This document shows positions 1 to 64,000 of a DNA stretch of 64,000 nt, one piece after another. Position 1 is the stretch's first letter. Each line of letters opens with the position of its first letter. The stretch is taken from assembly GCF_001583495.1 (NCBI RefSeq), contig NZ_LQAQ01000061.1:620001-684000 (forward strand). Direction: 5' to 3'. Below the pieces are notes generated by a model. The model did no database searches. It worked only from the letters and a program-made list of their open reading frames with translations, and was not told where the DNA came from. The position numbers and the translations under genes were made by a program. The stretch is from Flammeovirga sp. SJP92 (GTDB lineage Bacteria > Bacteroidota > Bacteroidia > Cytophagales > Flammeovirgaceae).

Positions 1-1
1 C

Positions 2-2617
2 GAAAATATGTTCGAGCATTACAAAACATTAGATGATCCTGCTGAGAGAACTGCCTATTACGCCAAAATTGATCAAGTTTCTAACGATGCATCAAAATTC
101 TCTATCGCTAACGAGTACGATCGTATGATCGGTATGATCGGAGCAAAAGGAACAAATGCATATACAACGGAAGATCGTACGGTATATGTGAATGATATCC
201 CTGCCAATGAGTTGAACCGCTGGTTAGAAATTGAATCAGACCGTTTCAGAGAAATTGTTCCTCGTCTATTCCACACAGAGCTTGAAGCTGTATATGAAGA
301 GAAAAACCGAGCTTTAGACAGCGATCAGCGTAAGGTATTTGAGGCAATGTTTACAGCCATGTTCCCTAATCACCCTTACGGTACACAAACTGTTATTGGT
401 ACAATTGACCACTTGAAAAATCCTTCAATCACTGAGATTAAAAAGTATTTCAATAAATATTACAGACCTAACAATGTTGCCATTTGTTTGAGTGGTGATT
501 TAGACCCTGATAAAACAATTGAATTGATTGACAAGTACTTTGGTTCTTGGGAAGCAAATGATATTCCTGAGTTTACTTATAAAGAAGAAGCTCCTATAAC
601 ATCTCCAATTAAGAAAGAAGTATTTGGTCCTCAAGCAGGGATGGTATTTATGGGTTATAGAATGCCTGGTTTGAAAACTAATTCAAGGGACCTCCTGAAA
701 GAACAACTTTGTGATATGATCCTTGCCAACAGCAGTGCGGGTCTTATTGACTTGGATTTGAACCAACAACAAAAAGTGTCTACAGCTAGTAGCTTTGTAT
801 ATCCATTCAATGACTATACTGTACACACACTTTATGCTATTCCAAGAGACGGTCAAACGTTAGAAGAAGCACAAGCTTTACTTTTGGAAGAGATTGAAAA
901 GTTAAAAGCAGGTGACTTTGAAGATTGGTTGATTGATGCGATCGTAAACGATTTCAAGAAATCTGAGATCAAGAAACTTGAAAGTAATGGTGCTCGTGCG
1001 GATGCTTTCGTTCAAGCATTTTCAAGAAATATCCCTTGGGAAAAATATATTGATGACATAGAGGAAATGCAGACAATCACGAAAGAGGAGATTGTAGCAT
1101 TTGCAAATGAGAACTATAAAGATAACTATGTTGTTGTGTACAAGCGTACAGGTGAAGATCCAAACAAACAACAAGTTGAAAAGCCTTCTATCACAAAAGT
1201 GGAATTAAACAGAGGTGATAAATCTGAATTCTTTAAGAAAATTGAGGGACAAAATGTTGAAGCATTAAATCCTTTATTCTTAGACTATTCTAAGGATATT
1301 CAAGAGGCGAAAATGAACAGTGATATCACAGTTCGTTACAAGGAAAATGTAGAAAATGATCTTTTTGAATTATACTATATCATTAACGTAGGAAAAGATA
1401 CCGACCCTACTTTAAGTACTGCTATCCAATATTTAGAGTACCTTGGAACTGATAAATTAACTTCAGCTCAAATCAAACAAGAATTCTACAAGCTTGGTGC
1501 TGGATTCAGCGTTAATACTTCTTCTGATCAGGTTTATGTTTCTTTAAATGGATTGACTGAAAACATGGTACCTGCCATGAAGCTTTTTGAAGACCTTCTG
1601 AATAATGCAAAAGCAGATGAGGGTGTTTTAATGAACATGGTTGCTATTGAAAAGAAAAATAGAGAGGACACTAAGAAAAATAAAGGTGCGATCTTATTTA
1701 CAGGTTTGATGAACTACGGTTTATATGGCAACAACAACCCTGTCACAAATGCTTTATCCAATAAAGAATTAGAATTGATCAAACCACAAGATTTAATTTC
1801 TAGAATTCATCAATTGACAAAAATGGAACATAGAGTATTATACTATGGACCTGAATCATTAGATAAAGTGGTTTCAACTTTAAATGCTGAACATAAAGTA
1901 CCTTCAACATTACAGCCGGTTCCTACTGCAAAAGAATTCTATATCAAAGATGTCGAGCAACCAAAAGTATTCTGGTCTCACTATGATATGGTACAAGCAG
2001 AAGTTATCTTCTTAGCAAAAGGTCAAAAATATGATCCTAAAAGAATTGCTGCAGCTACTTTATTCAATGAGTACTTTGGTGGAAGTATGAATGCAATTGT
2101 ATTCCAGGAAATGCGTGAAGCACAAGGTTTGGCTTACTCTGTATTCAGTAAATACGGTGTTGCGAGTGAAAAAGGAAAGAGTGATTATACATTAGCTTAC
2201 ATTGGCACTCAGTCAGACAAATTGACTGAAGCAATGGCTGGTATGAAAAACTTATTGGAAAACCCTCCTAAAAACGATCAATCTTTTGATGCCGCAAAAA
2301 AGGCAATATTAAGTAAATTAGAAAGTGAGCGTATTACTAAGAGTGGTGTTTTATTCAACTATGAAACAGCATTGAAAAAAGGTAATGATCATGACATCCG
2401 TAAAGATGTTTATGAAGCAATCAAAACCATGACAATTGATGATGTTATGAAATTCCACAGTGATTTTATTAAAGGAAAAGACTACAACGTGTGTGTTGTT
2501 GGTGACCGCAGTAAACTCAATATGGAAACATTGGCAAAATATGGTCAAGTACAGGAATTGTCTCTAAATGATCTTTTTGGTTTTGACAACAAACCAAGAG
2601 TGAAAAAAGAACAATAA
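2..2617 (+). CDS. M16 family zinc metallopeptidase, 5'-truncated by window edge
   Basis: The reading frame is open from the first bases (E-N-M-F-E-H), so the apparent ATG at position 8 is internal and the gene starts upstream. The zinc-binding HxxEH of the family lies before the window; the third ligand is visible as the Glu in LEAVYEEKNRALD about 95 residues in. The middle and C-terminal parts carry the usual two pairs of M16 domains, with FGGSMNAIVFQEMREAQGLAYS typical of the inactive second half, shortened here to its key residues GLAYS. Bacteroidota homologues are about 950 residues, secreted, and degrade peptides in the periplasm. A terminator follows directly. Family assignment is firm; the substrate is unknown. 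Confidence 0.9.
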   Translation, partial: ENMFEHYKTLDDPAERTAYYAKIDQVSNDASKFSIANEYDRMIGMIGAKGTNAYTTEDRTVYVNDIPANELNRWLEIESDRFREIVPRLFHTELEAVYEEKNRALDSDQRKVFEAMFTAMFPNHPYGTQTVIGTIDHLKNPSITEIKKYFNKYYRPNNVAICLSGDLDPDKTIELIDKYFGSWEANDIPEFTYKEEAPITSPIKKEVFGPQAGMVFMGYRMPGLKTNSRDLLKEQLCDMILANSSAGLIDLDLNQQQKVSTASSFVYPFNDYTVHTLYAIPRDGQTLEEAQALLLEEIEKLKAGDFEDWLIDAIVNDFKKSEIKKLESNGARADAFVQAFSRNIPWEKYIDDIEEMQTITKEEIVAFANENYKDNYVVVYKRTGEDPNKQQVEKPSITKVELNRGDKSEFFKKIEGQNVEALNPLFLDYSKDIQEAKMNSDITVRYKENVENDLFELYYIINVGKDTDPTLSTAIQYLEYLGTDKLTSAQIKQEFYKLGAGFSVNTSSDQVYVSLNGLTENMVPAMKLFEDLLNNAKADEGVLMNMVAIEKKNREDTKKNKGAILFTGLMNYGLYGNNNPVTNALSNKELELIKPQDLISRIHQLTKMEHRVLYYGPESLDKVVSTLNAEHKVPSTLQPVPTAKEFYIKDVEQPKVFWSHYDMVQAEVIFLAKGQKYDPKRIAAATLFNEYFGGSMNAIVFQEMREAQGLAYSVFSKYGVASEKGKSDYTLAYIGTQSDKLTEAMAGMKNLLENPPKNDQSFDAAKKAILSKLESERITKSGVLFNYETALKKGNDHDIRKDVYEAIKTMTIDDVMKFHSDFIKGKDYNVCVVGDRSKLNMETLAKYGQVQELSLNDLFGFDNKPRVKKEQ

Positions 2618-2634
2618 CAAAGAATATATTCTAC

Positions 2635-2669
2635 AAAAAGGTCATTCTGATAACAGAGTGGCCTTTTTT
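2635..2669 (+). terminator. Rho-independent terminator after M16 peptidase
   Basis: Stem AAAAAGGTCATTCTG pairs with CAGAGTGGCCTTTTT (two G-U pairs), loop ATAA, ending in six T. Confidence 0.85.
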
Positions 2670-2803
2670 GTGTATAAAGAGGTGATTTTTTGACAACTAA
2701 CTATTATCTTAATGAACGCTGAATAAGCATTCCTTTAAACTTTGTTTGAAATTAAATAGAATTCGCAATATCTTTATTGCCTAATTAATGACTTAACTCG
2801 TTT

Positions 2804-4111
2804 ATGAAGACAAGCATAAAACTATTTTGTATTATTCTATTGGGTATTTTCTTTACTCAACCGCTACTTGCCAAACCTGAAGTAAGTCTACCAAGTACAT
2901 TAAATTTAATGGGCTCAAAGGTAGTGATTACAAAAGGTGGAATGGACAAGGTTATGGTCAAGTACAATAGCCTTACCCGTTCACAAAAGCATTATGATAT
3001 TCTTTTAGAAAGATGTAACACTTATTTCCCATACATCGCTCGTGAACTTCAAACCAGAGGTGTACCGGAAGAATTCAAATACCTGGCATTACAAGAGTCG
3101 CTTTTGGATGGAAATGCCATCTCTAATGCTACTCCTCCTGCAGTTGGTTTCTGGCAGTTTAAAGATTTCACAGCTGAAGAAAGAGGTATGACCATCAATA
3201 GAACTATTGATGAAAGAAAAAATGTAGTAGCAGCAAGTATCGGTGCCGCTGATTACCTTTCTAAGAATCACTATTACCTCGGCAATTGGTTCTATGCTAT
3301 GATTTCTTACCATGACGGTCTGACGGGTGCAAAGAATTACATCAAAAAGAATAAGTTAAATTATTACTCACAAGTGACTATTAATGAAAATACACACCCT
3401 TATGTACTTCATTACTTAGCACACTATTTTGCATTTAAAGATAAAATTGGTCAAGATCAGAATCATACTGTTTTAATTGAGTTGCCTACTAACGGTTATT
3501 CATTATCACAAGTATCAAAATTCACAGGTCAGCCATTAAACATTATTTCGTCTAACAATATCTGGCTATCAGGAAGCTACATTCCAGAAGACAAAGTTTA
3601 TTCTGTAATGATTGAAGCAAAACCAAATGAAATCAATCAAATGGTGGCGAAGCTTTCTCCGTATGCGAAGACAAGAAAAACAAGAGCCGCACGTTCTATC
3701 TTCCAATTCTATGCAGATAGTATTAAAGACGATTATCCATTTGTATTGAATACGAATACTGAAAGCGACAATAATAAATATGAGTTTGCGATTGTCAACG
3801 GTGTAAAAGCGGTGATATTGAAAGAAGAAATGACTCAAAAAGAGTTGATAAAATCTTTAGGCAACCTTTCAAAAGGTAAGCTTAAAAAATATAATTACAT
3901 TAAGGGCAAGGATATGTTGATGAAAGACAGACATTATTATATTGAACCTCTTCCAACATCAATTCCTGTTTCCTATCATATTTTAGCTGAAGGTGAATCG
4001 TTGAATTACATTGCGATCAAATACGGAATTGACCTAAAAGCTTTAAAAGAACTTAATGATATGTCAAAAGAAACTGACGCAAAAGTCGGTGACAAGATTT
4101 ACTTCAATTAA
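2804..4111 (+). CDS. Membrane-bound/periplasmic lytic transglycosylase with LysM (MltD-like)
   Basis: Cleaves peptidoglycan glycan strands in the periplasm. An N-terminal signal peptide (residues 1-24, ending LLAK) is followed by an SLT domain: LALQESLLDGNA with the catalytic Glu98, then AVGFWQF and the AMISYHDG region. A single LysM domain closes the protein (about 390-435, YHILAEGESLNYIAIKYGI). At 435 residues it fits MltD-type enzymes with one LysM. It has its own upstream gap and a terminator behind it, so it is probably a single-gene unit. Family confidence is high; the exact cleavage role is not deducible. Confidence 0.9.
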   Translation: MKTSIKLFCIILLGIFFTQPLLAKPEVSLPSTLNLMGSKVVITKGGMDKVMVKYNSLTRSQKHYDILLERCNTYFPYIARELQTRGVPEEFKYLALQESLLDGNAISNATPPAVGFWQFKDFTAEERGMTINRTIDERKNVVAASIGAADYLSKNHYYLGNWFYAMISYHDGLTGAKNYIKKNKLNYYSQVTINENTHPYVLHYLAHYFAFKDKIGQDQNHTVLIELPTNGYSLSQVSKFTGQPLNIISSNNIWLSGSYIPEDKVYSVMIEAKPNEINQMVAKLSPYAKTRKTRAARSIFQFYADSIKDDYPFVLNTNTESDNNKYEFAIVNGVKAVILKEEMTQKELIKSLGNLSKGKLKKYNYIKGKDMLMKDRHYYIEPLPTSIPVSYHILAEGESLNYIAIKYGIDLKALKELNDMSKETDAKVGDKIYFN

Positions 4112-4130
4112 TCTTTTTAACTTTCACTTC

Positions 4131-4165
4131 AAAAAGCTCATGGATTCGTTTCATGGGCTTTTTTT
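4131..4165 (+). terminator. Rho-independent terminator after lytic transglycosylase
   Basis: AAAAAGCTCATG pairs with CATGGGCTTTTT, followed by a run of seven T. Confidence 0.85.
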
Positions 4166-4294
4166 ATTTAAATAATTCTAAACTCCATAGGTCTTTCATA
4201 GGCGTTACGCGCTTCTCCTATTGTAAAGCTGATCCACTCTGGTGAACTGCTTCAAAAGAAAGTGTATTGTATTCATATTTTAATGGAAAGACTT

Positions 4295-4795
4295 ATGAAG
4301 AAGATTTTTTATTTCAAGCTACTTATTAATGGGCTCAACAGGTTGTCTACGATTTTGAGTACAACCTCTCCTGATCTCAACAGCATAAATTCTACACCTA
4401 AAAACGTAAAACCGATTTCGTATAAAGGGTTGTTTCATGAAACAGAAGAAAGTCTTTTTGTTCAAAATTATATTTTCTATGCTGACAACACTTTTAAAGT
4501 TGAAAAATATGAAATGAAATTTGAGAACGCTATTCCAACAAATTATGAGGTCGTTGTAGATGATGGAAAATACATACACCAAGCAGGTATTTATATCAAT
4601 ACTATTCATAAGACAGGTTTTTCTAATTATATCAGAGAAGGCAACAGCTATGTAAACCAGAAGAAAGGTGTTCTAAACAACAAAATAATGGAGAGTATTG
4701 ACTTTAAAGAAGAAATACTTTTAGGTATTCCTTGGATCAATGAATATATTGATCCTATTGTTTTTGAAAACAAAATAAAAAATAAAGCTTGCTAA
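4295..4795 (+). CDS. Hypothetical protein
   Basis: I do not recognise this protein. The frame can be opened at GTG 4262, ATG 4283 or ATG 4295; the last gives an N-terminus MKKIFYFKLLING that looks like a short hydrophobic export or anchor segment, so I chose it (166 residues). The rest is rich in Tyr, Asn and Lys with alternating beta-like stretches and ends in Cys. No paralogue or operon partner is visible; a strong terminator follows 36 bases after the stop. Base composition resembles the neighbours. Probably real because of its length and its terminator, but without assigned function. Confidence 0.6.
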   Translation: MKKIFYFKLLINGLNRLSTILSTTSPDLNSINSTPKNVKPISYKGLFHETEESLFVQNYIFYADNTFKVEKYEMKFENAIPTNYEVVVDDGKYIHQAGIYINTIHKTGFSNYIREGNSYVNQKKGVLNNKIMESIDFKEEILLGIPWINEYIDPIVFENKIKNKAC

Positions 4796-4831
4796 CTGAT
4801 ACTATGGAAAGTTAAGCTTATAATAAAATGC

Positions 4832-4868
4832 AAAATGCTTTATATCTCTCCGGATATAAAGCATTTTT
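4832..4868 (+). terminator. Rho-independent terminator
   Basis: A perfect 15-bp stem, AAAATGCTTTATATC with GATATAAAGCATTTT, loop TCTCCG. It ends the hypothetical gene before it; the A-rich left side means it could also stop minus-strand transcripts from the small ORF at 4887-5030. Confidence 0.85.
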
Positions 4869-4886
4869 CTCAATGAAGGTTATTAA

Positions 4887-5030
4887 TTATTTTGTCTTGC
4901 TAGACTGAGGAAATAACTTTTGTTTCGCCACTTCTAGTTGGGCAAGCATTAGTTTGTCGAGATAGCTAGATTCTCTTGTTGGCTTCATTGAAGAATTGTC
5001 TTTTGTTTCAAAAGTATTAGACTTCTTCAT
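4887..5030 (-). CDS. Small hypothetical protein (47 aa)
   Basis: A 47-residue reading frame on the minus strand starting with ATG (MKKSNTFETK) and ending TAA. It is hydrophilic and Lys/Ser-rich with a probable amphipathic helix in its second half (YLDKLMLAQLEVAKQKLF). The stop lies 19 bases from a hairpin that would terminate minus-strand transcription. No homologue recognised and no clear promoter. It occupies the otherwise empty gap between the hypothetical gene and the TonB receptor. Could be a chance frame; the ordered helix and adjacent terminator are the only support. Confidence 0.4.
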   Translation of the reverse strand: MKKSNTFETKDNSSMKPTRESSYLDKLMLAQLEVAKQKLFPQSSKTK

Positions 5031-5133
5031 TCTGATAATTTAAATGTGTAAGTAACGTTAAATAACTGTGTACCTGCAAACTAGCCATAATTTATGATTT
5101 TTCAAAGAAATAATTTGTAGTACGTACCTATGA

Positions 5134-5228
5134 TACGTTCTAAAAAAGGATATTTACACAATTCTAGTTCTCTGAATTAGAACGTTTTATCCGCATAAAA
5201 GCCACACCCTATGAGTGTGGCTTTTTGT
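5134..5228 (+). ncRNA. Candidate structured RNA with mutually exclusive hairpins, upstream of TonB receptor
   Basis: ACGTTCTAA (5134-5142) can pair perfectly with TTAGAACGT (5177-5185). The same 3' arm also completes a competing hairpin, TTCTAGTTC (5162-5170) with GAATTAGAA (5174-5182). A terminator stem follows (AAAAGCCACAC with GTGTGGCTTTT, 5197-5225, then T). This may be a small RNA or a regulatory leader for the receptor gene beginning 164 bases later. It matches no riboswitch class I know. The rest of the 4796-5391 gap holds only the small ORF and terminators listed. Confidence 0.35.
5197..5228 (+). terminator. Rho-independent terminator
   Basis: 11-bp perfect stem AAAAGCCACAC / GTGTGGCTTTT, 7-nt loop, T tract. 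No annotated plus-strand gene ends just before it, which is why an RNA upstream is suspected. Confidence 0.8.
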
Positions 5229-5391
5229 TTACTTCATATTGGGTTGAATTCAAATTCAAGAAAGTAATAGTACATTCATATAACCAATTCACCTCTTCGT
5301 TTTTTATCATCTATTCTTCATATATGAACAATACCCAAATAATATTTAAGTAGTTGTTTTGCGTCATCAACGAATTTTCAATCTATACAAC

Positions 5392-8193
5392 ATGAAACAT
5401 TTCTACAAGCTATTGGTAATGACTATTTTAGTCACTTTATCAACTTATGTAAACGCTCAAAATTCATCTATTACAGGTGTCATTGTTGATGAAAACGACC
5501 TTCCATTGATTGGTGCCACCGTACGTGTATCCAATCATCAGTATTTAGGTTCGCTGACAGATGCATCGGGTAAATTTATCTTAGTAAACGTACCTGAAGG
5601 AACACAGGAATTAGAAATCTCTTACATGGGATTTGAGACATTAAAACAAAGTGTGGAATTAAAAGCAGGTGAGGAAGCGAACTTGAAAGTCATTAAAATG
5701 AAGGGTAGTATCATCCTTGGTGACGAAGTGGTCATCATGGGTTCTAATCTTCAAGGTCAAGCAAAAGCTTTAGGACAACAAAAAAACGCCAATAACATTA
5801 TGAACGTGATCAGTGCTGATCAAGTGGGTAAGTTTCCAGATTCAAATGTTGGTGATGCATTGAAAAGAGTTCCAGGTATTACAATGCAGTATGATCAAGG
5901 TGAAGCAAGATTTGGTTTGATCAGAGGTACTTCTCCAGACCTGAGTTCAATTACTATTAATGGTGAAAGAGTTCCTTCGGCTGAAGGTGAAACAAGAGCT
6001 GTACAATTAGACCTTATCCCTGCTGATATGGTGCAGTCGATTGAAGTTTCAAAAACGTTGACTCCTGATATGGACGCGGATGCTATTGGCGGTTCTGCAA
6101 ACTTGGTTTTAAGATCTGCTCCAAATGATCTTCGTGTTTCAGGTACATTAGGTACAGGTTATAACTTCCTTTCTGAAAAAGCAATGCTGAATGGTGCTGT
6201 AGTTATTGGCAACCGTTTCTTCAATGATAAATTAGGTGTGATTGTAAGTGGATCTTATTTTGACCACAACTTAGGTTCTCACAATATTGAAGCAGAATGG
6301 GACAATGAATCAAATCCTGAAATGACTGATTTCCAAATCAGAACGTATGACGTACACAGAATCAGAAGATCACTTTCTACTACTTTGGATTATGCTTTAG
6401 GAACCAACTCTAAAATCTATGTGAGTGGTATTTATAACCACAGAGACGACAGAGAAAACAGATACCGTTTCAGATACAAAGACATTGAATCCAATGGTGA
6501 TGGCACTTACACTGCTGAAATCAGAAGACAAACAAAAGGTGGTTTAGATGACAACAACAATAAAAATACACGTTTAGAGGACCAAAGAACTTACAATGTC
6601 ACTTTAGGTGGTGAGCACTTGATTGCCAATCGTTTCAAATTAGACTGGTCAGGTACTTTAGCGAAAGCTTCAGAAGAAAGACCTCACGAACGCTACATTA
6701 ACTGGAGACTGAAAGATGTTGTTTTAACTCAAGACCTTTCGAACCCAGAAAAACCTAATGTAAATGATAACGGTGCTGGTGTTGATTACGGTAGTTTTGA
6801 TCTGAAAGAAATCACTGAGGAGTACCAATACACTGAAGAGCTTGACCAAAACGCTAAAATCAACTTAGAGATTCCTTTGAACAATACTCGTAACAAAAGC
6901 ATCATTAAAATCGGAGCTCGTTATAGAGGAAAGGAAAAGATGAGAAGCAACAACTACAGCGAGTTCGAGCCAGTAAATGCCAATGAGGAAAACTTTAACT
7001 TTATGATAAACCAACCTTTGAAAGATCAAACAAGAGATCCTTTCTTGGCTGGAAATCAATATAAAGGAGGAGAATTTACTGATCCTGCTGCACTTGGAAA
7101 ATATGACTTGAACAATACTACTCTTTTTGAAAAATCAGATCTTCCTGAGGAATATTTAGGTGGAAATTATAATGCAAAAGAACAAATCACTGCTGGATAT
7201 GCGATGTTAAAGCAAAGCTTAGGTACAAAGTGGTTCTTCATTGCTGGTGCTAGAGTTGAAAATACGCAAGTAGAATACACTGGCTACCAAGTAGAGTTTA
7301 ATGAGGAAGGAGATTTTGATCCTGCTGCTTCAAAAACAATTGAAGGGACAAACAGCTATACTAACGTTCTTCCATCAGTTCAAGTGCGTTATAATGTCAA
7401 TGAGAACACAATCATCAGAGCCGCTTGGACCAACACTTTAGCTAGACCTCGTTATTTTGATTTGGTACCTTACCGTGAAATCAGCAGAGAAGACAATGAA
7501 CTTTCAGAAGGTAACCCAGGTTTGAAACCTACTACTTCTATGAACCTTGATTTAATGGGCGAGCATTATTTCAAATCAGTAGGTATTATCTCAGGTGGTT
7601 TATTCCATAAAACATTAAATGACTTTATCTATAACTATCAAGCACGTAATTACACTGACCCTGTAAGCGGAAATGTTTATGATCGTTACTCACAACCTCG
7701 TAATGGTGCTAAGGCAACTTTAACAGGTTTCGAAGTGGCTTTCCAACGTCAATTAGACTTCTTGCCAGGTGCATTAAAAGGATTAGGCATCTACACTAAC
7801 TACACTTACACTTCTTCTGAAATCAAAGATTTAGGAATTGAGGAAAGAGAAGATGAGAAGTTATCATTACCGGGTACAGCACCGCACACAGTGAACGGAT
7901 CACTTTCATTTGATTCAAAGAAATTAAGCTTTAGAGTTTCATTGAACTACACTGCTGCTTACATCGACGAGTTAGGTGATGAAGCATTCAAAGACAGATA
8001 TTATGATCAGCAATTGTTCCTTGATGCCAACGCATCATATGCATTCACTGATCAATTGAGATTATATGTTGAAGCCAATAACTTATTAAATACTCCACTA
8101 AGATATTACCAAGGATCGGAGCAATATACTATGCAATCGGAATACTATAATGCTAGAGTTCAATTAGGATTGAAATTCGATCTATCAAAGTAA
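5392..8193 (+). CDS. TonB-dependent outer-membrane receptor with CarboxypepD_reg-like domain
   Basis: Energised outer-membrane transporter. Start ATG 5392 gives a clean signal peptide (MKHFYKLLVMTILVTLSTYVNA); an upstream TTG at 5359 would only add a tail in front. Then come a carboxypeptidase-regulatory-like domain (about 22-100, ITGVIVDENDLPLIGATVRV), a plug domain (VGKFPDSNVGDALKRVPGIT, INGERVP, GGSANLVLRSAP) and a long beta-barrel. The plug resembles the TonB-Xanth-Caul group, often used for oligosaccharides or other large substrates. No SusD-like partner or glycoside hydrolase is next to it, so it is not a typical SusCD locus. Substrate unknown. Confidence 0.92.
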   Translation: MKHFYKLLVMTILVTLSTYVNAQNSSITGVIVDENDLPLIGATVRVSNHQYLGSLTDASGKFILVNVPEGTQELEISYMGFETLKQSVELKAGEEANLKVIKMKGSIILGDEVVIMGSNLQGQAKALGQQKNANNIMNVISADQVGKFPDSNVGDALKRVPGITMQYDQGEARFGLIRGTSPDLSSITINGERVPSAEGETRAVQLDLIPADMVQSIEVSKTLTPDMDADAIGGSANLVLRSAPNDLRVSGTLGTGYNFLSEKAMLNGAVVIGNRFFNDKLGVIVSGSYFDHNLGSHNIEAEWDNESNPEMTDFQIRTYDVHRIRRSLSTTLDYALGTNSKIYVSGIYNHRDDRENRYRFRYKDIESNGDGTYTAEIRRQTKGGLDDNNNKNTRLEDQRTYNVTLGGEHLIANRFKLDWSGTLAKASEERPHERYINWRLKDVVLTQDLSNPEKPNVNDNGAGVDYGSFDLKEITEEYQYTEELDQNAKINLEIPLNNTRNKSIIKIGARYRGKEKMRSNNYSEFEPVNANEENFNFMINQPLKDQTRDPFLAGNQYKGGEFTDPAALGKYDLNNTTLFEKSDLPEEYLGGNYNAKEQITAGYAMLKQSLGTKWFFIAGARVENTQVEYTGYQVEFNEEGDFDPAASKTIEGTNSYTNVLPSVQVRYNVNENTIIRAAWTNTLARPRYFDLVPYREISREDNELSEGNPGLKPTTSMNLDLMGEHYFKSVGIISGGLFHKTLNDFIYNYQARNYTDPVSGNVYDRYSQPRNGAKATLTGFEVAFQRQLDFLPGALKGLGIYTNYTYTSSEIKDLGIEEREDEKLSLPGTAPHTVNGSLSFDSKKLSFRVSLNYTAAYIDELGDEAFKDRYYDQQLFLDANASYAFTDQLRLYVEANNLLNTPLRYYQGSEQYTMQSEYYNARVQLGLKFDLSK

Positions 8194-8223
8194 TCTGAAT
8201 TCCACTACAAATAGTCAAAACGT

Positions 8224-8258
8224 AGAGGTGCGGTTTTTCAAACTGCATCTCTTTTTTT
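8224..8258 (+). terminator. Rho-independent terminator after TonB receptor
   Basis: AGAGGTGCGGTTT pairs with AAACTGCATCTCT (two G-U), loop TTC, then seven T. Confidence 0.85.
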
Positions 8259-8433
8259 ATTGAACTTTTTTAAGATAATAAATCACTTCTTCTGTGTAAT
8301 TGCTTTACATTTTACCCCTGTAAGTTTTAAAATTTTATTTATCTTAGGCAAAATTCTAGAATTACTATCTTGCAAACTTTATGGGTTACCGAAAACTCAT
8401 ACAGCTTCATTTTTTGATCGGGGGACGTAAATA

Positions 8434-11400
8434 ATGTTATTAAGTAAATTAGAGATAAAAGGTTTTAAAAGTTTTGGTGAAAAAGTTACACTAAACTTTG
8501 ATAAAGGTATTACAGCCGTGGTTGGACCAAACGGCAGTGGCAAATCCAATGTAGTTGATGCTATCAGATGGGTACTTGGTGAACAAAGTACCAAGGCATT
8601 GCGTTCTGAAAAAATGGACAACATCATTTTTAATGGCACCAAAAGTAGAAGGCCATTACAGATGGCGGAGGTCTATCTTACTTTTATCAATAATAAAAAC
8701 TTACTTCCTACTGAATATACAGAAGTGACCATTGGTCGCCGTTTTTACCGATCAGGCGAAGGTGAATATTCTCTAAATGGTGTCCCCTGCCGTTTGAAAG
8801 ATATTCATGGTTTGTTCCTAGATACTGGTATTGGTTCGGATAGTTATGCAATCATTGAATTGAAAATGATTGATGAAATCTTGAACGATACACAAAATGC
8901 AAGAAGAACCCTTTTTGAAGAAGCGGCCGGAATTTCAAAATTCAAGAAAAGTAAGAAAGAAACACTCAAGAAACTCAAAGACACTGATGCTGACTTAGAG
9001 CGTGTAGATGATTTACTTTTTGAGGTCGAGAAAAATATGCGTTCGTTGGAGCGTCAGGCCAAGCAGGCTCAGCGCTACATCAAACTCAAGAAAACATATA
9101 AGGAGTCGAGTATTCAATTGGCTCTTAAAAAGGTAGATTCTCAGGCGAAAGAATTAAATGAACTGGCAGATAACATGACTGCCAAGAATGAGGAAAGGAA
9201 TGTCACCATCAAAACAATTGAGGAACTTGAGGCTTCAATTGCAAAAGAAAAAAAGGAATCTATTGATAAGGAAACTCTTTTTGCTTCAAGACAAAAAACA
9301 CTGAATGAACACATCTTAAAGATGCGTCAGATAGAAAGTGAAAAGAGAATCAAAGGGGAAAGAAAACGTTTTCTGGAAGAGAAAAAACAAACGCTCGAAA
9401 CACAATCTACTTTGGATAGAGAGGCTGTAGCATTAGCGCAGCAGGGTATTGAGAGTTTGCAGATTCAGTTGGGTTCCATTGAAAGAATGGTCAATGAAAC
9501 GGAAGCTGAATTGACGAAAACACAACAGGAACGTGATACACAGACACATAAATCTGATGAACTTGAAGTGAGAACTAAAGAGTTTGAGCAACAAGTAAAA
9601 AATAAACAATCCATCATTTTTCAACTCAAACAAAAAGTTGAAATCAATGAGGTACAACTTTCTGCATTAAAGCAAGAGTTGGAAAGAGCACATGTTGAGT
9701 CTTCTGAAAAGTCTTCAAGCTTGGCAGAGTTTGATACACAATTTGCTTCTTTAGAAGGTGAAAGACTGAGTGCGAGCATGCAATATGAAGAGGTGAAAGA
9801 GAAACATGATCTTCACCAGCAAAAAATTCATGATTGCAGAGAAGAGCTGGAAGGTATTAAAGACAGATCTTCTGAAATCCTCCGTTCATTGGATGCTAAA
9901 AGAAATGAGCATGCCTTGACAAAATCATTAGTAGATAATTTAGAAGGTTATCCAGAAGCCATCAAATACCTGAAACAGGAAACTGATTGGGCCAAGGAAG
10001 CTCCTATGCTATCGGATACATTGCACTGTGAGGATGATTACAGAGTGGCCATTGAAGGCTACCTTGCTCCTTACTTGAATTACTTTGTCCTTGAAAATGA
10101 GGACGAAGCTTGGCGTGCAGTCAACCTTTTGGAGGAAATGAAAAAAGGTAAAGCCAACTTCTTATTGTTAGATAAATTTGAAGGCTATTCTCCTTCTCCT
10201 CGTAAAGCAATCGAAGACGCTATCTCTGCTATTGACGTAGTAGATTTTGATGATAAATACGCTTCATTGATCACTTACCTTCTGGATGGTGTTTATATCG
10301 TTCATAGAAATCAAAATAACCTTCCTAAAAACGACAGTGTTATTTTGGTGACTAAAAATGGTAAGGCTATTCGTAGAAAGTCAGCGATCACAGGCGGTTC
10401 TATAGGCTCTTTTGAAGGTAAATCTTTAGGTAGAATCAGACACCTTGAAAACCTGACGGAAGAAATTAATGCACTCGAAAAAGAGGCTGAAGAGATTCAT
10501 ATTAAGAAAGTTGAAAAACAGCAACTCCATAAAGATCTTCTTCAAGTTAATTTCTCCCATGAATTAGAAAGTGCACAGCACAACCTTCAAATCGTTTCTC
10601 AGGAATTAATTAAAATCAAAACTCAGAAAGAAGAGTTTGCGAAATTCCTGAAGGCAAGTGCCAATAAGAAAGAAGAGATTCTGGAAAGAATTGGTGATGC
10701 TGAAATCGCCATCAGCGAAGGTAAACCTCAACTGGAAGATGAAACCTATGCCATGGAGTATATGACTGAACAGTTGGAGGAAATGCAAGAGAACTTGGCG
10801 ATTGAAAAAGAGAAAAAGACCGAGTACTCAAGTAAATACAATCAACTTCACATTAATTTCCTTCAGCAAGAAAACCAGTTCAATGGGCTTCAGAAAGAGA
10901 TTGATTTTAAAGATGAAGAATTGGTAAAAGCTCAGAATAGAATTGATCAGAATATAGAGGAAATAGAAAAAGTAGAGCAAGATTTATTGCGTGCTGATTC
11001 TTTGGATGAGGAAGGTGATCAAGAGCTAATTAAACTTGAAGAAGAAAAACAAAATATAGAACGCGGTGTCCAAGAAGCAGAAAAAGCTTATCAAGATGCC
11101 AAGGATTTGATTTCTGACACTGAAGTCGATATCAAGCTTAAACAAGTACATAAAGAAGAAATTGATCAAGAGCTTTTAAAAGCCAATGAGAGAATCAATG
11201 CACTTCGTCTTTCTTTAACTTCTGTAAAAGAAAAAATTGCAGTTGAGTTTGAAGTCGATATTGAGCAAATGCTTCTGTTTAATCCAAAATCCCCTTCTAC
11301 CGAAAATGAGGAAGGAGAAAAAACGGAGGAAGAAGAGAACCCTTATAAGGAAATGGGAATTGCAGAATTGGAGCAGATCAGCGAAGATTCTAAAAGAAAA

Positions 11401-12039
11401 TTAGGTTCATTGGGTGCTATCAATCACACTGCTATTGATGCCTTTAATGAAATCAAGGAAAGAAACTCATTTATCTTAAGTCAAAGAGAAGACCTTAATA
11501 AGGCCAAGGAACAGTTATTACAAACTATTGAAGATATTGACGCTGTAGCTCAAGAAAAGTTCATGAAGGCCTTCGTGCAGATCCGAGAGAACTTTATGGA
11601 AGTGTTCAGGTCTTTATTTACAGATGAAGATAACTGTGATTTACGCTTGGCTGATGATAATGATCCATTGAATGCAAAGATTGAGATTTTGGCACAACCG
11701 AAAGGTAAACGACCTCTGACGATCAATCAGCTTTCTGGTGGAGAAAAAACATTAACAGCAACGGCATTGTTATTTGCCATTTACCTAATCAAACCTGCAC
11801 CTTTCTGTATTTTTGATGAAGTAGATGCCCCACTTGATGATGCCAATGTGGACAAATTCAATAGAATCATCAACAAGTTCTCTTCTAACTCACAGTTTAT
11901 CATTGTGACGCACAACAAGAGAACGATGTCAAGTACTGACGTCATTTATGGTGTAACGATGATCGAACAGGGTGTTACTACTGTAGTTCCGGTGGATATC
12001 AGAAATACACCTCAATTAGATGCTTTCACATCAAAATAA
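8434..12039 (+). CDS. smc: Chromosome segregation protein SMC
   Basis: ATPase of the bacterial condensin complex that organises and separates chromosomes. Walker A is GPNGSGKS (residues 31-38) in an N-terminal head; two long coiled-coil arms (about 170-500 and 670-1010) flank a hinge near 510-640; the C-terminal head holds the LSGGEK signature and Walker B CIFDEVDAPLDDANV. At 1201 residues it has full family length. ScpA and ScpB are not in the window. The gene stands between a terminator and a small TPR-like gene. Identification is certain. Confidence 0.98.
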   Translation: MLLSKLEIKGFKSFGEKVTLNFDKGITAVVGPNGSGKSNVVDAIRWVLGEQSTKALRSEKMDNIIFNGTKSRRPLQMAEVYLTFINNKNLLPTEYTEVTIGRRFYRSGEGEYSLNGVPCRLKDIHGLFLDTGIGSDSYAIIELKMIDEILNDTQNARRTLFEEAAGISKFKKSKKETLKKLKDTDADLERVDDLLFEVEKNMRSLERQAKQAQRYIKLKKTYKESSIQLALKKVDSQAKELNELADNMTAKNEERNVTIKTIEELEASIAKEKKESIDKETLFASRQKTLNEHILKMRQIESEKRIKGERKRFLEEKKQTLETQSTLDREAVALAQQGIESLQIQLGSIERMVNETEAELTKTQQERDTQTHKSDELEVRTKEFEQQVKNKQSIIFQLKQKVEINEVQLSALKQELERAHVESSEKSSSLAEFDTQFASLEGERLSASMQYEEVKEKHDLHQQKIHDCREELEGIKDRSSEILRSLDAKRNEHALTKSLVDNLEGYPEAIKYLKQETDWAKEAPMLSDTLHCEDDYRVAIEGYLAPYLNYFVLENEDEAWRAVNLLEEMKKGKANFLLLDKFEGYSPSPRKAIEDAISAIDVVDFDDKYASLITYLLDGVYIVHRNQNNLPKNDSVILVTKNGKAIRRKSAITGGSIGSFEGKSLGRIRHLENLTEEINALEKEAEEIHIKKVEKQQLHKDLLQVNFSHELESAQHNLQIVSQELIKIKTQKEEFAKFLKASANKKEEILERIGDAEIAISEGKPQLEDETYAMEYMTEQLEEMQENLAIEKEKKTEYSSKYNQLHINFLQQENQFNGLQKEIDFKDEELVKAQNRIDQNIEEIEKVEQDLLRADSLDEEGDQELIKLEEEKQNIERGVQEAEKAYQDAKDLISDTEVDIKLKQVHKEEIDQELLKANERINALRLSLTSVKEKIAVEFEVDIEQMLLFNPKSPSTENEEGEKTEEEENPYKEMGIAELEQISEDSKRKLGSLGAINHTAIDAFNEIKERNSFILSQREDLNKAKEQLLQTIEDIDAVAQEKFMKAFVQIRENFMEVFRSLFTDEDNCDLRLADDNDPLNAKIEILAQPKGKRPLTINQLSGGEKTLTATALLFAIYLIKPAPFCIFDEVDAPLDDANVDKFNRIINKFSSNSQFIIVTHNKRTMSSTDVIYGVTMIEQGVTTVVPVDIRNTPQLDAFTSK

Positions 12040-12217
12040 AACACTGATAATTAAGGATTTTCATTCATAAATGTCCAATATTTTGGATTACGTTCATTTA
12101 CGAACATTCACAAAATCACTTACAAATACATAAATAATTGATAATAAGATATTTATGTGTTTTTAGGTGATTTTTGGTATTTATATGATGTTGTTATTTA
12201 ACTCACACCATAAAATC

Positions 12218-12670
12218 ATGAAATACCGAGTCACCCTTCTGTTACTATTACCTCTTTTGATCTCCTTACTTTCATTCTCTCCTGTTAAATCTGACAACCC
12301 ATTTTCAGCAAAAAACGACAGTTCACGACAGGACAAAGAACGTAAAAGAGATAAGAAGCTCACTGATGAATCAGAATGGCTTTATTACGCTGAATCAGCA
12401 AAGGAAAGGATTCTCAACAATGAGAATTTACAAGATGCTCTTGAACTGATAGATCACAGTTTAGATTTACAAGTCAATTCTACCAACCTTGAAATCAAGG
12501 GAGATTATTATATAAAAATTGGGGATTTGGATAACGCCTTCGAGCAATACCAAAAAGCCATTGAGCTTTGTGTCTTCAACATTAAAAACAAGCATCAATT
12601 AAAAAACCTTCAGACTAAAGCAATAAGTATTCGTCGTCTTTTAATATCAAAAAATGAGTACAACAAATAA
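12218..12670 (+). CDS. Small exported TPR-like protein
   Basis: ATG 12218 gives a strong signal peptide (MKYRVTLLLLLPLLISLLSFS); the GTG at 12167 only extends it. The mature part starts with a charged stretch and then shows a TPR-type helix pair, LEIKGDYYIKIGDLDNAFEQYQKAIEL, with a preceding LQDALELIDHSLDLQ. One to two repeats are present in 150 residues, so it is probably a small periplasmic or lipid-exposed adaptor. No partner is evident; smc ends 178 bases upstream. Function unknown. Confidence 0.65.
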   Translation: MKYRVTLLLLLPLLISLLSFSPVKSDNPFSAKNDSSRQDKERKRDKKLTDESEWLYYAESAKERILNNENLQDALELIDHSLDLQVNSTNLEIKGDYYIKIGDLDNAFEQYQKAIELCVFNIKNKHQLKNLQTKAISIRRLLISKNEYNK

Positions 12671-12704
12671 TTAAAGTTTATCTAGAAAAAACCTATAAAC
12701 TACT

Positions 12705-12735
12705 GAACCTTACCACTTTCGTGGTAAGGTTCTTA
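12705..12735 (+). terminator. Hairpin terminator after TPR-like gene
   Basis: Perfect 12-bp stem GAACCTTACCAC / GTGGTAAGGTTC with loop TTTC. The T tract is weak, so this may be a terminator or an RNA-stabilising hairpin. Confidence 0.6.
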
Positions 12736-12920
12736 TACGATTTTCATCAGTAGTTTTGCCAGAATGAGGAAAAATTTCCGACTAAGTTGAAAAAATCTTC
12801 GTAAAAGACAATTAATCCTTCGAAGTATTACAAAGATATAGAACTATTAATAATTATCAACAGATCAAATGTTAATTAACAAATAAATCTTAAAAATAGT
12901 TCTGTTTTTACACTTATAAA

Positions 12921-13874
12921 TTAATTCTGGTTATTTTTCAATGCTTCAATCAGTTTTGGAACTACCTCAAATGCATCTCCAACTACCCCATAATCAGCGG
13001 CCTTGAAGAAAGGAGCTTCAGGATCTTTGTTGATCGCTACAATAACTTTTGAAGAGTTCACACCTGCTAAATGTTGAATAGCACCTGAGATACCCACTGC
13101 AATATAGAGCTGTGGAGCTACCTTAATACCAGTCTGTCCAACATGCTCATGGTGCGGTCTCCAATCCATATCCGACACCGGCTTAGAACATGCTGTTGCT
13201 GCACCAAGCGTAGAAGCCAAATCTTCAATCATCTGCCAGTTTTCAGGACCTTTCATCCCTCTACCTGCAGAAACTACTAAATCAGCTTCTGGTAATAAAA
13301 TATCACCTTCCTGCTTGTGTACTCCTACACGCTTCACTCCAAAATCTGCATCATCAAAAGCCACTGAAATTTCTTCCACTGTCGCTTCTGAGCCACTTTC
13401 TTCTAGAGGTACTACATTTTTTGTTACTGTAAGTACTTTCTTCCCTTCAGGCACTTCCACATAAGCAAACGCCTTTCCTGTGAACACTCCTCTTTTTACC
13501 ACAAAACCATTTGAAGTATCTGGTAATTCCTGAACGTTGGCCACAACACTTGCTCCCATTTTTATGGCTACTCTTGCCGCTACTGCATCAACCAAAGAAG
13601 AACGTGACATAATCACAGTCTCAGTCCCAGCTTGGTTCGCCGCTTCTGCAATTAATTTGGCTGTCGCCGAAATTACACCATCATTCAATCTGTCATCAGA
13701 ACAATGTAAAACCTTTGACGCTCCATATTTACCAACACTCGCTAATTCGGAAGCATCAATACTTCCCATAGCTACTGCTGTTACTTCTCCTAATTTTGAT
13801 CCATATGCAACTGCTTCTAATGAAGATTTCTTGATGACTCCATTGTCGGCTTCTATAAATACTAATACTGACAT
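12921..13874 (-). CDS. etfA: Electron transfer flavoprotein, alpha subunit
   Basis: FAD-binding subunit of ETF, which takes electrons from acyl-CoA and other dehydrogenases and passes them toward the quinone pool. The C-terminal FAD domain shows VVSAGRGMKGPENW, SDMDWRPHHEHVGQTG and the GISGAIQHLAG / INKDPEAPFFKAADYG motifs. 317 residues is the family length. It lies 40 bases downstream of etfB on the same strand and is surely co-transcribed. The downstream gap to 12735 has no recognised feature. Confidence 0.97.
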   Translation of the reverse strand: MSVLVFIEADNGVIKKSSLEAVAYGSKLGEVTAVAMGSIDASELASVGKYGASKVLHCSDDRLNDGVISATAKLIAEAANQAGTETVIMSRSSLVDAVAARVAIKMGASVVANVQELPDTSNGFVVKRGVFTGKAFAYVEVPEGKKVLTVTKNVVPLEESGSEATVEEISVAFDDADFGVKRVGVHKQEGDILLPEADLVVSAGRGMKGPENWQMIEDLASTLGAATACSKPVSDMDWRPHHEHVGQTGIKVAPQLYIAVGISGAIQHLAGVNSSKVIVAINKDPEAPFFKAADYGVVGDAFEVVPKLIEALKNNQN

Positions 13875-13914
13875 GTCTTTTTGATTATTTTATGTGTTAA
13901 GTTGGGATAATAAA

Positions 13915-14646
13915 TTAAAGAACGCGGGCTTCATTTTTCAGCAAACCTACAAGCTCGTCCATTTGACCAGCATCAACCATTTTACATTCCCCTTTTTCCT
14001 CAGGTAATTCAAATGTCTTGTAAGTTGTTACTCCATCAACGCCTACAGGTTCTACCACTTGAAGCGGCTTTTTTCTTGCCATCATGATACCTCTCATATT
14101 TGGAATTTTCCATTCGGCAATAGGTTCTTGACATCCAGCTACGAAAGGCATTGCTACCTCTACATCTTCATGTCCGCCTTCAATTTCTCTACTCAACTTG
14201 GCTGTAGATCCATCTACTTCCAATTTCATAGCAGGGGCAATAGAAGGCCATCCCATTAGCTCTCCTACTAGACCATGTACAAGACCTGAGTTGTAATCCG
14301 ATGACTCACGTCCCATTAAAATCATATCGTAATTTTCAGATTTTGCATGTTCAACAATTTGTTGAGCTACAAATAAAGAATCTGTTGGTACCGCATTTAC
14401 CCTTACAGCATTGTCTGCTCCAATGGCCAACGCTTTTCTGATCGAAGGTTCTGTATCAGCTTCTCCAACATTAAGAACAGTTACTGTTCCTCCAGTAGCT
14501 TCTTTGATCTCAACAGCTCTCGCCAATGCAAAATCATCATAAGGTCCGATGATAAATTGAACTCCGTTAGTGTCAAGCTTATTATCTGCAAACTTGATTT
14601 TAGTAGTGGTGTCAGGTACGTGACTAATGCAAACTAAAATTTTCAT
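13915..14646 (-). CDS. etfB: Electron transfer flavoprotein, beta subunit
   Basis: Partner of EtfA; binds AMP and interacts with dehydrogenases. Start at ATG 14646 gives MKILVCISHVPDTTTKIKF, the normal family N-terminus; the TTG extension to 14691 has no homology. GRESSDYNSGLVHGLVGELMGWP and the ALARAVEIKEATGG region are characteristic. First gene of the etfBA pair. The 285-base gap to the divergent ferritin gene must hold both promoters. Confidence 0.97.
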   Translation of the reverse strand: MKILVCISHVPDTTTKIKFADNKLDTNGVQFIIGPYDDFALARAVEIKEATGGTVTVLNVGEADTEPSIRKALAIGADNAVRVNAVPTDSLFVAQQIVEHAKSENYDMILMGRESSDYNSGLVHGLVGELMGWPSIAPAMKLEVDGSTAKLSREIEGGHEDVEVAMPFVAGCQEPIAEWKIPNMRGIMMARKKPLQVVEPVGVDGVTTYKTFELPEEKGECKMVDAGQMDELVGLLKNEARVL

Positions 14647-14872
14647 GTGTTGTGTTATTAATTGGTGATCACTTTCTATGGTAGAAAGCAATAATTATCT
14701 TAAATTTCTTTTATTGGTAGAGCTAAAATAGTATGCAAGCATAATAAATTGCAAGTTTTATTTAGAATAAATATAAAAGATTGTCATAAAAGTGGTTTCT
14801 CGGTATAGTATTAAACATTTTCAAAGACAAAAAATTATATTAACACCAATATCAGTATAAACATAGCACTAT

Positions 14873-14895
14873 TTAATTTCTGTACGAGAAATTAA
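14873..14895. promoter_or_regulatory. Inverted repeat upstream of ferritin
   Basis: Perfect 9-bp arms TTAATTTCT and AGAAATTAA around GTACG, 36 bases before the ferritin start. The position suits an operator or a 5' UTR hairpin. It does not match a Fur or PerR consensus I can confirm. Confidence 0.4.
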
Positions 14896-14931
14896 GAAGA
14901 ATAACATTTACACTCAAAAAAAATTTTCAAA

Positions 14932-15486
14932 ATGGGAATTGCAAAAAAAAGATTACAAACCGCGTTAGATGGGAATGTTGAAAAAATGTTGAACCAACAA
15001 GTTCAGCTTGAAGATCAATCTTCTCAATTTTATCTTTCCTTTGCCTCTTGGTGTGAACGTGAGGGGTACGTTAAGTCAGCAGAGTTTTTATACGATCATG
15101 CAGAAGAAGAACGTCAGCATATGTTGAAGTTTTTTAAATATATAAATGCTGTAGGAGGACATGCTTTAGCCGCAGAAATTACTACAGTACCACATGAATT
15201 TGAATCTCTTCGTCAGATTTTTGAAATGGTACTTGAGCATGAAGTAAAAGTTACTAAAGCAATTAATGAAATTGTTGATTGTTGTTTCCAAGCAAAGGAC
15301 TTCTCTACATTCCAGTTTTTACAATGGTTTGTGGCAGAACAGCGTGAGGAAGAAGAAACTGCTCGTACTATTTTAGATGCTTTTGATCTAATAGGTGAAG
15401 ATAGCCCTCAAGGTTTATGGTTAATTGACCAAGAGATTGGCCGTATTGGTCAGCAAGCAGAAGAAGATCCATCTGCAGAAGCGTAA
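14932..15486 (+). CDS. Non-heme ferritin
   Basis: Iron-storage cage protein with ferroxidase activity. Predicted ligands by comparison with E. coli FtnA are Glu27, Glu60, His63 (HAEEERQH), Glu104 (LEHEVKVT), Gln137 and Glu140 (VAEQREEEE). All are present, so the centre should be active. 184 residues include a short acidic C-terminal tail beyond FtnA. Monocistronic: inverted repeat upstream, strong terminator downstream. Confidence 0.95.
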   Translation: MGIAKKRLQTALDGNVEKMLNQQVQLEDQSSQFYLSFASWCEREGYVKSAEFLYDHAEEERQHMLKFFKYINAVGGHALAAEITTVPHEFESLRQIFEMVLEHEVKVTKAINEIVDCCFQAKDFSTFQFLQWFVAEQREEEETARTILDAFDLIGEDSPQGLWLIDQEIGRIGQQAEEDPSAEA

Positions 15487-15493
15487 TATGCAA

Positions 15494-15540
15494 AAAATAG
15501 GTTGCAATCCATTTTATTATGGAAGCAACCTATTTTATTT
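15494..15540 (+). terminator. Bidirectional terminator between ferritin and pncA
   Basis: AAAATAGGTTGC pairs with GCAACCTATTTT, with further pairing CCAT/ATGG inside. A- and T-rich flanks on both sides let it serve the two convergent genes. Confidence 0.8.
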
Positions 15541-15560
15541 TCTCTTTGAAGTGAAAGGTT

Positions 15561-16172
15561 TTAAACTTCTTCACTATGTATGACTCTGATACCGGAAACC
15601 TTCATATCAGTGATTGCATTTTGAACATCATTAGGTTTCAGGTTGACACCCTTTGTTGCATCTTCAATCAAGAATGTTTTAAAACCACAGGATATTGCAT
15701 CCAATGCGGTAAACTTCACACAATAGTCAGTGGCTAGCCCTGTAATATAAACCTCAGTGACTCCTTTATTTTTCAGGTAATCATTTAAACCTGTATCTTT
15801 TCTTTTTCCGTTATCAAAAAAGGCACTATAGCTATCAATACTTATATCAGTACCCTTTTTATAAACAGCATCAATATTTGTAGTATCAAGAGAAGAAACA
15901 AATTCTGAGCCTTCTGAGTGTTGTACACAATGTATAGGCCACAAAATCTGTGGAAGTCCGTTTAAGTCGATGATTTGCCCCAATTCTTTGCCTTCATGAT
16001 TGTCAGCAAAGCTCAAATGCTCCTGAGGATGCCAGTCTTTTGTGGCAACAACAAGGTCAAATTTAGATGATATTTTATTTATTGTTGGTATGATTTGATT
16101 TCCTTCGGGTACTTCTAAAGCCCCTCCTGCAACAAAATCATTTTGTACATCAACAATTAACAATGCACGCAT
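15561..16172 (-). CDS. pncA: Nicotinamidase
   Basis: Hydrolyses nicotinamide to nicotinate for NAD salvage. The cysteine-hydrolase triad is visible: Asp8 (IVDVQNDF), Lys near 105 (VYKKGTD) and Cys151 (TGLATDYCV). Metal ligands Asp46, His48 and a third His are in KDWHPQEH and nearby. 203 residues is typical. Convergent to ferritin across a shared terminator. With nadC at 31.6 kb, this is the second NAD-synthesis gene in the window. Confidence 0.95.
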   Translation of the reverse strand: MRALLIVDVQNDFVAGGALEVPEGNQIIPTINKISSKFDLVVATKDWHPQEHLSFADNHEGKELGQIIDLNGLPQILWPIHCVQHSEGSEFVSSLDTTNIDAVYKKGTDISIDSYSAFFDNGKRKDTGLNDYLKNKGVTEVYITGLATDYCVKFTALDAISCGFKTFLIEDATKGVNLKPNDVQNAITDMKVSGIRVIHSEEV

Positions 16173-16316
16173 ACGTAAGTTTCAATATTTTATTTTTAAA
16201 TAATAAGACAATTTACAATAACATTTAAAAAAATACATAAAGTTGCTATTAGAATAAATGTATCTATGTAACTTAACGTAATTGATTCTATTATACACCA
16301 TTAATTTTTTCGAAAA

Positions 16317-17390
16317 ATGGATAAAAAAAGTAAAGACTTTTTATATAAATATTTAAATAACCCATCACCAACTGGACATGAAGCCGAAGGGCAAAAAATC
16401 TGGCTGGATTATATAAAACCATTTGTAGACTCTTCATATGTTGATAATTACGGCACAGCGGTAGCAGTTGTCAACCCTGATGCTCCTTATAAAGTAGTGA
16501 TCGAAGCACATGCTGATGAGATCAGCTGGTACGTCAACTACATCACGCCAGAAGGCTATATTTATGTGATCAGAAATGGTGGTTCAGATCATCAAATTGC
16601 CCCTTCAAAAAGGGTCTTATTACACGGTGAGAATGGAATCGTTGAAGGTGTTTTTGGATGGCCTGCTATCCACACACGTAAACCAGGAAAAGAGGCTGTA
16701 CCTTCTTTAGACAATATTTTCATTGATGTTGGAGCAGCTTCAAAAGAAGAGGTAGAAGAAATGGGTATTGTAGTAGGAACTGTAATTACTTATGAAGATG
16801 AACTTCGTGAACTTAATAAAGGTAGATATTTTTCTGGTAGAGCTTTGGACAACAGAATTGGCGGTTTTATGATTGCTGAGGTGGCGAGAAGACTTAATGA
16901 AGAAAAACATGAAGTTCCTTTCGGTCTTTATGTTGTCAATGCTGTACAAGAAGAAGTAGGATTAAGAGGTGCTGAGATGATCACTCAAACCATTAAACCT
17001 AATGTTGCAATTGTGACGGATGTCTGCCATGATTCATCTGCGCCTATGTATAACAAGCAACAGGAAGGTGATACTAAAGGCGGAGACGGTCCTGTACTTA
17101 CAGTAGCTCCAGCGGTTCAGAATAACCTTTTCAAGATGTTGGTTAACACTGCAAAGAAAAAAGAAATTCCATTCCAACGTGCTGCTTCATCAAGAGTTAC
17201 AGGTACAGATACTGATGCTTTTGCTTATTCTAATGGCGGTGTTCCTTCAGCATTGATTTCATTACCTTTGAAATATATGCATACTACAGTAGAAACTGCA
17301 CATGCAGATGACATCGAGAATACAATCAAGTTAATGACAGAATTCTTGAAACAATTGCCAAATGAGCATGATTTCAGATATATCAAATAA
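16317..17390 (+). CDS. M42 family metallopeptidase (glutamyl aminopeptidase/deblocking type)
   Basis: Cytosolic dinuclear-zinc aminopeptidase, usually assembled as a dodecamer. Metal and active-site residues are in EAHADE (His65, Asp67), ALDNR, VQEEVGLRGA and TDVCHD, with the late TGTDTDAFAY and KYMHTTVET motifs. 357 residues fits the family. Some relatives were historically annotated as endo-1,4-glucanase, but the peptidase call is better supported. It is a single gene ending at a bidirectional terminator. Confidence 0.92.
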   Translation: MDKKSKDFLYKYLNNPSPTGHEAEGQKIWLDYIKPFVDSSYVDNYGTAVAVVNPDAPYKVVIEAHADEISWYVNYITPEGYIYVIRNGGSDHQIAPSKRVLLHGENGIVEGVFGWPAIHTRKPGKEAVPSLDNIFIDVGAASKEEVEEMGIVVGTVITYEDELRELNKGRYFSGRALDNRIGGFMIAEVARRLNEEKHEVPFGLYVVNAVQEEVGLRGAEMITQTIKPNVAIVTDVCHDSSAPMYNKQQEGDTKGGDGPVLTVAPAVQNNLFKMLVNTAKKKEIPFQRAASSRVTGTDTDAFAYSNGGVPSALISLPLKYMHTTVETAHADDIENTIKLMTEFLKQLPNEHDFRYIK

Positions 17391-17414
17391 ACTCACATTG
17401 CTATTTTAAGCACA

Positions 17415-17458
17415 AAAAAATCCTCTTAGTTACTGTTGTTAAACCAAGAGGATTTTTT
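17415..17458 (+). terminator. Bidirectional terminator
   Basis: AAAAAATCCTCTT and AAGAGGATTTTTT form a perfect 13-bp stem between two convergent genes. Confidence 0.85.
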
Positions 17459-17475
17459 ATGTAAAAAGAAAAAGC

Positions 17476-17904
17476 TTATTGTTTTTTGCCACCTGATACT
17501 TTAGGAATTGACATTCCATGATTCTTTGAGACGATTACATTAATCTTATTCATTTTATTCTTTTTCAGTTTCGATGATTTCAAATCATCCTCGCTTCTCA
17601 TATCTCCTTTTGTTGCTACTACATAGTAAGAGATCTCTTTAAGACCTTTAGTAAATTTCACTCTACCATTTTCATTCGTCTTTGTTTTGGCTTTGATTCC
17701 ATTCACTTCATCAAAAGCATCATCTTCACTAGCGTAAAGTACTACGTCTGCTCCTTTTACAACATTTCCTTTTTCAGTTAAGACAGTCACTTGAAGACCA
17801 ATTAAAGCGAAAGGGTTTTCTTCCTTTGAGGGTGCATTAAAGCTAGTAGTCGCAATTAATAAAATAACCCCAGATAAAAATGATAGTAAGTTCGTCGTTT
17901 TCAT
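17476..17904 (-). CDS. Secreted protein with carboxypeptidase-regulatory/Ig-like fold
   Basis: 142 residues with a signal peptide (MKTTNLLSFLSGVILLIATTSFNA). The body LQVTVLTEKGNVVKGADVVL, then NENGRVKFTKGL and ISYYVVATKGD, has the strand and turn pattern of CarboxypepD_reg/transthyretin-like domains. The tail is Lys-rich and basic. It starts 18 bases after the end of the upstream giant outer-membrane gene and is probably co-transcribed with it, so the two may act together at the envelope. Function not established. Confidence 0.7.
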   Translation of the reverse strand: MKTTNLLSFLSGVILLIATTSFNAPSKEENPFALIGLQVTVLTEKGNVVKGADVVLYASEDDAFDEVNGIKAKTKTNENGRVKFTKGLKEISYYVVATKGDMRSEDDLKSSKLKKNKMNKINVIVSKNHGMSIPKVSGGKKQ

Positions 17905-17922
17905 AAAAAGATAAATTAGAAT

Positions 17923-20900
17923 TTAAAAATCATGCCCTAAAGTTACATAATACTTTGGGTTTGATTGTCTAAAACCATCTTCAATTCCCCATGCAACATC
18001 TAATTTTAGATAATATCCTAATAATGTTGTACGACCACCTACTCCATGTCCCATTAAGAATGGGTATCTAAAGTTTTTCACTGTAGCATCAAATGAACCT
18101 ACAGGGCCTATTTCTTCAGTATTCAAACCATTATCTTCTTCAAATGGATTGACTCCGGTCCAAGCAGATCCAATATCAAAGAAAACAGTAAATTGTAAAT
18201 CTCTCAATAATTTTGATTTAACTGGTCGCTTTGTCAGGAACTTCATCACTGGCATTCTCAATTCTGCATTGAAAACCATATAGTTCTCTCCTTCCCATTT
18301 GTTCCAATTAAAACCTCTTAGAGGAGTCGTAAATTTAGTAAACATCAAGTCCGTTAAATCTGGAATATCATTTACATTTTCGATCTGAACACCTCTAGGA
18401 TCATTGTCCATACTACCAAAAGCCCAGTTTTCCATACCACCTAAACGGTAAGTTTTAGGACTTTGTCCAAAGAATGCCCCTGCCGAACCTCTCAGAGCTA
18501 AAGTCATAGATCTTAATACTTTCTGATAATGTCTTATATCAAAAGAGATATTTTGAAAGTTCAGTGAAATATCGTTGAGTCCTACATAATTCTCATATCT
18601 GATTTTTGCTCTTGTACCAATCAACATATTTTTCCCTCTCTCCAAACTGTTATCAAATACATATTCAACGTTAAAGCCAGTCCAATAACGGTTTACATCA
18701 TCTACATTCAAACCAGGGTTGATGGACGTATCTGTAAAACGTGTGTTGGTTAAGAATGGTAAAACCTCAATTCTACTACGGATACTAACAGGAAGTGAAA
18801 CTCCTACTTCATAATAGTTTTTACTATAACGATGGAAAAGCTGATCAACTTCTAACGACTGTCTTTCATATCTAACACTGTAATCCAAGCGGTGCTTCAA
18901 ATAAAGGTATTCAGCAAAGAAGTTACCGTTGTTCAATGAGAAAGTACCAAATAGACCTGCATTGATCTTATGATTTTCCATGGCATCAGTCATCATTACT
19001 TCAAATTGCAAACCTGAACCCATTAATGGATCAAAACGCATGTTGGTATTAAAACCGTCTACAGAAAAACGAGTCTCATAATCTTTCGATTTGGAGAACA
19101 TTGACTTTTTAGCTGATGCCTCTTGTTTTGCCTTCAATCTATTATTGTATTTACTCCAAAAGGCATCTCTTTTATTTTTACTATAAGAGAAGAACTTATA
19201 GTTATCAGTGTTGGCTTTATCTTCTTCCTCATTTTCCGTGTAAGTCGGTTTTTGAGGTAATTTTCCAATATCAGGTCCATTATTTCCTGATGCCCCATTA
19301 GTTGTCACAAAAGAATAATCTTCAAAATCTATTTCCTCATCAAACGGATCTTCTTTCTTCTCTGGTTTTAACTCTTCTATCTTAACAACTTCCGAAGGTT
19401 CTTCCACTTTCTTCACTGTGTCTTGAAGAGCAATGGCCTGTGTTTTATCTTCTACTTCAATAGTATCGCTCCAAACAATATCATCACCTTCATAAGCTGT
19501 ATCAGCTGTGTCTGCCAATATTTTTCTAAGCTGTTCCTCTTCCTGCTTAGCTTGGAAAATAGAATCTTGAATTCTCTGTAGTTCTTTTTGTCTCTGCTGT
19601 TCTCTGAAAAGAGCCATTCTAGCCTCAGCCTCACGTTTACGTTTAGCTTGTAATTCTTTTTTCTTTTTAATTTCCCTCAATTCACGAAGATCCATAATTT
19701 GCTGTCTCTTCGTTTTAGGGGTGAAAATTGTATTACTCACGTCAACATTTCCTGTGTATATATGCTCTTTTTCGTTACTGTAAGCCACATAAGCAATGTC
19801 TCCTTGATATGTAGTATAATCTTTAATACTATACTTAAAATTGGAAACCTGTCTTGCTAAAGAATCTTTTATATCATATACAAAGAAATTCGTGATTCCT
19901 TTTCTATCACTCAAAAACAATAAATGTTCATCATCTAAGATTGACGGCTTGAAATCTTTCCCTAAGTTATTTGTGATTCTTTCTAATTTTTGAGGATTGG
20001 ATTTTGAATAGACAAACAGATTAAAGGTACCATTAATATCTTCTAGATCGCCCGTTTTTGTTTTTGTAGAATCTACAGATCTGTTCGAACTAAAAACAAT
20101 GTCAGAACCATTTGGCAAGTAGGATGGTGTAATATCATCAAAATAATCTTTTGTAATCTGTCTTGTTCTACGTCTTGCAATATTATGCTCATAAATATCA
20201 GTCTGTCCTCTTCTTTCAGCACTCATGGCTACTTTTTTGCCATTTGGAGAAACTGATATATCATTAATATGATCAAATTTAAATTCAATTTCCCTTTTTA
20301 AGTATCTGAAGAAAGTATTAAAGCCACCCTTCGACAGGTTGTAAATAAACATATAGTTTTGCCCTTTTTTCTGAGAAAAAATAATCAGTTCATCTTTACT
20401 AACCCAATCCACAAGAGGTACATCGTAATCGATCTGCTGATTGACTACTTTATAACCACTCTTAAATATTGTTCTGATTTTTTTCTTATTAAGGTCATAT
20501 ACATTAATCTTATACTTTCCTCTTTCATTTTCAGTATAAGCCAATCGAGTACCATCAGGGCTGATGTTTATCTTATTATATATTCTTGATTTTCTATTCC
20601 TATTAATAGACTCTTTTTCATTAATGTCTACATAGTTCTGCTCTAAAGATTCGTGTTCATCTAAATAGAATTTCTTCCAACCTTCTATAAATTCCTCATA
20701 TGAAATTCCCAAAGTATTTTGAATAGCCACTTTTTCATCTCTTACAATCCTTGTAAGGTTAAGAATAGAAGCCATATTACTTTTACCATATTTCTCTACA
20801 AGATAGTTCCAGATAGACTGACCAACAATTTTTGCATTTTCGCCTTCTAAATATCGAATGTTAGGGAATTTTTTAGGATGTCTTGAGAAGAAATCTCTGA

Positions 20901-21483
20901 CTTTATCATCCATATCTCTTGACCAACCCCTTGCTATATAATCTGAAGCCCCCACTATGAACCAATTGGGCAGATTCATTAAATAACTCGATTTGATCAT
21001 ATCTTTCAAAGAACCGCCATACATCATTTCAAAAATGAGTGCATCTGCAATACTCCTTTTGACATCTTCTTCAAAAAGATATTTTGCTCCACTAAAAGCT
21101 ACTTCTACTTCTGAACGGATAAAACTTGTTTGACCAGTAATTGCATAGCCCTGTTGATTAATACCTATATTACTTTGACGAAGATCCTGTACAGAGTTGT
21201 ATACTAAAATCTTTGTTTTATAATAAGGAGCGTAACCTACGGTCTCAGTAATATTTTGGTATTCCCTTTCAGCAATTTCACCTGCTATTTTGGCAATCGT
21301 AATACCATACCCATAATAATAGAGTTCGAAATGTTCAGTTTCAATGTAACTCCAATCAAAAATTTCATATTGGACTCTGTTTTTTCCAAATTTTTCTAAT
21401 CGAAAGAAATGTTGTGCATTTACACTTCCAACTAAGAAGAACAATATGAATATTGAAATAAATAATTTGCAGTGTCGGTTCAT
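17923..21483 (-). CDS. Giant envelope protein: degenerate peptidase-MA-like domain, TolB-type propeller, BamA-like barrel
   Basis: Start at ATG 21483 gives the signal peptide MNRHCKLFISIFILFFLVGSVNA; ATG 21501 adds six residues. Domain order, counted from 21501: a gluzincin-like N-region (about 45-290) lacking HExxH, with ALIFEMMYGG and LPNWFIVGASDY where active relatives have HE..H and WxxEG; a WD40/TolB-like propeller (about 300-620, repeated ISPDGTRLAY / VSPNGKKVAM); a charged coiled-coil linker with E/K/R/Q runs (about 630-700); an acidic low-complexity part; and a C-terminal surface-antigen barrel (about 830-1192, FRLGGMENWAFG). Such proteins are often labelled TolB in Bacteroidota. Likely anchored in the outer membrane with the propeller in the periplasm. 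Role unknown. Confidence 0.8.
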   Translation of the reverse strand: MNRHCKLFISIFILFFLVGSVNAQHFFRLEKFGKNRVQYEIFDWSYIETEHFELYYYGYGITIAKIAGEIAEREYQNITETVGYAPYYKTKILVYNSVQDLRQSNIGINQQGYAITGQTSFIRSEVEVAFSGAKYLFEEDVKRSIADALIFEMMYGGSLKDMIKSSYLMNLPNWFIVGASDYIARGWSRDMDDKVRDFFSRHPKKFPNIRYLEGENAKIVGQSIWNYLVEKYGKSNMASILNLTRIVRDEKVAIQNTLGISYEEFIEGWKKFYLDEHESLEQNYVDINEKESINRNRKSRIYNKINISPDGTRLAYTENERGKYKINVYDLNKKKIRTIFKSGYKVVNQQIDYDVPLVDWVSKDELIIFSQKKGQNYMFIYNLSKGGFNTFFRYLKREIEFKFDHINDISVSPNGKKVAMSAERRGQTDIYEHNIARRRTRQITKDYFDDITPSYLPNGSDIVFSSNRSVDSTKTKTGDLEDINGTFNLFVYSKSNPQKLERITNNLGKDFKPSILDDEHLLFLSDRKGITNFFVYDIKDSLARQVSNFKYSIKDYTTYQGDIAYVAYSNEKEHIYTGNVDVSNTIFTPKTKRQQIMDLRELREIKKKKELQAKRKREAEARMALFREQQRQKELQRIQDSIFQAKQEEEQLRKILADTADTAYEGDDIVWSDTIEVEDKTQAIALQDTVKKVEEPSEVVKIEELKPEKKEDPFDEEIDFEDYSFVTTNGASGNNGPDIGKLPQKPTYTENEEEDKANTDNYKFFSYSKNKRDAFWSKYNNRLKAKQEASAKKSMFSKSKDYETRFSVDGFNTNMRFDPLMGSGLQFEVMMTDAMENHKINAGLFGTFSLNNGNFFAEYLYLKHRLDYSVRYERQSLEVDQLFHRYSKNYYEVGVSLPVSIRSRIEVLPFLTNTRFTDTSINPGLNVDDVNRYWTGFNVEYVFDNSLERGKNMLIGTRAKIRYENYVGLNDISLNFQNISFDIRHYQKVLRSMTLALRGSAGAFFGQSPKTYRLGGMENWAFGSMDNDPRGVQIENVNDIPDLTDLMFTKFTTPLRGFNWNKWEGENYMVFNAELRMPVMKFLTKRPVKSKLLRDLQFTVFFDIGSAWTGVNPFEEDNGLNTEEIGPVGSFDATVKNFRYPFLMGHGVGGRTTLLGYYLKLDVAWGIEDGFRQSNPKYYVTLGHDF

Positions 21484-21501
21484 ATTATAAAGGTTGCCCA
21501 T

Positions 21502-21834
21502 TTTAAAGAGCAGTCAGATATTTAAATAGATAGATAATGCTGCACACGATTTAAATTAATCCCGCACATCACAAAAAGAGTTAATAAATAATAGCTCACT
21601 CTCGGCTGTTCCGAAATTAAGATATTTTTTGAGATTGATTACAATTAATTTAATAAAAAAAATTGATGAATGTTTACTAAAAAATACAAAAGATCACCAT
21701 TTTCTGCTTTTGATCATTTTTTATTGGTGACTTAAACCTAATATTTTTCTGATATTCTCAAATAATCTGTTTATTTTTGGCTTGAAAACGAAAAATTGGT
21801 AAAAGACAATAAAAAATACAGTCTTAATTAGATT
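21502..21834. other. Divergent intergenic region between envelope gene and PDH E2
   Basis: 333 bases, AT-rich, with no reading frame of note. TCACCA near 21692 and TGGTGA near 21725 form a short separated inverted repeat. A TAnnTTTG element lies near its right end (next entry). Confidence 0.5.
21772..21779 (+). promoter_or_regulatory. Candidate -7 promoter element for PDH E2
   Basis: TATTTTTG matches the Bacteroidota -7 consensus TAnnTTTG exactly, 55 bases before the ATG. No clear -33 TTG was found at the right distance. Confidence 0.4.
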
Positions 21835-23499
21835 ATGGCAGAAGTAATCAGAATGCCTAAGATGTCAGATACGATGACAGAAGGCGTAATAGCATCTTGG
21901 TTAGTAAAAGTAGGCGATGAAATCGCTTCAGGCGATGTGATCGCAGAGGTTGAAACTGATAAAGCAACTATGGAGTTGGAAAACTATGAAGATGGTACTC
22001 TACTTTATATTGCAGTTCAAGAAAAAGAAGCAGTTCCTGTAGACGGAATTATTGCTATTGTTGGTGAAGAAGGAGAAGATTTCCAATCTCTTCTTGATGG
22101 TGGCAATGCTGCTCCTGCACCTGCTGCGGAAGCTCCAGCTCCTACTGAAGCACCAGCTGCAGCTCCTGCTCCTGCTGCAGAGGCAATTGATACTTCAGGT
22201 ATTAATGCCGTTGTAGTTAAAATGCCAAAAATGTCTGATACCATGACTGACGGTACCATTTCACAATGGTTAATGAAAGTGGGTGACGACGTTGAAGCTG
22301 GCGATATCCTTGCTGAAGTACAAACAGACAAGGCTACAATGGAATTAGAATCTTACGATGAAGGTAAGTTATTATATGTAGCTGTTGAAGACGGCGGTTC
22401 TGTTCCTGTTGATGGTGTAATTGCTATCATCGGTGAAGAAGGAGCTGACTATGAAACTTTATTGAAAGCTGAAGAAGCTAATTCGGCAGCTCCGGCACCT
22501 GCTCCTGCGGCTGAAACAGCAGCTCCGGCTCCTGCAGCGGCACCTGCTCCTAAAGCGGCAGCTCCGGCTCCTAAAGCAGCTCCTGCAGCAACAACTCCTC
22601 AATCTCGTGATGCAGCTCCAGCTCCTGAGCATGATGGCAAAAGAGTTTTTGCTTCTCCATTAGCGAAGAAAATGGCAGAAGACAAAGGTTTCAACATCGC
22701 TATGATTCCTGGTTCTGGCGAGCACGGTAGAGTAATTAAGAGAGACGTTGAAGCTTACGTTCCTGCTCCAACAACTGCACCTGCAGCTCCTGCGGCAGTA
22801 GCAGCGCCAGTTGGTGTAGAAAGCTTTGATGATCAGCCAATGAACAGCATGCGTAAGGCTATCTCAAGAAACCTTACTGCTTCTCAATTTGGTGCTCCTC
22901 ACTTCTACTTGACAATGGATATCGACATGGACAATGCTATGAAAGCTAGAAAGTCTATGAACGAGCTTCCTGACGTAAAAGTATCTTTCAACGATATCGT
23001 AGTGAAAGCTGTTGCAGCTTCATTGAAGCAACACCCTATGGTAAACTCTTTAGTTGAAGGTGATTCAATCAAAGTAGCTAGCCACGTAAACGTAGGTGTA
23101 GCAGTTGCAATTCCTGACGGTTTAGTAGTTCCAGTAATCAGAAATACTGACTTGATGTCATTATCTCAGATTTCTAGCACTGTGAAAGAAATGGCAGGTA
23201 AAGCAAAAGACAAGAAACTTTCTTTAGATGAAATGTCTGGTGCTACGTTCACTATCTCAAACTTAGGTATGTTTGGTATTGAGCAGTTCACTTCAATCAT
23301 CAATGCTCCTGCTTCTTGTATCTTAGCAGTAGGTGGTATTAAGCAAGTTCCTGTAGTGAAAAACGGACAAGTAGTACCAGGTAACGTAATGAAAATTACA
23401 CTTACTTGTGATCACAGATCTGTTGATGGTGCTATTGGTGCAGCCTTCTTACATACGTTGAAAGGTTTATTAGAAGATCCAGTTAGAATCTTAGTATAA
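21835..23499 (+). CDS. aceF: Pyruvate dehydrogenase E2, dihydrolipoyl acetyltransferase
   Basis: Transfers the acetyl group from lipoate to CoA in the pyruvate dehydrogenase complex. Two lipoyl domains (1-85 and 124-210) carry lipoylation sites Lys43 and Lys166 in near-identical TDKATMELE contexts. Ala/Pro-rich flexible linkers follow each. A peripheral subunit-binding domain (about 273-315, ASPLAKKMAEDKG) precedes the catalytic domain ending with CDHRSVDG (His527, Asp531). E1 and E3 are not adjacent. Two lipoyl domains rather than one or three is common in Bacteroidota. E2 of another 2-oxoacid complex is possible but less likely. Confidence 0.93.
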   Translation: MAEVIRMPKMSDTMTEGVIASWLVKVGDEIASGDVIAEVETDKATMELENYEDGTLLYIAVQEKEAVPVDGIIAIVGEEGEDFQSLLDGGNAAPAPAAEAPAPTEAPAAAPAPAAEAIDTSGINAVVVKMPKMSDTMTDGTISQWLMKVGDDVEAGDILAEVQTDKATMELESYDEGKLLYVAVEDGGSVPVDGVIAIIGEEGADYETLLKAEEANSAAPAPAPAAETAAPAPAAAPAPKAAAPAPKAAPAATTPQSRDAAPAPEHDGKRVFASPLAKKMAEDKGFNIAMIPGSGEHGRVIKRDVEAYVPAPTTAPAAPAAVAAPVGVESFDDQPMNSMRKAISRNLTASQFGAPHFYLTMDIDMDNAMKARKSMNELPDVKVSFNDIVVKAVAASLKQHPMVNSLVEGDSIKVASHVNVGVAVAIPDGLVVPVIRNTDLMSLSQISSTVKEMAGKAKDKKLSLDEMSGATFTISNLGMFGIEQFTSIINAPASCILAVGGIKQVPVVKNGQVVPGNVMKITLTCDHRSVDGAIGAAFLHTLKGLLEDPVRILV

Positions 23500-23521
23500 T
23501 TAAGATCTCAAAAATAAATTC

Positions 23522-23557
23522 AAAAGCGACTTTACTTCGGTAGAGTCGCTTTTTTTT
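23522..23557 (+). terminator. Rho-independent terminator after PDH E2
   Basis: AAAAGCGACTTTAC / GTAGAGTCGCTTTT around a TTCG tetraloop, then extra T. Confidence 0.92.
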
Positions 23558-23621
23558 ATTGCTTCAAGTACAACTCTAAAAAATAATTGATAACTAATTT
23601 TGTCTTAGTACTTAAATACAA

Positions 23622-23655
23622 AAAAGCACAACATACTGGAACATGTTGTGCTTTT
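23622..23655 (-). terminator. Terminator for the minus-strand S41 peptidase transcript
   Basis: Perfect 13-bp stem AAAAGCACAACAT / ATGTTGTGCTTTT. The better T tract is on the minus strand. It lies about 160 bases beyond the peptidase stop; a small CTGTC/GACAG hairpin (23679-23692) is in between. Nothing else is seen in 23558-23814. Confidence 0.75.
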
Positions 23656-23814
23656 CTTGTGATTGGATTAATCGTCCTCTGTCGTTAGACAGCTTATCTT
23701 TAGTATTATTCGCAATTATATGAACGGAATGTGAACAAAAAAGTTACAGAAAAAATGATATTTATTTTATTTTTTACAAAAAAGATTAATTCTGTATAAC
23801 AAATTGCAATAAAA

Positions 23815-24927
23815 TCACCACTGTCCATTCTTAATTTCATCAATTGCAACCTCTAAAATCGTATCGATATTCTTTTGATAATCAGATGGTTTCTGAGTCA
23901 CATAAATATCTGGTGGCACTCCTAATTCAAAATCCAAATCACCATCAACAGATCTTGTTTGTGTGACCGACATTCTATAATACCACCCATTAGGCAACTG
24001 CCCTCCTCTTGGAGCTCCAAGACCTCCGCCTGTTGGGACACCAATAATTTTTACATCTCTCAACTTCTGTACTGCTTTCATTGCTGTTGCAAAGTAAGAA
24101 GTGGCACTGTAGCAACTTCTATCGGTCAAGATGACGATCCTACCAGGATAATAAAGCCCTGAAGGAGATATATTTGCAGGAATCCACTCATCAAAGTCAT
24201 CTTTTCCTGGACCTACTTTATTTCTACTGTAATAAAGTATTGTTTCACCAGCATCAGCAGGAATAAAACGTTCACATAATTGGAAAATATTGAGTGGTGA
24301 ACCTCCTCCGTTACTTCTCACATCAATAATTAAACCTGCTGTTGAGGCTCCATATCTTGATATAACATAATCTATATCATAATTAGAGATCAATGAAACA
24401 AAACTGCTATACCTTACATATCCAATACCCCTTGGGTCATTTGGATTTCCATTCACATGCAAAGTATCAATTACTTTTTGGCCATTATCATCAATTCTAT
24501 GAATAAAATCATGCTGCAGAGGGCCAGTGATTAAATACTGTTCACTCAAATAAGTACTTCTTACAATTCGTGTACTATAATTTGAGTCTGGAACTGCTAG
24601 TTCTGGATACCTTGAAACACTAAAAGGGGAATATAAATTCACATGTCCATCTTCCAGTATTTTCAGCATATCAAACATTAAACTAAAAAACTCCTCTTGT
24701 CGCATATCATCTTCCACCAATAAGCTGTACTCTTGATATACACTATCCCAGTTAATCTTTTTCAATTCAAAGTAAGAATATTGTTCATCTACTTTTTTCC
24801 ACAGGTACTCAAATGATTCTCTATGGTTACTTCCTGGATCTTTTTCTATAAATAAGTTTTCACAGCCAAATAAAAAAACGGCTACAAAAACACTTAAGAC
24901 TGCTGTTTTAAATTGATTTGTTCTCAT
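23815..24927 (-). CDS. S41 family C-terminal-processing-type peptidase, lipoprotein
   Basis: Predicted lipoprotein: a lipobox ends at Cys22 (VFLFGCEN), so it is probably membrane-anchored on the periplasmic side. The S41 core shows LIIDVRSNGGGSPLNIF, then IVILTDRSCYSATSYFATAMK with the nucleophile Ser, and IIGVPTGGGLGAPRGG. An N-terminal tricorn-core-like helical region (about 35-95) precedes it; no clear PDZ domain. The upstream outer-membrane gene ends 3 bases before this start, so they form an operon. Substrate unknown. Confidence 0.85.
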   Translation of the reverse strand: MRTNQFKTAVLSVFVAVFLFGCENLFIEKDPGSNHRESFEYLWKKVDEQYSYFELKKINWDSVYQEYSLLVEDDMRQEEFFSLMFDMLKILEDGHVNLYSPFSVSRYPELAVPDSNYSTRIVRSTYLSEQYLITGPLQHDFIHRIDDNGQKVIDTLHVNGNPNDPRGIGYVRYSSFVSLISNYDIDYVISRYGASTAGLIIDVRSNGGGSPLNIFQLCERFIPADAGETILYYSRNKVGPGKDDFDEWIPANISPSGLYYPGRIVILTDRSCYSATSYFATAMKAVQKLRDVKIIGVPTGGGLGAPRGGQLPNGWYYRMSVTQTRSVDGDLDFELGVPPDIYVTQKPSDYQKNIDTILEVAIDEIKNGQW

Positions 24928-24930
24928 TTT

Positions 24931-25815
24931 CTATTTCTTTCCTGTGACATTAAACATAAAGGCAAACCCTAATTGATGATAAGCACCCTGAGAGTTTCCA
25001 CTACTTCCTTCATTTACCGCATAATATTTCCATTCATAGAAAAACCTGAAAGCATTTTTATTATGCAACCTGTAATACATATCCAATCTGGAATTCAGTT
25101 GCACTAGATTTCCTATTAAAGCAAAATGCTGTTCTCCTCCTCCAGAAATAAAATTTGCTCCTGTTGTAAAATCGCTGATTGTATTATAACTCGGTCTCAT
25201 ATAAGTACCCATTATTGGAATGGAAACCGTCCACAGAAAAGTCAAATCTCTATCCCTTTTTCTAAAAAACTTTCCCGTTTTGTTTATATGAACATCCCAA
25301 CCTACTTGAGCACCTGGACCAATACCAGATATGTAATCAAAATTCAAAGCAGAATTGGTATAAGAAAAATTCCCTCTGAAGTTACCACTGAAATCAAATG
25401 CTCCACCCAATCTTAAAAAGGCATTAGGGGTACTTTTAAAAACAGGATTAATCGTCCATAAAGCATGAGCATGAGCTGGAACAGTATAGAAAATATTGCC
25501 TCCTGTATCTGTTGTTCCTGCTAGTTTGGTACTCATCAAACCTAAAGTGAAACTTCCATCGATAAGAAATTCAAACTTCTCATTTCGGGTGACAAAACCT
25601 CCACCGCCTCCAATTCCAGGACCTTCAAATAATAAAGGGGAAAAAGCGGCGTCTCTGGACTTTGAAGAGACATTAAGATTAGTGCCAAAGAAAATAAATT
25701 GTTCTCTATATTTTTGAGTATTACTTAATGTATCAGATTGACCATAAGCATTTGAAAATGTAAAATATGAGAGCAAAAAGATACTGAGTATTCGTAAGCT
25801 CCAAGTGGTACTCAT
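24931..25815 (-). CDS. Outer-membrane beta-barrel protein, function unknown
   Basis: Signal peptide (MSTTWSLRILSIFLLSYFTFSNAYG) followed by alternating aromatic and polar strands and glycine turns, for example GPGIGGGGGFVTRNEKFEF and YMRPSYNTISDF, ending HQLGFAFMFNVTGKK. Predicted 294-residue barrel. First gene of a two-gene operon with the S41 lipoprotein, which may process or be exposed with it. No family recognised. Confidence 0.65.
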   Translation of the reverse strand: MSTTWSLRILSIFLLSYFTFSNAYGQSDTLSNTQKYREQFIFFGTNLNVSSKSRDAAFSPLLFEGPGIGGGGGFVTRNEKFEFLIDGSFTLGLMSTKLAGTTDTGGNIFYTVPAHAHALWTINPVFKSTPNAFLRLGGAFDFSGNFRGNFSYTNSALNFDYISGIGPGAQVGWDVHINKTGKFFRKRDRDLTFLWTVSIPIMGTYMRPSYNTISDFTTGANFISGGGEQHFALIGNLVQLNSRLDMYYRLHNKNAFRFFYEWKYYAVNEGSSGNSQGAYHQLGFAFMFNVTGKK

Positions 25816-25994
25816 TTTGATTGATTTAGATGAATATATAGAAAAAGCTCTTACTGATAAGATTTATTGCTTATGAAGTTAATGAACCTTTTTCATATTT
25901 AAAAAGGAAAATATTCATCATTTATACTTAATTTTATTTTGTAAAACATATAGTTTCTCCTTGAACAATCTACATTTCAAAGCATTCATTTTTT

Positions 25995-27485
25995 ATGACG
26001 CCAATAAAATATTATAAGCTGCTGACAACCTTAACTATTATGCTTTTTTCGTCTGCTCTCTTTGGTCAAACTGGCAGGTACTGGAGTAATAGTTTCAATA
26101 CTGATGCGAGTTTACTTTCAGGTGCTGTAGTTGGTGGCGGTAGTGGAATTGCAGCTATTTTTTATAATCCCTCTCAAATTGCAGATATTGATTACAAGAA
26201 ATTTTCCATTTCAGCTAATATTTTCAGCACCTATATTTATAGGTATGATGATGCTCTTGGTGGAGGTCAGGATTATGCAGATTGGGATTTTAAAATACAA
26301 CCAAGGTTTGTTGCCTTTTTACTTCGTCCTAAAAACTGGGAGAATACAAGTATTGAATTGGCCAGTTTTACAAGAGATAATGTATATTCTGAAATTAGAA
26401 ATCGAGCTACTCAGCAAATCGATATCATAAAGTCACTGCCTGGAATGGAAGAATACATTGGTGATTTTTATTATAGAATGGAATATGAAGATTATTGGCT
26501 TGGTATAGGTCTGGCAAAAAAATATTCTGACAAATTCAGTTTTGGTATCAGTGCTTTTCATTCATACACCGTTATTAATTATGACTATAACATTGAAACC
26601 AAAGCATACAATATTGAGCAACCTGGAAATGGAATGACTGAGGATTTTTATATTGCTAGATTCAAAAATGTCCAAAACATAAAAGGGTATACATCAAGGT
26701 TTCTATTTAAACTAGGTTTTAAATATACTATCAATGACCTTCAACTGGGGCTCAATATCACAACTCCAACCCTAGCCTACGCCGGAACTTCAAAAGTATA
26801 CAGAGAAGTGAGTGTTCAAAATATCAATAATGAACAAGGACAACCTCTTCCAAATATGTTAGCAACAGAACAGCAAGATGAATTAGTTACCCGGTTCAAA
26901 GAACCTCTCAGTATTTCCTTTGGTGCAACTTACTTCAGAAATAAAAACTCAATCTATTTTACGGCCGAATATTTTGCTCCGATAGAAAGGTATAACCTTA
27001 TAACCGATATGCTTCCCGCTGCTTTTGTAACTAATAATGTCATTGGTTTTAAAACAGAAAATTGGCTGGATTATAAAGAACAGCATAGAGGAGTTACCAA
27101 TGTGGCCATTGGTATGAGAGGAAGTCTCAATGAAAATATTGAATTAATTGGCGGTTTCAGAACAGATTTCACTTATACTCCTTATTCCGGAGGTGGAGAT
27201 AATAAATATCCAGCCGAAATCACCACTTTTTCTCTTGATCAATACCACGTGACGGGTGGTGCTCAGTTTAAAATATTTAAAACAGACATTATCGCAGGTT
27301 TACAATATTCCTTTTCTAGAGGTAATAATTTAAAACAAGTTGCTAATTTTTCTGATCCTGTTGAATTTTCTTCTGAAGATCGCCTAGTTTTGCAAGGAGA
27401 AAGAGATTACTCCATGGGAATACGTCAAAACACCTTAAGCTTATTCCTTGGATTCACCTACAACATTGGACAGCCTTCAGAATGA
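25995..27485 (+). CDS. Outer-membrane protein, OmpP1/FadL-like
   Basis: After the signal peptide (to ALFGQ, about residue 25) comes SLLSGAVVGGGSGIAAIFYNPSQIAD. This recalls the FadL/TodX N-terminal hatch, where a Gly-rich segment precedes a conserved NPA/NPS. The remainder is amphipathic strands consistent with a 14-stranded barrel, 496 residues in all. FadL-type proteins pass hydrophobic compounds through the outer membrane. Its stop codon overlaps the next start by 4 bases (ATGA), so the unknown genes behind it are translationally coupled. Confidence 0.65.
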   Translation: MTPIKYYKLLTTLTIMLFSSALFGQTGRYWSNSFNTDASLLSGAVVGGGSGIAAIFYNPSQIADIDYKKFSISANIFSTYIYRYDDALGGGQDYADWDFKIQPRFVAFLLRPKNWENTSIELASFTRDNVYSEIRNRATQQIDIIKSLPGMEEYIGDFYYRMEYEDYWLGIGLAKKYSDKFSFGISAFHSYTVINYDYNIETKAYNIEQPGNGMTEDFYIARFKNVQNIKGYTSRFLFKLGFKYTINDLQLGLNITTPTLAYAGTSKVYREVSVQNINNEQGQPLPNMLATEQQDELVTRFKEPLSISFGATYFRNKNSIYFTAEYFAPIERYNLITDMLPAAFVTNNVIGFKTENWLDYKEQHRGVTNVAIGMRGSLNENIELIGGFRTDFTYTPYSGGGDNKYPAEITTFSLDQYHVTGGAQFKIFKTDIIAGLQYSFSRGNNLKQVANFSDPVEFSSEDRLVLQGERDYSMGIRQNTLSLFLGFTYNIGQPSE

Positions 27486-27982
27486 AACTTATAAGTTGGA
27501 TCAAAAATATCATTAGACCTCAGACATCTATACACTATTGGGAGAATCCAATTTCAACAGAAAATATAGAAGAGCGTTTTCATGAATTATATCACGCTTA
27601 CTGTTCTTTACACGGTACAATAGATTTACCCAAAGTACAACAGAAGATCACAACAATAGAAGGAAATTATGCTGTGGATGGTCATAATACTTGGGCGAAA
27701 GACAGTATATATTCTGGAAATTTAAATTTATCACCAACCAAAGACGGTAAGTGGTTTTCAAAATGGGACCTTGGTATAAGTAGTCAGATACAATCAGGCA
27801 ATGGTTTTTTACATCACAATTTCCTCAACATTCATTTCAGCTATAAAGATCAAGACAATCAATATAGCGGAGAAGTTATTTACTGTTTTGTGGATGAAAG
27901 TACTGCTATTGGCTTTTGGATAGAAGAGGGTATATTTGAAGTAGGTTATGAAGCGTTACAATTGAAAAATAAAGGTTTTTAG
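27482..27982 (+). CDS. Hypothetical protein in FadL-like operon
   Basis: 166 residues, no signal peptide or membrane segment, predicted cytosolic. The second half is beta-rich (GNLNLSPTKDGKWFSKW, HHNFLNIHFSYKDQDN, YSGEVIYCFVDEST). I do not recognise the family. ATG overlaps the preceding TGA, and the next gene begins 3 bases after the stop. This tight packing argues that all three genes are expressed as one unit. Confidence 0.7.
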   Translation: MKLISWIKNIIRPQTSIHYWENPISTENIEERFHELYHAYCSLHGTIDLPKVQQKITTIEGNYAVDGHNTWAKDSIYSGNLNLSPTKDGKWFSKWDLGISSQIQSGNGFLHHNFLNIHFSYKDQDNQYSGEVIYCFVDESTAIGFWIEEGIFEVGYEALQLKNKGF

Positions 27983-27985
27983 AAA

Positions 27986-28207
27986 ATGAAAAGTAAAGAA
28001 ATATATCAAAAGTTATTAGCTCAAAAAGGAAGGAGTACAAATTACGCCAAATTCAACCAATTATCTGAATATCAGAAAAAGTGCCTTTATAATTCCAATT
28101 ACTGGAGAGTACAAACAGGTGAAGAGCCTATTCCTGTTCCAGAAACTAATACTTCTTATTGGGAAGATATTGAGAAAAATTTGGAAAAATGTCTCGATGA
28201 AGACTAA
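27986..28207 (+). CDS. Small hypothetical protein in FadL-like operon
   Basis: 73 residues, hydrophilic, predicted helical, with conserved-looking aromatics (NSNYWRVQTGEEPIPVPETNTSYWEDIEKNL). No signal peptide. It follows the previous gene after 3 bases and precedes the DivIVA-like gene by 45. No family recognised; likely genuine because of operon spacing. Confidence 0.6.
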   Translation: MKSKEIYQKLLAQKGRSTNYAKFNQLSEYQKKCLYNSNYWRVQTGEEPIPVPETNTSYWEDIEKNLEKCLDED

Positions 28208-28252
28208 TTTAAGGGAAACAAATAAAAAAGTGCACGGAATTGTTCTATCATT

Positions 28253-28897
28253 ATGAGTATTGAACCAAACGACATCATCAATAGCAATATCAAGAAAAAG
28301 ATTTTTGGAGGATATGACACTAAAGATGTAAGTCGAATTTTACATAAAGTGGCCAAGGAAGTAGAGGATCTGAAATCTCAGAATGATGTAATGCTTCAAC
28401 AACTGGAAGAAAATAAAAAGAGACTTCGAAAATTTGAAGAGCTGGAAAACAAAATGATCGATAGCATTAATAATGCTGAGAATGCGCGTAAGAAAGCAAT
28501 TGATGATACGAAATCTCAAACAAATGCTATGCTTGCTACTGCTCAGCAACGTGCACAGCTTATTATCCAAGAAGCGGAAGATAGAGCACAAAAAGCCATG
28601 GAGGAAGTGCAAAAAAGGTATCAGCATGAAATGGATACCCTTCGTAAGAACACGAAAATGATTAAGAGAGATTATCAGGCAATAGACAACTATTCTGATA
28701 AACTTTTAGAGGCATTGAGTGAAATGGCTGAAAAAACGCTTGGTGAAGCAAGAAGATTAAAAGCTATCAAGAAATTAGCGTACAGTGATCAAGAAGCCAT
28801 TAAAGTGCAAAAAGAGCATTCTAAAAAAATGCAGAATAATGTTGCTGTAGACAATTCTTTAGATACTAACTTTTTTGAAGATCTAAATCTCGATTAA
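28253..28897 (+). CDS. DivIVA-domain coiled-coil protein
   Basis: The N-terminus (IEPNDIINSNIKKKIFGGYDTKDVSRIL, key part KIFGGYDTKDV) matches the DivIVA head, where a hydrophobic-G-Y-D motif precedes a helix. It is followed by a continuous coiled coil (about 30-165) with heptad spacing, then a short tail. In Gram-positives DivIVA marks curved membranes; in Bacteroidota the role is not established. 214 residues. folB starts 6 bases after its stop, so they are co-transcribed. Confidence 0.75.
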   Translation: MSIEPNDIINSNIKKKIFGGYDTKDVSRILHKVAKEVEDLKSQNDVMLQQLEENKKRLRKFEELENKMIDSINNAENARKKAIDDTKSQTNAMLATAQQRAQLIIQEAEDRAQKAMEEVQKRYQHEMDTLRKNTKMIKRDYQAIDNYSDKLLEALSEMAEKTLGEARRLKAIKKLAYSDQEAIKVQKEHSKKMQNNVAVDNSLDTNFFEDLNLD

Positions 28898-28903
28898 TCC
28901 ATA

Positions 28904-29260
28904 ATGAAACATACTATCGCACTTGAAGGCCTTGAATTCTTTGCTTATCATGGCTTTTTTGAAGAAGAGCAAAAAATTGGCAATAAATATGGTGTAGATC
29001 TGTTTGTGGATACAAATTTTGATGATGCAGCACAAACAGATAATCTTGAAGGTACAATAAATTACATGGATCTTTATGAGATTGTGAAAGAAGAAATGAG
29101 TGTTTCAAGCAAGCTTTTGGAGCATTTGGGGCAAAAAATTGTAGACAAAATCTATCAAAAATGGCCTAAAACAGCTTTTCAAGTAACCATTAAAATCAAA
29201 AAGTATAATCCACCGATTGGGGGAATTTGCTATGCATCAAGCATTAGTATCACTCAATAG
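28904..29260 (+). CDS. folB: Dihydroneopterin aldolase
   Basis: Folate pathway: 7,8-dihydroneopterin to 6-hydroxymethyl-dihydropterin and glycolaldehyde. ALEGLEFFAYHGFFEEEQKIGN contains the conserved YHGxxxxE segment; the C-terminal IKIKKYNPPIGG carries the catalytic Lys and substrate loop. 118 residues, normal length. Its last 24 bases overlap the end of the convergent MerR gene. Confidence 0.93.
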   Translation: MKHTIALEGLEFFAYHGFFEEEQKIGNKYGVDLFVDTNFDDAAQTDNLEGTINYMDLYEIVKEEMSVSSKLLEHLGQKIVDKIYQKWPKTAFQVTIKIKKYNPPIGGICYASSISITQ

Positions 29261-30151
29261 ATACTTTTGTGCCAACCCTTCTATCATTTGAATAAAACCT
29301 GGCAAGCTTGGAAGAAGTTCTGCATTTTCTGTCAGTTCATAATCCATCCCGATCACCTGTCTACCTGTTAGAAGAATTTTAGTATCAGGAAACTCTTTAC
29401 CTAATTGTAAAATATAATCCTGAAGATTTCCAATTTTCAAAAGTGAAGTAGAAACCGTCAACATGTATTCGCTAGGAGTCGTTTTGTAAACTTCTTTCAA
29501 TTCCTGCATAGGTAGTGACTGCCCTAGATAGGTTACTTTAAAACCTCTTGATTTAATAATATAAGAAGCAAAAAGTAATGTAATTTCATGCAACTCACCT
29601 TCAGGTAAAAAGAGTGTGAATCTAGGCTTATCTTTATCATCCCTCAACACAATTGCATCCAAGGCCACAATAATTTTTTGGCGAACCAAATGAGAGATAA
29701 AATGTTCTTGTGCTGGTGAAATTGCACCAATCTGCCATAAAAAACCAATCCTTGTCAAAAATGGAAGAATGATGTTGATCATACTTTCCTCAAAACTATA
29801 TTTCAATATGGATGAAGAGATGATTTTCTCAAATTGAAATTCATCGAAATTAAGCATTGAAGTTGTCAGCTGTGTGATTTGATCTGAATAATTATCACTC
29901 GTATTCAACACATTAAAAACTTCTTCGCGTATTTGCTCCTGTGTCAATTTCGCAATTTTAGAAATCTTAATACCATGTGAATTCAGCAGTGATACATTCA
30001 GCATCAATTTCAGGTCATCATCATTGTAGTAACGAATGTTGGTATCCGATCTTTTTGGAATTATAATTTTATAGCGTTGTTCCCAAATTCTTAAAGTGTG
30101 TGCCTTTATTCCAGTAAGGTGTTCTAAATCTTTTATCGTATAAGTACTCAT
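29237..30151 (-). CDS. MerR-family regulator with cobalamin-binding domain (CarH/LitR-like)
   Basis: N-terminal MerR winged helix (TIKDLEHLTGIKAHTLRIWEQRY, here residues 5-27; NIRYYNDDDL) fused to a helical B12-cap and a Rossmann cobalamin domain. The cap motif W-x9-EH is intact: Trp139 ... Glu149-His150 (WQIGAISPAQEH). The lower-ligand motif ExHxxG is present as E186-L-H188-E-I-T191, with Thr for Gly. In CarH this set makes an adenosylcobalamin light sensor that frees DNA on illumination. Target genes are not evident; the divergent alpha/beta hydrolase starts 40 bases away and may share its operator. Confidence 0.88.
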   Translation of the reverse strand: MSTYTIKDLEHLTGIKAHTLRIWEQRYKIIIPKRSDTNIRYYNDDDLKLMLNVSLLNSHGIKISKIAKLTQEQIREEVFNVLNTSDNYSDQITQLTTSMLNFDEFQFEKIISSSILKYSFEESMINIILPFLTRIGFLWQIGAISPAQEHFISHLVRQKIIVALDAIVLRDDKDKPRFTLFLPEGELHEITLLFASYIIKSRGFKVTYLGQSLPMQELKEVYKTTPSEYMLTVSTSLLKIGNLQDYILQLGKEFPDTKILLTGRQVIGMDYELTENAELLPSLPGFIQMIEGLAQKYLLSDTNA

Positions 30152-30191
30152 AATTACTCTACAAATTCTAAATTAGTACTCCAATAACATT

Positions 30192-31007
30192 TTGTCATTA
30201 AAATTGTTTCAACTTTTGGAAGATCATTTCAGTGAAAAAGCTGCTTTTCACTATTATAATATTGATAAGCATGAAGGAAAGTTACTTGTCTGCCTCCACG
30301 GATTTGGTCAGCGTGCAGAAATATTCAAAATTCTAGCCAACAAACTGCCACAATATGCCGTTTTGAGTATTGATTTACCCTATCATGGAAGTGACAATTC
30401 CAACAAAGATATAAACCACCTTTGGGAGGATCTCAAGACTTACTTAGAAAAGAAAGTATTTCAAGAAATAAACCTCATTGGATACTCAATTGGTTCCAGA
30501 CTGGCTGTTTATTTCTACCAGAAAGCCCCGCATTTATTTCAAGAAGTTTACTTAATAGCCCCTGATGGAATTGCTAAAAATCTATTATTTCCAGTAGTTA
30601 CTCACACTTTTGTTGCTCCAATATTTAAGTTTGTAATGGAAAATCAAAAAGTTATTCACAAAGCATTATCCTATTTAAGAAATTTAAACCTCATCACAAA
30701 GAATCAATTCCATTTTGCCTCAAAAAGCTTAAGTTCTCCACAAGAGAGCCGAAAAGTTGCCAACACTTGGATTTCATTAAGAGACACTCAATTGAAAAAC
30801 AAAAAGTTGCTCACAATTGTATCTTCCAACAATACGAAACTGTTTTTGTTAGCCGGTAATCATGATAAAATCATTACTGTAAGAAAAGTCAACAAAGTAG
30901 CAAGAGAACTTCCACCGCATCAAACCATATATTTTGATGCCAATCATTACCAAGTACTTATTGAAAGTATTCAATGGATTTCAGACAAAAAGACCTCACA
31001 GAATTAA
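30192..31007 (+). CDS. Alpha/beta hydrolase
   Basis: Shows LLVCLHGFGQRAEIF (oxyanion loop HGFG), IDLPYHGSD and the nucleophile elbow GYSIGS, with the His near the C-terminus in DANHYQV. 271 residues. The start must lie after an in-frame TAG at 30174 and no ATG occurs before the core, so TTG 30192 is the most likely start, or TTG 30204. Divergent from the B12-binding MerR regulator, hence possibly light- or B12-controlled. Substrate not deducible. Its stop codon sits inside the loop of the terminator hairpin. Confidence 0.85.
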   Translation: MSLKLFQLLEDHFSEKAAFHYYNIDKHEGKLLVCLHGFGQRAEIFKILANKLPQYAVLSIDLPYHGSDNSNKDINHLWEDLKTYLEKKVFQEINLIGYSIGSRLAVYFYQKAPHLFQEVYLIAPDGIAKNLLFPVVTHTFVAPIFKFVMENQKVIHKALSYLRNLNLITKNQFHFASKSLSSPQESRKVANTWISLRDTQLKNKKLLTIVSSNNTKLFLLAGNHDKIITVRKVNKVARELPPHQTIYFDANHYQVLIESIQWISDKKTSQN

Positions 31008-31025
31008 TACTCTATGAGGTCTTTT
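30987..31025 (+). terminator. Terminator overlapping the hydrolase stop codon
   Basis: AAAAAGACCTCA pairs with TGAGGTCTTTT; the TAA at 31005-31007 is in the loop. A- and T-rich flanks let it also serve the convergent minus-strand operon. Confidence 0.8.
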
Positions 31026-31042
31026 CAATTGATAAAGAATAA

Positions 31043-31588
31043 TTATTCCGCTGAAGGAGCTTCAATTAATCCTTTACGTTCTAATAATTTAAACATAAAT
31101 CCTTTGGCAACCTCAGTTGGGAAGATTGAGAAAGGTAAGTATAAAGGCATACCCAAACGTTTTGCAAAGAAACGTTGTACTTTGTTTGCCTCAATATTAT
31201 CATTACCCAACATCAAAACAAAAGCTTCATCAGTCACTTTCACACTCTTCACCATTTCCCATTTTACTGGCATACCTTCTTTAGCATTACGCTTCATCAT
31301 AATGAAACGGCTGTCAATTTCATAAGATAACTTCTCAAAGAACATTTTACTTTGCTCCATCTGAGTAGCTCCCATAAACTGAGCCCACCAGAATAAGATA
31401 TATAAAACAGAGATGAATACAGATAAGCCTACCATCCACCAAACAGATGATGGCCAGATCAATGATGGAATAACGATGATAGCCACTGGGATGATCCAAA
31501 ACCACCATAATTCTTTCATCACTCCCATTAGGCCCAACTTAACATAAGTACTCGATTCTAGTTGGTATTTTTTTGTCTTAATTGTCAT
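31043..31588 (-). CDS. YcxB-like membrane protein
   Basis: 181 residues with two hydrophobic segments (about 29-47 and 49-70, WWFWIIPVAIIVIPSLIW and the next helix). A C-terminal cytosolic part follows, with MPVKWEMVKSVKVTDEAFVLMLGN and LYLPFSIFP, the pattern of YcxB-like domains. Biochemical role unknown. It begins 8 bases after the nadC stop and is the second gene of that operon. Start ATG 31588 is well placed. Confidence 0.7.
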   Translation of the reverse strand: MTIKTKKYQLESSTYVKLGLMGVMKELWWFWIIPVAIIVIPSLIWPSSVWWMVGLSVFISVLYILFWWAQFMGATQMEQSKMFFEKLSYEIDSRFIMMKRNAKEGMPVKWEMVKSVKVTDEAFVLMLGNDNIEANKVQRFFAKRLGMPLYLPFSIFPTEVAKGFMFKLLERKGLIEAPSAE

Positions 31589-31596
31589 AATATGCT

Positions 31597-32460
31597 TTAT
31601 TTTACAGCTTTAAGGCTGATATCTTTACTTAAACTTGAGTGTGTCAACGCTCCTAACGATATAAAGTCAACACCTGTAGCTGCAATTTCAGCTACTTTTT
31701 CTTCAGTAACACCTCCTGATGCTTCAGTATCTGATTTTCCATTGATAATACCCACGGCTTCCTTCATTGTTGGAATATCCATATTATCCAGCATAATCAC
31801 ATCCACATCCGCTTCTACAGCTTGGCGTACTTCATCAAGATTACGAGTTTCAACCTCTATTCTTAAATCTTTGTTATTCGCCTTTAAGTATGCTTTTGTT
31901 TCACTTACTGCTTTGGCAATGCTTCCTGCATAATCAATATGATTGTCTTTCAGCATTACCATGTCATACAAACCAAATCTATGATTTTGTCCTCCGCCAA
32001 TAAACACTGCCCACTTTTCCATTAATCTGAAATTTGGAGTAGTCTTTCTTGTATCAAGAATTTTAGTGGAAGAGTCCTTTATTAAGTTCACAACTCTCTG
32101 AGCATGTGTAGCGATACCACTCATGCGTTGTGCACAGTTTAAGGCTAAACGCTCACCCATTAAGATGGCACGAGCATTACCTTTTATTTTCATTACAATA
32201 TCACCTTTGCTCAGTAGGTCTCCCTCCTCAACAAAAGTTTCAATTTCCATTGTGGGATCTAAATGAAGAAAAATTCGCTTAGAAATTTCTATTCCCGCAA
32301 TTACGCCGTTGTCCTTAAAGATCATTTGCGCAGACTCTACGGCATCTGCCGGCACTGCTGAAAGCGTGGAGTGATCTCCGTCTCCTATATCCTCATTTAA
32401 TGCCGCTGTTATAAAGGCATTAATGGCTTCTTCTGTTAAATATTTCGGTTTCACGGACAC
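31597..32460 (-). CDS. nadC: Nicotinate-nucleotide diphosphorylase (carboxylating)
   Basis: Converts quinolinate and PRPP to nicotinate mononucleotide. Clear family segments: LNEDIGDGDHST, ALNCAQRMSGIAT, ILDTRKTTPNFR, KWAVFIGGGQNHRFGLYDMVMLKDNH, EVETRNLDEVRQA and ISLGALTHS. No ATG lies near the N-terminus; GTG 32460 gives MSVKPKYLTEEAIN, close to homologues, while TTG 32472 and GTG 32454 are alternatives. First gene of an operon with the YcxB-like gene. The 6S-like RNA lies upstream on the same strand. Confidence 0.95.
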   Translation of the reverse strand: MSVKPKYLTEEAINAFITAALNEDIGDGDHSTLSAVPADAVESAQMIFKDNGVIAGIEISKRIFLHLDPTMEIETFVEEGDLLSKGDIVMKIKGNARAILMGERLALNCAQRMSGIATHAQRVVNLIKDSSTKILDTRKTTPNFRLMEKWAVFIGGGQNHRFGLYDMVMLKDNHIDYAGSIAKAVSETKAYLKANNKDLRIEVETRNLDEVRQAVEADVDVIMLDNMDIPTMKEAVGIINGKSDTEASGGVTEEKVAEIAATGVDFISLGALTHSSLSKDISLKAVK

Positions 32461-32559
32461 AAAAGTAATCAATTGAATTTATTGTTCAACGATATAATTC
32501 ACCTTACAAAAGAAAAATAGGATTTCTTTGAAGCACTTGATCGTTTATTAGTTTAGAAC

Positions 32560-32590
32560 AATAAAAAAAGCCATGCATTGCATCGCTTCG
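32560..32590 (-). terminator. Terminator-like hairpin downstream of the 6S-like RNA
   Basis: On the minus strand AGCGATG pairs with CATGGCT (one G-G mismatch) before seven T. A likely backup stop between the RNA gene and nadC. Confidence 0.55.
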
Positions 32591-32595
32591 TAATT

Positions 32596-32774
32596 AAAAA
32601 AGGGCCGGTTGGAATTCTTCCTTTTATAACAAGATTAGGCTTCCTGAACTATGTCGACCTTCCACTGTTAACATTCTAAGAATGACTTTACCGAAGTAAA
32701 GTTGAGGCCTGCTCTTCAAAAATCAGTACACCTTATATGAGTTCACGTTGAAAAATCCAATATGTGACCGACCC
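32596..32774 (-). ncRNA. ssrS: Probable 6S RNA (Bacteroidota type)
   Basis: About 179 nt. The 5' end GGGTCGGT pairs with ACCGGCCC at the 3' end (one G-U), followed at once by six T. Further inward TTGGA...TTTTTC pairs with GAAGAATTCCAA, TGAACT with AGTTCA, and GGCCT with AGGTC. The apex is CTTTAC-TTCG-GTAAAG, with a side hairpin CATTC/GAATG. Size (E. coli 6S is about 184 nt), closed ends, open middle and side hairpin fit 6S RNA, which binds RNA polymerase holoenzyme. A promoter aligns with the predicted 5' end. No coding frame fits the region. Identity rests on structure alone. Confidence 0.6.
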
Positions 32775-32778
32775 GATA

Positions 32779-32810
32779 CAAATGTCATAAATTATAGGAT
32801 AATTCACAAC
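32779..32810 (-). promoter_or_regulatory. Promoter of the 6S-like RNA
   Basis: GTTG (32807-32810), 20-base spacer, GACATTTG (32779-32786), one mismatch to TAnnTTTG. Its end lies five bases before the first G of the paired 5' end. Confidence 0.5.
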
Positions 32811-32846
32811 ATAAATTCTATTATTAACAGTCATAATAAAGAGATA

Positions 32847-34037
32847 TCAGACAACAATTGGCATTACTATTCTAAATGTTGTACCTACACCTGGAACTGA
32901 TTCTAAAATATAGATTCTACCTCCATGATACTCTTCTATGATTCTCTTCACGAGCGTCAGACCTAATCCCCACCCTCTCTTCTTGGTAGTATAACCAGGA
33001 TTGAACACTTTACTTATTTTATTTTTCGGTATTCCTTTCCCTGTATCTTTCACATCAATCTCTACAGCTGTTTTATGCTGAGTAAGTCGAATAATAACAT
33101 TCAGTTCACCTACACCATTCATAGCATCTACAGCATTTCTGCAAAGGTTCTCAATCACCCATTCAAATAATGGGAGACTGACATTGATCTCTACAGGACT
33201 GTCAATCTCATAATGCACATCTAGCTTCACCTTGCTGGAGATTCTTTTGGACATATATTCCAAAGCACCTCTCACAGAGGGTTCTAAATTGACAGGTTTC
33301 AATACAGGTTCAGAGCCAATATTAGAAAAACGCTGTGTAATCATTTCCAAGCGAGTTACATCTTTCTGTAACTCTTCAATGATAGACTGATCAAAATCCT
33401 CATCGGTCTTGAAATACTCTATCCATGCAACCAAAGATGAAATAGGTGTCCCCAACTGATGCGCCGTTTCTTTAGCCAACCCTGCCCAAACTTGGTTTTG
33501 TTCTGCTCTTCTTGAAGTAGAGAATACCAAATAAGCTGTTAAAGCAAGAATACCTAAAACTGAAAGCTGAATAATAGGAGCAAATCGTAAATTACTGACC
33601 AAGTTTGAATCTGCATAAAAGATATATTGGATCTCCCCATTAGAAAAATCGATTCGAATCGGCTCATAATCTTGCTTCATATCCTCGATTTTCTGCATTA
33701 GAAAATCTTGTTGTTCTGCAACATTAATACCTTTAGGAATAGTAATGTTTTTTGAAGAAATTGGTATACCATTCTCATCTGCAAGTATAACAGGAATCAG
33801 ATCGTTTCCTTTGATCACTTCCATTAATAAAAAGGTCACATCAGCATTATCTTCTGCCCCCATTGAAGCTAACTTTGCCTGAACCTTAGCAAAAAAATCT
33901 ATTTGATCATATTCTCTCAATCTTAATTCATCTACTAACAGCTCCGTATACACCAAAGAGGTCAGCCCTATAATCAGACCAATGGAAATGACTAATACTT
34001 TTAATGTTACTCTATTTGAATAAATCTGTGCTTTCAC
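32847..34037 (-). CDS. Sensor histidine kinase, orphan
   Basis: Two transmembrane segments (about 11-31 and 152-173) enclose a 120-residue periplasmic sensor region. The H-box is AKETAHQLGTPISSL with phospho-acceptor His193. ATP-binding boxes follow: ENLCRNAVDAM (N), DVKDTGKGIP (G1) and GWGLGLTLVKRI (G2). No HAMP is evident. 396 residues. No response regulator is nearby; the only partner is the anchored protein starting upstream at 34573 with a 23-base gap. The signal is unknown. Confidence 0.92.
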   Translation of the reverse strand: MKAQIYSNRVTLKVLVISIGLIIGLTSLVYTELLVDELRLREYDQIDFFAKVQAKLASMGAEDNADVTFLLMEVIKGNDLIPVILADENGIPISSKNITIPKGINVAEQQDFLMQKIEDMKQDYEPIRIDFSNGEIQYIFYADSNLVSNLRFAPIIQLSVLGILALTAYLVFSTSRRAEQNQVWAGLAKETAHQLGTPISSLVAWIEYFKTDEDFDQSIIEELQKDVTRLEMITQRFSNIGSEPVLKPVNLEPSVRGALEYMSKRISSKVKLDVHYEIDSPVEINVSLPLFEWVIENLCRNAVDAMNGVGELNVIIRLTQHKTAVEIDVKDTGKGIPKNKISKVFNPGYTTKKRGWGLGLTLVKRIIEEYHGGRIYILESVPGVGTTFRIVMPIVV

Positions 34038-34060
34038 TCTTTGGTTGAATTAGGTTTAAA

Positions 34061-34573
34061 CTATTGTAAAATAATAGATTGAACGACGCTTGTTTGACTA
34101 GGATAATATTCTAAATACAATCGTTGAGAGGAGGGATAATCTGTTGTTGCTTTTTCTGAAAGTACTTCAATTACATTTTGAGGATTAGGTGTTAAAAGCT
34201 CTCCTAATGCAATTTCAGAATATATTTCCTTGTAAGGTTTTTGATCAAAATAAGTATAACCATCAGATTGTCTCGATTTCCCAATCACACCTACAATTAC
34301 TTTTACTTTTTTATCAGTATTAGGATTGTCAAAAAATAAGGCTGCCAACTCTCCCTTCAGTTTTCCTGCTTTCACGTCATTTGAAATTGAATCATAAAGT
34401 TGAGTAAAAGATTTACTATCCAGTTTACCATTATATTCCAAACCCGACAAAACCCATCCTTCATTCTTCTTTTCCTGTACTTTAATATCTACAAACCAAC
34501 CTGATTGTATTCCGACTATCCCCAAAGAGATAAATATAAAAAGTATTACAATCCATATCTTGGTATTTCCCAT
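34061..34573 (-). CDS. Membrane-anchored hypothetical protein paired with histidine kinase
   Basis: 170 residues with one N-terminal hydrophobic anchor (about 6-26, IWIVILFIFISLGIVGIQSG) and a soluble, probably periplasmic domain. The region VKVIVGVIGKSRQSDGYTY and the late RLYLEYYPSQ recall GyrI-like/SOUL folds, but not firmly. It precedes the histidine kinase by 23 bases and is co-transcribed, suggesting an accessory sensor or ligand-binding role. Function not proven. Confidence 0.65.
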   Translation of the reverse strand: MGNTKIWIVILFIFISLGIVGIQSGWFVDIKVQEKKNEGWVLSGLEYNGKLDSKSFTQLYDSISNDVKAGKLKGELAALFFDNPNTDKKVKVIVGVIGKSRQSDGYTYFDQKPYKEIYSEIALGELLTPNPQNVIEVLSEKATTDYPSSQRLYLEYYPSQTSVVQSIILQ

Positions 34574-34702
34574 AAAACTAAATCTTCAATAAGTGATAAA
34601 AAACAAATTTCGTAAAACAAAGAAGAACTCTAAAAGTGTTATTATAGTTCAAAATTTGCACTTTTTTTTGGTTTAAATATTACATTGATTTCACTAATCA
34701 AG

Positions 34703-35131
34703 CTAAACCTTTTTTTTCTTTTTTCTCAATATGGCCACGGTCATTCTTGAAATACAAACCAAATCGCCTTCTTCATCTTTTATATCGATTTCCCAGACGT
34801 GAGAATTCTTTCCAAGGTGCAATGGTTTTGCCGTTCCTACAACATGACCACTTCTTGTACTTTTTATATGATTGGCATTGATTTCTTGACCAACAGGTAC
34901 AAATTCGGTATCATCTATATGAGTTAGAGCTCCAACACTACCAAGTGTTTCTGCTAACACTAAAGACGCACCTCCATGTAATAATCCCATTGGCTGCTTG
35001 GTTCTTTGGTCAACAGGCATTTTAGCACTGATTAATCCATTTTCTACTTGAATAAATTCAATATCAAGGTGACCAAGCATGTTGTCTCTCAAGTTATTAA
35101 GATTTTTTATTGTAAATTTACTGTTAAACAT
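34703..35131 (-). CDS. menI: Hotdog-fold thioesterase, MenI/YdiI type
   Basis: Resembles E. coli YdiI closely: MPVDQRTKQPMGLLHGGASLVLAETLGSVGA (core HGGASLVLAET with the catalytic Glu), GQEINANHIKS and GTAKPLHLGKNSHVWEIDI. YdiI hydrolyses 1,4-dihydroxy-2-naphthoyl-CoA in menaquinone synthesis, and Bacteroidota depend on menaquinone, so this role is likely. A general acyl-CoA thioesterase is possible. 142 residues, monocistronic as far as seen. Confidence 0.8.
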   Translation of the reverse strand: MFNSKFTIKNLNNLRDNMLGHLDIEFIQVENGLISAKMPVDQRTKQPMGLLHGGASLVLAETLGSVGALTHIDDTEFVPVGQEINANHIKSTRSGHVVGTAKPLHLGKNSHVWEIDIKDEEGDLVCISRMTVAILRKKKKKV

Positions 35132-35279
35132 ACATGAAGGTTAATTTTTTTTTATACTTAACTAACATTTTTTACGTAAAATAAGAAAGAGGTCCTTTCT
35201 TTGAAGGGACAATTTAAAAATATGTTTTACCATTAAATCATTAATCAGATGATTTTATTAGAAAAATCTAAATTAAGTT

Positions 35280-35921
35280 ATGAATGCAAAACACATCTAT
35301 ATTATCAGGCATGGCGAGACTGATTTTAACAAAAAGGGATATGTACAAGGAAGTAGTATAGATTCCAATCTAAATGAATTAGGAACGCTTCAATCAGAAG
35401 CTTTTTTTAAGAAATACAACCACGTTGCCTTTGATAAGATTTATACTTCTAATTTAAAAAGAACGCATCAAACAGTTTTACCTTTTAGTACTACTGGAAT
35501 TCCGGTAGAATCTCACCAAGGTCTGAATGAAATCAGCTGGGGAGAAAAAGAAGGCCGTAAACTGACAGAACAAGATGATAAGAACCACATGAAGCTATTA
35601 TATGAATGGCAAAGTGGCAATTATGATTACAAACTAGAAGATGCTGAATCACCTAATGATGTTGTGAAACGTCAAAAGGAAGTAATGGAGCAAATTTTAT
35701 CAAAAACGGATGAAAAAAATGTTCTTATCTGTACGCATGGACGTGCAATGAAAATATTGGTTTCTCACTTAATGGACGAGCCTTTAAGTAAAATGGATCA
35801 ATACGAACATTCAAATCTTGCGTTGTATCATTTAGTTTATAAAAATGGCCTTTTTAGAATAGTTCAGGCCAATGACATCAGACATTTAGAAAAAATCCAA
35901 ACAAAAATTCATGTTAGCTAA
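35280..35921 (+). CDS. Histidine phosphatase family protein
   Basis: Phosphoglycerate-mutase-like fold: IYIIRHGETDFN with the catalytic RHG (Arg10-His11-Gly12), YTSNLKRTHQT, the Glu in NEISWGEKEG, and the second His in LICTHGRAMK. 213 residues. It could be a cobalamin-phosphate, sugar or general acid phosphatase; nothing in the context decides. Convergent with the HAD gene, 3 bases apart. Confidence 0.88.
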   Translation: MNAKHIYIIRHGETDFNKKGYVQGSSIDSNLNELGTLQSEAFFKKYNHVAFDKIYTSNLKRTHQTVLPFSTTGIPVESHQGLNEISWGEKEGRKLTEQDDKNHMKLLYEWQSGNYDYKLEDAESPNDVVKRQKEVMEQILSKTDEKNVLICTHGRAMKILVSHLMDEPLSKMDQYEHSNLALYHLVYKNGLFRIVQANDIRHLEKIQTKIHVS

Positions 35922-35924
35922 TTC

Positions 35925-36605
35925 TTATTTCTCTACTTCTGCATTTAACCTTTCTATTAATGCAGGCAAATCAGACATATCCTGAATAACATTTTCAACA
36001 CCTAATGTTTTCAGGGTATGCTCATGATCACTTTTCAAATGAGATGCCCCAATAAAACCAATAACATACATACCTGCTGCTAACCCTGACTTCACTCCAC
36101 TCACACTGTCTTCAATCACAACCACTTTACTTGGATCTACACCCAAATCTTTTGCCGCATGTAAATACACATCAGGAGCTGGCTTAGGATTAACGACACT
36201 TTCTACCCCTGAATAAACTCTATCCTCAAATTGCTCTCTCAATCCTGTAAAATCTACAGCATGGTTAATCTGTTCTTTATAGCTATTGGAAATAATTGCT
36301 TTAGGCAGGTCGATAGCCTCATAGGCGTCCTTTGTTCCATGTATTGGCTTATCTTCTGTTTTAGCCGCTTCTTTATATTGATCTGTTATTTGAGTAATAA
36401 AATCATTTGGGAGACTAAAACCATGCTCTTTCGAAAGTTTAGTCATAATTCCGCTGAACGTTTGCCCTGCAAAACTGTTTAGATATTCTTCTACAGTTAT
36501 CGGAACTCCAAATGAATTAATATATTTTACCATTACTCTTGCGGCTACAATCTCACTATCTATGATTACGCCATCACAATCAGAAAATAAATATTCAAAT
36601 CTCAT
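35925..36605 (-). CDS. HAD-superfamily hydrolase, beta-phosphoglucomutase-like
   Basis: Start ATG 36605 gives MRFEYLFSDCDGVIIDSE with the nucleophile motif DCDGV, followed by an alpha-helical cap, KAIISNSYK (motif II Ser), PKPAPDVYLHAA (motif III Lys) and VVIEDSVSGVKSG (motif IV). Upstream frame extension to 36692 runs into the MFS gene and is not used. Its first base overlaps the MFS stop (TAATG), so it is coupled to the transporter. 226 residues. Substrate probably a small sugar or nucleotide phosphate. Confidence 0.87.
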   Translation of the reverse strand: MRFEYLFSDCDGVIIDSEIVAARVMVKYINSFGVPITVEEYLNSFAGQTFSGIMTKLSKEHGFSLPNDFITQITDQYKEAAKTEDKPIHGTKDAYEAIDLPKAIISNSYKEQINHAVDFTGLREQFEDRVYSGVESVVNPKPAPDVYLHAAKDLGVDPSKVVVIEDSVSGVKSGLAAGMYVIGFIGASHLKSDHEHTLKTLGVENVIQDMSDLPALIERLNAEVEK

Positions 36606-37786
36606 TAGTTTAATCTTTTTTCTCTTAAAGGTGCAAATGTAACATATAAAAAGGCCAATAGACAAAAGATTCCAGACAAGATAAACGACCATCCTATTTG
36701 TGAAATTTCATTTGCGTAAATATATCCCGAACCTAATGCTCCTAACCCTATTCCTATTTCTAAGGCAATGTACATTGTTGCAATTGCTCTTCCTCTATGC
36801 ATCGGGTTACTTCTATCAATAGTCCAAGCATATAATGTTGGTGAATTTGTTCCAATTCCTAATCCAAGTACAATAGCTCCTAAATACAATTCCAACTCAG
36901 AAGACACAAAACCAATCCATAGTAATGAAATCATAAGCATCAATGTAGAGAACTTCAATACAGGCAATCGGCCATAACGATCTGAAAGCCTTCCTGCGAA
37001 AACCCTCACTAACATGGATGCTCCCGTAAAAAACATAAAGAACATTCCTTTATTTTCTATTCCTAATGATTTGCTGTAATCAGGAATCAGTGTTAAAATG
37101 ACTCCATAAGAAGTTGTACATAAAAGCATTACAATAGATGGGGATAATGCATTTTTATCTAAAATCTCATTCCTCTTAATATTAAAATGCTCTAACCTTA
37201 ATTTCTCTGGATTCTCAAGTGTTTCTTTCAACCCTGAAAGAATCAAAATAGATAATAAAGAAATACCTGAGGCACAATAGAACATGGTATTAAGGTCTGT
37301 TTCTAATGCCAGCCAGCTCCCTACAATAGGCCCCAAGCCTATACCGGTACTTGAACAAAACCCTAATATGCCTAATGCCTCTCCTCTTCTTTCAAAAGGA
37401 ACAATATCTGCTAAATAAGCAGAAGTACCTGTTGGCTTAAACCCTGTACTGAAGCCATGAAAAAAACGAATCAAAAGAAATGCTGCTACACTACCAATGA
37501 GCGGATAAAATAAAGTACAGACACAGCTCACTACAACACCCACTACCATCACAGGTACTCGTCCCACACGGTCTGTTAACTTTCCACTGAACGGACGAGA
37601 TAATCCCGCTGATAATGTAAAAATTGAAATGATATAACCTTTATATTCCTCCCCTCCCAATGATGTCAAATAATCAGGAAGCTCAGGAATAATCATATTG
37701 AAACTGGTAAAAAAGAGTAGAGAACTACTACAAAGCAACCAGAAATTAAGAGTATATATTTTAGGGTTTTGAGTATTTTGTTCCAT
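36605..37786 (-). CDS. MFS transporter
   Basis: 393 residues with 12 predicted membrane helices. The MFS signature after helix 2 is GKLTDRVGRVPVMV and its repeat-half equivalent GRLSDRYGRLPVLK. Likely a drug/metabolite exporter of the YceI-like multidrug branch, though the direction cannot be told. It has a separate promoter, since a minus-strand terminator lies just upstream, and it is coupled to the HAD phosphatase. Confidence 0.87.
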   Translation of the reverse strand: MEQNTQNPKIYTLNFWLLCSSSLLFFTSFNMIIPELPDYLTSLGGEEYKGYIISIFTLSAGLSRPFSGKLTDRVGRVPVMVVGVVVSCVCTLFYPLIGSVAAFLLIRFFHGFSTGFKPTGTSAYLADIVPFERRGEALGILGFCSSTGIGLGPIVGSWLALETDLNTMFYCASGISLLSILILSGLKETLENPEKLRLEHFNIKRNEILDKNALSPSIVMLLCTTSYGVILTLIPDYSKSLGIENKGMFFMFFTGASMLVRVFAGRLSDRYGRLPVLKFSTLMLMISLLWIGFVSSELELYLGAIVLGLGIGTNSPTLYAWTIDRSNPMHRGRAIATMYIALEIGIGLGALGSGYIYANEISQIGWSFILSGIFCLLAFLYVTFAPLREKRLN

Positions 37787-37800
37787 AAAAGTTTGTCATT

Positions 37801-37838
37801 AAAAAAGGGTACATTCTATTATTTAAAAGAATGTACCC
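37801..37838 (-). terminator. Terminator after S1/P1 nuclease
   Basis: GGGTACATTCT / AGAATGTACCC, 11 bp perfect, followed on the minus strand by six T. Confidence 0.88.
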
Positions 37839-37859
37839 AAACTATTTTTTGTTTGTTTC

Positions 37860-38648
37860 TTAAGCGAAAGCTTTGTTTAGTATTCCTGCTAAACGAATGC
37901 CCGCTATCTTGATACGTTCTTCTAATACTCCGTAATGATCATAGAGATATCTATAACCTAGTTTTCCATCGCCAATATTAGAGTAATATTTATTTGCCAA
38001 CTCAGATGATTCATTCATCATTTCTATCGTTGATGCACTTTGTAATCTTTTCACTTCATCCTCTGTTGTTCTGTCAACATACAACGCAACTTCTGTATAT
38101 GATAATTCTTTTGACTTCAACATTTCAGAATCCCAAACTTTATGTATGTTAGAAGGTTTTCCAAACCATGTAACTTTTACCTTGTTACCTCCTAAATCTG
38201 ACTTACGTCCTACATGAAAAGGTTGATGTAAATCTCCAATCAAATGAGTTAAAACTTTTATTGCCATTCCCTTTTTCTTTTTAGAAGCATTTTCGTCTTC
38301 TAAAATAGCAATCATCTCGTCAACTGCTTTAACAATATCACCTTTTGGGCTTCTTTCAATAGTTTCAAAAGTTTCACCTTCATCTATATTGATATAATGC
38401 CAAGAGTACATAAAGCTATATTTTTTATCAGATTTGATATCATCCATCCAAGTAGAAACCATTGGAAGATAAGATGAATCTCCTAAAATATTTTCCAGCT
38501 CCTTTTTCGCTTTCTTTGATAGATGATTCTCTGCAACTTGAGCTACAGCTCTATGACCTGTTTGTCCCCAAGCCCATACTTCAGAAACATTTATTAAAAA
38601 AAAGAAGATTAACGGTAAAAAGGTTAAAGTGTAATGATTTCGACGCAT
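37860..38648 (-). CDS. S1/P1-type nuclease, secreted
   Basis: Zinc-dependent single-strand nuclease/3'-nucleotidase. The signal peptide is cleaved before WGQTGHRAVAQVAE; the mature N-terminal Trp and the His are zinc ligands in the P1 family. Further ligands are in STWMDDIK, YSWHYINID, LTHLIGDLHQPFHVG and IHKVWDSEM. 262 residues. Probably degrades extracellular or periplasmic nucleic acids for phosphate. Monocistronic. Confidence 0.92.
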   Translation of the reverse strand: MRRNHYTLTFLPLIFFFLINVSEVWAWGQTGHRAVAQVAENHLSKKAKKELENILGDSSYLPMVSTWMDDIKSDKKYSFMYSWHYINIDEGETFETIERSPKGDIVKAVDEMIAILEDENASKKKKGMAIKVLTHLIGDLHQPFHVGRKSDLGGNKVKVTWFGKPSNIHKVWDSEMLKSKELSYTEVALYVDRTTEDEVKRLQSASTIEMMNESSELANKYYSNIGDGKLGYRYLYDHYGVLEERIKIAGIRLAGILNKAFA

Positions 38649-38749
38649 TTGATATGATTGGTTAAATTTTTGTTCTAATTGGAACGCAAGATAAAGGGTA
38701 CATCATATCAAACAAAGTGTTTTAATTGATGTTCATATTTTATCATTTA

Positions 38750-38774
38750 AATTGACAAATATTTAATGTCAATT
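38750..38774. promoter_or_regulatory. Inverted repeat upstream of small outer-membrane protein
   Basis: AATTGACA / TGTCAATT with 9-base spacer, 46 bases before the next plus-strand ATG. Possible regulator site. Confidence 0.3.
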
Positions 38775-38820
38775 GTCTAAACCATAAGAACATTTAATAA
38801 TAACTCTATCATTTTTTATT

Positions 38821-39402
38821 ATGAAAAGAATTTTAACTCTAATCATTGGTCTATTACTCATTGGAGCTACTGCTCAAGCACAAGACGGATTATTCAGCCT
38901 AGGTGTTAAAGGTGGTATCGGTGCATCATCTTATAACTTAGAAGGTGCTCCTTCAGGATGGTCAACAGAAGGAACTGCTTCATGGCATGTAGGTGGTATG
39001 TTTAGAACAAACATTCCTGTTTTACCGATCTATGCTCAAATCGAAGCTTTATATTCTAGAGTAGGTGGTACAATCAACATCCAAGGTCAAACTTCGGAAA
39101 GTGAGTATATTAACAGATTCGATGTACCTATCGTTGTTGGTTTGAAATTCGGTTTATTAGGTATCAGTGGCCGTGCATTTGGTGGAGCTGTAGCACAGTC
39201 TAATTTCCCTGAAAACACAGATGGTTTAGATACTAAAAACTTTACTTGGGGATGGCAAGCAGGTATTGGCGCAGACATCAAAAAGTTAACAGTAGATCTT
39301 AAATATGAGTCTGGATCAAATTTAATTGAAGAGCAAGCAGGTGTTCCTTCAATCAAATCTACACAGTGGATCTTAAGTGTTGGTTACTTCTTCGGTGGAT
39401 AA
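38821..39402 (+). CDS. Outer-membrane beta-barrel protein (porin-like family)
   Basis: 193 residues with a signal peptide ending ATAQAQ, then the short-barrel pattern GVKGGIGASSYNLEG, MFRTNIPVLPIYAQIEALYSR and a C-terminal STQWILSVGYFFGG typical of OMP_b-brl proteins with about eight strands. Ends at a strong terminator. Role unknown; such proteins are abundant in Bacteroidota. Confidence 0.82.
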   Translation: MKRILTLIIGLLLIGATAQAQDGLFSLGVKGGIGASSYNLEGAPSGWSTEGTASWHVGGMFRTNIPVLPIYAQIEALYSRVGGTINIQGQTSESEYINRFDVPIVVGLKFGLLGISGRAFGGAVAQSNFPENTDGLDTKNFTWGWQAGIGADIKKLTVDLKYESGSNLIEEQAGVPSIKSTQWILSVGYFFGG

Positions 39403-39427
39403 TCCAACTACTTTTCATATAAAAAGT

Positions 39428-39460
39428 AAAGGCTATCGTTATTGATAGCCTTTATTTTTT
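39428..39460 (+). terminator. Bidirectional terminator
   Basis: AAAGGCTATC / GATAGCCTTT, loop GTTATT, T tract; the A-rich left flank suits the convergent minus gene. Confidence 0.85.
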
Positions 39461-39473
39461 GCTTCTTTTTTCT

Positions 39474-40193
39474 TTATCTTCTGCTCTTATATTGTGGACA
39501 GTTAACATTAAAAATATGATAATTGATCGTAAACCCTAGAAAATAATAATTATCTCTCCAAGTTGAAATCACTGTCTGCTCTCTTCCTGGAGCAGTTTCA
39601 TCACCTCTGAATATTGAATCAGTATTATCATTCCATAATGGTTTCACAATACTAAACTCCATCCCAAAATCAAGGCTATGAGAAATTCTTTTCTTAAAGC
39701 CTACTCCCAAAGGAAGGGTTACTGAATAATAGATATTATCTGCCCTTGTAGTAGTTGTCTTCAAAATTGGAAATACTCCTGCACCTAATTGCATAAAAAA
39801 GTAAGGTGTGAAATTATCAATTTTCCTTTTATGTTCTCTAAACTTCAGAAAATTGTATTCAAAGCCTGTTGCGACATTGATCATCACATTCTCAAAACTA
39901 GCATCCCTTCCTTGATGAAATGGCTTATCATAGTTAGAATCATTTCCTGTATACCAGCCTAAATCTAAACTCGTTCTCCACAAAAAGTGGTTCTTGACTT
40001 TATATTTAGCGGAAAATTTACCTCCTATTCTATAATCTGCAGGATGAGGTATTGGAGACACGTCTCCAGAATAAAAAGCTGTTCCAACACCACCACTTAA
40101 AACCCAATATTGAGCATTTGCTTCATGATTATTCAAGAAAGTGATAGTTATTAAGAAGCATGAGATCAAAAAACATTTAAATTCCTTATTCAT
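39474..40193 (-). CDS. DUF6089-like outer-membrane protein
   Basis: 239 residues. Signal peptide ends at ANAQYW; then GGVGTAFYSGDVSPIPHPADYRIGG and strands with FMQLGAGVF, close to the DUF6089 barrel family found in Bacteroidota. It is related in layout to the next gene upstream (both share TANFMGDLSP/TAFYSGDVSP). Function unknown. A terminator separates the two, so they are transcribed independently. Confidence 0.7.
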   Translation of the reverse strand: MNKEFKCFLISCFLITITFLNNHEANAQYWVLSGGVGTAFYSGDVSPIPHPADYRIGGKFSAKYKVKNHFLWRTSLDLGWYTGNDSNYDKPFHQGRDASFENVMINVATGFEYNFLKFREHKRKIDNFTPYFFMQLGAGVFPILKTTTTRADNIYYSVTLPLGVGFKKRISHSLDFGMEFSIVKPLWNDNTDSIFRGDETAPGREQTVISTWRDNYYFLGFTINYHIFNVNCPQYKSRR

Positions 40194-40241
40194 ACTTTGT
40201 TAATTGTTAATTTAGAAAATCAAGCATAAGATTAGGTTTAT

Positions 40242-40274
40242 AAAAAAAGTCCGTTCAGTTTCCTGACGGACTTT
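40242..40274 (-). terminator. Terminator between the two DUF6089-like genes
   Basis: AAAGTCCGTTCAG / CTGACGGACTTT with loop TTTC; seven T on the minus strand. Confidence 0.88.
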
Positions 40275-40293
40275 CAATTTATTTATTTTTTCT

Positions 40294-41067
40294 TTAACGG
40301 AACTTAGGCATCTTGATAGACCCTCCGATAATATAATTCAACTGAAAGCCTAGTGTTAAAAAGGCATCATTAACCTTCGATTGACTAGGGTTAGAATTAA
40401 TTTCACGATCGATACCATCAATCTTATCTGATCCAGTGTAATTTGCTGTTGCTTCAAATGCAATATCCAAATGAGACGTCAGCTTATAGCGAACTCCCAA
40501 GGCTACAGGAATCACATAAGCGGTAGAATTGACCGTTTGAGTACCTGTAATGATTGTACCTTGGTAATCAGCTGCAGGGTTCTGGCTTACTTTAGCAGTT
40601 GAAAACAAGAAACCTATACCAAGACCTAAATAAGGAATTGGAATTTTTGGTCTTCTATAAAATACTCCTGAGTTAGGAAATAAATCCACAATACCCATTG
40701 CGTTTAACTGAACGGCATAAGTTGAAAACTCAAGCCCTCTATCAGCATTAAGTCCAGCATCCTTATCACTACCAGAAAATATATTATTATTTAATGATAA
40801 TCGAGCTGTAACTCTAGGCATCATTCTTTTTTGAATAAAGCCTCCAAACTGGAATTTTGTATGCCCCCAATCTATACTACCCGCCTGATTAACAGGAGAT
40901 AAATCACCCATAAAATTTGCAGTAGTGATCATACCACCGAAACTTACGTATCTCTTTTTTGTTGTAAATCTAGCTCTACCTTTAATTCCCTGAGCACTAC
41001 ACTCTGAATAAGCAAAGCAAAGAAGCATCAAAAATAAAACAGCTTGAAGTGAAGTTTTTAATTTCAT
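40294..41067 (-). CDS. DUF6089-like outer-membrane protein
   Basis: 257 residues with signal peptide ending SECSAQG. VSFGGMITTANFMGDLSPVNQAGS and YLGLGIGFLFSTAKVSQNP match the pattern of its neighbour at 39.5-40.2 kb; the C-terminus LGFQLNYIIGGSIKMPKFR is longer. Probably an ancient tandem duplicate. The 250-base gap to the reductase gene has no recognised site. Confidence 0.7.
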   Translation of the reverse strand: MKLKTSLQAVLFLMLLCFAYSECSAQGIKGRARFTTKKRYVSFGGMITTANFMGDLSPVNQAGSIDWGHTKFQFGGFIQKRMMPRVTARLSLNNNIFSGSDKDAGLNADRGLEFSTYAVQLNAMGIVDLFPNSGVFYRRPKIPIPYLGLGIGFLFSTAKVSQNPAADYQGTIITGTQTVNSTAYVIPVALGVRYKLTSHLDIAFEATANYTGSDKIDGIDREINSNPSQSKVNDAFLTLGFQLNYIIGGSIKMPKFR

Positions 41068-41316
41068 TCTAAAAAATATTTTTACGACTCAGGTGGAGTA
41101 CTTTTTCAATTTAAGTTGTTGAAATACTCTTCAACCTTATTAGTTATTACATGTTTTATGCCAAACAGTTAGTTCACACTAATTAAAGAAGAGTAATTTG
41201 TCTGGATTAATGTATAAAAACGTTAGGCATAGTAGTTTACACAATAGCAAATATACGGCTTTGTGTCAATTATTAAATTATTTCAAGCGCTTTTTTTTAA
41301 GGCTTTTTTAACTCCT

Positions 41317-42219
41317 TTAACGCTCAGCCAAAACCTTTTTCATACCCTCATTAAACGAAATTGGTTGATAATTTAGTATATCATAGGCCTTTTTATTGGT
41401 AAAACCAGTCTTCAACGGACGCCTTCCATGCTCTATAAAAGTAGAGGCATTTACAGGGGAAATATTTGAAATTGAGAGATTTAAATACGTAGCAACTTTA
41501 AGTGATATTTCATAAGGAGAAAGATAATCTCTCCCTGAAATATGAAAGATTCCTACCTCTTTCTTATCAGCTATTAGAACACATCCTTTGGCCAAATCTC
41601 CAGCGTAAGTTGGTGTTCTGAATTGATCATTCACCACTTTAATTGACTCTCCATTCATCAATTTATTTTTTACCCAAAGCATGATATTTGATCTGCTCAT
41701 ATCTTTTACTTGTCCATAAACTAAACAAGTTCTTACAATAGCTACTTTTACCTCTTTCTCTTTTAACAATAAATCTTCAGACATCATCTTCGTTTTCCCA
41801 TAGAAGTTGGGTGGATTTCGATGATCGTCTTCCTCATACATTCCTTTCTCTCCATCAAAAACAAAATCTGTGGACAAATAAATAAAATGTTCTAGATCAT
41901 TTTCCTTCCCCAACTCAAGTAACATTGCTGTTGCCGTTACATTTTGACGGATAGCCTCATCATGGTCATCTTCACAGTGCTCTACCTTTGAAATTGCGGC
42001 ACAATGAAAAACAATTGAAGGTTTTACCACTTGAAAAACTTCTTTTACCTGCTGACTATCAGTTACATCCATAGTATGATATTGATAACCTTCACCTTTA
42101 AAACGGTCCTCTCCTCTTCCCGTAGCAACAACATTGTAAGATTTATGCTGTGTTAAAATTTCAGTCAGATGCTGGCCAAGTAACCCGTTTGCTCCAGTTA
42201 TCAAAACTGTTTTTCTCAT
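41317..42219 (-). CDS. SDR-family sugar-nucleotide reductase, RmlD-like
   Basis: NAD(P)-binding ITGANGLLGQHL at the N-terminus, IVFHCAAISKVEHCE (RmlD-type), STDFVFDGEKG, and the catalytic YxxxK as YGKTK. The C-terminal substrate part has FHISGRDYLSPYEI. 300 residues fits dTDP-4-dehydrorhamnose reductase, but RmlA-C are absent, so it may be a related SDR acting on another nucleotide sugar or lipid. Single gene. Confidence 0.82.
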   Translation of the reverse strand: MRKTVLITGANGLLGQHLTEILTQHKSYNVVATGRGEDRFKGEGYQYHTMDVTDSQQVKEVFQVVKPSIVFHCAAISKVEHCEDDHDEAIRQNVTATAMLLELGKENDLEHFIYLSTDFVFDGEKGMYEEDDHRNPPNFYGKTKMMSEDLLLKEKEVKVAIVRTCLVYGQVKDMSRSNIMLWVKNKLMNGESIKVVNDQFRTPTYAGDLAKGCVLIADKKEVGIFHISGRDYLSPYEISLKVATYLNLSISNISPVNASTFIEHGRRPLKTGFTNKKAYDILNYQPISFNEGMKKVLAER

Positions 42220-42351
42220 TTTTGTATAAATTTTAGTTGAATTTGCACTAATTACGTAAACTAATTTGAAAGAATGAATGTTATTAGAGAGGCAATTAGT
42301 TAATTAATAATAGGATTACTATTTTTGTGTATCAAATCTTTTTACTTTCAT

Positions 42352-42642
42352 ATGATTAAGTTTTCAACACAAAGTGATACTGAAGTTCAAGAGCTGGAGG
42401 AAACCCTAGTTGATTCTGAACTTAACAGAGAATTAGTCGTTTTTAACGACGATGTAAATACATTTGATACTGTAATTGATGCTTTGATTCAAGTTTGCAA
42501 ACATACATCGCATCAAGCAGAACAGTGTACTTGGATTATACATTACAATGGAAAGTGTGCCGTAAAAAGTGGTACTTTCGAAGAACTAACACCTATGCGA
42601 ACTGCATTGTGTGACAGAGGAATTTCTTGCGAAATTTTATAA
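42352..42642 (+). CDS. clpS: ATP-dependent Clp protease adaptor ClpS
   Basis: Binds N-degron substrates and delivers them to ClpAP or ClpCP. ATG 42352 gives a 96-residue protein; an upstream TTG frame is not needed. The core RELVVFNDDVNTFDTVIDALIQVCKHTSHQAEQC (short form: NDDVNTFD ... HQAEQC) and the tail ELTPMRTALCDRGISCEIL match the family. recR starts 25 bases after its stop. Confidence 0.92.
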   Translation: MIKFSTQSDTEVQELEETLVDSELNRELVVFNDDVNTFDTVIDALIQVCKHTSHQAEQCTWIIHYNGKCAVKSGTFEELTPMRTALCDRGISCEIL

Positions 42643-42667
42643 ATTTTACATTTCAATATTGATAGCT

Positions 42668-43273
42668 GTGTCTAACTTACCTTCAAAATCTTTAGAAAAA
42701 GCCGTTGAAGAAATTTCTAAACTACCAGGCATTGGGAAAAAGACGGCTTTAAGAATGGCGCTTTTTATACTTAAAGAAGATGAGCTGTTCGCTAAAGACC
42801 TAGCAACTTCCATAGCATCATTGAAATTGAATGTAAAGTATTGCAAAAAATGCCATAATATTTCTGATGATGAGCTTTGTAGTATCTGTGCCAACCCCTC
42901 AAGAGATTTTTCTACGTTATGTATTGTAGAAAATATGTCGGATGTTTTGGCTATTGAATCTACAGGTGCTTTCAAAGGTGTATATCATGTTCTCAATGGA
43001 GTAATTTCGCCATTACAAGGAATTACACCTAATGATTTAACTATTGAACACCTTATTGAACGTGTTCATTCAGAAGATATCAATGAGATCATTTTTGCTT
43101 TAAATGCAAGCCTAGATGGTGATACAACTGCTTTCTTTATAAGACAACAATTAGAGAATATTCCTTCTTTGAAAGTGACCAACATTGCAAGAGGTATACC
43201 TGTAGGTGGAGCTCTTGAGTTTGCAGATGAGCTCACACTTGGAAGATCAATCTCTGAAAGAACATCACTTTAA
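42668..43273 (+). CDS. recR: Recombination protein RecR
   Basis: Part of RecFOR, loading RecA at gaps. GTG 42668 gives MSNLPSKSLEKAVEEISKLPGIG, the proper RecR N-terminus; the ATG at 42611 lies within clpS and its product has no family match. HhH LPGIGKKTALRMA, a C4 zinc finger (YCKKCHNIS, LCSIC), a Toprim domain (LCIVENMSDVLAIE) and the C-terminal ARGIPVGGALEFAD are all present. 201 residues, normal length. Confidence 0.96.
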   Translation: MSNLPSKSLEKAVEEISKLPGIGKKTALRMALFILKEDELFAKDLATSIASLKLNVKYCKKCHNISDDELCSICANPSRDFSTLCIVENMSDVLAIESTGAFKGVYHVLNGVISPLQGITPNDLTIEHLIERVHSEDINEIIFALNASLDGDTTAFFIRQQLENIPSLKVTNIARGIPVGGALEFADELTLGRSISERTSL

Positions 43274-43282
43274 ATTTATCCT

Positions 43283-43315
43283 AAAAAAACTGGATATCTT
43301 TTTCAAAATATCCAG
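43283..43315 (-). terminator. Terminator for tatC
   Basis: CTGGATAT / ATATCCAG with an A-run upstream that becomes seven T on the minus strand. Confidence 0.75.
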
Positions 43316-43343
43316 CTTCCTCCTATTTCATCAAAGAAAAGAA

Positions 43344-44177
43344 TTATACCTTTCTAAGTTCTTTTTTAGCTTTTTTCTGCTTTCGTTTCAGTACTCTTGC
43401 TGAAATATAAATACTGATTTCATATAGGAGAACAATCGGTCCTGCAATTAAGATCTGAGTGATTGGATCTGGAGGAGTAATGATTGCTGAAATAATCAAA
43501 ATGATTACAATAGCATGTCTTCTATATTCCTTCATACTATCAGGTGTTACTAAGTCAGACTGTGACAAGAAGTAAACTACCATTGGTAATTGGAACATTA
43601 CGCCGCCTGAAAGTACAATCATTGCCAAGGTGGAGATATAGGATGAAATATCAAATTCATTTAGTACGCTCTCATCAATTTGATAATTTGATAAGAAATT
43701 AATGGCTAAAGGAGAAACAATATAATACCCAAATAATACCCCTATCATAAATAGAAGGCTCACAAAAAATGTAGCTCCAGTGGTTGCACTTTGCTCATTT
43801 TGATATAAACCGGGCTTCACAAAACGCCATATCTCCCAGAAAGTGTAAGGGAATGCGAAAATCAACCCAATTACAATTGATGACATAATATGCATTGCAA
43901 ACTGACCTGTCATTGTTCTACTTTGAATAGTGAACGGTAAGCTTTTAATACAAAGCGCCTCGGTATCCATCTGATGCGATAACTCACAAAGCCATTGATA
44001 AGTTGGAAAATCTAAACGTGAAGGTCCAAGTATAATTACGTTAAAAACAAAAGACTTTGCTATAAATGCTATTACTGAGAAAATAAAAATTGAAGCTACT
44101 CCTCTCAACACGTGCCATCTTAGTTCTTCTAAATGATCTAAGAATGACATTTCCTGCTGTTCGTTATTATCTGCCAT
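43344..44177 (-). CDS. tatC: Sec-independent protein translocase TatC
   Basis: Core receptor of the twin-arginine pathway in the inner membrane. ATG 44177 gives MADNNEQQEMSFLDHLEELRWH; FLDHLEELR is the family hallmark, and the frame extension to 44309 is unrelated. Six membrane helices; later motifs AFPYTFWEIWRFVKPGLY and ITPPDPITQ. 277 residues. tatA/B are not in the window. Confidence 0.96.
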   Translation of the reverse strand: MADNNEQQEMSFLDHLEELRWHVLRGVASIFIFSVIAFIAKSFVFNVIILGPSRLDFPTYQWLCELSHQMDTEALCIKSLPFTIQSRTMTGQFAMHIMSSIVIGLIFAFPYTFWEIWRFVKPGLYQNEQSATTGATFFVSLLFMIGVLFGYYIVSPLAINFLSNYQIDESVLNEFDISSYISTLAMIVLSGGVMFQLPMVVYFLSQSDLVTPDSMKEYRRHAIVIILIISAIITPPDPITQILIAGPIVLLYEISIYISARVLKRKQKKAKKELRKV

Positions 44178-44334
44178 TCGTTTGTATGAGTTCTTATTTA
44201 ATTTCGGGCTCAAAGTTCGACATTTTGATTGAAATGGCATAATAATTAAAAGAACTAAATAAGAATACTTGTAAATACTAAAGCATTCTGAGTAATTTCG
44301 TATATTCAATTAATAATATCCGGAGAGAATTTTT

Positions 44335-45663
44335 ATGTTATCCAATCGTCTTAAATATCTTTTTTTAAACTTAGTCTCCATTTTCCTTTTGTTCAGCATT
44401 ACAGCTTTTGGACAAAGTGATTCCTATAAACAATACAGTTTTGACCGCAAGGTTGTAATTGTTATTGATCCAGGACATGGTGGTTCAGACGTTGGAAAAC
44501 CAAGAAGTAAAAGTTATTATAAACATGAATCTGACCTTAATTTAGATATTGCTTTTAGGCTAGGTGGTTATTTGGAAGAAAGAGTCAAAAATGTTGAGGT
44601 AAAATACACCCGCAAAACAGATAGAACCGTTTCTCTTGAGGAAAGAGTCAATTATGCCAATAGTGTAAAAGCTGACTATTTTATAAGTATTCATTGTAAT
44701 TCTCTTTCAAATAAAAGCTACCATGGTACTCAAGTCCATATTCAAAGTAAGAAGTTTCAAACCTCTTATGCTTTGGCCAAACAAATAGATCAGGACTTTA
44801 TTAGAGCAGGTCGAAAAAGTAGAGGTATTAGGGAGAGAAGCGATAGAGGGCATAACTTGCAAGTCATTCAATATACTGAAATGCCAGGTGTTTTGGTAGA
44901 GTGTGGCTTTATGAGCAATGCAAAAGAGGAAGCTTATTTGAACTCAGGAAAAGGACAAACTTATATAGCATCTGCATTGTTCAGGGCAATTCGCGATTTC
45001 GAAAACAAGAGGCCACGTCCACAAGCAGATAGAAGGTATCCATATTATAGAGTACAAATTGGATCTACCACCAATCCCACTGCTGATCTAAAATCAAAGA
45101 AAATCAAAAACTTGAAAATGAAAGTTGATCCACAAAAAGAAGGAAAAGTATATTCTCTTTTGGTGGGCAGAGAATATGAGAAAAAAGTGGCAGACCAACT
45201 TGCTAAAACAATTAGAAAAAAGGGATTTAAAGACGCTTATGTTAGAAAGTTTGATGCTCCAAAGCCAAAACCTGTGACACCAAAAAAAGTTGAGGTACCT
45301 GCAGTGAAAGAAGCAAAGGTTGCAGTTGTTAATACCACTGCTACAAAAGATACTACTAATTCAAGCAAACAGAATGATAAACTCGCTGACCTGCACTTCT
45401 ACAGAATCCAAATTATGTCAAGTGTAGATGATGTGGATCTAAATAAAAGAGAATTCAAAGTATTAGGCTACCCTGTTTTTCTATTTTATGATGAAGAATC
45501 GAAAAATGCTTATAAATATCAGGTGCTAGTAGGAAAAACCTATTCCAAAGAAGAAGCACAAAAAATCCTCGCGTCAGTAAGACAAAAAGGGTTTCCTGAT
45601 GCTTTTATAGTTACTGTGTTAGAAAACCAAGCAAGGAAACCCCATAAACAATTATTACCGTAG
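44335..45663 (+). CDS. N-acetylmuramoyl-L-alanine amidase with two SPOR-like domains
   Basis: Cleaves the amide bond between peptide and glycan of peptidoglycan, probably at division. Signal peptide (to FGQS, about 27), then Amidase_3: DPGHGG (His48), Glu65, SIHCNS (His120) and LVECGF (Glu189), all zinc or catalytic positions. Two C-terminal SPOR-like modules (about 232-308 YYRVQIGST; 354-432 FYRIQIMSS) bind denuded glycan at the septum. 442 residues. Convergent with the DUF892 gene, 11 bases apart. Confidence 0.93.
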   Translation: MLSNRLKYLFLNLVSIFLLFSITAFGQSDSYKQYSFDRKVVIVIDPGHGGSDVGKPRSKSYYKHESDLNLDIAFRLGGYLEERVKNVEVKYTRKTDRTVSLEERVNYANSVKADYFISIHCNSLSNKSYHGTQVHIQSKKFQTSYALAKQIDQDFIRAGRKSRGIRERSDRGHNLQVIQYTEMPGVLVECGFMSNAKEEAYLNSGKGQTYIASALFRAIRDFENKRPRPQADRRYPYYRVQIGSTTNPTADLKSKKIKNLKMKVDPQKEGKVYSLLVGREYEKKVADQLAKTIRKKGFKDAYVRKFDAPKPKPVTPKKVEVPAVKEAKVAVVNTTATKDTTNSSKQNDKLADLHFYRIQIMSSVDDVDLNKREFKVLGYPVFLFYDEESKNAYKYQVLVGKTYSKEEAQKILASVRQKGFPDAFIVTVLENQARKPHKQLLP

Positions 45664-45674
45664 CGTATTAAATT

Positions 45675-46181
45675 TCAAACTTTCGCTTCCAGTACATATT
45701 CTTTTTGAATTAAATTCAACATCGTTTCATCAAGAAGCTGATCTAGGTCTTTTTCGTTTTTCAACATTTGTTTTAAAACATCAAGGATAGCATCATCATG
45801 AACTTGATCGGCATACATTAATATATTTTGATACCCTGTAAGATCATTGGAGTGCAATTGTCTTATTGTAGATAAAATTGCAATATCAGTGATATTATGA
45901 TTTGATGTGTTCTCAAGTATCATATTCATTTCCTTGATCATACCTAAGCTACATTCACAGATATCTCCTACTTGATTCTCGTGAAGGTCTGTAAATAATT
46001 CATCCAAAAAATCTATATGTTTTTGAGCACTTTTTTCACAAATAGCCAAAACTCTTTTTAATCCAACAGATTTCACACGCATTCCCAATTCATGATACAC
46101 ACCAATTTGCTGTGTTTCAGAATCATATCTATCTTTCATTTGATGAATAAATAAATCTCTTAAATCTTCAAATTGTTTCAT
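45675..46181 (-). CDS. DUF892 (YciE/YciF-like) ferritin-fold protein
   Basis: 168 residues, all-helical. The N-terminal DLRDLFIHQMKDRYDSETQQIG matches the DUF892 start (DLxxHxLxDxYxAExQ), then CECSLGMIKEMNMIL and the third helix LHSNDLTGYQNILMYA. Family members have a ferritin-like dinuclear site and respond to stress. Predicted metal ligands are Glu and His in helices 1 and 3. A 25-bp palindrome lies 53 bases upstream. Confidence 0.8.
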   Translation of the reverse strand: MKQFEDLRDLFIHQMKDRYDSETQQIGVYHELGMRVKSVGLKRVLAICEKSAQKHIDFLDELFTDLHENQVGDICECSLGMIKEMNMILENTSNHNITDIAILSTIRQLHSNDLTGYQNILMYADQVHDDAILDVLKQMLKNEKDLDQLLDETMLNLIQKEYVLEAKV

Positions 46182-46233
46182 AATGATCTAGTTTTAGATG
46201 ATTGACAATATATTTTTTATACACAACCTCATC

Positions 46234-46258
46234 TGAATTACACTATAAGTGTAATTCA
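46234..46258. promoter_or_regulatory. Palindrome upstream of the DUF892 gene
   Basis: Arms TGAATTACACT and AGTGTAATTCA, 11 bp perfect, spacer ATA. Located 53 bases upstream of the DUF892 start. Possible operator. Rest of the 46182-46460 gap: a TATATTTG at 46352 and the terminator below. Confidence 0.45.
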
Positions 46259-46390
46259 CACACCTAAAATAACGCCATTAAAAATCAGTTTCAATGACAA
46301 AAATCACTAGAAAAAATTTCCTTATCATCATGACATATTTAAACTATATCCTATATTTGTTATACAAAAGAAATGAAATGAAATGAAGCG

Positions 46391-46425
46391 AAAAAGAGCA
46401 GATTCACAGAAACTGCTCTTTTTTT
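46391..46425 (-). terminator. Terminator for DUF4251 gene
   Basis: AAAAGAGCAG / CTGCTCTTTT with T tracts on both strands; on the minus strand it follows the DUF4251 stop by 36 bases. Confidence 0.8.
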
Positions 46426-46460
46426 ATTTTCATCATTATCTAAAACTTTATAATACTTCC

Positions 46461-47072
46461 CTAAAATAGTTTCATGCCTTCGTAAACATTTGAATTATTC
46501 AATGGCTGAATCTGCCCTCTGAAACTTAATTCAATGTTCTCTGTCTGAGCTCTTACCTTTACATTGGCAAAATTTCCTTCACCATCCATTGTGAAACTCA
46601 TACTGGCCATCATAATTGGGCCTTGAACATTAAAGCTCACATTCACTCTACCATTTTCCATCTTCTCCACTTCGTAGTTCGAGATTTTACCTTCCATAGT
46701 AATACCTCCTACCCCATTCAATCCCACAATTCCATCAAAACCTAATTGAAAAATGGCATTATTACCTACCACTTTTACAAAGTTGATAGTGCTGTTCACA
46801 TTCTCAATATTTCCATATCTATCGTAAACCTGTGTAGCTTCCAAAACAAATGTTCCACTATCAATCCCTTGCACTGCTTGTTCATGAATGATCATTTCCA
46901 ATTGCTTTGCAATTAATCTTTTCTCTTCTCTTTCTTTTTTCTTTTCTAACCTTTTCTGAGCTCTCAACTCTTGTTTGGTCAACGGTTTATCTTCTTTAAT
47001 TTCTTGAGCAAAAACATTAGAAGTAATAAATAGAGAAATTGTAACGATAAATATTTTAATTAAGTTCTTCAT
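46461..47072 (-). CDS. DUF4251 domain secreted protein
   Basis: 203 residues with signal peptide ending NVFAQE, then a strongly basic/acidic helix (LTKQELRAQKRLEKKKEREEK, trimmed here to its first 21-residue span's core RLEKKKEREEK) and a beta-sandwich with GVGGITMEGKISNYEVEK, as in DUF4251. Found widely in Bacteroidota; function unknown. Single gene. Confidence 0.75.
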   Translation of the reverse strand: MKNLIKIFIVTISLFITSNVFAQEIKEDKPLTKQELRAQKRLEKKKEREEKRLIAKQLEMIIHEQAVQGIDSGTFVLEATQVYDRYGNIENVNSTINFVKVVGNNAIFQLGFDGIVGLNGVGGITMEGKISNYEVEKMENGRVNVSFNVQGPIMMASMSFTMDGEGNFANVKVRAQTENIELSFRGQIQPLNNSNVYEGMKLF

Positions 47073-47214
47073 AGTATTTTAAGCTTTTCAGTTTTCAAAT
47101 TATTTTTTACAATTGATTGAACGATTGAATAGTTTTCAAGGTTAAAATGATTAAATCTTGTTAACAATGAGACAATATGAAATAAGGATTGAACTATATA
47201 AAAAATAGATAATC

Positions 47215-47718
47215 ATGAAAGAAATAGGAATCATCTCTGATACACATAGTTATATTGATGATAAAATAGTAGAGCATTTAGAAGGTTGTGATGAAATATG
47301 GCATGCTGGTGACATTGGAGATCAATATGTTATGGATGAATTGAAAAAGGTAGCACCTACAAAAGCCGTTTATGGAAATATTGATGATGGAAATCTTAGA
47401 GTAGAATATCCTGAGGAAGCTATTTTTGAGATAGAAGGCGTGAAAGTGTACATGATTCATATTGGTGGCTATCCTCCAAGGTATACAACTAAATTAAAAA
47501 AACGTTTGAGTGAATTGAAACCTGACTTATTTATATGTGGGCACTCTCATATTCTAAAAGTAATTCCTGATCAAGACAGAAAATTGCTTCATATCAACCC
47601 CGGAGCAGCAGGAAGACATGGTTTTCATAGAATGAGAACTTTAATTCGTCTAAGAATCGACCAAGGGAAACCAAAAGATCTAAAAGTTATTGAGTTAGGG
47701 TTAAGATCTAAAATATAG
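47215..47718 (+). CDS. Metallophosphoesterase, YfcE-like
   Basis: Small calcineurin-like phosphodiesterase of 167 residues. Metal-binding motifs: ISDTHSY (Asp9, His11), IWHAGDIGD, VYGNIDD, and ICGHSH near the end, with the NPGAA segment. YfcE-type enzymes split phosphodiesters; the physiological substrate is unknown. Stand-alone gene. Confidence 0.93.
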   Translation: MKEIGIISDTHSYIDDKIVEHLEGCDEIWHAGDIGDQYVMDELKKVAPTKAVYGNIDDGNLRVEYPEEAIFEIEGVKVYMIHIGGYPPRYTTKLKKRLSELKPDLFICGHSHILKVIPDQDRKLLHINPGAAGRHGFHRMRTLIRLRIDQGKPKDLKVIELGLRSKI

Positions 47719-48050
47719 AATACCAGTTAATTAACTGAAAACAATGACAACAATCAACTTTTATTAACATCTACATCACCACTGTATGTGTTCAAAATAC
47801 GCTTAATTTGTTATTGAAAGTTATGAGATGAGATAATGCTAGCAAACTGAAAATATTTTTAACAATAAAAATCAGTTTCTAAAGCGTGACACAGATAGGC
47901 ATCGGGCGATTTAAGTGCTCGATGCCTATTTTTTCTTTTATTTTTTCAAATAGACCATAAAACTGCTATTCAAGTGTACTTACTTTGATGTATTAATCAA
48001 TCAAATAGAAGACAAACCTAATTCTATATTTTCAAACACAATTTTATTAA
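47719..48050. other. Intergenic gap with possible small RNA
   Basis: 332 bases without a reading frame. Two hairpins occur: AAACTG/CAGTTT with inner ATTTTT/AAAAAT (47844-47878), then a terminator at 47895-47935. This leaves room for a small RNA, but no good promoter was found. Confidence 0.4.
47895..47935 (+). terminator. Rho-independent terminator
   Basis: ATAGGCATCGGGC / GCTCGATGCCTAT (one G-U), loop GATTTAAGT region, then six T. It lies 176 bases behind the phosphoesterase stop. Confidence 0.85.
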
Positions 48051-49163
48051 ATGAATAATTCATCAAAGCTACTTGAAGTTGTTATCGTCATGTTCCGACT
48101 GGGATGTATTGCTTTCGGAGGACCTGCCGCTCATATTGCCATGCTTGAAAAAGAAATTGTAGACAAAAGAAAATGGATGAGCAGTGAACATTTTCTTGAC
48201 TTAATAGGAACTACAAACTTAATTCCTGGTCCTAATTCTACTGAAATGACAATGCACGTTGGGCATGAAAGAGCTGGTTTTCCTGGACTTGTTCTTGGAG
48301 GAGTTGCATTTATCTTTCCTGCCGTTGTAATTACTGGCATTTTAGGTTGGTTTTACACCGAATATGGAGAACTCCCCAATGTTGCACCATTTATAATAGG
48401 TATAAAACCTGCGGTTTTGGCCATAATAATGAGTGCAATTTTTAAACTTGGTAAAAAAGCATTAAAAGGCGTCGAGGTAGGCATATTAGGTCTGATAACT
48501 CTTATTGCTTCATTGTTAGGAGTCAATGAAATAATTGCTTTATTAAGCACTGGAGTTTTAGGTATCCTTTATTTTAACCTCAAAAATGACCATCATTCAA
48601 ATAAGAAAGCTTTTTTGCCTTTGCTTTTCACTTCTGTGCCGATAAAAAGCATTACTACTTCCAAAATTTTCTTCACCTTTCTAAAAGTTGGAGCTGTATT
48701 ATACGGAAGCGGTTATGTCCTTTTTGCCTATCTTGATGCAGAATTAGTAAAAAATGGTTGGCTTACAAGACAAGAATTAATGGATGCAATTGCCATTGGG
48801 CAGTTTACTCCCGGTCCCGTTTTATCTACAGCTACTTTTGTAGGTTTTCAACTTGGAGGAGTATGTGGAGCTATCATGGCCACTTTAGGAATTTTTCTTC
48901 CCTCATTTATCCTAGTCCTTTTGTTAAACCCTCTTATTCCAAAACTAAGGGCCTCTAAAAATGTTGGTTATTTTCTTGATGCTGTAAACATAGCGTCAGT
49001 GGTAATAATGATCAAAGTATTATTTGAAATGGCCCATACTTCACTCCATGACTGGCCAAGTGTTTTTATTGCTGCTCTGAGTGGTATTATCACCTTTAAA
49101 TTCAAAAAAGTGAACAGTATGTGGATTATTTTAGGAGGAAGTTTATTGGGGTATCTTTTGTAG
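48051..49163 (+). CDS. chrA: Chromate transporter
   Basis: 370-residue long-chain CHR protein: two homologous halves, each with a conserved FGGPxAHIAMLE or equivalent and PGP motif (LIPGPNSTEM; FTPGPVLSTATFVG). About ten membrane helices. ChrA proteins export chromate, though in marine bacteria the natural substrate may be another oxyanion such as sulfate. No chrB regulator is next to it. Terminator follows. Confidence 0.92.
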   Translation: MNNSSKLLEVVIVMFRLGCIAFGGPAAHIAMLEKEIVDKRKWMSSEHFLDLIGTTNLIPGPNSTEMTMHVGHERAGFPGLVLGGVAFIFPAVVITGILGWFYTEYGELPNVAPFIIGIKPAVLAIIMSAIFKLGKKALKGVEVGILGLITLIASLLGVNEIIALLSTGVLGILYFNLKNDHHSNKKAFLPLLFTSVPIKSITTSKIFFTFLKVGAVLYGSGYVLFAYLDAELVKNGWLTRQELMDAIAIGQFTPGPVLSTATFVGFQLGGVCGAIMATLGIFLPSFILVLLLNPLIPKLRASKNVGYFLDAVNIASVVIMIKVLFEMAHTSLHDWPSVFIAALSGIITFKFKKVNSMWIILGGSLLGYLL

Positions 49164-49203
49164 TTAGTATAAGGTCATAATTGCATTTTCTTATCATTAT
49201 CTA

Positions 49204-49232
49204 AGTCAATGGTTTTAATTCATTGGCTTTTT
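49204..49232 (+). terminator. Terminator after chrA
   Basis: AGTCAATG / CATTGGCT with a T tract. Confidence 0.65.
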
Positions 49233-49313
49233 GATTTTTGTTACTGATATTTTTTCTAATTTCGTTGCTTAAAGTTCTTTAATTACCATTTTTTTAAACT
49301 CCTATAGAAGATC

Positions 49314-51218
49314 ATGTGCGGAATTACAGGTTTATTTGCCTTCAATGAAATCGGACGAATGCAAGCTATTCATATGCATAAGGCAACAGAAGTTATTGCC
49401 CATAGAGGACCTAATGCTTCTGATGTTTATAGTAGTCATTTCGTTCACTTAGGCCATAGACGCCTTTCCATTATTGATTTATCAGAAGGTGCTAATCAAC
49501 CCATGCATGATGCTTCAGGTCGTTATACCATTGTCTTTAATGGTGAAATTTATAATTACCAGGAGATAAAAGAACAACTAAAGAACAAAGGAGTCAACTT
49601 TGTCACAAGTTCAGATACAGAAGTATTGCTTTACGCATATATTCATTATGGTAAAGAATGCATCAACTTATTTCATGGTTTCTTTGGCTTTGCTATTTAT
49701 GACAATGAAGACAACAGTCTGTTTATAGCAAGAGACAGAATGGGTATCAAGCCATTACTTTATTCCATTGATGAGGATAAGGTTGTTTTTGGTAGTGAGA
49801 TGATCTCTTTATTACAATTTGGAATTGAGAAAGAAGTAGACCCTACTTCAATTTTCCAACTGCTTCAGCTTACATATATTCCCACTCCTGATTCTGTCTT
49901 CAAGAACATCAAGAAATTGCCACAGGGTCATTACATGTTTATTAAAGGTAAAGAAGTCAGCATTGAACCTTACTATCAACTTAAAAAACAATGTATATCT
50001 CCCTTAAACCTTACATATGAAGAAGCACAGGAAGAACTTCTAAAAGTGATGGATGCTTCTATCAAAGAAAGAATGGTTTCGGATGTACCTTTAGGCGCTT
50101 TCCTAAGCGGCGGAATTGACTCTTCAGCTGTTGTTGCCATGGCGTCAAAACATACCGAACAGCTTCAAACTTTCTCTATTGGATATAAAGATGAACCTCT
50201 TTTTGACGAAACACATTATGCTGAATTAGTCGCCAAAAAGTACAATACAGATCACACTGCTTTCAAGCTGACTCCCGACGATTTTTACAATCACTTATTT
50301 GGGATGCTGGACAGTTATGCAGAACCATTTGCAGATGCATCTGCTTTGGCTGTAAATATTTTGTGTAGAGAAACAAAAAAGAAAGTTACTGTAGCTTTAT
50401 CAGGAGATGGTGCAGATGAAATGTTCGCTGGGTACAATAAACACTTGGGTGAATGGAAATCCAGAAATCAAGGTATTTTGGCTAAAGTAATCAAAGCAGG
50501 ACTTCCTCTATTAAAACAACTTCCTCAAAGTAGAAATTCTGCTTTAGGGAATAAATTCAGACAAGCAATTAAATTTGGAGAAGGCCTTAAACTTTCCCCA
50601 CAAGAAAGATATTGGTTCCAATGCTGTTGGAGGGACACGGAAACGACAAGAAGCTTGCTTTCTCTAGACTTTAAAAAACAAATAGATGAATCCGCGTTTT
50701 TACAAAGAAAAGCACAGCTAACACAGCACATCAACGGAGAAGGAATCAATGATGTTCTATTCTCAGACCTTGATGGTTTATTAGTCAACGATATGCTTCA
50801 TAAGGTAGATTCTATGAGTATGCTGAATAGTCTTGAAGTACGTGTTCCATTCTTGGATCATAGAGTAGTTGAGTTTGCCATGAGACTGCCTTCTGAGTAC
50901 AAAATTCATGGTAATATGAAGAAGAGAATTCTACAAGACGCGTTCAAACCTTTACTCCCTGAAGAATTATATAAACGACCTAAGCATGGCTTTGAAGTTC
51001 CATTGATGAATGGATACAAAACTGCACTGAGAAGTTGGGTAAATGAGATGCTAGATAAAGACTTTGTTGCAAATCAAGGAGTCTTTGATGTCAACTATAC
51101 AGAAAGCTTGAAAAATACAATCTTTAATTCTTCCAATTATGATCAGAATCAGGTATGGTCAATTTTAGTATTGCAGAATTGGTGGAAAAAATATAATCCT
51201 TCGTTAAATAAGGCTTAA
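49314..51218 (+). CDS. asnB: Asparagine synthase (glutamine-hydrolysing)
   Basis: Makes asparagine from aspartate with glutamine nitrogen. Class II amidotransferase nucleophile Cys2 (MCGITGLFA) with AHRGPNA, HRRLSIIDLS, FNGEIYNY and SSDTEVLL; synthetase domain with the PP-loop LSGGIDSS (about 265-272), ALSGDGADEMFAGY and LEVRVPFLDHRVVEFA. 634 residues fits AsnB/AsnO of the B. subtilis type. Transcribed toward the Cas6-like gene but 163 bases away. Confidence 0.93.
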   Translation: MCGITGLFAFNEIGRMQAIHMHKATEVIAHRGPNASDVYSSHFVHLGHRRLSIIDLSEGANQPMHDASGRYTIVFNGEIYNYQEIKEQLKNKGVNFVTSSDTEVLLYAYIHYGKECINLFHGFFGFAIYDNEDNSLFIARDRMGIKPLLYSIDEDKVVFGSEMISLLQFGIEKEVDPTSIFQLLQLTYIPTPDSVFKNIKKLPQGHYMFIKGKEVSIEPYYQLKKQCISPLNLTYEEAQEELLKVMDASIKERMVSDVPLGAFLSGGIDSSAVVAMASKHTEQLQTFSIGYKDEPLFDETHYAELVAKKYNTDHTAFKLTPDDFYNHLFGMLDSYAEPFADASALAVNILCRETKKKVTVALSGDGADEMFAGYNKHLGEWKSRNQGILAKVIKAGLPLLKQLPQSRNSALGNKFRQAIKFGEGLKLSPQERYWFQCCWRDTETTRSLLSLDFKKQIDESAFLQRKAQLTQHINGEGINDVLFSDLDGLLVNDMLHKVDSMSMLNSLEVRVPFLDHRVVEFAMRLPSEYKIHGNMKKRILQDAFKPLLPEELYKRPKHGFEVPLMNGYKTALRSWVNEMLDKDFVANQGVFDVNYTESLKNTIFNSSNYDQNQVWSILVLQNWWKKYNPSLNKA

Positions 51219-51300
51219 AAATATAATTTTGTCAAAAAAATTACTTTAATTCGGATAAATTAATGATATTAAGTAATCTGCCTCATTGGGGTATTTTACG

Positions 51301-51314
51301 AGTGTATATACACT
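51301..51314. promoter_or_regulatory. Palindrome upstream of the Cas6-like gene
   Basis: AGTGTATATACACT is a perfect 14-bp palindrome, 68 bases before the GTG start. A second inverted repeat, TAGGAT-TT-ATCCTA, lies at 51336-51349. Candidate operators. Confidence 0.35.
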
Positions 51315-51381
51315 TTATTAATTTTTTTATCTATCTAGGATTTATCCTATTGGAAGTTACCAACTACAAATTTTTTAGAAG

Positions 51382-52179
51382 GTGCGCATAAGAATAATCT
51401 TCAATCTCCGTAACAAGGGTGCAATTTTACCCTTCCACCACCAAAAACTTGTTCAGAACATGCTAAAAATAGCTTGTGCTGATAATGACTTATTCGACAA
51501 CGCCAATTTCACTTTTTCTGGACTTAAAGGACAGACGAAAGTTGGCCGAGAAGGTCTACATTATTTTTCAAAAAAAGCAACCATAGTATTAACTAGCCCA
51601 AATAAAGAATTCGTTGATAGTATAGTGAATGGGTTATTTAGAGAATCTCATATTCTTCTAGGTAATTTGATGTTACAAGCTGACAGTGTTGAGGTAGAAG
51701 AAGTTCCTCAGTTCAGTGAATCTATGAAATACCTTTGTATTTCTCCCATTGTCCCTTTCCACGACATTCAAGGGCTGAATAATAAGATGTTTGTCAATCC
51801 TATGAGTGATGACTTCTCTGATATGTTGTATGATTCTACAATGTTCAGAATGGAAAACTCAGGTTTGTATACTCAGGAGCAAATTGCGTCTTTTTTCAGG
51901 TTCCAAGTTATTCCTGATCAAGACTATTTAGCAAGAATCAATAGGATGGATAAAAAGTTTGCCCGTATCTATTCTGTAATTAAGAATGGAGAAATCAAGG
52001 AAGCAAGAGGTTATACCCTCCCATTTGAAATTTTAGCAGCTCCAGAAGTACAAGAGTTTATCTATCACAATGGATTTGGTGAGTTGACAGCCCATGGATT
52101 TGGTATGCTAGACATTCCGTATTTCAATCCAGAAAAGAAACCTTACATCGTCGGTGAAGAAAATTCTAGTTCAGAATAA
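51382..52179 (+). CDS. cas6: Stand-alone Cas6-type CRISPR RNA endoribonuclease
   Basis: Cas6 cuts precursor CRISPR RNA within each repeat. The protein starts with a ferredoxin-like strand MRIRIIFNL, then LPFHHQKLV where His19 or His20 may be catalytic. It has the mid-protein signature CISPIVPF (119-126). The C-terminal glycine-rich loop is GFGELTAHGFG (231-241), an exact GhGxxxxxGhG. 265 residues is normal. The start is fixed: TAG at 51376 leaves GTG 51382 as the only near start. No repeat array or other cas gene occurs in the window. Its 3' end overlaps the convergent M50 gene by 14 bases. Either it serves an array elsewhere or has another RNA target. Confidence 0.85.
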   Translation: MRIRIIFNLRNKGAILPFHHQKLVQNMLKIACADNDLFDNANFTFSGLKGQTKVGREGLHYFSKKATIVLTSPNKEFVDSIVNGLFRESHILLGNLMLQADSVEVEEVPQFSESMKYLCISPIVPFHDIQGLNNKMFVNPMSDDFSDMLYDSTMFRMENSGLYTQEQIASFFRFQVIPDQDYLARINRMDKKFARIYSVIKNGEIKEARGYTLPFEILAAPEVQEFIYHNGFGELTAHGFGMLDIPYFNPEKKPYIVGEENSSSE

Positions 52180-53356
52180 GTAGCTTAGGCGTAAAACATA
52201 ATATAAAAACAATCAAGGTGATGACGCCAACAACTTTACGTTTGGTGTCAACACCTTCTTTGTATAAGGAAGGCGGGTGATGTAATCCAATAAACCTTGA
52301 AAGAAGAAGACCAAAGACCAACCAACCTGTATAACCCGTTGCCGCCGGATAAAATGTCACCGTTACAAATTGAGCTGTAAAAATGCCCATTGCATAAAGA
52401 GCAATTGTGACTTTCTCTTTAAACAGTTTCATGGATACAAAATATAAATAAAGAAGATATAGCGGAGCATAAGAAAGAAGATATTCATGACTGTCATTGG
52501 CTGAAAATAAACCTAATCCTCCCCAATATAAAAATGCAGCAAATGTAAAAGGTAGAAGCTGATGAAATCGTTTATATCCTATAATACTATATAATGCATG
52601 TCCTCCATCCAATTGTCCAAAAGGCAAAAGATTTAATGCTGTAAAAAAACAAGCCAAGAAACCTGCAAACAAATAAGGATAATGCATCATTTCATGTGGA
52701 TTCGGTACTAATGATGGATCTGGAGCAACAAAATTTTTGAAAAACTCAAATAACAAGTTAGTACCAAACATCATATCTTCGCCCTCTCCCAAATTATCAT
52801 ATACATGATTCGCATAATCTAAACCATACTCCTGATATTCGGGGTGAATCTGAAAAATATATTCTTGAGGAGGCAAATGTGTAAAGCCATAAAATAAAAC
52901 AAACAAAGCGGCCACAAAACCTGCTAAAGGACCTGATACACCTACATCAAAAAACGCATTTCTTGACTTGATCATGCTTTTGATTTTGATGAATGCTCCA
53001 AAGGTTCCAATAGATGGTAAAAGATTAAAAAACCAAACTGGAAGGAAATAAGGTAAGGTAACTTTTAGTTTGTGGTATTTGGCAGTAAAATAATGTCCGA
53101 ATTCATGTACAGTTAATATCCCAAGAAATGATACTGAATAAGAAAGAGCTCCTAACCATTGTTCTAGTGTAATAGGATCAACAATAACACGTTTTACATA
53201 GACCCATTCAAGCCCTGCAAAGGTAGTCGCCATTAATGTTACTACGAATAACAGCAAGTGTTTCCACCATACCATTCCTACTTTTTCATCCTTTTTTTCG
53301 GGGATTTTAAACTTTGAAAGGTCTATTTCTTGCTTCGTCTCTTTATTTTCTTCCAT
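52166..53356 (-). CDS. M50 family site-2-type membrane protease
   Basis: Intramembrane zinc protease. HEFGH at 84-88 supplies two zinc ligands and the catalytic Glu; LDGGH at 249-253 supplies the Asp. About seven membrane helices; no PDZ domain, so closer to the SREBP/SpoIVFB-like and plant EGY-like branch than to RseP. 396 residues. Substrate unknown. Convergent overlap with the Cas6-like gene. Confidence 0.9.
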   Translation of the reverse strand: MEENKETKQEIDLSKFKIPEKKDEKVGMVWWKHLLLFVVTLMATTFAGLEWVYVKRVIVDPITLEQWLGALSYSVSFLGILTVHEFGHYFTAKYHKLKVTLPYFLPVWFFNLLPSIGTFGAFIKIKSMIKSRNAFFDVGVSGPLAGFVAALFVLFYGFTHLPPQEYIFQIHPEYQEYGLDYANHVYDNLGEGEDMMFGTNLLFEFFKNFVAPDPSLVPNPHEMMHYPYLFAGFLACFFTALNLLPFGQLDGGHALYSIIGYKRFHQLLPFTFAAFLYWGGLGLFSANDSHEYLLSYAPLYLLYLYFVSMKLFKEKVTIALYAMGIFTAQFVTVTFYPAATGYTGWLVFGLLLSRFIGLHHPPSLYKEGVDTKRKVVGVITLIVFILCFTPKLLILN

Positions 53357-53423
53357 ATTTTAATTCCATCAATAAGTCTTGCAAGTTAACTTTGTAGCTT
53401 GGATCATACAACAAAAAAAGAAA

Positions 53424-54371
53424 ATGATAGAAAAGAAGCATCTTCATGAAGAATTTACAGTACCTAAAGCAGGAAAACAGGTACGTTTGGATCATTTTCT
53501 ATCTTTAAACCTTCCTAATAAAAGTAGAAACATCATTCAGAAGAAAATTAAAACTGAAATGGTGACTGTCAATGATAAAAAGTCAAAGGCAAGTTACCTG
53601 GTTAAACCGGATGACGTCATTCGTTGGTATGAACCTTTTAATAAACTTACAGAATTGCTAGAGTATGATTATCCCTTAGAAGTACTCCATGAAGACAGTG
53701 AGTGCATTGTAATCAACAAGCCTGCTCTGATGCCTATGCACCCTGGGCTAGGGAATTATGGCAATACTGTTCAGAACGCATTAAAAACTTATTATAGAAA
53801 AACGGATCAGAAAGAGGTACTCTTAAAAGACTGTATTGTTCAGCGTTTGGATAAAGATACAAGTGGAGTATTGGTTTTAGCGAAAACTGAACGTGCTAGA
53901 CAATTTTTAAGTCAGCAGTTTAAGAAAATGAAACCTCACAGAATTTATAATGCTTTGGTGTGGGGAAATGTAAAAGAGGATCAGGGAACGATTCATCAAC
54001 ATATTGGGAGGCATCCGGAAAATGAAAGAAGTATTGAAGTTTCCGTGGATAAGTCTTTTGGCAAAGAGGCTGTAACGCATTATAAGATACTACAGCGTTA
54101 TTCTAAGTTCACTTTGGTTGAATGCAGGTTGGAAACAGGTAGAACGCATCAGATCAGAGTTCACATGCAATTCCTTGGTCATCCCCTCGTTGGTGATCAA
54201 CGTTATGAGGTTTCCTATTTAATACTAGACCAAAAAGTTCAGAATCAGATCGGGCGTCATTGTCTACATGCTAAAACTTTACATTTTATCTCTCCCCTTG
54301 ATCAAAATACCGTACTGGAATTTGACTCCGCATTGCCTTCAGATATTACGGCACTGATAAAAAGTGTATAA
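53424..54371 (+). CDS. RluA-family pseudouridine synthase
   Basis: Modifies uridines in rRNA or tRNA. ATG 53424 gives MIEKKHLHEEFTV; the TTG frame to 53379 is not supported. An S4-like domain (VRLDHFLSLNLPNKSRNIIQ, short: LDHFLSLNLPNKSR) precedes the catalytic HRLDxxTSG form QRLDKDTSGVLVLAKT with catalytic Asp, then the GRTHQIRVHMQFLGHPLVGD block. 315 residues. RluC/RluD subtype cannot be told. Confidence 0.9.
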   Translation: MIEKKHLHEEFTVPKAGKQVRLDHFLSLNLPNKSRNIIQKKIKTEMVTVNDKKSKASYLVKPDDVIRWYEPFNKLTELLEYDYPLEVLHEDSECIVINKPALMPMHPGLGNYGNTVQNALKTYYRKTDQKEVLLKDCIVQRLDKDTSGVLVLAKTERARQFLSQQFKKMKPHRIYNALVWGNVKEDQGTIHQHIGRHPENERSIEVSVDKSFGKEAVTHYKILQRYSKFTLVECRLETGRTHQIRVHMQFLGHPLVGDQRYEVSYLILDQKVQNQIGRHCLHAKTLHFISPLDQNTVLEFDSALPSDITALIKSV

Positions 54372-54375
54372 AATA

Positions 54376-54408
54376 AAAAAAGACAAGCCCATAACGAACT
54401 TGTCTTTC
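54376..54408 (-). terminator. Terminator after tRNA-Asp cluster
   Basis: AAAGACAAG / CTTGTCTTT, followed on the minus strand by seven T; 13 bases past the last tRNA. Confidence 0.85.
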
Positions 54409-54420
54409 TCTTGAATTGGT

Positions 54421-54497
54421 TGGCGGAACAGACGGGACTCGAACCCGCGACCCCCTGCGTGACAGGCAGGTATTCTAACCAACTGAACTACTGCTCC
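54421..54497 (-). tRNA. tRNA-Asp (GTC), copy 3 in transcription order
   Basis: Full cloverleaf. Acceptor GGAGCAG/CTGTTCC, anticodon stem CCTGC/GCAGG with loop CTGTCAC (anticodon GTC), T-loop TTCGAGT. Discriminator G and an encoded CCA (54421-54423). Confidence 0.97.
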
Positions 54498-54532
54498 AGT
54501 CATCGGTTTTTGAAAGTTTGATGAAGACTTGT

Positions 54533-54609
54533 TGGCGGAACAGACGGGACTCGAACCCGCGCCCCCCTGCGTGACAGGCAGGTATTCTAACCATCTGAAC
54601 TACTGCTCC
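54533..54609 (-). tRNA. tRNA-Asp (GTC), middle copy, variant
   Basis: Same cloverleaf and anticodon GTC with encoded CCA. It differs from the other copies at two loop positions: A for T in the D-loop (CAGATGG) and G for T in the variable loop. Both changes avoid stems, so it should be functional. Confidence 0.95.
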
Positions 54610-54644
54610 AGTCATCGGTGTTTGAAAGTCTGATGAAGACTTGT

Positions 54645-54721
54645 TGGCGGAACAGACGGGACTCGAACCCGCGACCCCCTGCGTGACAGGCAGGTATTCT
54701 AACCAACTGAACTACTGCTCC
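54645..54721 (-). tRNA. tRNA-Asp (GTC), promoter-proximal copy
   Basis: Identical to the copy at 54421-54497. Preceded by an inverted-repeat leader and a matching promoter. Confidence 0.97.
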
Positions 54722-54759
54722 AGGTCGCTTTTTAAGAGGCGTTTTTCTTAAAAGCGATG

Positions 54760-54791
54760 CAAATATGCACCCTTGATTTGGATAATCCAAA
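54760..54791 (-). promoter_or_regulatory. Promoter of the tRNA-Asp cluster
   Basis: TTTG (54788-54791), 20-base spacer, CATATTTG (54760-54767), one mismatch to TAnnTTTG. Between it and the first tRNA lies a leader hairpin, CGCTTTTAAGA / TCTTAAAAAGCG with one bulge. Confidence 0.55.
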
Positions 54792-54872
54792 CTATAACGG
54801 GTATTAAAATTGTAATTTTATCTTAACAAAATCATAATACTCTGATTTACAACAATAAGATAAATCACAAAA

Positions 54873-56141
54873 TCATATCAAAAAGTTGAACATATCTTGA
54901 TTTTCGTTGAGAAGCTCAAATTTATAACCTCCTTGAGTCATTCGTTCTGTCAAACTATCGAAGTCTGAAGGGTACTTTACTTCAATCCCAACAATAGCTG
55001 GAGCCTTCTCTCTGTTCACTTTTTTCGTGTATTCAAAGTGAACAATATCGTCATTTGGACCTAAGACTTCAGCCAAGAATTCTCTTAAAGCACCTGCTCT
55101 CTGAGGGAATCTCACCATGAAATAATGTTTATAACCTTCATATAAAAGAGAACGTTCCTTGATCTCCTCCATACGTCCGATATCATTATTAGACCCACTT
55201 ACTACACAGACTACTCTCTTTCCTTTTATTTCATCTTTGATAGCATCCAAAGCCGAAATCGATAAAGCTCCTGCAGGCTCTACTACAATAGCATCCTCGT
55301 TGTATAGACGCAAAATAGTCGAGCATACTTTTCCTTCAGGTACTAAAATAACATCTTCTAAAAACTGCTTTGCGATTTTAAAAGTATTATCACCCACTCT
55401 TTGTACAGCGGCACCATCCACAAATTTCTCAATTTTAGGTAATGTTACCACTTCATCTTTGTCAATAGATACCTTCATCGCTGGAGCGCCTTCAGGTTCT
55501 ACTCCTATCAGCTTTGTATTAGGGCTGATTTGCTTGAAATAACTTCCTACACCAGATGACAGTCCACCACCACCAATTGGCATTACAAGGTAATCTATAT
55601 CGTCCTTAGCGTCTTCTAAGATCTCTAGTCCCACCGTACCTTGACCTTCTATTACTTTAGGATCATCAAAAGGATGGATAAATACTCTTCCTTCTTCCTC
55701 ACAACGTTGCATGGCTGCAGCATACGCATCATCAAAAGTATCTCCAGTCAGTACTACTTCCACCATATCTTTTCCCCACATTCTCACCTGACTTACCTTT
55801 TGGTTTGGTGTTGGGGCTGGCATATAAATCACGCCATGAATACCTAGCACTTTACAAGAATAAGCTACACCTTGAGCATGATTGCCTGCACTCGCACACA
55901 CAATACCTTTCTTCTGCTCATCAATTGATAAAGATGAAATCTTATTGTAAGCGCCTCTCAACTTGTAAGAGCGTACAATCTGAAGATCTTCTCTCTTCAA
56001 CCAAATATCAGCCTGATACCTTTCAGACAAGTTCATATTTCTCATTAAAGGTGTTCTAGTAACAACATCCTTTAATTTTCTATGTGCTTTTACGATAGAT
56101 TCCACACTCGGTAAACCTACCAATTCTTCTGTTTCTGCCAT
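54873..56141 (-). CDS. ilvA: Threonine ammonia-lyase (biosynthetic threonine dehydratase)
   Basis: First committed step of isoleucine synthesis: threonine to 2-oxobutanoate. PLP-binding SYKLRGAYN (Lys), the ASAGNHAQG loop and VMPIGGGGLSSG phosphate-binding loop are intact. A C-terminal regulatory ACT-like domain (about 335-422, HYFMVRFPQRAGALREF) allows isoleucine feedback. 422 residues. It follows the ilvC fragment but a terminator (56229-56256) lies between, so it may have its own promoter. Confidence 0.95.
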   Translation of the reverse strand: MAETEELVGLPSVESIVKAHRKLKDVVTRTPLMRNMNLSERYQADIWLKREDLQIVRSYKLRGAYNKISSLSIDEQKKGIVCASAGNHAQGVAYSCKVLGIHGVIYMPAPTPNQKVSQVRMWGKDMVEVVLTGDTFDDAYAAAMQRCEEEGRVFIHPFDDPKVIEGQGTVGLEILEDAKDDIDYLVMPIGGGGLSSGVGSYFKQISPNTKLIGVEPEGAPAMKVSIDKDEVVTLPKIEKFVDGAAVQRVGDNTFKIAKQFLEDVILVPEGKVCSTILRLYNEDAIVVEPAGALSISALDAIKDEIKGKRVVCVVSGSNNDIGRMEEIKERSLLYEGYKHYFMVRFPQRAGALREFLAEVLGPNDDIVHFEYTKKVNREKAPAIVGIEVKYPSDFDSLTERMTQGGYKFELLNENQDMFNFLI

Positions 56142-56228
56142 GATATTACCCTTTGATAAGGGCGGAAGTTTTTAGTAAAATAGATTTAAGTATTTAAAAC
56201 GCCAGTACTTATTATCCATTTAAAAAGT

Positions 56229-56256
56229 AAAAAGGGACAGCCGAAACCATCCCTTT
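56229..56256 (-). terminator. Terminator between ilvC fragment and ilvA
   Basis: On the minus strand AAAGGGATGG pairs with CTGTCCCTTT (two G-U pairs), loop TTTCGG, with further T after the stem. It would cut ilvA off from the main ilv transcript unless read through. Confidence 0.65.
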
Positions 56257-56264
56257 AAATGTAT

Positions 56265-56366
56265 CTATAGATAGAGGATTTTTTGAACTTCTTGAGCTGC
56301 TTTCAAAGGACATTCGTCACGTAGTACTACGTTATCAACTACTCCTCCGAAATTTAACTCTGACAT
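56265..56366 (-). pseudogene. ilvC: N-terminal fragment of ketol-acid reductoisomerase (ilvC remnant)
   Basis: A 33-codon frame, ATG to TAG. The product begins MSELNFGGVVDNVVLRDEC and continues PLKAAQEVQK. From memory of Bacteroidota IlvC, which starts with LNFGGVxENVVTREEFPL followed by a KAxEVLK segment, this aligns across about 28 residues. It then departs (ILYL, stop) where the NADP-binding GYGVQG region should begin. Place and strand match the expected ilvC slot between ilvN and ilvA. It starts 46 bases after the ilvN stop. A functional small peptide is the alternative; an alignment is needed to settle it. Confidence 0.65.
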
Positions 56367-56412
56367 AATAATTATTATCTGTAGTTCTTATCTTATGAAA
56401 GGTGATCTCACC

Positions 56413-56955
56413 TTACACTATTGCATCCTCTTGATCGTATTCTGCAAGTAAGCTACTGATCTCCTGACGTTCTTTTGATAATGAAATTCGTCCTGAGCGA
56501 CCAAACTGCATCAATCCATAAGGTTTTAGCTCTTCATACAAAGCGTGTGTTTCTTCTTCGTGACCTGTTTTCTCAATCACTAGGAAATCTGCTTTTGCTG
56601 CTAATATTCTTGCATGATTCTTTCTAACGATCTCCTCGACCATATCTGAATCCTTAAGGTTATCAACTGCTACTTTGTATAAAGCTACTTCCTGATAGAT
56701 TGTTTCGCTGTCTTCATATAGGAAACAACGCACTACATCGATTTGCTTCTCAATTTGCTTCGCTACCTTTTCCGCTGATTCTTTACAATCTGAATAGAAT
56801 ACAATCGTGAAACGGTGAACGTGCTCAATTTCTGAAGCTGAAGTAGTTAAACTTTCAATATTGATTTTTCTTCTTGTGAAGATGATGGAGATACGGTTCG
56901 TTAAGCCTACTACGTTCTCTGTAAAAATGGATAATGTGAATCTTTGCTTTTCCAT
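56413..56955 (-). CDS. ilvN: Acetolactate synthase, small (regulatory) subunit
   Basis: Regulates the large subunit and binds valine. N-terminal ACT domain RFTLSIFTENVVGLTNRISIIF and the conserved INIESLT segment, followed by the second regulatory region (DFLVIEKTGHEEETHALYEEL). 180 residues. It is 12 bases downstream of ilvB. A short AAGGTGA/TCACCTT palindrome overlaps its stop codon. Confidence 0.94.
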   Translation of the reverse strand: MEKQRFTLSIFTENVVGLTNRISIIFTRRKINIESLTTSASEIEHVHRFTIVFYSDCKESAEKVAKQIEKQIDVVRCFLYEDSETIYQEVALYKVAVDNLKDSDMVEEIVRKNHARILAAKADFLVIEKTGHEEETHALYEELKPYGLMQFGRSGRISLSKERQEISSLLAEYDQEDAIV

Positions 56956-56967
56956 AATCTTAATTTT

Positions 56968-58710
56968 TTACTTCAAACGAACTTCTGAAACTGCGGCACC
57001 TGTTTGGATCATTGGGAAAACGTTTGATTCTTTTTCCACAACTACTTCCAAGAAACATGGTCCTTCAGTGTTTAACCATTCGTCCATTTTATCACTTAAA
57101 GATTCTCTTGTCTCTGCTTTGTCAGCTTTGATGTAATACGACTCCGCTAACTTTACAAAATCTGGATTTACCATTTCAGTGAATGAGTAACGACTATCGA
57201 AGAATAATTCTTGCCATTGACGTACCATTCCAAGGAAACTATTATTAAGTACTAGAATCTTTACCGGGATTTTATATTGGAATATTGTCCCTAACTCTTG
57301 TACTGTCATTTGGTAACCGCCATCTCCAGAAATAGAAACGACTGTTCTGTCAGGTGCTCCCATTGCTGCTCCTAATGCAGCAGGCAATGCAAATCCCATA
57401 GTTCCCAAACCACCAGAACTTACAATACTGTCTGTACGTTTGAATTCATAATAGCGAGAAGCTTCCATTTGATGTTGTCCTACATCAGTAACGATTACCG
57501 CTTCACCTTTTGTTTTATCAGAAAGCATTTTGATTACTTCAGACATCTTCACTTTTTCAGTAGAAGAACCTAATGCATAATCTTTTACTTCTTTCTGTTC
57601 GATTTCATCACAAGCGTGGAATTCAGCTAACCATTCTTCATGTTTCGCTTCTTTCAACTTAGGAGTAATTCTTTCTAAAGCCGCTTTTGCATCTGAGATC
57701 ACAGCTACATCAGTTTTTACATTTTTATCAATCTCTGAAGGATCAATTTCAATGTGAATTACTTTTGCTTGTTTTGCATATCTTTTCAAATCACCTGTAA
57801 CACGATCATCAAAACGCATACCTACTGCAATCAAAAGATCACACTCATTTGTTTTGATATTCGGTCCGTAGTTACCATGCATTCCTAAATAACCAACATA
57901 TAAAGGATGGTCATGAGGAACAGCTGACAAACCTAATAGGGTTGATGCCATTGGAATTCCAGCTTTTTCAGCGAAAGCGAGTAACTCATTTTCAGCTTTA
58001 GAAAGCATTACACCATGACCTACCAAGATATATGGTTTTTTCGCCTTGTTGATTAAATCAGCTGCAACTTCAATTGATTCTTCCGAAGCAACTGGCACTG
58101 GCTTATAACTACGTACTTTTGTACAAGGTTTATATTCAAAGTCAACCTCTTCAAATTGAGCATCCTTTGTAATATCAATTAATACAGGACCTGGACGACC
58201 ACTTTTCGCAATGTAGAACGCTTTTGCAATCGCTTCAGGAATTTCAGATGCTTTTGTTACTTGGTAATTCCACTTCGTTACTGGAGTAGAAATACCTACA
58301 ACATCTGTCTCTTGGAATGCATCAGTTCCTAACAAATGAGAAGCTACTTGACCTGTGATAGCTACCATAGGAGTAGAATCAATCATTGCATCTGCAAGAC
58401 CTGTAATCAAGTTTGTCGCTCCTGGACCAGAAGTTGCAACACAGACACCCACTTTATGATTGACTCGAGAATATCCTTGTGCAGCATGAGCAGCACCCTG
58501 CTCGTGACGTACAAGAATGTGGTTTAACTTGTCCTCATAATGATAGAGCTTATCATACACTGGCATAATCGCTCCACCTGGGTAACCAAAGAGTGTATCT
58601 ACACCTTCCTCAATTAGTGCCATTAACACTGCCTCTGCTCCCGTTACTCTTTGTGGTTTTTGACCTACTGTCTTTGCTTCCTTGGCCATTTCTTTTGTCG
58701 CTGTACTCAT
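56968..58710 (-). CDS. ilvB: Acetolactate synthase, large (catalytic) subunit
   Basis: ThDP- and FAD-dependent enzyme condensing two pyruvate, or pyruvate with 2-oxobutanoate. The catalytic Glu is in RHEQGAAHAAQGY; the FAD region has VAITGQVASHLLGTDAFQE; the ThDP/Mg motif is GDGGYQMTVQEL. 580 residues. Third gene of the operon, 33 bases after ilvD. Confidence 0.97.
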   Translation of the reverse strand: MSTATKEMAKEAKTVGQKPQRVTGAEAVLMALIEEGVDTLFGYPGGAIMPVYDKLYHYEDKLNHILVRHEQGAAHAAQGYSRVNHKVGVCVATSGPGATNLITGLADAMIDSTPMVAITGQVASHLLGTDAFQETDVVGISTPVTKWNYQVTKASEIPEAIAKAFYIAKSGRPGPVLIDITKDAQFEEVDFEYKPCTKVRSYKPVPVASEESIEVAADLINKAKKPYILVGHGVMLSKAENELLAFAEKAGIPMASTLLGLSAVPHDHPLYVGYLGMHGNYGPNIKTNECDLLIAVGMRFDDRVTGDLKRYAKQAKVIHIEIDPSEIDKNVKTDVAVISDAKAALERITPKLKEAKHEEWLAEFHACDEIEQKEVKDYALGSSTEKVKMSEVIKMLSDKTKGEAVIVTDVGQHQMEASRYYEFKRTDSIVSSGGLGTMGFALPAALGAAMGAPDRTVVSISGDGGYQMTVQELGTIFQYKIPVKILVLNNSFLGMVRQWQELFFDSRYSFTEMVNPDFVKLAESYYIKADKAETRESLSDKMDEWLNTEGPCFLEVVVEKESNVFPMIQTGAAVSEVRLK

Positions 58711-58743
58711 ATTGAAACAATTTTGTACTTCTCTTATTACTGA

Positions 58744-60426
58744 TTAAAATTCATCAGTAACACATCCTTCAGATGCTGAAGAAACTGTTTTTATATATTT
58801 ATATAAGATTCCTTTCTTAAACTTAGGCTCTGGTGCTACCCACGCCTTTCTTCTTTCTGCCAATTCCTCGTCAGAAACTGCCACTTCGATTTTGTTAGTA
58901 ACCGCATCAATTGTGATGATATCACCATCCTCTACTAATGCTAAGTTACCACCAACTGCTGCTTCAGGTGTAATGTGTCCTACTACGAAACCGTGAGTAC
59001 CACCTGAGAAACGTCCATCAGTAATCAAAGCTACGTCTTTACCAAGACCTGCACCCATAATTGCTGAAGTTGGCTTTAACATCTCCGGCATACCAGGACC
59101 ACCTTTTGGACCTTCGTAACGGATCACAACCACTTCACCTTTGCTTACTTCTCCGTTAGAAATACCTTCAATCACAGCAAACTCATCGTTGAATACTTTT
59201 GCTGGACCTACGAACTTCTCACCTTCTTTACCAGTGATCTTTGCTACAGAACCTTCTGTTGCTAGGTTACCGTAAAGGATTTGTAAGTGACCAGTTGATT
59301 TGATTGGATTATCTTTAGGTCTCATCAAGTCTTGATCACTACCTAGTGGATCAACATCTGCTAAGTTTTCAGCAATTGTTTTACCAGTAACTGTCATACA
59401 AGAACCGTCTAATAAGCCCCAGTTCAATAATGTTTTCATTACTGCAGGGATACCACCTACTGCAAATACATCTTCCATCAAGTATTTACCTGAAGGCTTC
59501 AAGTCTGCAAAGAATGGCACTTTATCAGAAACTCTTTGAATATCATCTAATGTCAACTCAATGTCTGCTGCTTTCGCGATAGCCAACATATGCAATGTAG
59601 CATTTGTTGATCCACCTAAAGCCATAATTACAGCTAAAGCGTTTTCAAAAGATGCTTTCGTTAAGATATCTGATGGTTTTAAGTCTAACTCTAAAAGGTT
59701 ACGGATCGCAGGACCTAAGTTCTGGCACTCGTCTTTTTTGTTTTGACTTACTGCAGGGTTTGATGAAGAGTAAGGTAAACTCATACCCATTGCCTCAATC
59801 GCTGAAGCCATAGTGTTAGCAGTATACATACCACCACAAGCACCTGCACCTGGGATCGCATTTTTAATTACTCCCTTGTAATCTTCATCTGAAATTGTAC
59901 CGGCGATTTTTTCACCTAATGCTTCAAAAGCAGATACAATATTCAATTTTTTCTTTTTCCAGCATCCTGATGCAATAGTACCACCATACAACATGATTGT
60001 TGGACGGTTGACACGGCACATTGCCATCATGGCACCTGGCATATTTTTATCACAACCTACTACAGTAATTAAACCATCGTAGAATTGTCCGTTTGTAACT
60101 GTTTCAACTGAATCAGCAATGATATCTCTTGAAGGAAGAGAGTAACGCATACCGATAGTACCGTTTGTGATACCATCACTTACTCCAATAGTATTGAAAA
60201 TCAAGCCGACCATGTCTGACTTTTGAACACCCACTTTCACTTCAGCAGCAAGGCCGTTCAAGTGCATGTTACATGTGTTTCCCTCATATCCAGTACTAGC
60301 AATACCGATTTGAGGCTTGTTCATATCCTCTTCCGTCAACCCAATACCGTATAACATGGCCTGAGCTGCAGGCTGTGTATCGTCTTGAGTAATTGTGCGG
60401 CTATGCTTGTTTAACATCTCTGCCAT
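58744..60426 (-). CDS. ilvD: Dihydroxy-acid dehydratase
   Basis: Fe-S dehydratase producing the 2-oxoacids of valine and isoleucine. Cluster cysteines are visible in [18 protein letters not shown] and [15 protein letters not shown]; the C-terminal [16 protein letters not shown] form (here [12 protein letters not shown]) is present. 560 residues. Follows ilvE by 41 bases. Confidence 0.97.
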
Positions 60427-60467
60427 AATCTTTTAATATCTATTTGTTTGTCTGATTAGTCCTATAA

Positions 60468-61364
60468 TTAAATAATAGAGTAGTTATCATACTCACTCTG
60501 CGTCACAAACTGTCTGTATTTCTCAAACACCTCGCAACCAATTGTATCTTCCCAGTTCTTTTTCATTGGCTGACGGTCAATACTGCTGATGCCAGTAATC
60601 TGAGCTGCAGTACCAGTGAAGAACGCTCCGTCAATATCTTTTAGATCTTCCGGTTTGAATTGTCCTTCCACTACCTCAACACCTAAGCTTTTAGCTATTC
60701 CGAAAACTACATTTCTAGTAATTCCTGGGTAGATATGTCCTTTTTGAGAAGTATAAAGCTTTCCTCCTTTTTCAAAGAAGAAATTAGCACCTGTCCCTTC
60801 CGCTACATATCCTTCAACATCTAATAATAAAGCATCATCAAAACCTCTGTCTTTTGCTTCTGCAATAGAAACGATACTATTAATATAGTGTCCAGAGATT
60901 TTTGCCTCTACATTAAATGAATAAGGACTAGGACGTGTATATTTTGATATAGTGATATCTAATAAGTCTTTTCCTAAGAATTTATCCCATCTCCAAGCTG
61001 CAATAAACAAGTTATGCGTTTTGGTAGGTGTTAAATCCATATTGGCACTAGCATATACTAAAGGTCTAACATATGCATCAGTAAAGCCGTTTTCTTCAAG
61101 TAATTGATAAGTAATCCCTACTAATTCATCAACACTATAAGGTAAATCGAGGTGCATTGTTTTTGCAGCATCCAGGAAACGTGTGTAATGTTCCTTCGCT
61201 TTAAAAATATGCGGTCCCAATGCTGTATCATAAGCTCTTACAGCATCAAAAACACCATTACCATAGTGCAATGACTGAGAAAATAAATCAGCCTTTGCCT
61301 CTTCAGCTTTCACGAATTCTCCATTGTGGAAAATCACCGTATTTTTGTCATAATATTTCAACAT
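60468..61364 (-). CDS. ilvE: Branched-chain amino acid aminotransferase
   Basis: PLP-dependent class IV aminotransferase doing the last step of Val, Leu and Ile synthesis. SLHYGNGVFDAVRAYDT, AKISGHYINSIVSIAEAK (Lys for PLP in the SGHYINS region), DALLLDVEGYVAEGTGANFFFE and TGTAAQITGISSID are family motifs. 298 residues. First structural gene after the attenuator; ATG lies 62 bases beyond the attenuator T tract. Confidence 0.96.
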   Translation of the reverse strand: MLKYYDKNTVIFHNGEFVKAEEAKADLFSQSLHYGNGVFDAVRAYDTALGPHIFKAKEHYTRFLDAAKTMHLDLPYSVDELVGITYQLLEENGFTDAYVRPLVYASANMDLTPTKTHNLFIAAWRWDKFLGKDLLDITISKYTRPSPYSFNVEAKISGHYINSIVSIAEAKDRGFDDALLLDVEGYVAEGTGANFFFEKGGKLYTSQKGHIYPGITRNVVFGIAKSLGVEVVEGQFKPEDLKDIDGAFFTGTAAQITGISSIDRQPMKKNWEDTIGCEVFEKYRQFVTQSEYDNYSII

Positions 61365-61425
61365 GGCAGAAGACTATTAATTGGTTACACAACTACTTTT
61401 AAGATGATTTGGAATGTTTAAACAA

Positions 61426-61463
61426 TAAAAAAACCACTGTCAGAATTTTTGTCTTGACAATGG
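61426..61463 (-). terminator. Attenuator terminator of the ilv operon
   Basis: On the minus strand CCATTGTCA (61455-61463) pairs with TGACAGTGG (61434-61442), followed by seven T. It stands between leader peptide and ilvE. Confidence 0.85.
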
Positions 61464-61503
61464 CCGTTCTTTATTATGATTTATGCAATATAAGATCCTG
61501 CCA

Positions 61504-61575
61504 TTATCTTCCTTTGAGAAGGACGACAATAGTATTAATAATAATAAGGACGATATTTTGCGTTTTCTTCAACAT
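61504..61575 (-). CDS. ilv operon leader peptide (23 aa)
   Basis: ATG 61575 to TAA 61504. Residues 8-20 read IVLIIINTIVVLL: eleven of thirteen are Ile, Val or Leu. The start is about 13 bases into the predicted transcript. A second frame from ATG 61585 encodes a Tyr-ending peptide and is not BCAA-rich. It senses charging of branched-chain tRNAs rather than having a function of its own. Confidence 0.8.
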   Translation of the reverse strand: MLKKTQNIVLIIINTIVVLLKGR

Positions 61576-61594
61576 TTTCGATCATTGTTTACAT

Positions 61595-61627
61595 CAAATA
61601 TAAAGATCTAACTTTTTATTTTGCAAA
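61595..61627 (-). promoter_or_regulatory. Promoter of the ilv operon
   Basis: TTTG (61624-61627), 21-base spacer, TATATTTG (61595-61602), an exact TAnnTTTG. Transcription would start near 61588, just before the leader peptide. The remaining gap to 61805 shows no further feature. Confidence 0.7.
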
Positions 61628-61805
61628 TATATATACGAATGAAGGATTAGTTTTTAGAAATAATTACGAATTCTAAACTATGTTTTTTCTTTATTTCATA
61701 GATGAAACATTGATTTTAATATATTAGAGCAAAGTAATAAATATTATTCCTAATGATTTTTCATATCTATTATATTTGTAAAAAATGCAATAAAAGTGTT
61801 GTTAT

Positions 61806-62447
61806 ATGATTCAAAAAGTAGGTAGTGTTTTTAGAAATAAAATTTTCCCTAGTCTAGTTTGGAAAAAAGAAGCCTCTCCTTCTCCTGTATTATATCTAAC
61901 ATTTGATGACGGACCAATTCCTGAAATCACGCCATGGGTGTTAGAAGTATTAAGAAAATATAATGCAAAAGCTACTTTCTTTTGTGTGGGAGACAACATT
62001 CGTAAACATCCAAGTGTCTATCATCAAGTATTGGAAGAAGGGCATCAGGTGGGAAACCATACTTTCAATCATTTGCAATATTGGAAGAAAAGCCTTCCTA
62101 ATTATATGAAAAATGTAAAAGAGTGTGATGAGGTAATGAGAAGTAACCCTCTTTTTAAAGTTGACTCCGAAAAACCGCTTTTCAGACCTCCACATGGGCA
62201 AATCGGAAAAAAAATGATGCAACAATTATTGGAAGACTATGAAATTATTATGTGGCATGTTTTGACAAGAGACTATAATAAGAATTATAAAAAGGAAAAT
62301 TGTTTAAAAGCAGCGATAAAAAATACAGAGAATGGCTCTATCATTGTTTTTCATGACAGTATTAAAGCAGAAAAGAATTTAAAGTATGTTTTGCCCCGAT
62401 TTTTAGAATATTTTTCAAATAAAGGTTATGAATTTCATACACTTTGA
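61806..62447 (+). CDS. Polysaccharide deacetylase (NodB-like)
   Basis: Carbohydrate esterase family 4. LYLTFDDGP (motif 1, base Asp), GNHTFNHL (motif 2, metal His pair), RPPHGQ (motif 3), and IIVFHDS (motif 5, His). 213 residues with no obvious signal peptide. Likely acts on peptidoglycan or another N-acetyl-glycan. Separated from parA by 78 bases on the same strand. Confidence 0.92.
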   Translation: MIQKVGSVFRNKIFPSLVWKKEASPSPVLYLTFDDGPIPEITPWVLEVLRKYNAKATFFCVGDNIRKHPSVYHQVLEEGHQVGNHTFNHLQYWKKSLPNYMKNVKECDEVMRSNPLFKVDSEKPLFRPPHGQIGKKMMQQLLEDYEIIMWHVLTRDYNKNYKKENCLKAAIKNTENGSIIVFHDSIKAEKNLKYVLPRFLEYFSNKGYEFHTL

Positions 62448-62525
62448 ATAAAACAGTGACTTTTTTTAAATGTGTATGAATTAAAACTATATTTGTAGAC
62501 AAACAAAATTTAGAAAGAGATATCC

Positions 62526-63305
62526 ATGGGAAAAATAATCGCTGTAGCCAATCAAAAAGGTGGTGTTGGTAAAACAACAACTGCAGTCAACCTTGCCGCA
62601 AGTTTTGCTGCAATGGAATACAATACTCTTTTGGTGGACGCTGATCCACAAGCAAACTCAACTTCAGGATTAAACCTAGATCCTAAAGAAGAAAGAAAAA
62701 GTATCTATAACTGCATGGTGGAAGACATCAATGTCAGTGATATTATTATAAATTCAGAATATGATTATTTAGATATCATCCCTTCTCATATTGACTTGGT
62801 GGGGGCTGAAATTGAAATGATCGATATTGAAGATAGAGAAACAAGAATGTTGAAAGCGTTAGAGAAAATCAAAGACTCTTATGACTTCATCATTATTGAT
62901 TGTTCACCTTCATTAGGCCTGATTACGGTCAATGCACTTACTGCCGCTGACTCTGTCATTGTACCTGTACAATGTGAGTTCTACGCTCTTGAAGGTTTGG
63001 ACAAATTATTAAATACTGTCAAGTTAATTCAATCAAGATTAAACCCTAATCTTTTAATTGAAGGTATCTTGATGACTATGTATGATACACGTTTACGTTT
63101 ATCGAACCAGGTAGTTGAAGAAGTTAAAAAACACTTAAACGACTTGGTTTTTGATGTGATTATACCTAGAAATATTAAATTAAGTGAAGCACCAAGTTTT
63201 GGCGTACCTGTAATTGCTCATGATGCTGTTAGCAAAGGAGCAGTTTGTTACTTAAACTTAGCGCAGGAAATACTTACAAAAAACAATATACCCGTAAAAG
63301 CCTAG
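62526..63305 (+). CDS. parA: Chromosome partitioning ATPase ParA (Soj)
   Basis: Deviant Walker A NQKGGVGKTTTAVNLA at 8-23, Walker A' VDADPQANST and the switch DFIIIDCSPSLGL. 259 residues, no N-terminal HTH, so of chromosomal Soj type. Partner parB begins 50 bases later. Pairing with parB suggests proximity to the replication origin, though no parS, dnaA or origin is seen. Confidence 0.96.
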   Translation: MGKIIAVANQKGGVGKTTTAVNLAASFAAMEYNTLLVDADPQANSTSGLNLDPKEERKSIYNCMVEDINVSDIIINSEYDYLDIIPSHIDLVGAEIEMIDIEDRETRMLKALEKIKDSYDFIIIDCSPSLGLITVNALTAADSVIVPVQCEFYALEGLDKLLNTVKLIQSRLNPNLLIEGILMTMYDTRLRLSNQVVEEVKKHLNDLVFDVIIPRNIKLSEAPSFGVPVIAHDAVSKGAVCYLNLAQEILTKNNIPVKA

Positions 63306-63355
63306 ACTAGGGTAAGATTAATTTTTATAACCTTTGATATTGGCGAAAATAGAAT

Positions 63356-64000
63356 ATGCCGGACAACTCTGAAAAAAAGACCTTAAAAAAAAGAAAAGCA
63401 CTTGGAAAAGGGCTTGGTGCCATACTTGGTGATAGTAATAAAACAGAAACTAGTTCTTCTACCGCACTGAAAGAAGTTGAAAACCAAACAACAAATATTA
63501 CAGTGGTAGAAAAACTGGATGAGATTTCTATTGACTATGTTGAAAGAAATCCATTTCAACCACGTTTAGAATTTCAAGATGAAGCTTTGAAAGAGCTTGC
63601 TGACTCTATACGTGTACAGGGTATTATTCAACCAATTACTGTAAGAAAACTTACAGATCAACAATATCAAATCATTTCTGGAGAGCGTCGTTGGAGAGCT
63701 TCAAAAATGGCAGGATTAGAAAAAATTCCCGCTTATATAAAAGGAGCTAATGACACTCAGATGCTTGAAATGGCATTGATTGAAAACATTCAAAGGGAAG
63801 ATTTAAACCCTATTGAAGTAGCAATCTCCTATCAACGTCTTATTGCTGAATGCGAATTGAAGCAAGAAGAACTGGGAGATAGAGTTGGTAAAAAAAGGTC
63901 TACAGTTGCCAATTATCTCAGGTTATTAAAATTACCACCAGAAATTCAAAGCGGATTAAGAAAAGGTGTTATTTCAATGGGGCATGCTAGAGCTTTAGTT
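63356..64000 (+). CDS. parB: Chromosome partitioning protein ParB, 3'-truncated by window edge
   Basis: Starts ATG 63356 with 215 codons open to the window end. KALGKGLGAILGD is the typical N-terminus; then ERNPFQPR, the CTP-binding GERRWRASKMAG and ENIQREDLNPIE, and a DNA-binding HTH at KKRSTVANYLRLLKLP ending GHARAL. The C-terminal dimer domain is outside. Operon with parA. Confidence 0.95.
   Translation, partial: MPDNSEKKTLKKRKALGKGLGAILGDSNKTETSSSTALKEVENQTTNITVVEKLDEISIDYVERNPFQPRLEFQDEALKELADSIRVQGIIQPITVRKLTDQQYQIISGERRWRASKMAGLEKIPAYIKGANDTQMLEMALIENIQREDLNPIEVAISYQRLIAECELKQEELGDRVGKKRSTVANYLRLLKLPPEIQSGLRKGVISMGHARALV

Follow-up and report, generated by a model that had tools for sequence, protein, structure and literature searches.

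The window (that is, the whole 64,000-nucleotide stretch of the Flammeovirga sp. SJP92 genome analysed here) carries on its minus strand ilvE (60468–61364, start at 61364), which we take to encode a branched-chain aminotransferase, followed by ilvD (58744–60426), ilvB (56968–58710), ilvN (56413–56955) and ilvA (54873–56141); all five names were assigned by recognizing the sequences and are provisional. The ilvE product shares 99–100% identity with three Flammeovirga records, from F. aprica, F. sp. OC4 and F. sp. EKP202. The five genes probably form a single transcript, with ilvE as the first gene under the control proposed below and the remainder of the operon (54873–60426) behind it. The neighbouring upstream gene (61806–62447) lies on the plus strand, divergent from the ilv operon, and because it points away, a minus-strand terminator in front of ilvE can hardly serve any transcript other than the operon's own. 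Directly downstream of ilvA, three tRNA-Asp genes stand in tandem (54421–54721, minus strand).

Upstream of ilvE, the minus strand holds a putative promoter of the Bacteroidota −33/−7 type, in which a TTTG (putative −33 element; 61624–61627) precedes TATATTTG (putative −7 element; 61595–61602) by 21 nt; the exact TAnnTTTG motif reported in the initial annotation is thus present (61602–61595). All nine genomes of the genus have TTTGC at the same distance from TAnnTTTG and an invariant TATATTTG, and among the 41 leaders of the order described below, 17 have TAnnTTTG at most 70 nt upstream, compared with 5% of shuffles. Transcription would start a few bases 3′ of the −7 element, at about 61588–61590. 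Between this promoter and the terminator before ilvE lies a leader ORF of 23 codons, MLKKTQNIVLIIINTIVVLLKGR (61504–61575, minus strand; ATG at 61575, TAA ending at 61504), in which 11 of the 13 residues at positions 8–20 (IVLIIINTIVVLL) are Ile, Leu or Val, exactly as first read. Such clustering of codons for the products of the operon is characteristic of attenuators and marks the ORF as a putative sensor of the Ile/Val/Leu supply. Inspection by eye revealed no apparent Shine–Dalgarno sequence before the leader, and the stretch between its stop codon and the terminator hairpin is A/T-rich. Another ATG (61583–61585, minus strand), a few bases from the putative transcription start, is invariant in the nine genus genomes, but its frame is not; we rejected it as the leader start, as it lies in a different frame that, judged by eye, is truncated by a stop in two of the genomes (G001 and G006).

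The 165-nt leader RNA is predicted to fold with a minimum free energy (MFE) of −39.9 kcal/mol (z −4.65), which none of 200 shuffles equalled, and the MFE structure, computed without a ribosome, combines a 1:2 hairpin with a 3:4 terminator. Segment 1 (CUAUUGUC, then UCCUU; 61519–61532, minus strand) covers the codons Ile16–Leu19 and pairs with positions 61514–61501 of segment 2; the resulting hairpin (61532–61501; CUAUUGUC-UCCUU with AAGGA-GAUAAUGG) alone reaches −13.1 kcal/mol (z −3.08; equalled by 2 of 200 shuffles). Segment 2 (61500–61514, minus strand) comprises this 3′ arm (61501–61514) and an overlapping antiterminator arm, GATAATGGC (61508–61500), which includes the leader stop codon, as had been claimed. 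Segment 3, GCCATTGTC (61456–61464, minus strand), can pair with segment 2 to form the antiterminator or with segment 4 to form the terminator. The predicted intrinsic terminator formed by 3:4 and its U tract occupies 61427–61464 (minus strand; stem 61464–61433, with a T run behind it), and the fold of 61426–61470 has an energy of −15.2 kcal/mol (z −4.14; 0 of 200 shuffles as good). For the 2:3 antiterminator, computed for an RNA that ends just before segment 4 and lacks segment 1, the corresponding values are −15.3 kcal/mol, z −4.37 and 0 of 200 shuffles. A simple terminator scan listed no terminator at the ilv leader; its rule admits neither the bulge in the stem nor the wide loop. The predicted folds therefore provide both an intrinsic terminator before the first gene and a mutually exclusive 2:3 pairing, and the pairing of GATAATGGC with part of the terminator (GCCATTGTC) that the initial annotation proposed is found in the antiterminator fold.

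The initial annotation described these parts as a single switch rather than the four-segment layout of Enterobacteria, a description that does not survive, as segment 1 had been missed. The 1:2 hairpin carries the codons Ile16-Val17-Val18-Leu19 in its 5′ arm, and the antiterminator arm forms the end of its 3′ arm, so that the arrangement has four segments: this hairpin over the regulatory codons, which defines the enterobacterial layout, is part of the MFE structure in the window, and 1:2, 2:3 and 3:4 are all present. When segment 1 is left out, segments 2, 3 and 4 adopt the terminator at equilibrium rather than the antiterminator, so that antitermination must be kinetic; kinetic switching is also a trait of other attenuators. 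An RNA that contains segment 1 but in which segment 4 has not yet been made retains 2:3, so the order in which the helices form is important.

Within the genus, the leader frame is retained in nine of nine genomes and the pairs of the 2:3 helix in 100% of cells (slid versions reach up to 62%), so the joint loss of frame and arms in related genomes, which would have spoken against the initial annotation, was not seen. These nine sequences are close relatives with only five distinct peptides, and seven of the nine 2:3 pairs never vary and are uninformative either way. The pairs of the 1:2 helix can form in 86% of cells, compared with at most 73% when the helix is slid. A 57-nt stretch containing this hairpin folds better than shuffles (p ≤ 0.05) in eight of the nine members, and in one member (L008) it does so with different pairs. 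No two-sided compensatory change was found in either helix among the nine genomes, and the support for 2:3 thus rests on its conservation and on complementarity across families.

For this wider comparison, 241 genomes of the order were searched for ilvE, which yielded 53 matches at E ≤ 1e-60, and a leader was defined as an ATG frame of 10–45 codons with at least 8 Ile, Leu or Val in 12 residues, at most 400 nt upstream of ilvE. Such leaders precede 40 of the 53 orthologues, as against 2 of 53 on the antisense strand and 57 of 2,120 dinucleotide shuffles (2.7%); 12 of the 53 upstream regions have none, and one leader with a GTG start (L011) was added by hand to give a set of 41. A hairpin with a U tract of −12.5 kcal/mol or better lies behind all 41 (a count made without a shuffle control). 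Compared with 400 shuffles, the 2:3 duplex is significant at p ≤ 0.05 in 38 of the 41 (the exceptions being L019, L039 and L048) and at p ≤ 0.01 in 25, where two leaders of family f5 (L021 and L050, from genomes G021 and G069) enter the 38 through a second terminator that lies farther away; scored on the nearer terminator, their 2:3 p values are 0.002 and 0.005. The mean 2:3 energy is −16.4 kcal/mol with a leader's own partner and −10.1 kcal/mol with partners swapped between families, and the own partner ranks within the best tenth in 32 of 41 leaders. As own partners outscore swapped ones, arms of differing sequence evidently stay complementary. In 37 of the 41, segment 2 and the leader stop codon overlap (20% would be expected if the position of segment 2 were uniform, the partner of segment 3 having been sought from the leader start on); in two of the four exceptions segment 2 begins immediately behind the stop, and the remaining two are the leaders to which the farther terminator had been assigned. 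Across 37 distinct leaders, Ile, Leu and Val account for 78–92% of residues at the positions 6 to 13 codons ahead of the stop, and for 5% at the final position. The 57-nt 1:2 region beats shuffles at p ≤ 0.05 in only 16 of the 41. The placement of segment 2 on the stop codon suggests that a ribosome that has reached this codon would cover the segment directly, with 1:2 serving as an extra lock in Flammeovirga.

Computation established the leader ORF, the alternative folds together with their conservation, and the order in which the parts stand; from these we infer the start site, leader translation, stalling, termination and amino-acid response of a ribosome-mediated (leader-peptide) transcription attenuator with the classical 1:2, 2:3 and 3:4 segments, which controls this branched-chain amino acid operon with a probability that we put at roughly 0.9. 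The initial annotation had named the same mechanism, and both the anatomy and the order-wide conservation strongly support that part of it, whereas its two-segment layout has to be given up. RNA polymerase would start about 14 nt before the leader ATG, with a ribosome following. If Ile-, Val- or Leu-tRNA were short, the ribosome would stall at Ile16-Val17-Val18-Leu19 and cover segment 1, leaving segment 2 free to pair with the emerging segment 3, so that the terminator would be blocked and ilvEDBNA transcribed. If the amino acids were plentiful, the ribosome would reach the stop codon inside segment 2 and cover that segment; once it was released, segment 1 would capture segment 2, the 3:4 terminator would form and transcription would end before ilvE.

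The strongest competitor is a two-segment switch between 2:3 and 3:4 that makes no use of segment 1; segment 2 would simply be covered once a ribosome had reached the stop codon. The frequent placement of segment 2 on the stop codon across the order agrees with this reading, as do the 25 of 41 leaders in which the 1:2 region gives p > 0.05 against shuffles, and outside the genus the two-segment form may therefore operate. In the window, however, the 1:2 hairpin belongs to the MFE structure (−13.1 kcal/mol, z −3.08) and its region is significant in nearly all genus members, though in L008 with other pairs; we thus consider the two-segment form unlikely here.

Two further readings would remove the leader peptide from the mechanism. 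A ligand-binding riboswitch or T-box that contains an I/L/V-rich frame by accident would share the terminator/antiterminator anatomy, which is common to such elements, but the arms differ between families while the composition of the peptide is kept, which fits a codon sensor and not a ligand pocket, and apart from the three tRNAs no Rfam family, leader-peptide and T-box models included, reaches its gathering score anywhere in the window. Even at E ≤ 10, a search of 61300–61750 returned only seven matches, to snoRNA and miRNA families and to viral and unrelated bacterial ones, none of which came near its gathering score, and we regard this explanation as very improbable. A constitutive terminator behind a chance ORF, with no regulation at all, is harder still to believe: several families preserve the composition and position of the leader as well as the 2:3 complementarity to a degree that far exceeds shuffles, and the terminator separates the first gene of the operon from its likely promoter, the gene upstream being divergent. 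We accordingly retain the four-segment attenuator as the preferred interpretation for the window.

Codon choice offers a possible refinement of this attenuator. The leader in the window encodes each of its three Val residues by GTC, and 27 of 28 Val codons in the nine genus leaders are likewise GTC; GTC accounts for 8 of 168 Val codons in the five operon genes and for 90 of 923 in the 29 window ORFs of at least 250 codons. Over the 37 distinct leaders, the figure is 70 of 120, a raw count that does not factor in each genome's own codon usage. Pairing may be the reason why GTC is kept inside segment 1; the GTC of Val9 falls outside that segment. That the leader senses rare codons is a lead only.

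Several ilvE upstream regions hold more than one element. Three leaders (L042 and L044, from G062 and G113, and L046, from G203) belong to pairs of serial I/L/V-rich leaders, each with a terminator, in the 400 nt that precede ilvE; in G062 and G113, both terminators of the series have their own antiterminator pairing (p 0.002–0.01), and in G203 the pairings reach p 0.06–0.07. In the two f5 leaders, the ilv leader and its terminator are followed by a second short frame (MKKTIVTTYYSDSTCCFYQQSKKQLIYV in L021, −135 to −48 from ilvE; MHTLSRKYSKNACCSTFISKQQVIYV in L050, −166 to −85); the two frames each contain a Cys-Cys pair, resemble each other at their ends and are followed by the second terminator, for which no significant 2:3 partner was found (p 0.39 and 0.75). 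Combining these features, one may tentatively envision the ilv attenuators of Cytophagales as a distinct, recurrently rewired class, a picture that we consider possible but rather doubtful: the antiterminator arm would lie over the stop codon, occupancy of the stop would be the main 'off' signal, 1:2 would be optional by family, host-rare codons (Val GTC) would read one tRNA isoacceptor, and some lineages would have two attenuators in series.

Candidate leaders also occur at some other loci of the phylum. An ilvD query gave matches at E ≤ 1e-120 in 115 of 158 genomes, and in a sample of 60 ilvD upstream regions a leader was found in 19, compared with 6 of 60 antisense and 44 of 1,800 shuffles. 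Within family f41, 10 of 15 regions carry what is by eye one recurrent leader type (MLSTVISLVIIRVIGI-YRPGK and kin; L093, L095–L098, L100, L111, L115, L121 and L123), and an eleventh leader is unrelated; nine other families of the sample have no leader. In the nine genus genomes, no proximal His- or Leu-rich leader was found at hisG or leuA: the matches (3 of 9 and 2 of 9, respectively) all lie 0.7–1.2 kb upstream, and the three at hisG, alike by eye, were rejected as leaders because they are too far upstream. Leader matches at thrA number 0 of 9, at loci that hardly reach the gene start.

The Bacteroid-trp RNA (RF01692), which is tied to trp genes and attenuation, has no match in the window and differs in this respect from the ilv element. 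It is listed as a candidate cis-regulatory RNA for Bacteroidetes (PMC2864571), and a 2021 transcriptome study of Flavobacterium psychrophilum found strong clues that leader-peptide attenuation acts in front of amino-acid operons (PMC9723704); both weaken the remark in the initial annotation that such a set is less familiar in Bacteroidota. The F. psychrophilum proposal concerns the same phylum and the same mechanism, and its passages on attenuation name no ilv operon, segments or peptide (PMC9723704). In B. thetaiotaomicron, short ORFs reminiscent of leader peptides have been described (PMC7366714), and a 2010 survey, according to which leader-peptide systems had to its authors' knowledge not been shown outside Proteobacteria and Actinobacteria, added Firmicutes (PMC2965389). 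The Corynebacterium ilvBNC attenuator, for which uORF- or hairpin-based control of branched-chain amino acid synthesis is described (PMC11857589, PMC10272879), is actinobacterial and belongs to a different operon, and is likened here by description. A limited search of the open literature returned no description of the Flammeovirga ilv element.

In view of the F. psychrophilum and B. thetaiotaomicron reports, the phylum is not new ground for leader-peptide attenuation, and the finding would overturn nothing established: the mechanism is classical, and the ilv switch of this marine bacterium is essentially ordinary, though well supported. Its value lies in providing a well-supported classical case in a phylum that makes no typical use of Shine–Dalgarno sequences and in which, to our knowledge, ribosome–polymerase coupling has been little studied, and in a conserved set of ilv leaders that serves as a natural experiment on which parts an attenuator needs (2:3 and the stop-codon overlap) and which are optional (1:2). 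The closest likeness is to the ilvGMEDA, leu and thr attenuators of Enterobacteria, with which the element shares a short ORF rich in product codons, the 1:2, 2:3 and 3:4 pairings, a terminator before the first gene and, in the case of ilvGMEDA and leu, control of a branched-chain amino acid biosynthetic operon. It differs from them in matching no Rfam leader family, in having no apparent Shine–Dalgarno sequence and a Bacteroidota-type promoter, in placing the leader stop codon within segment 2 and in having ilvE as the first gene.
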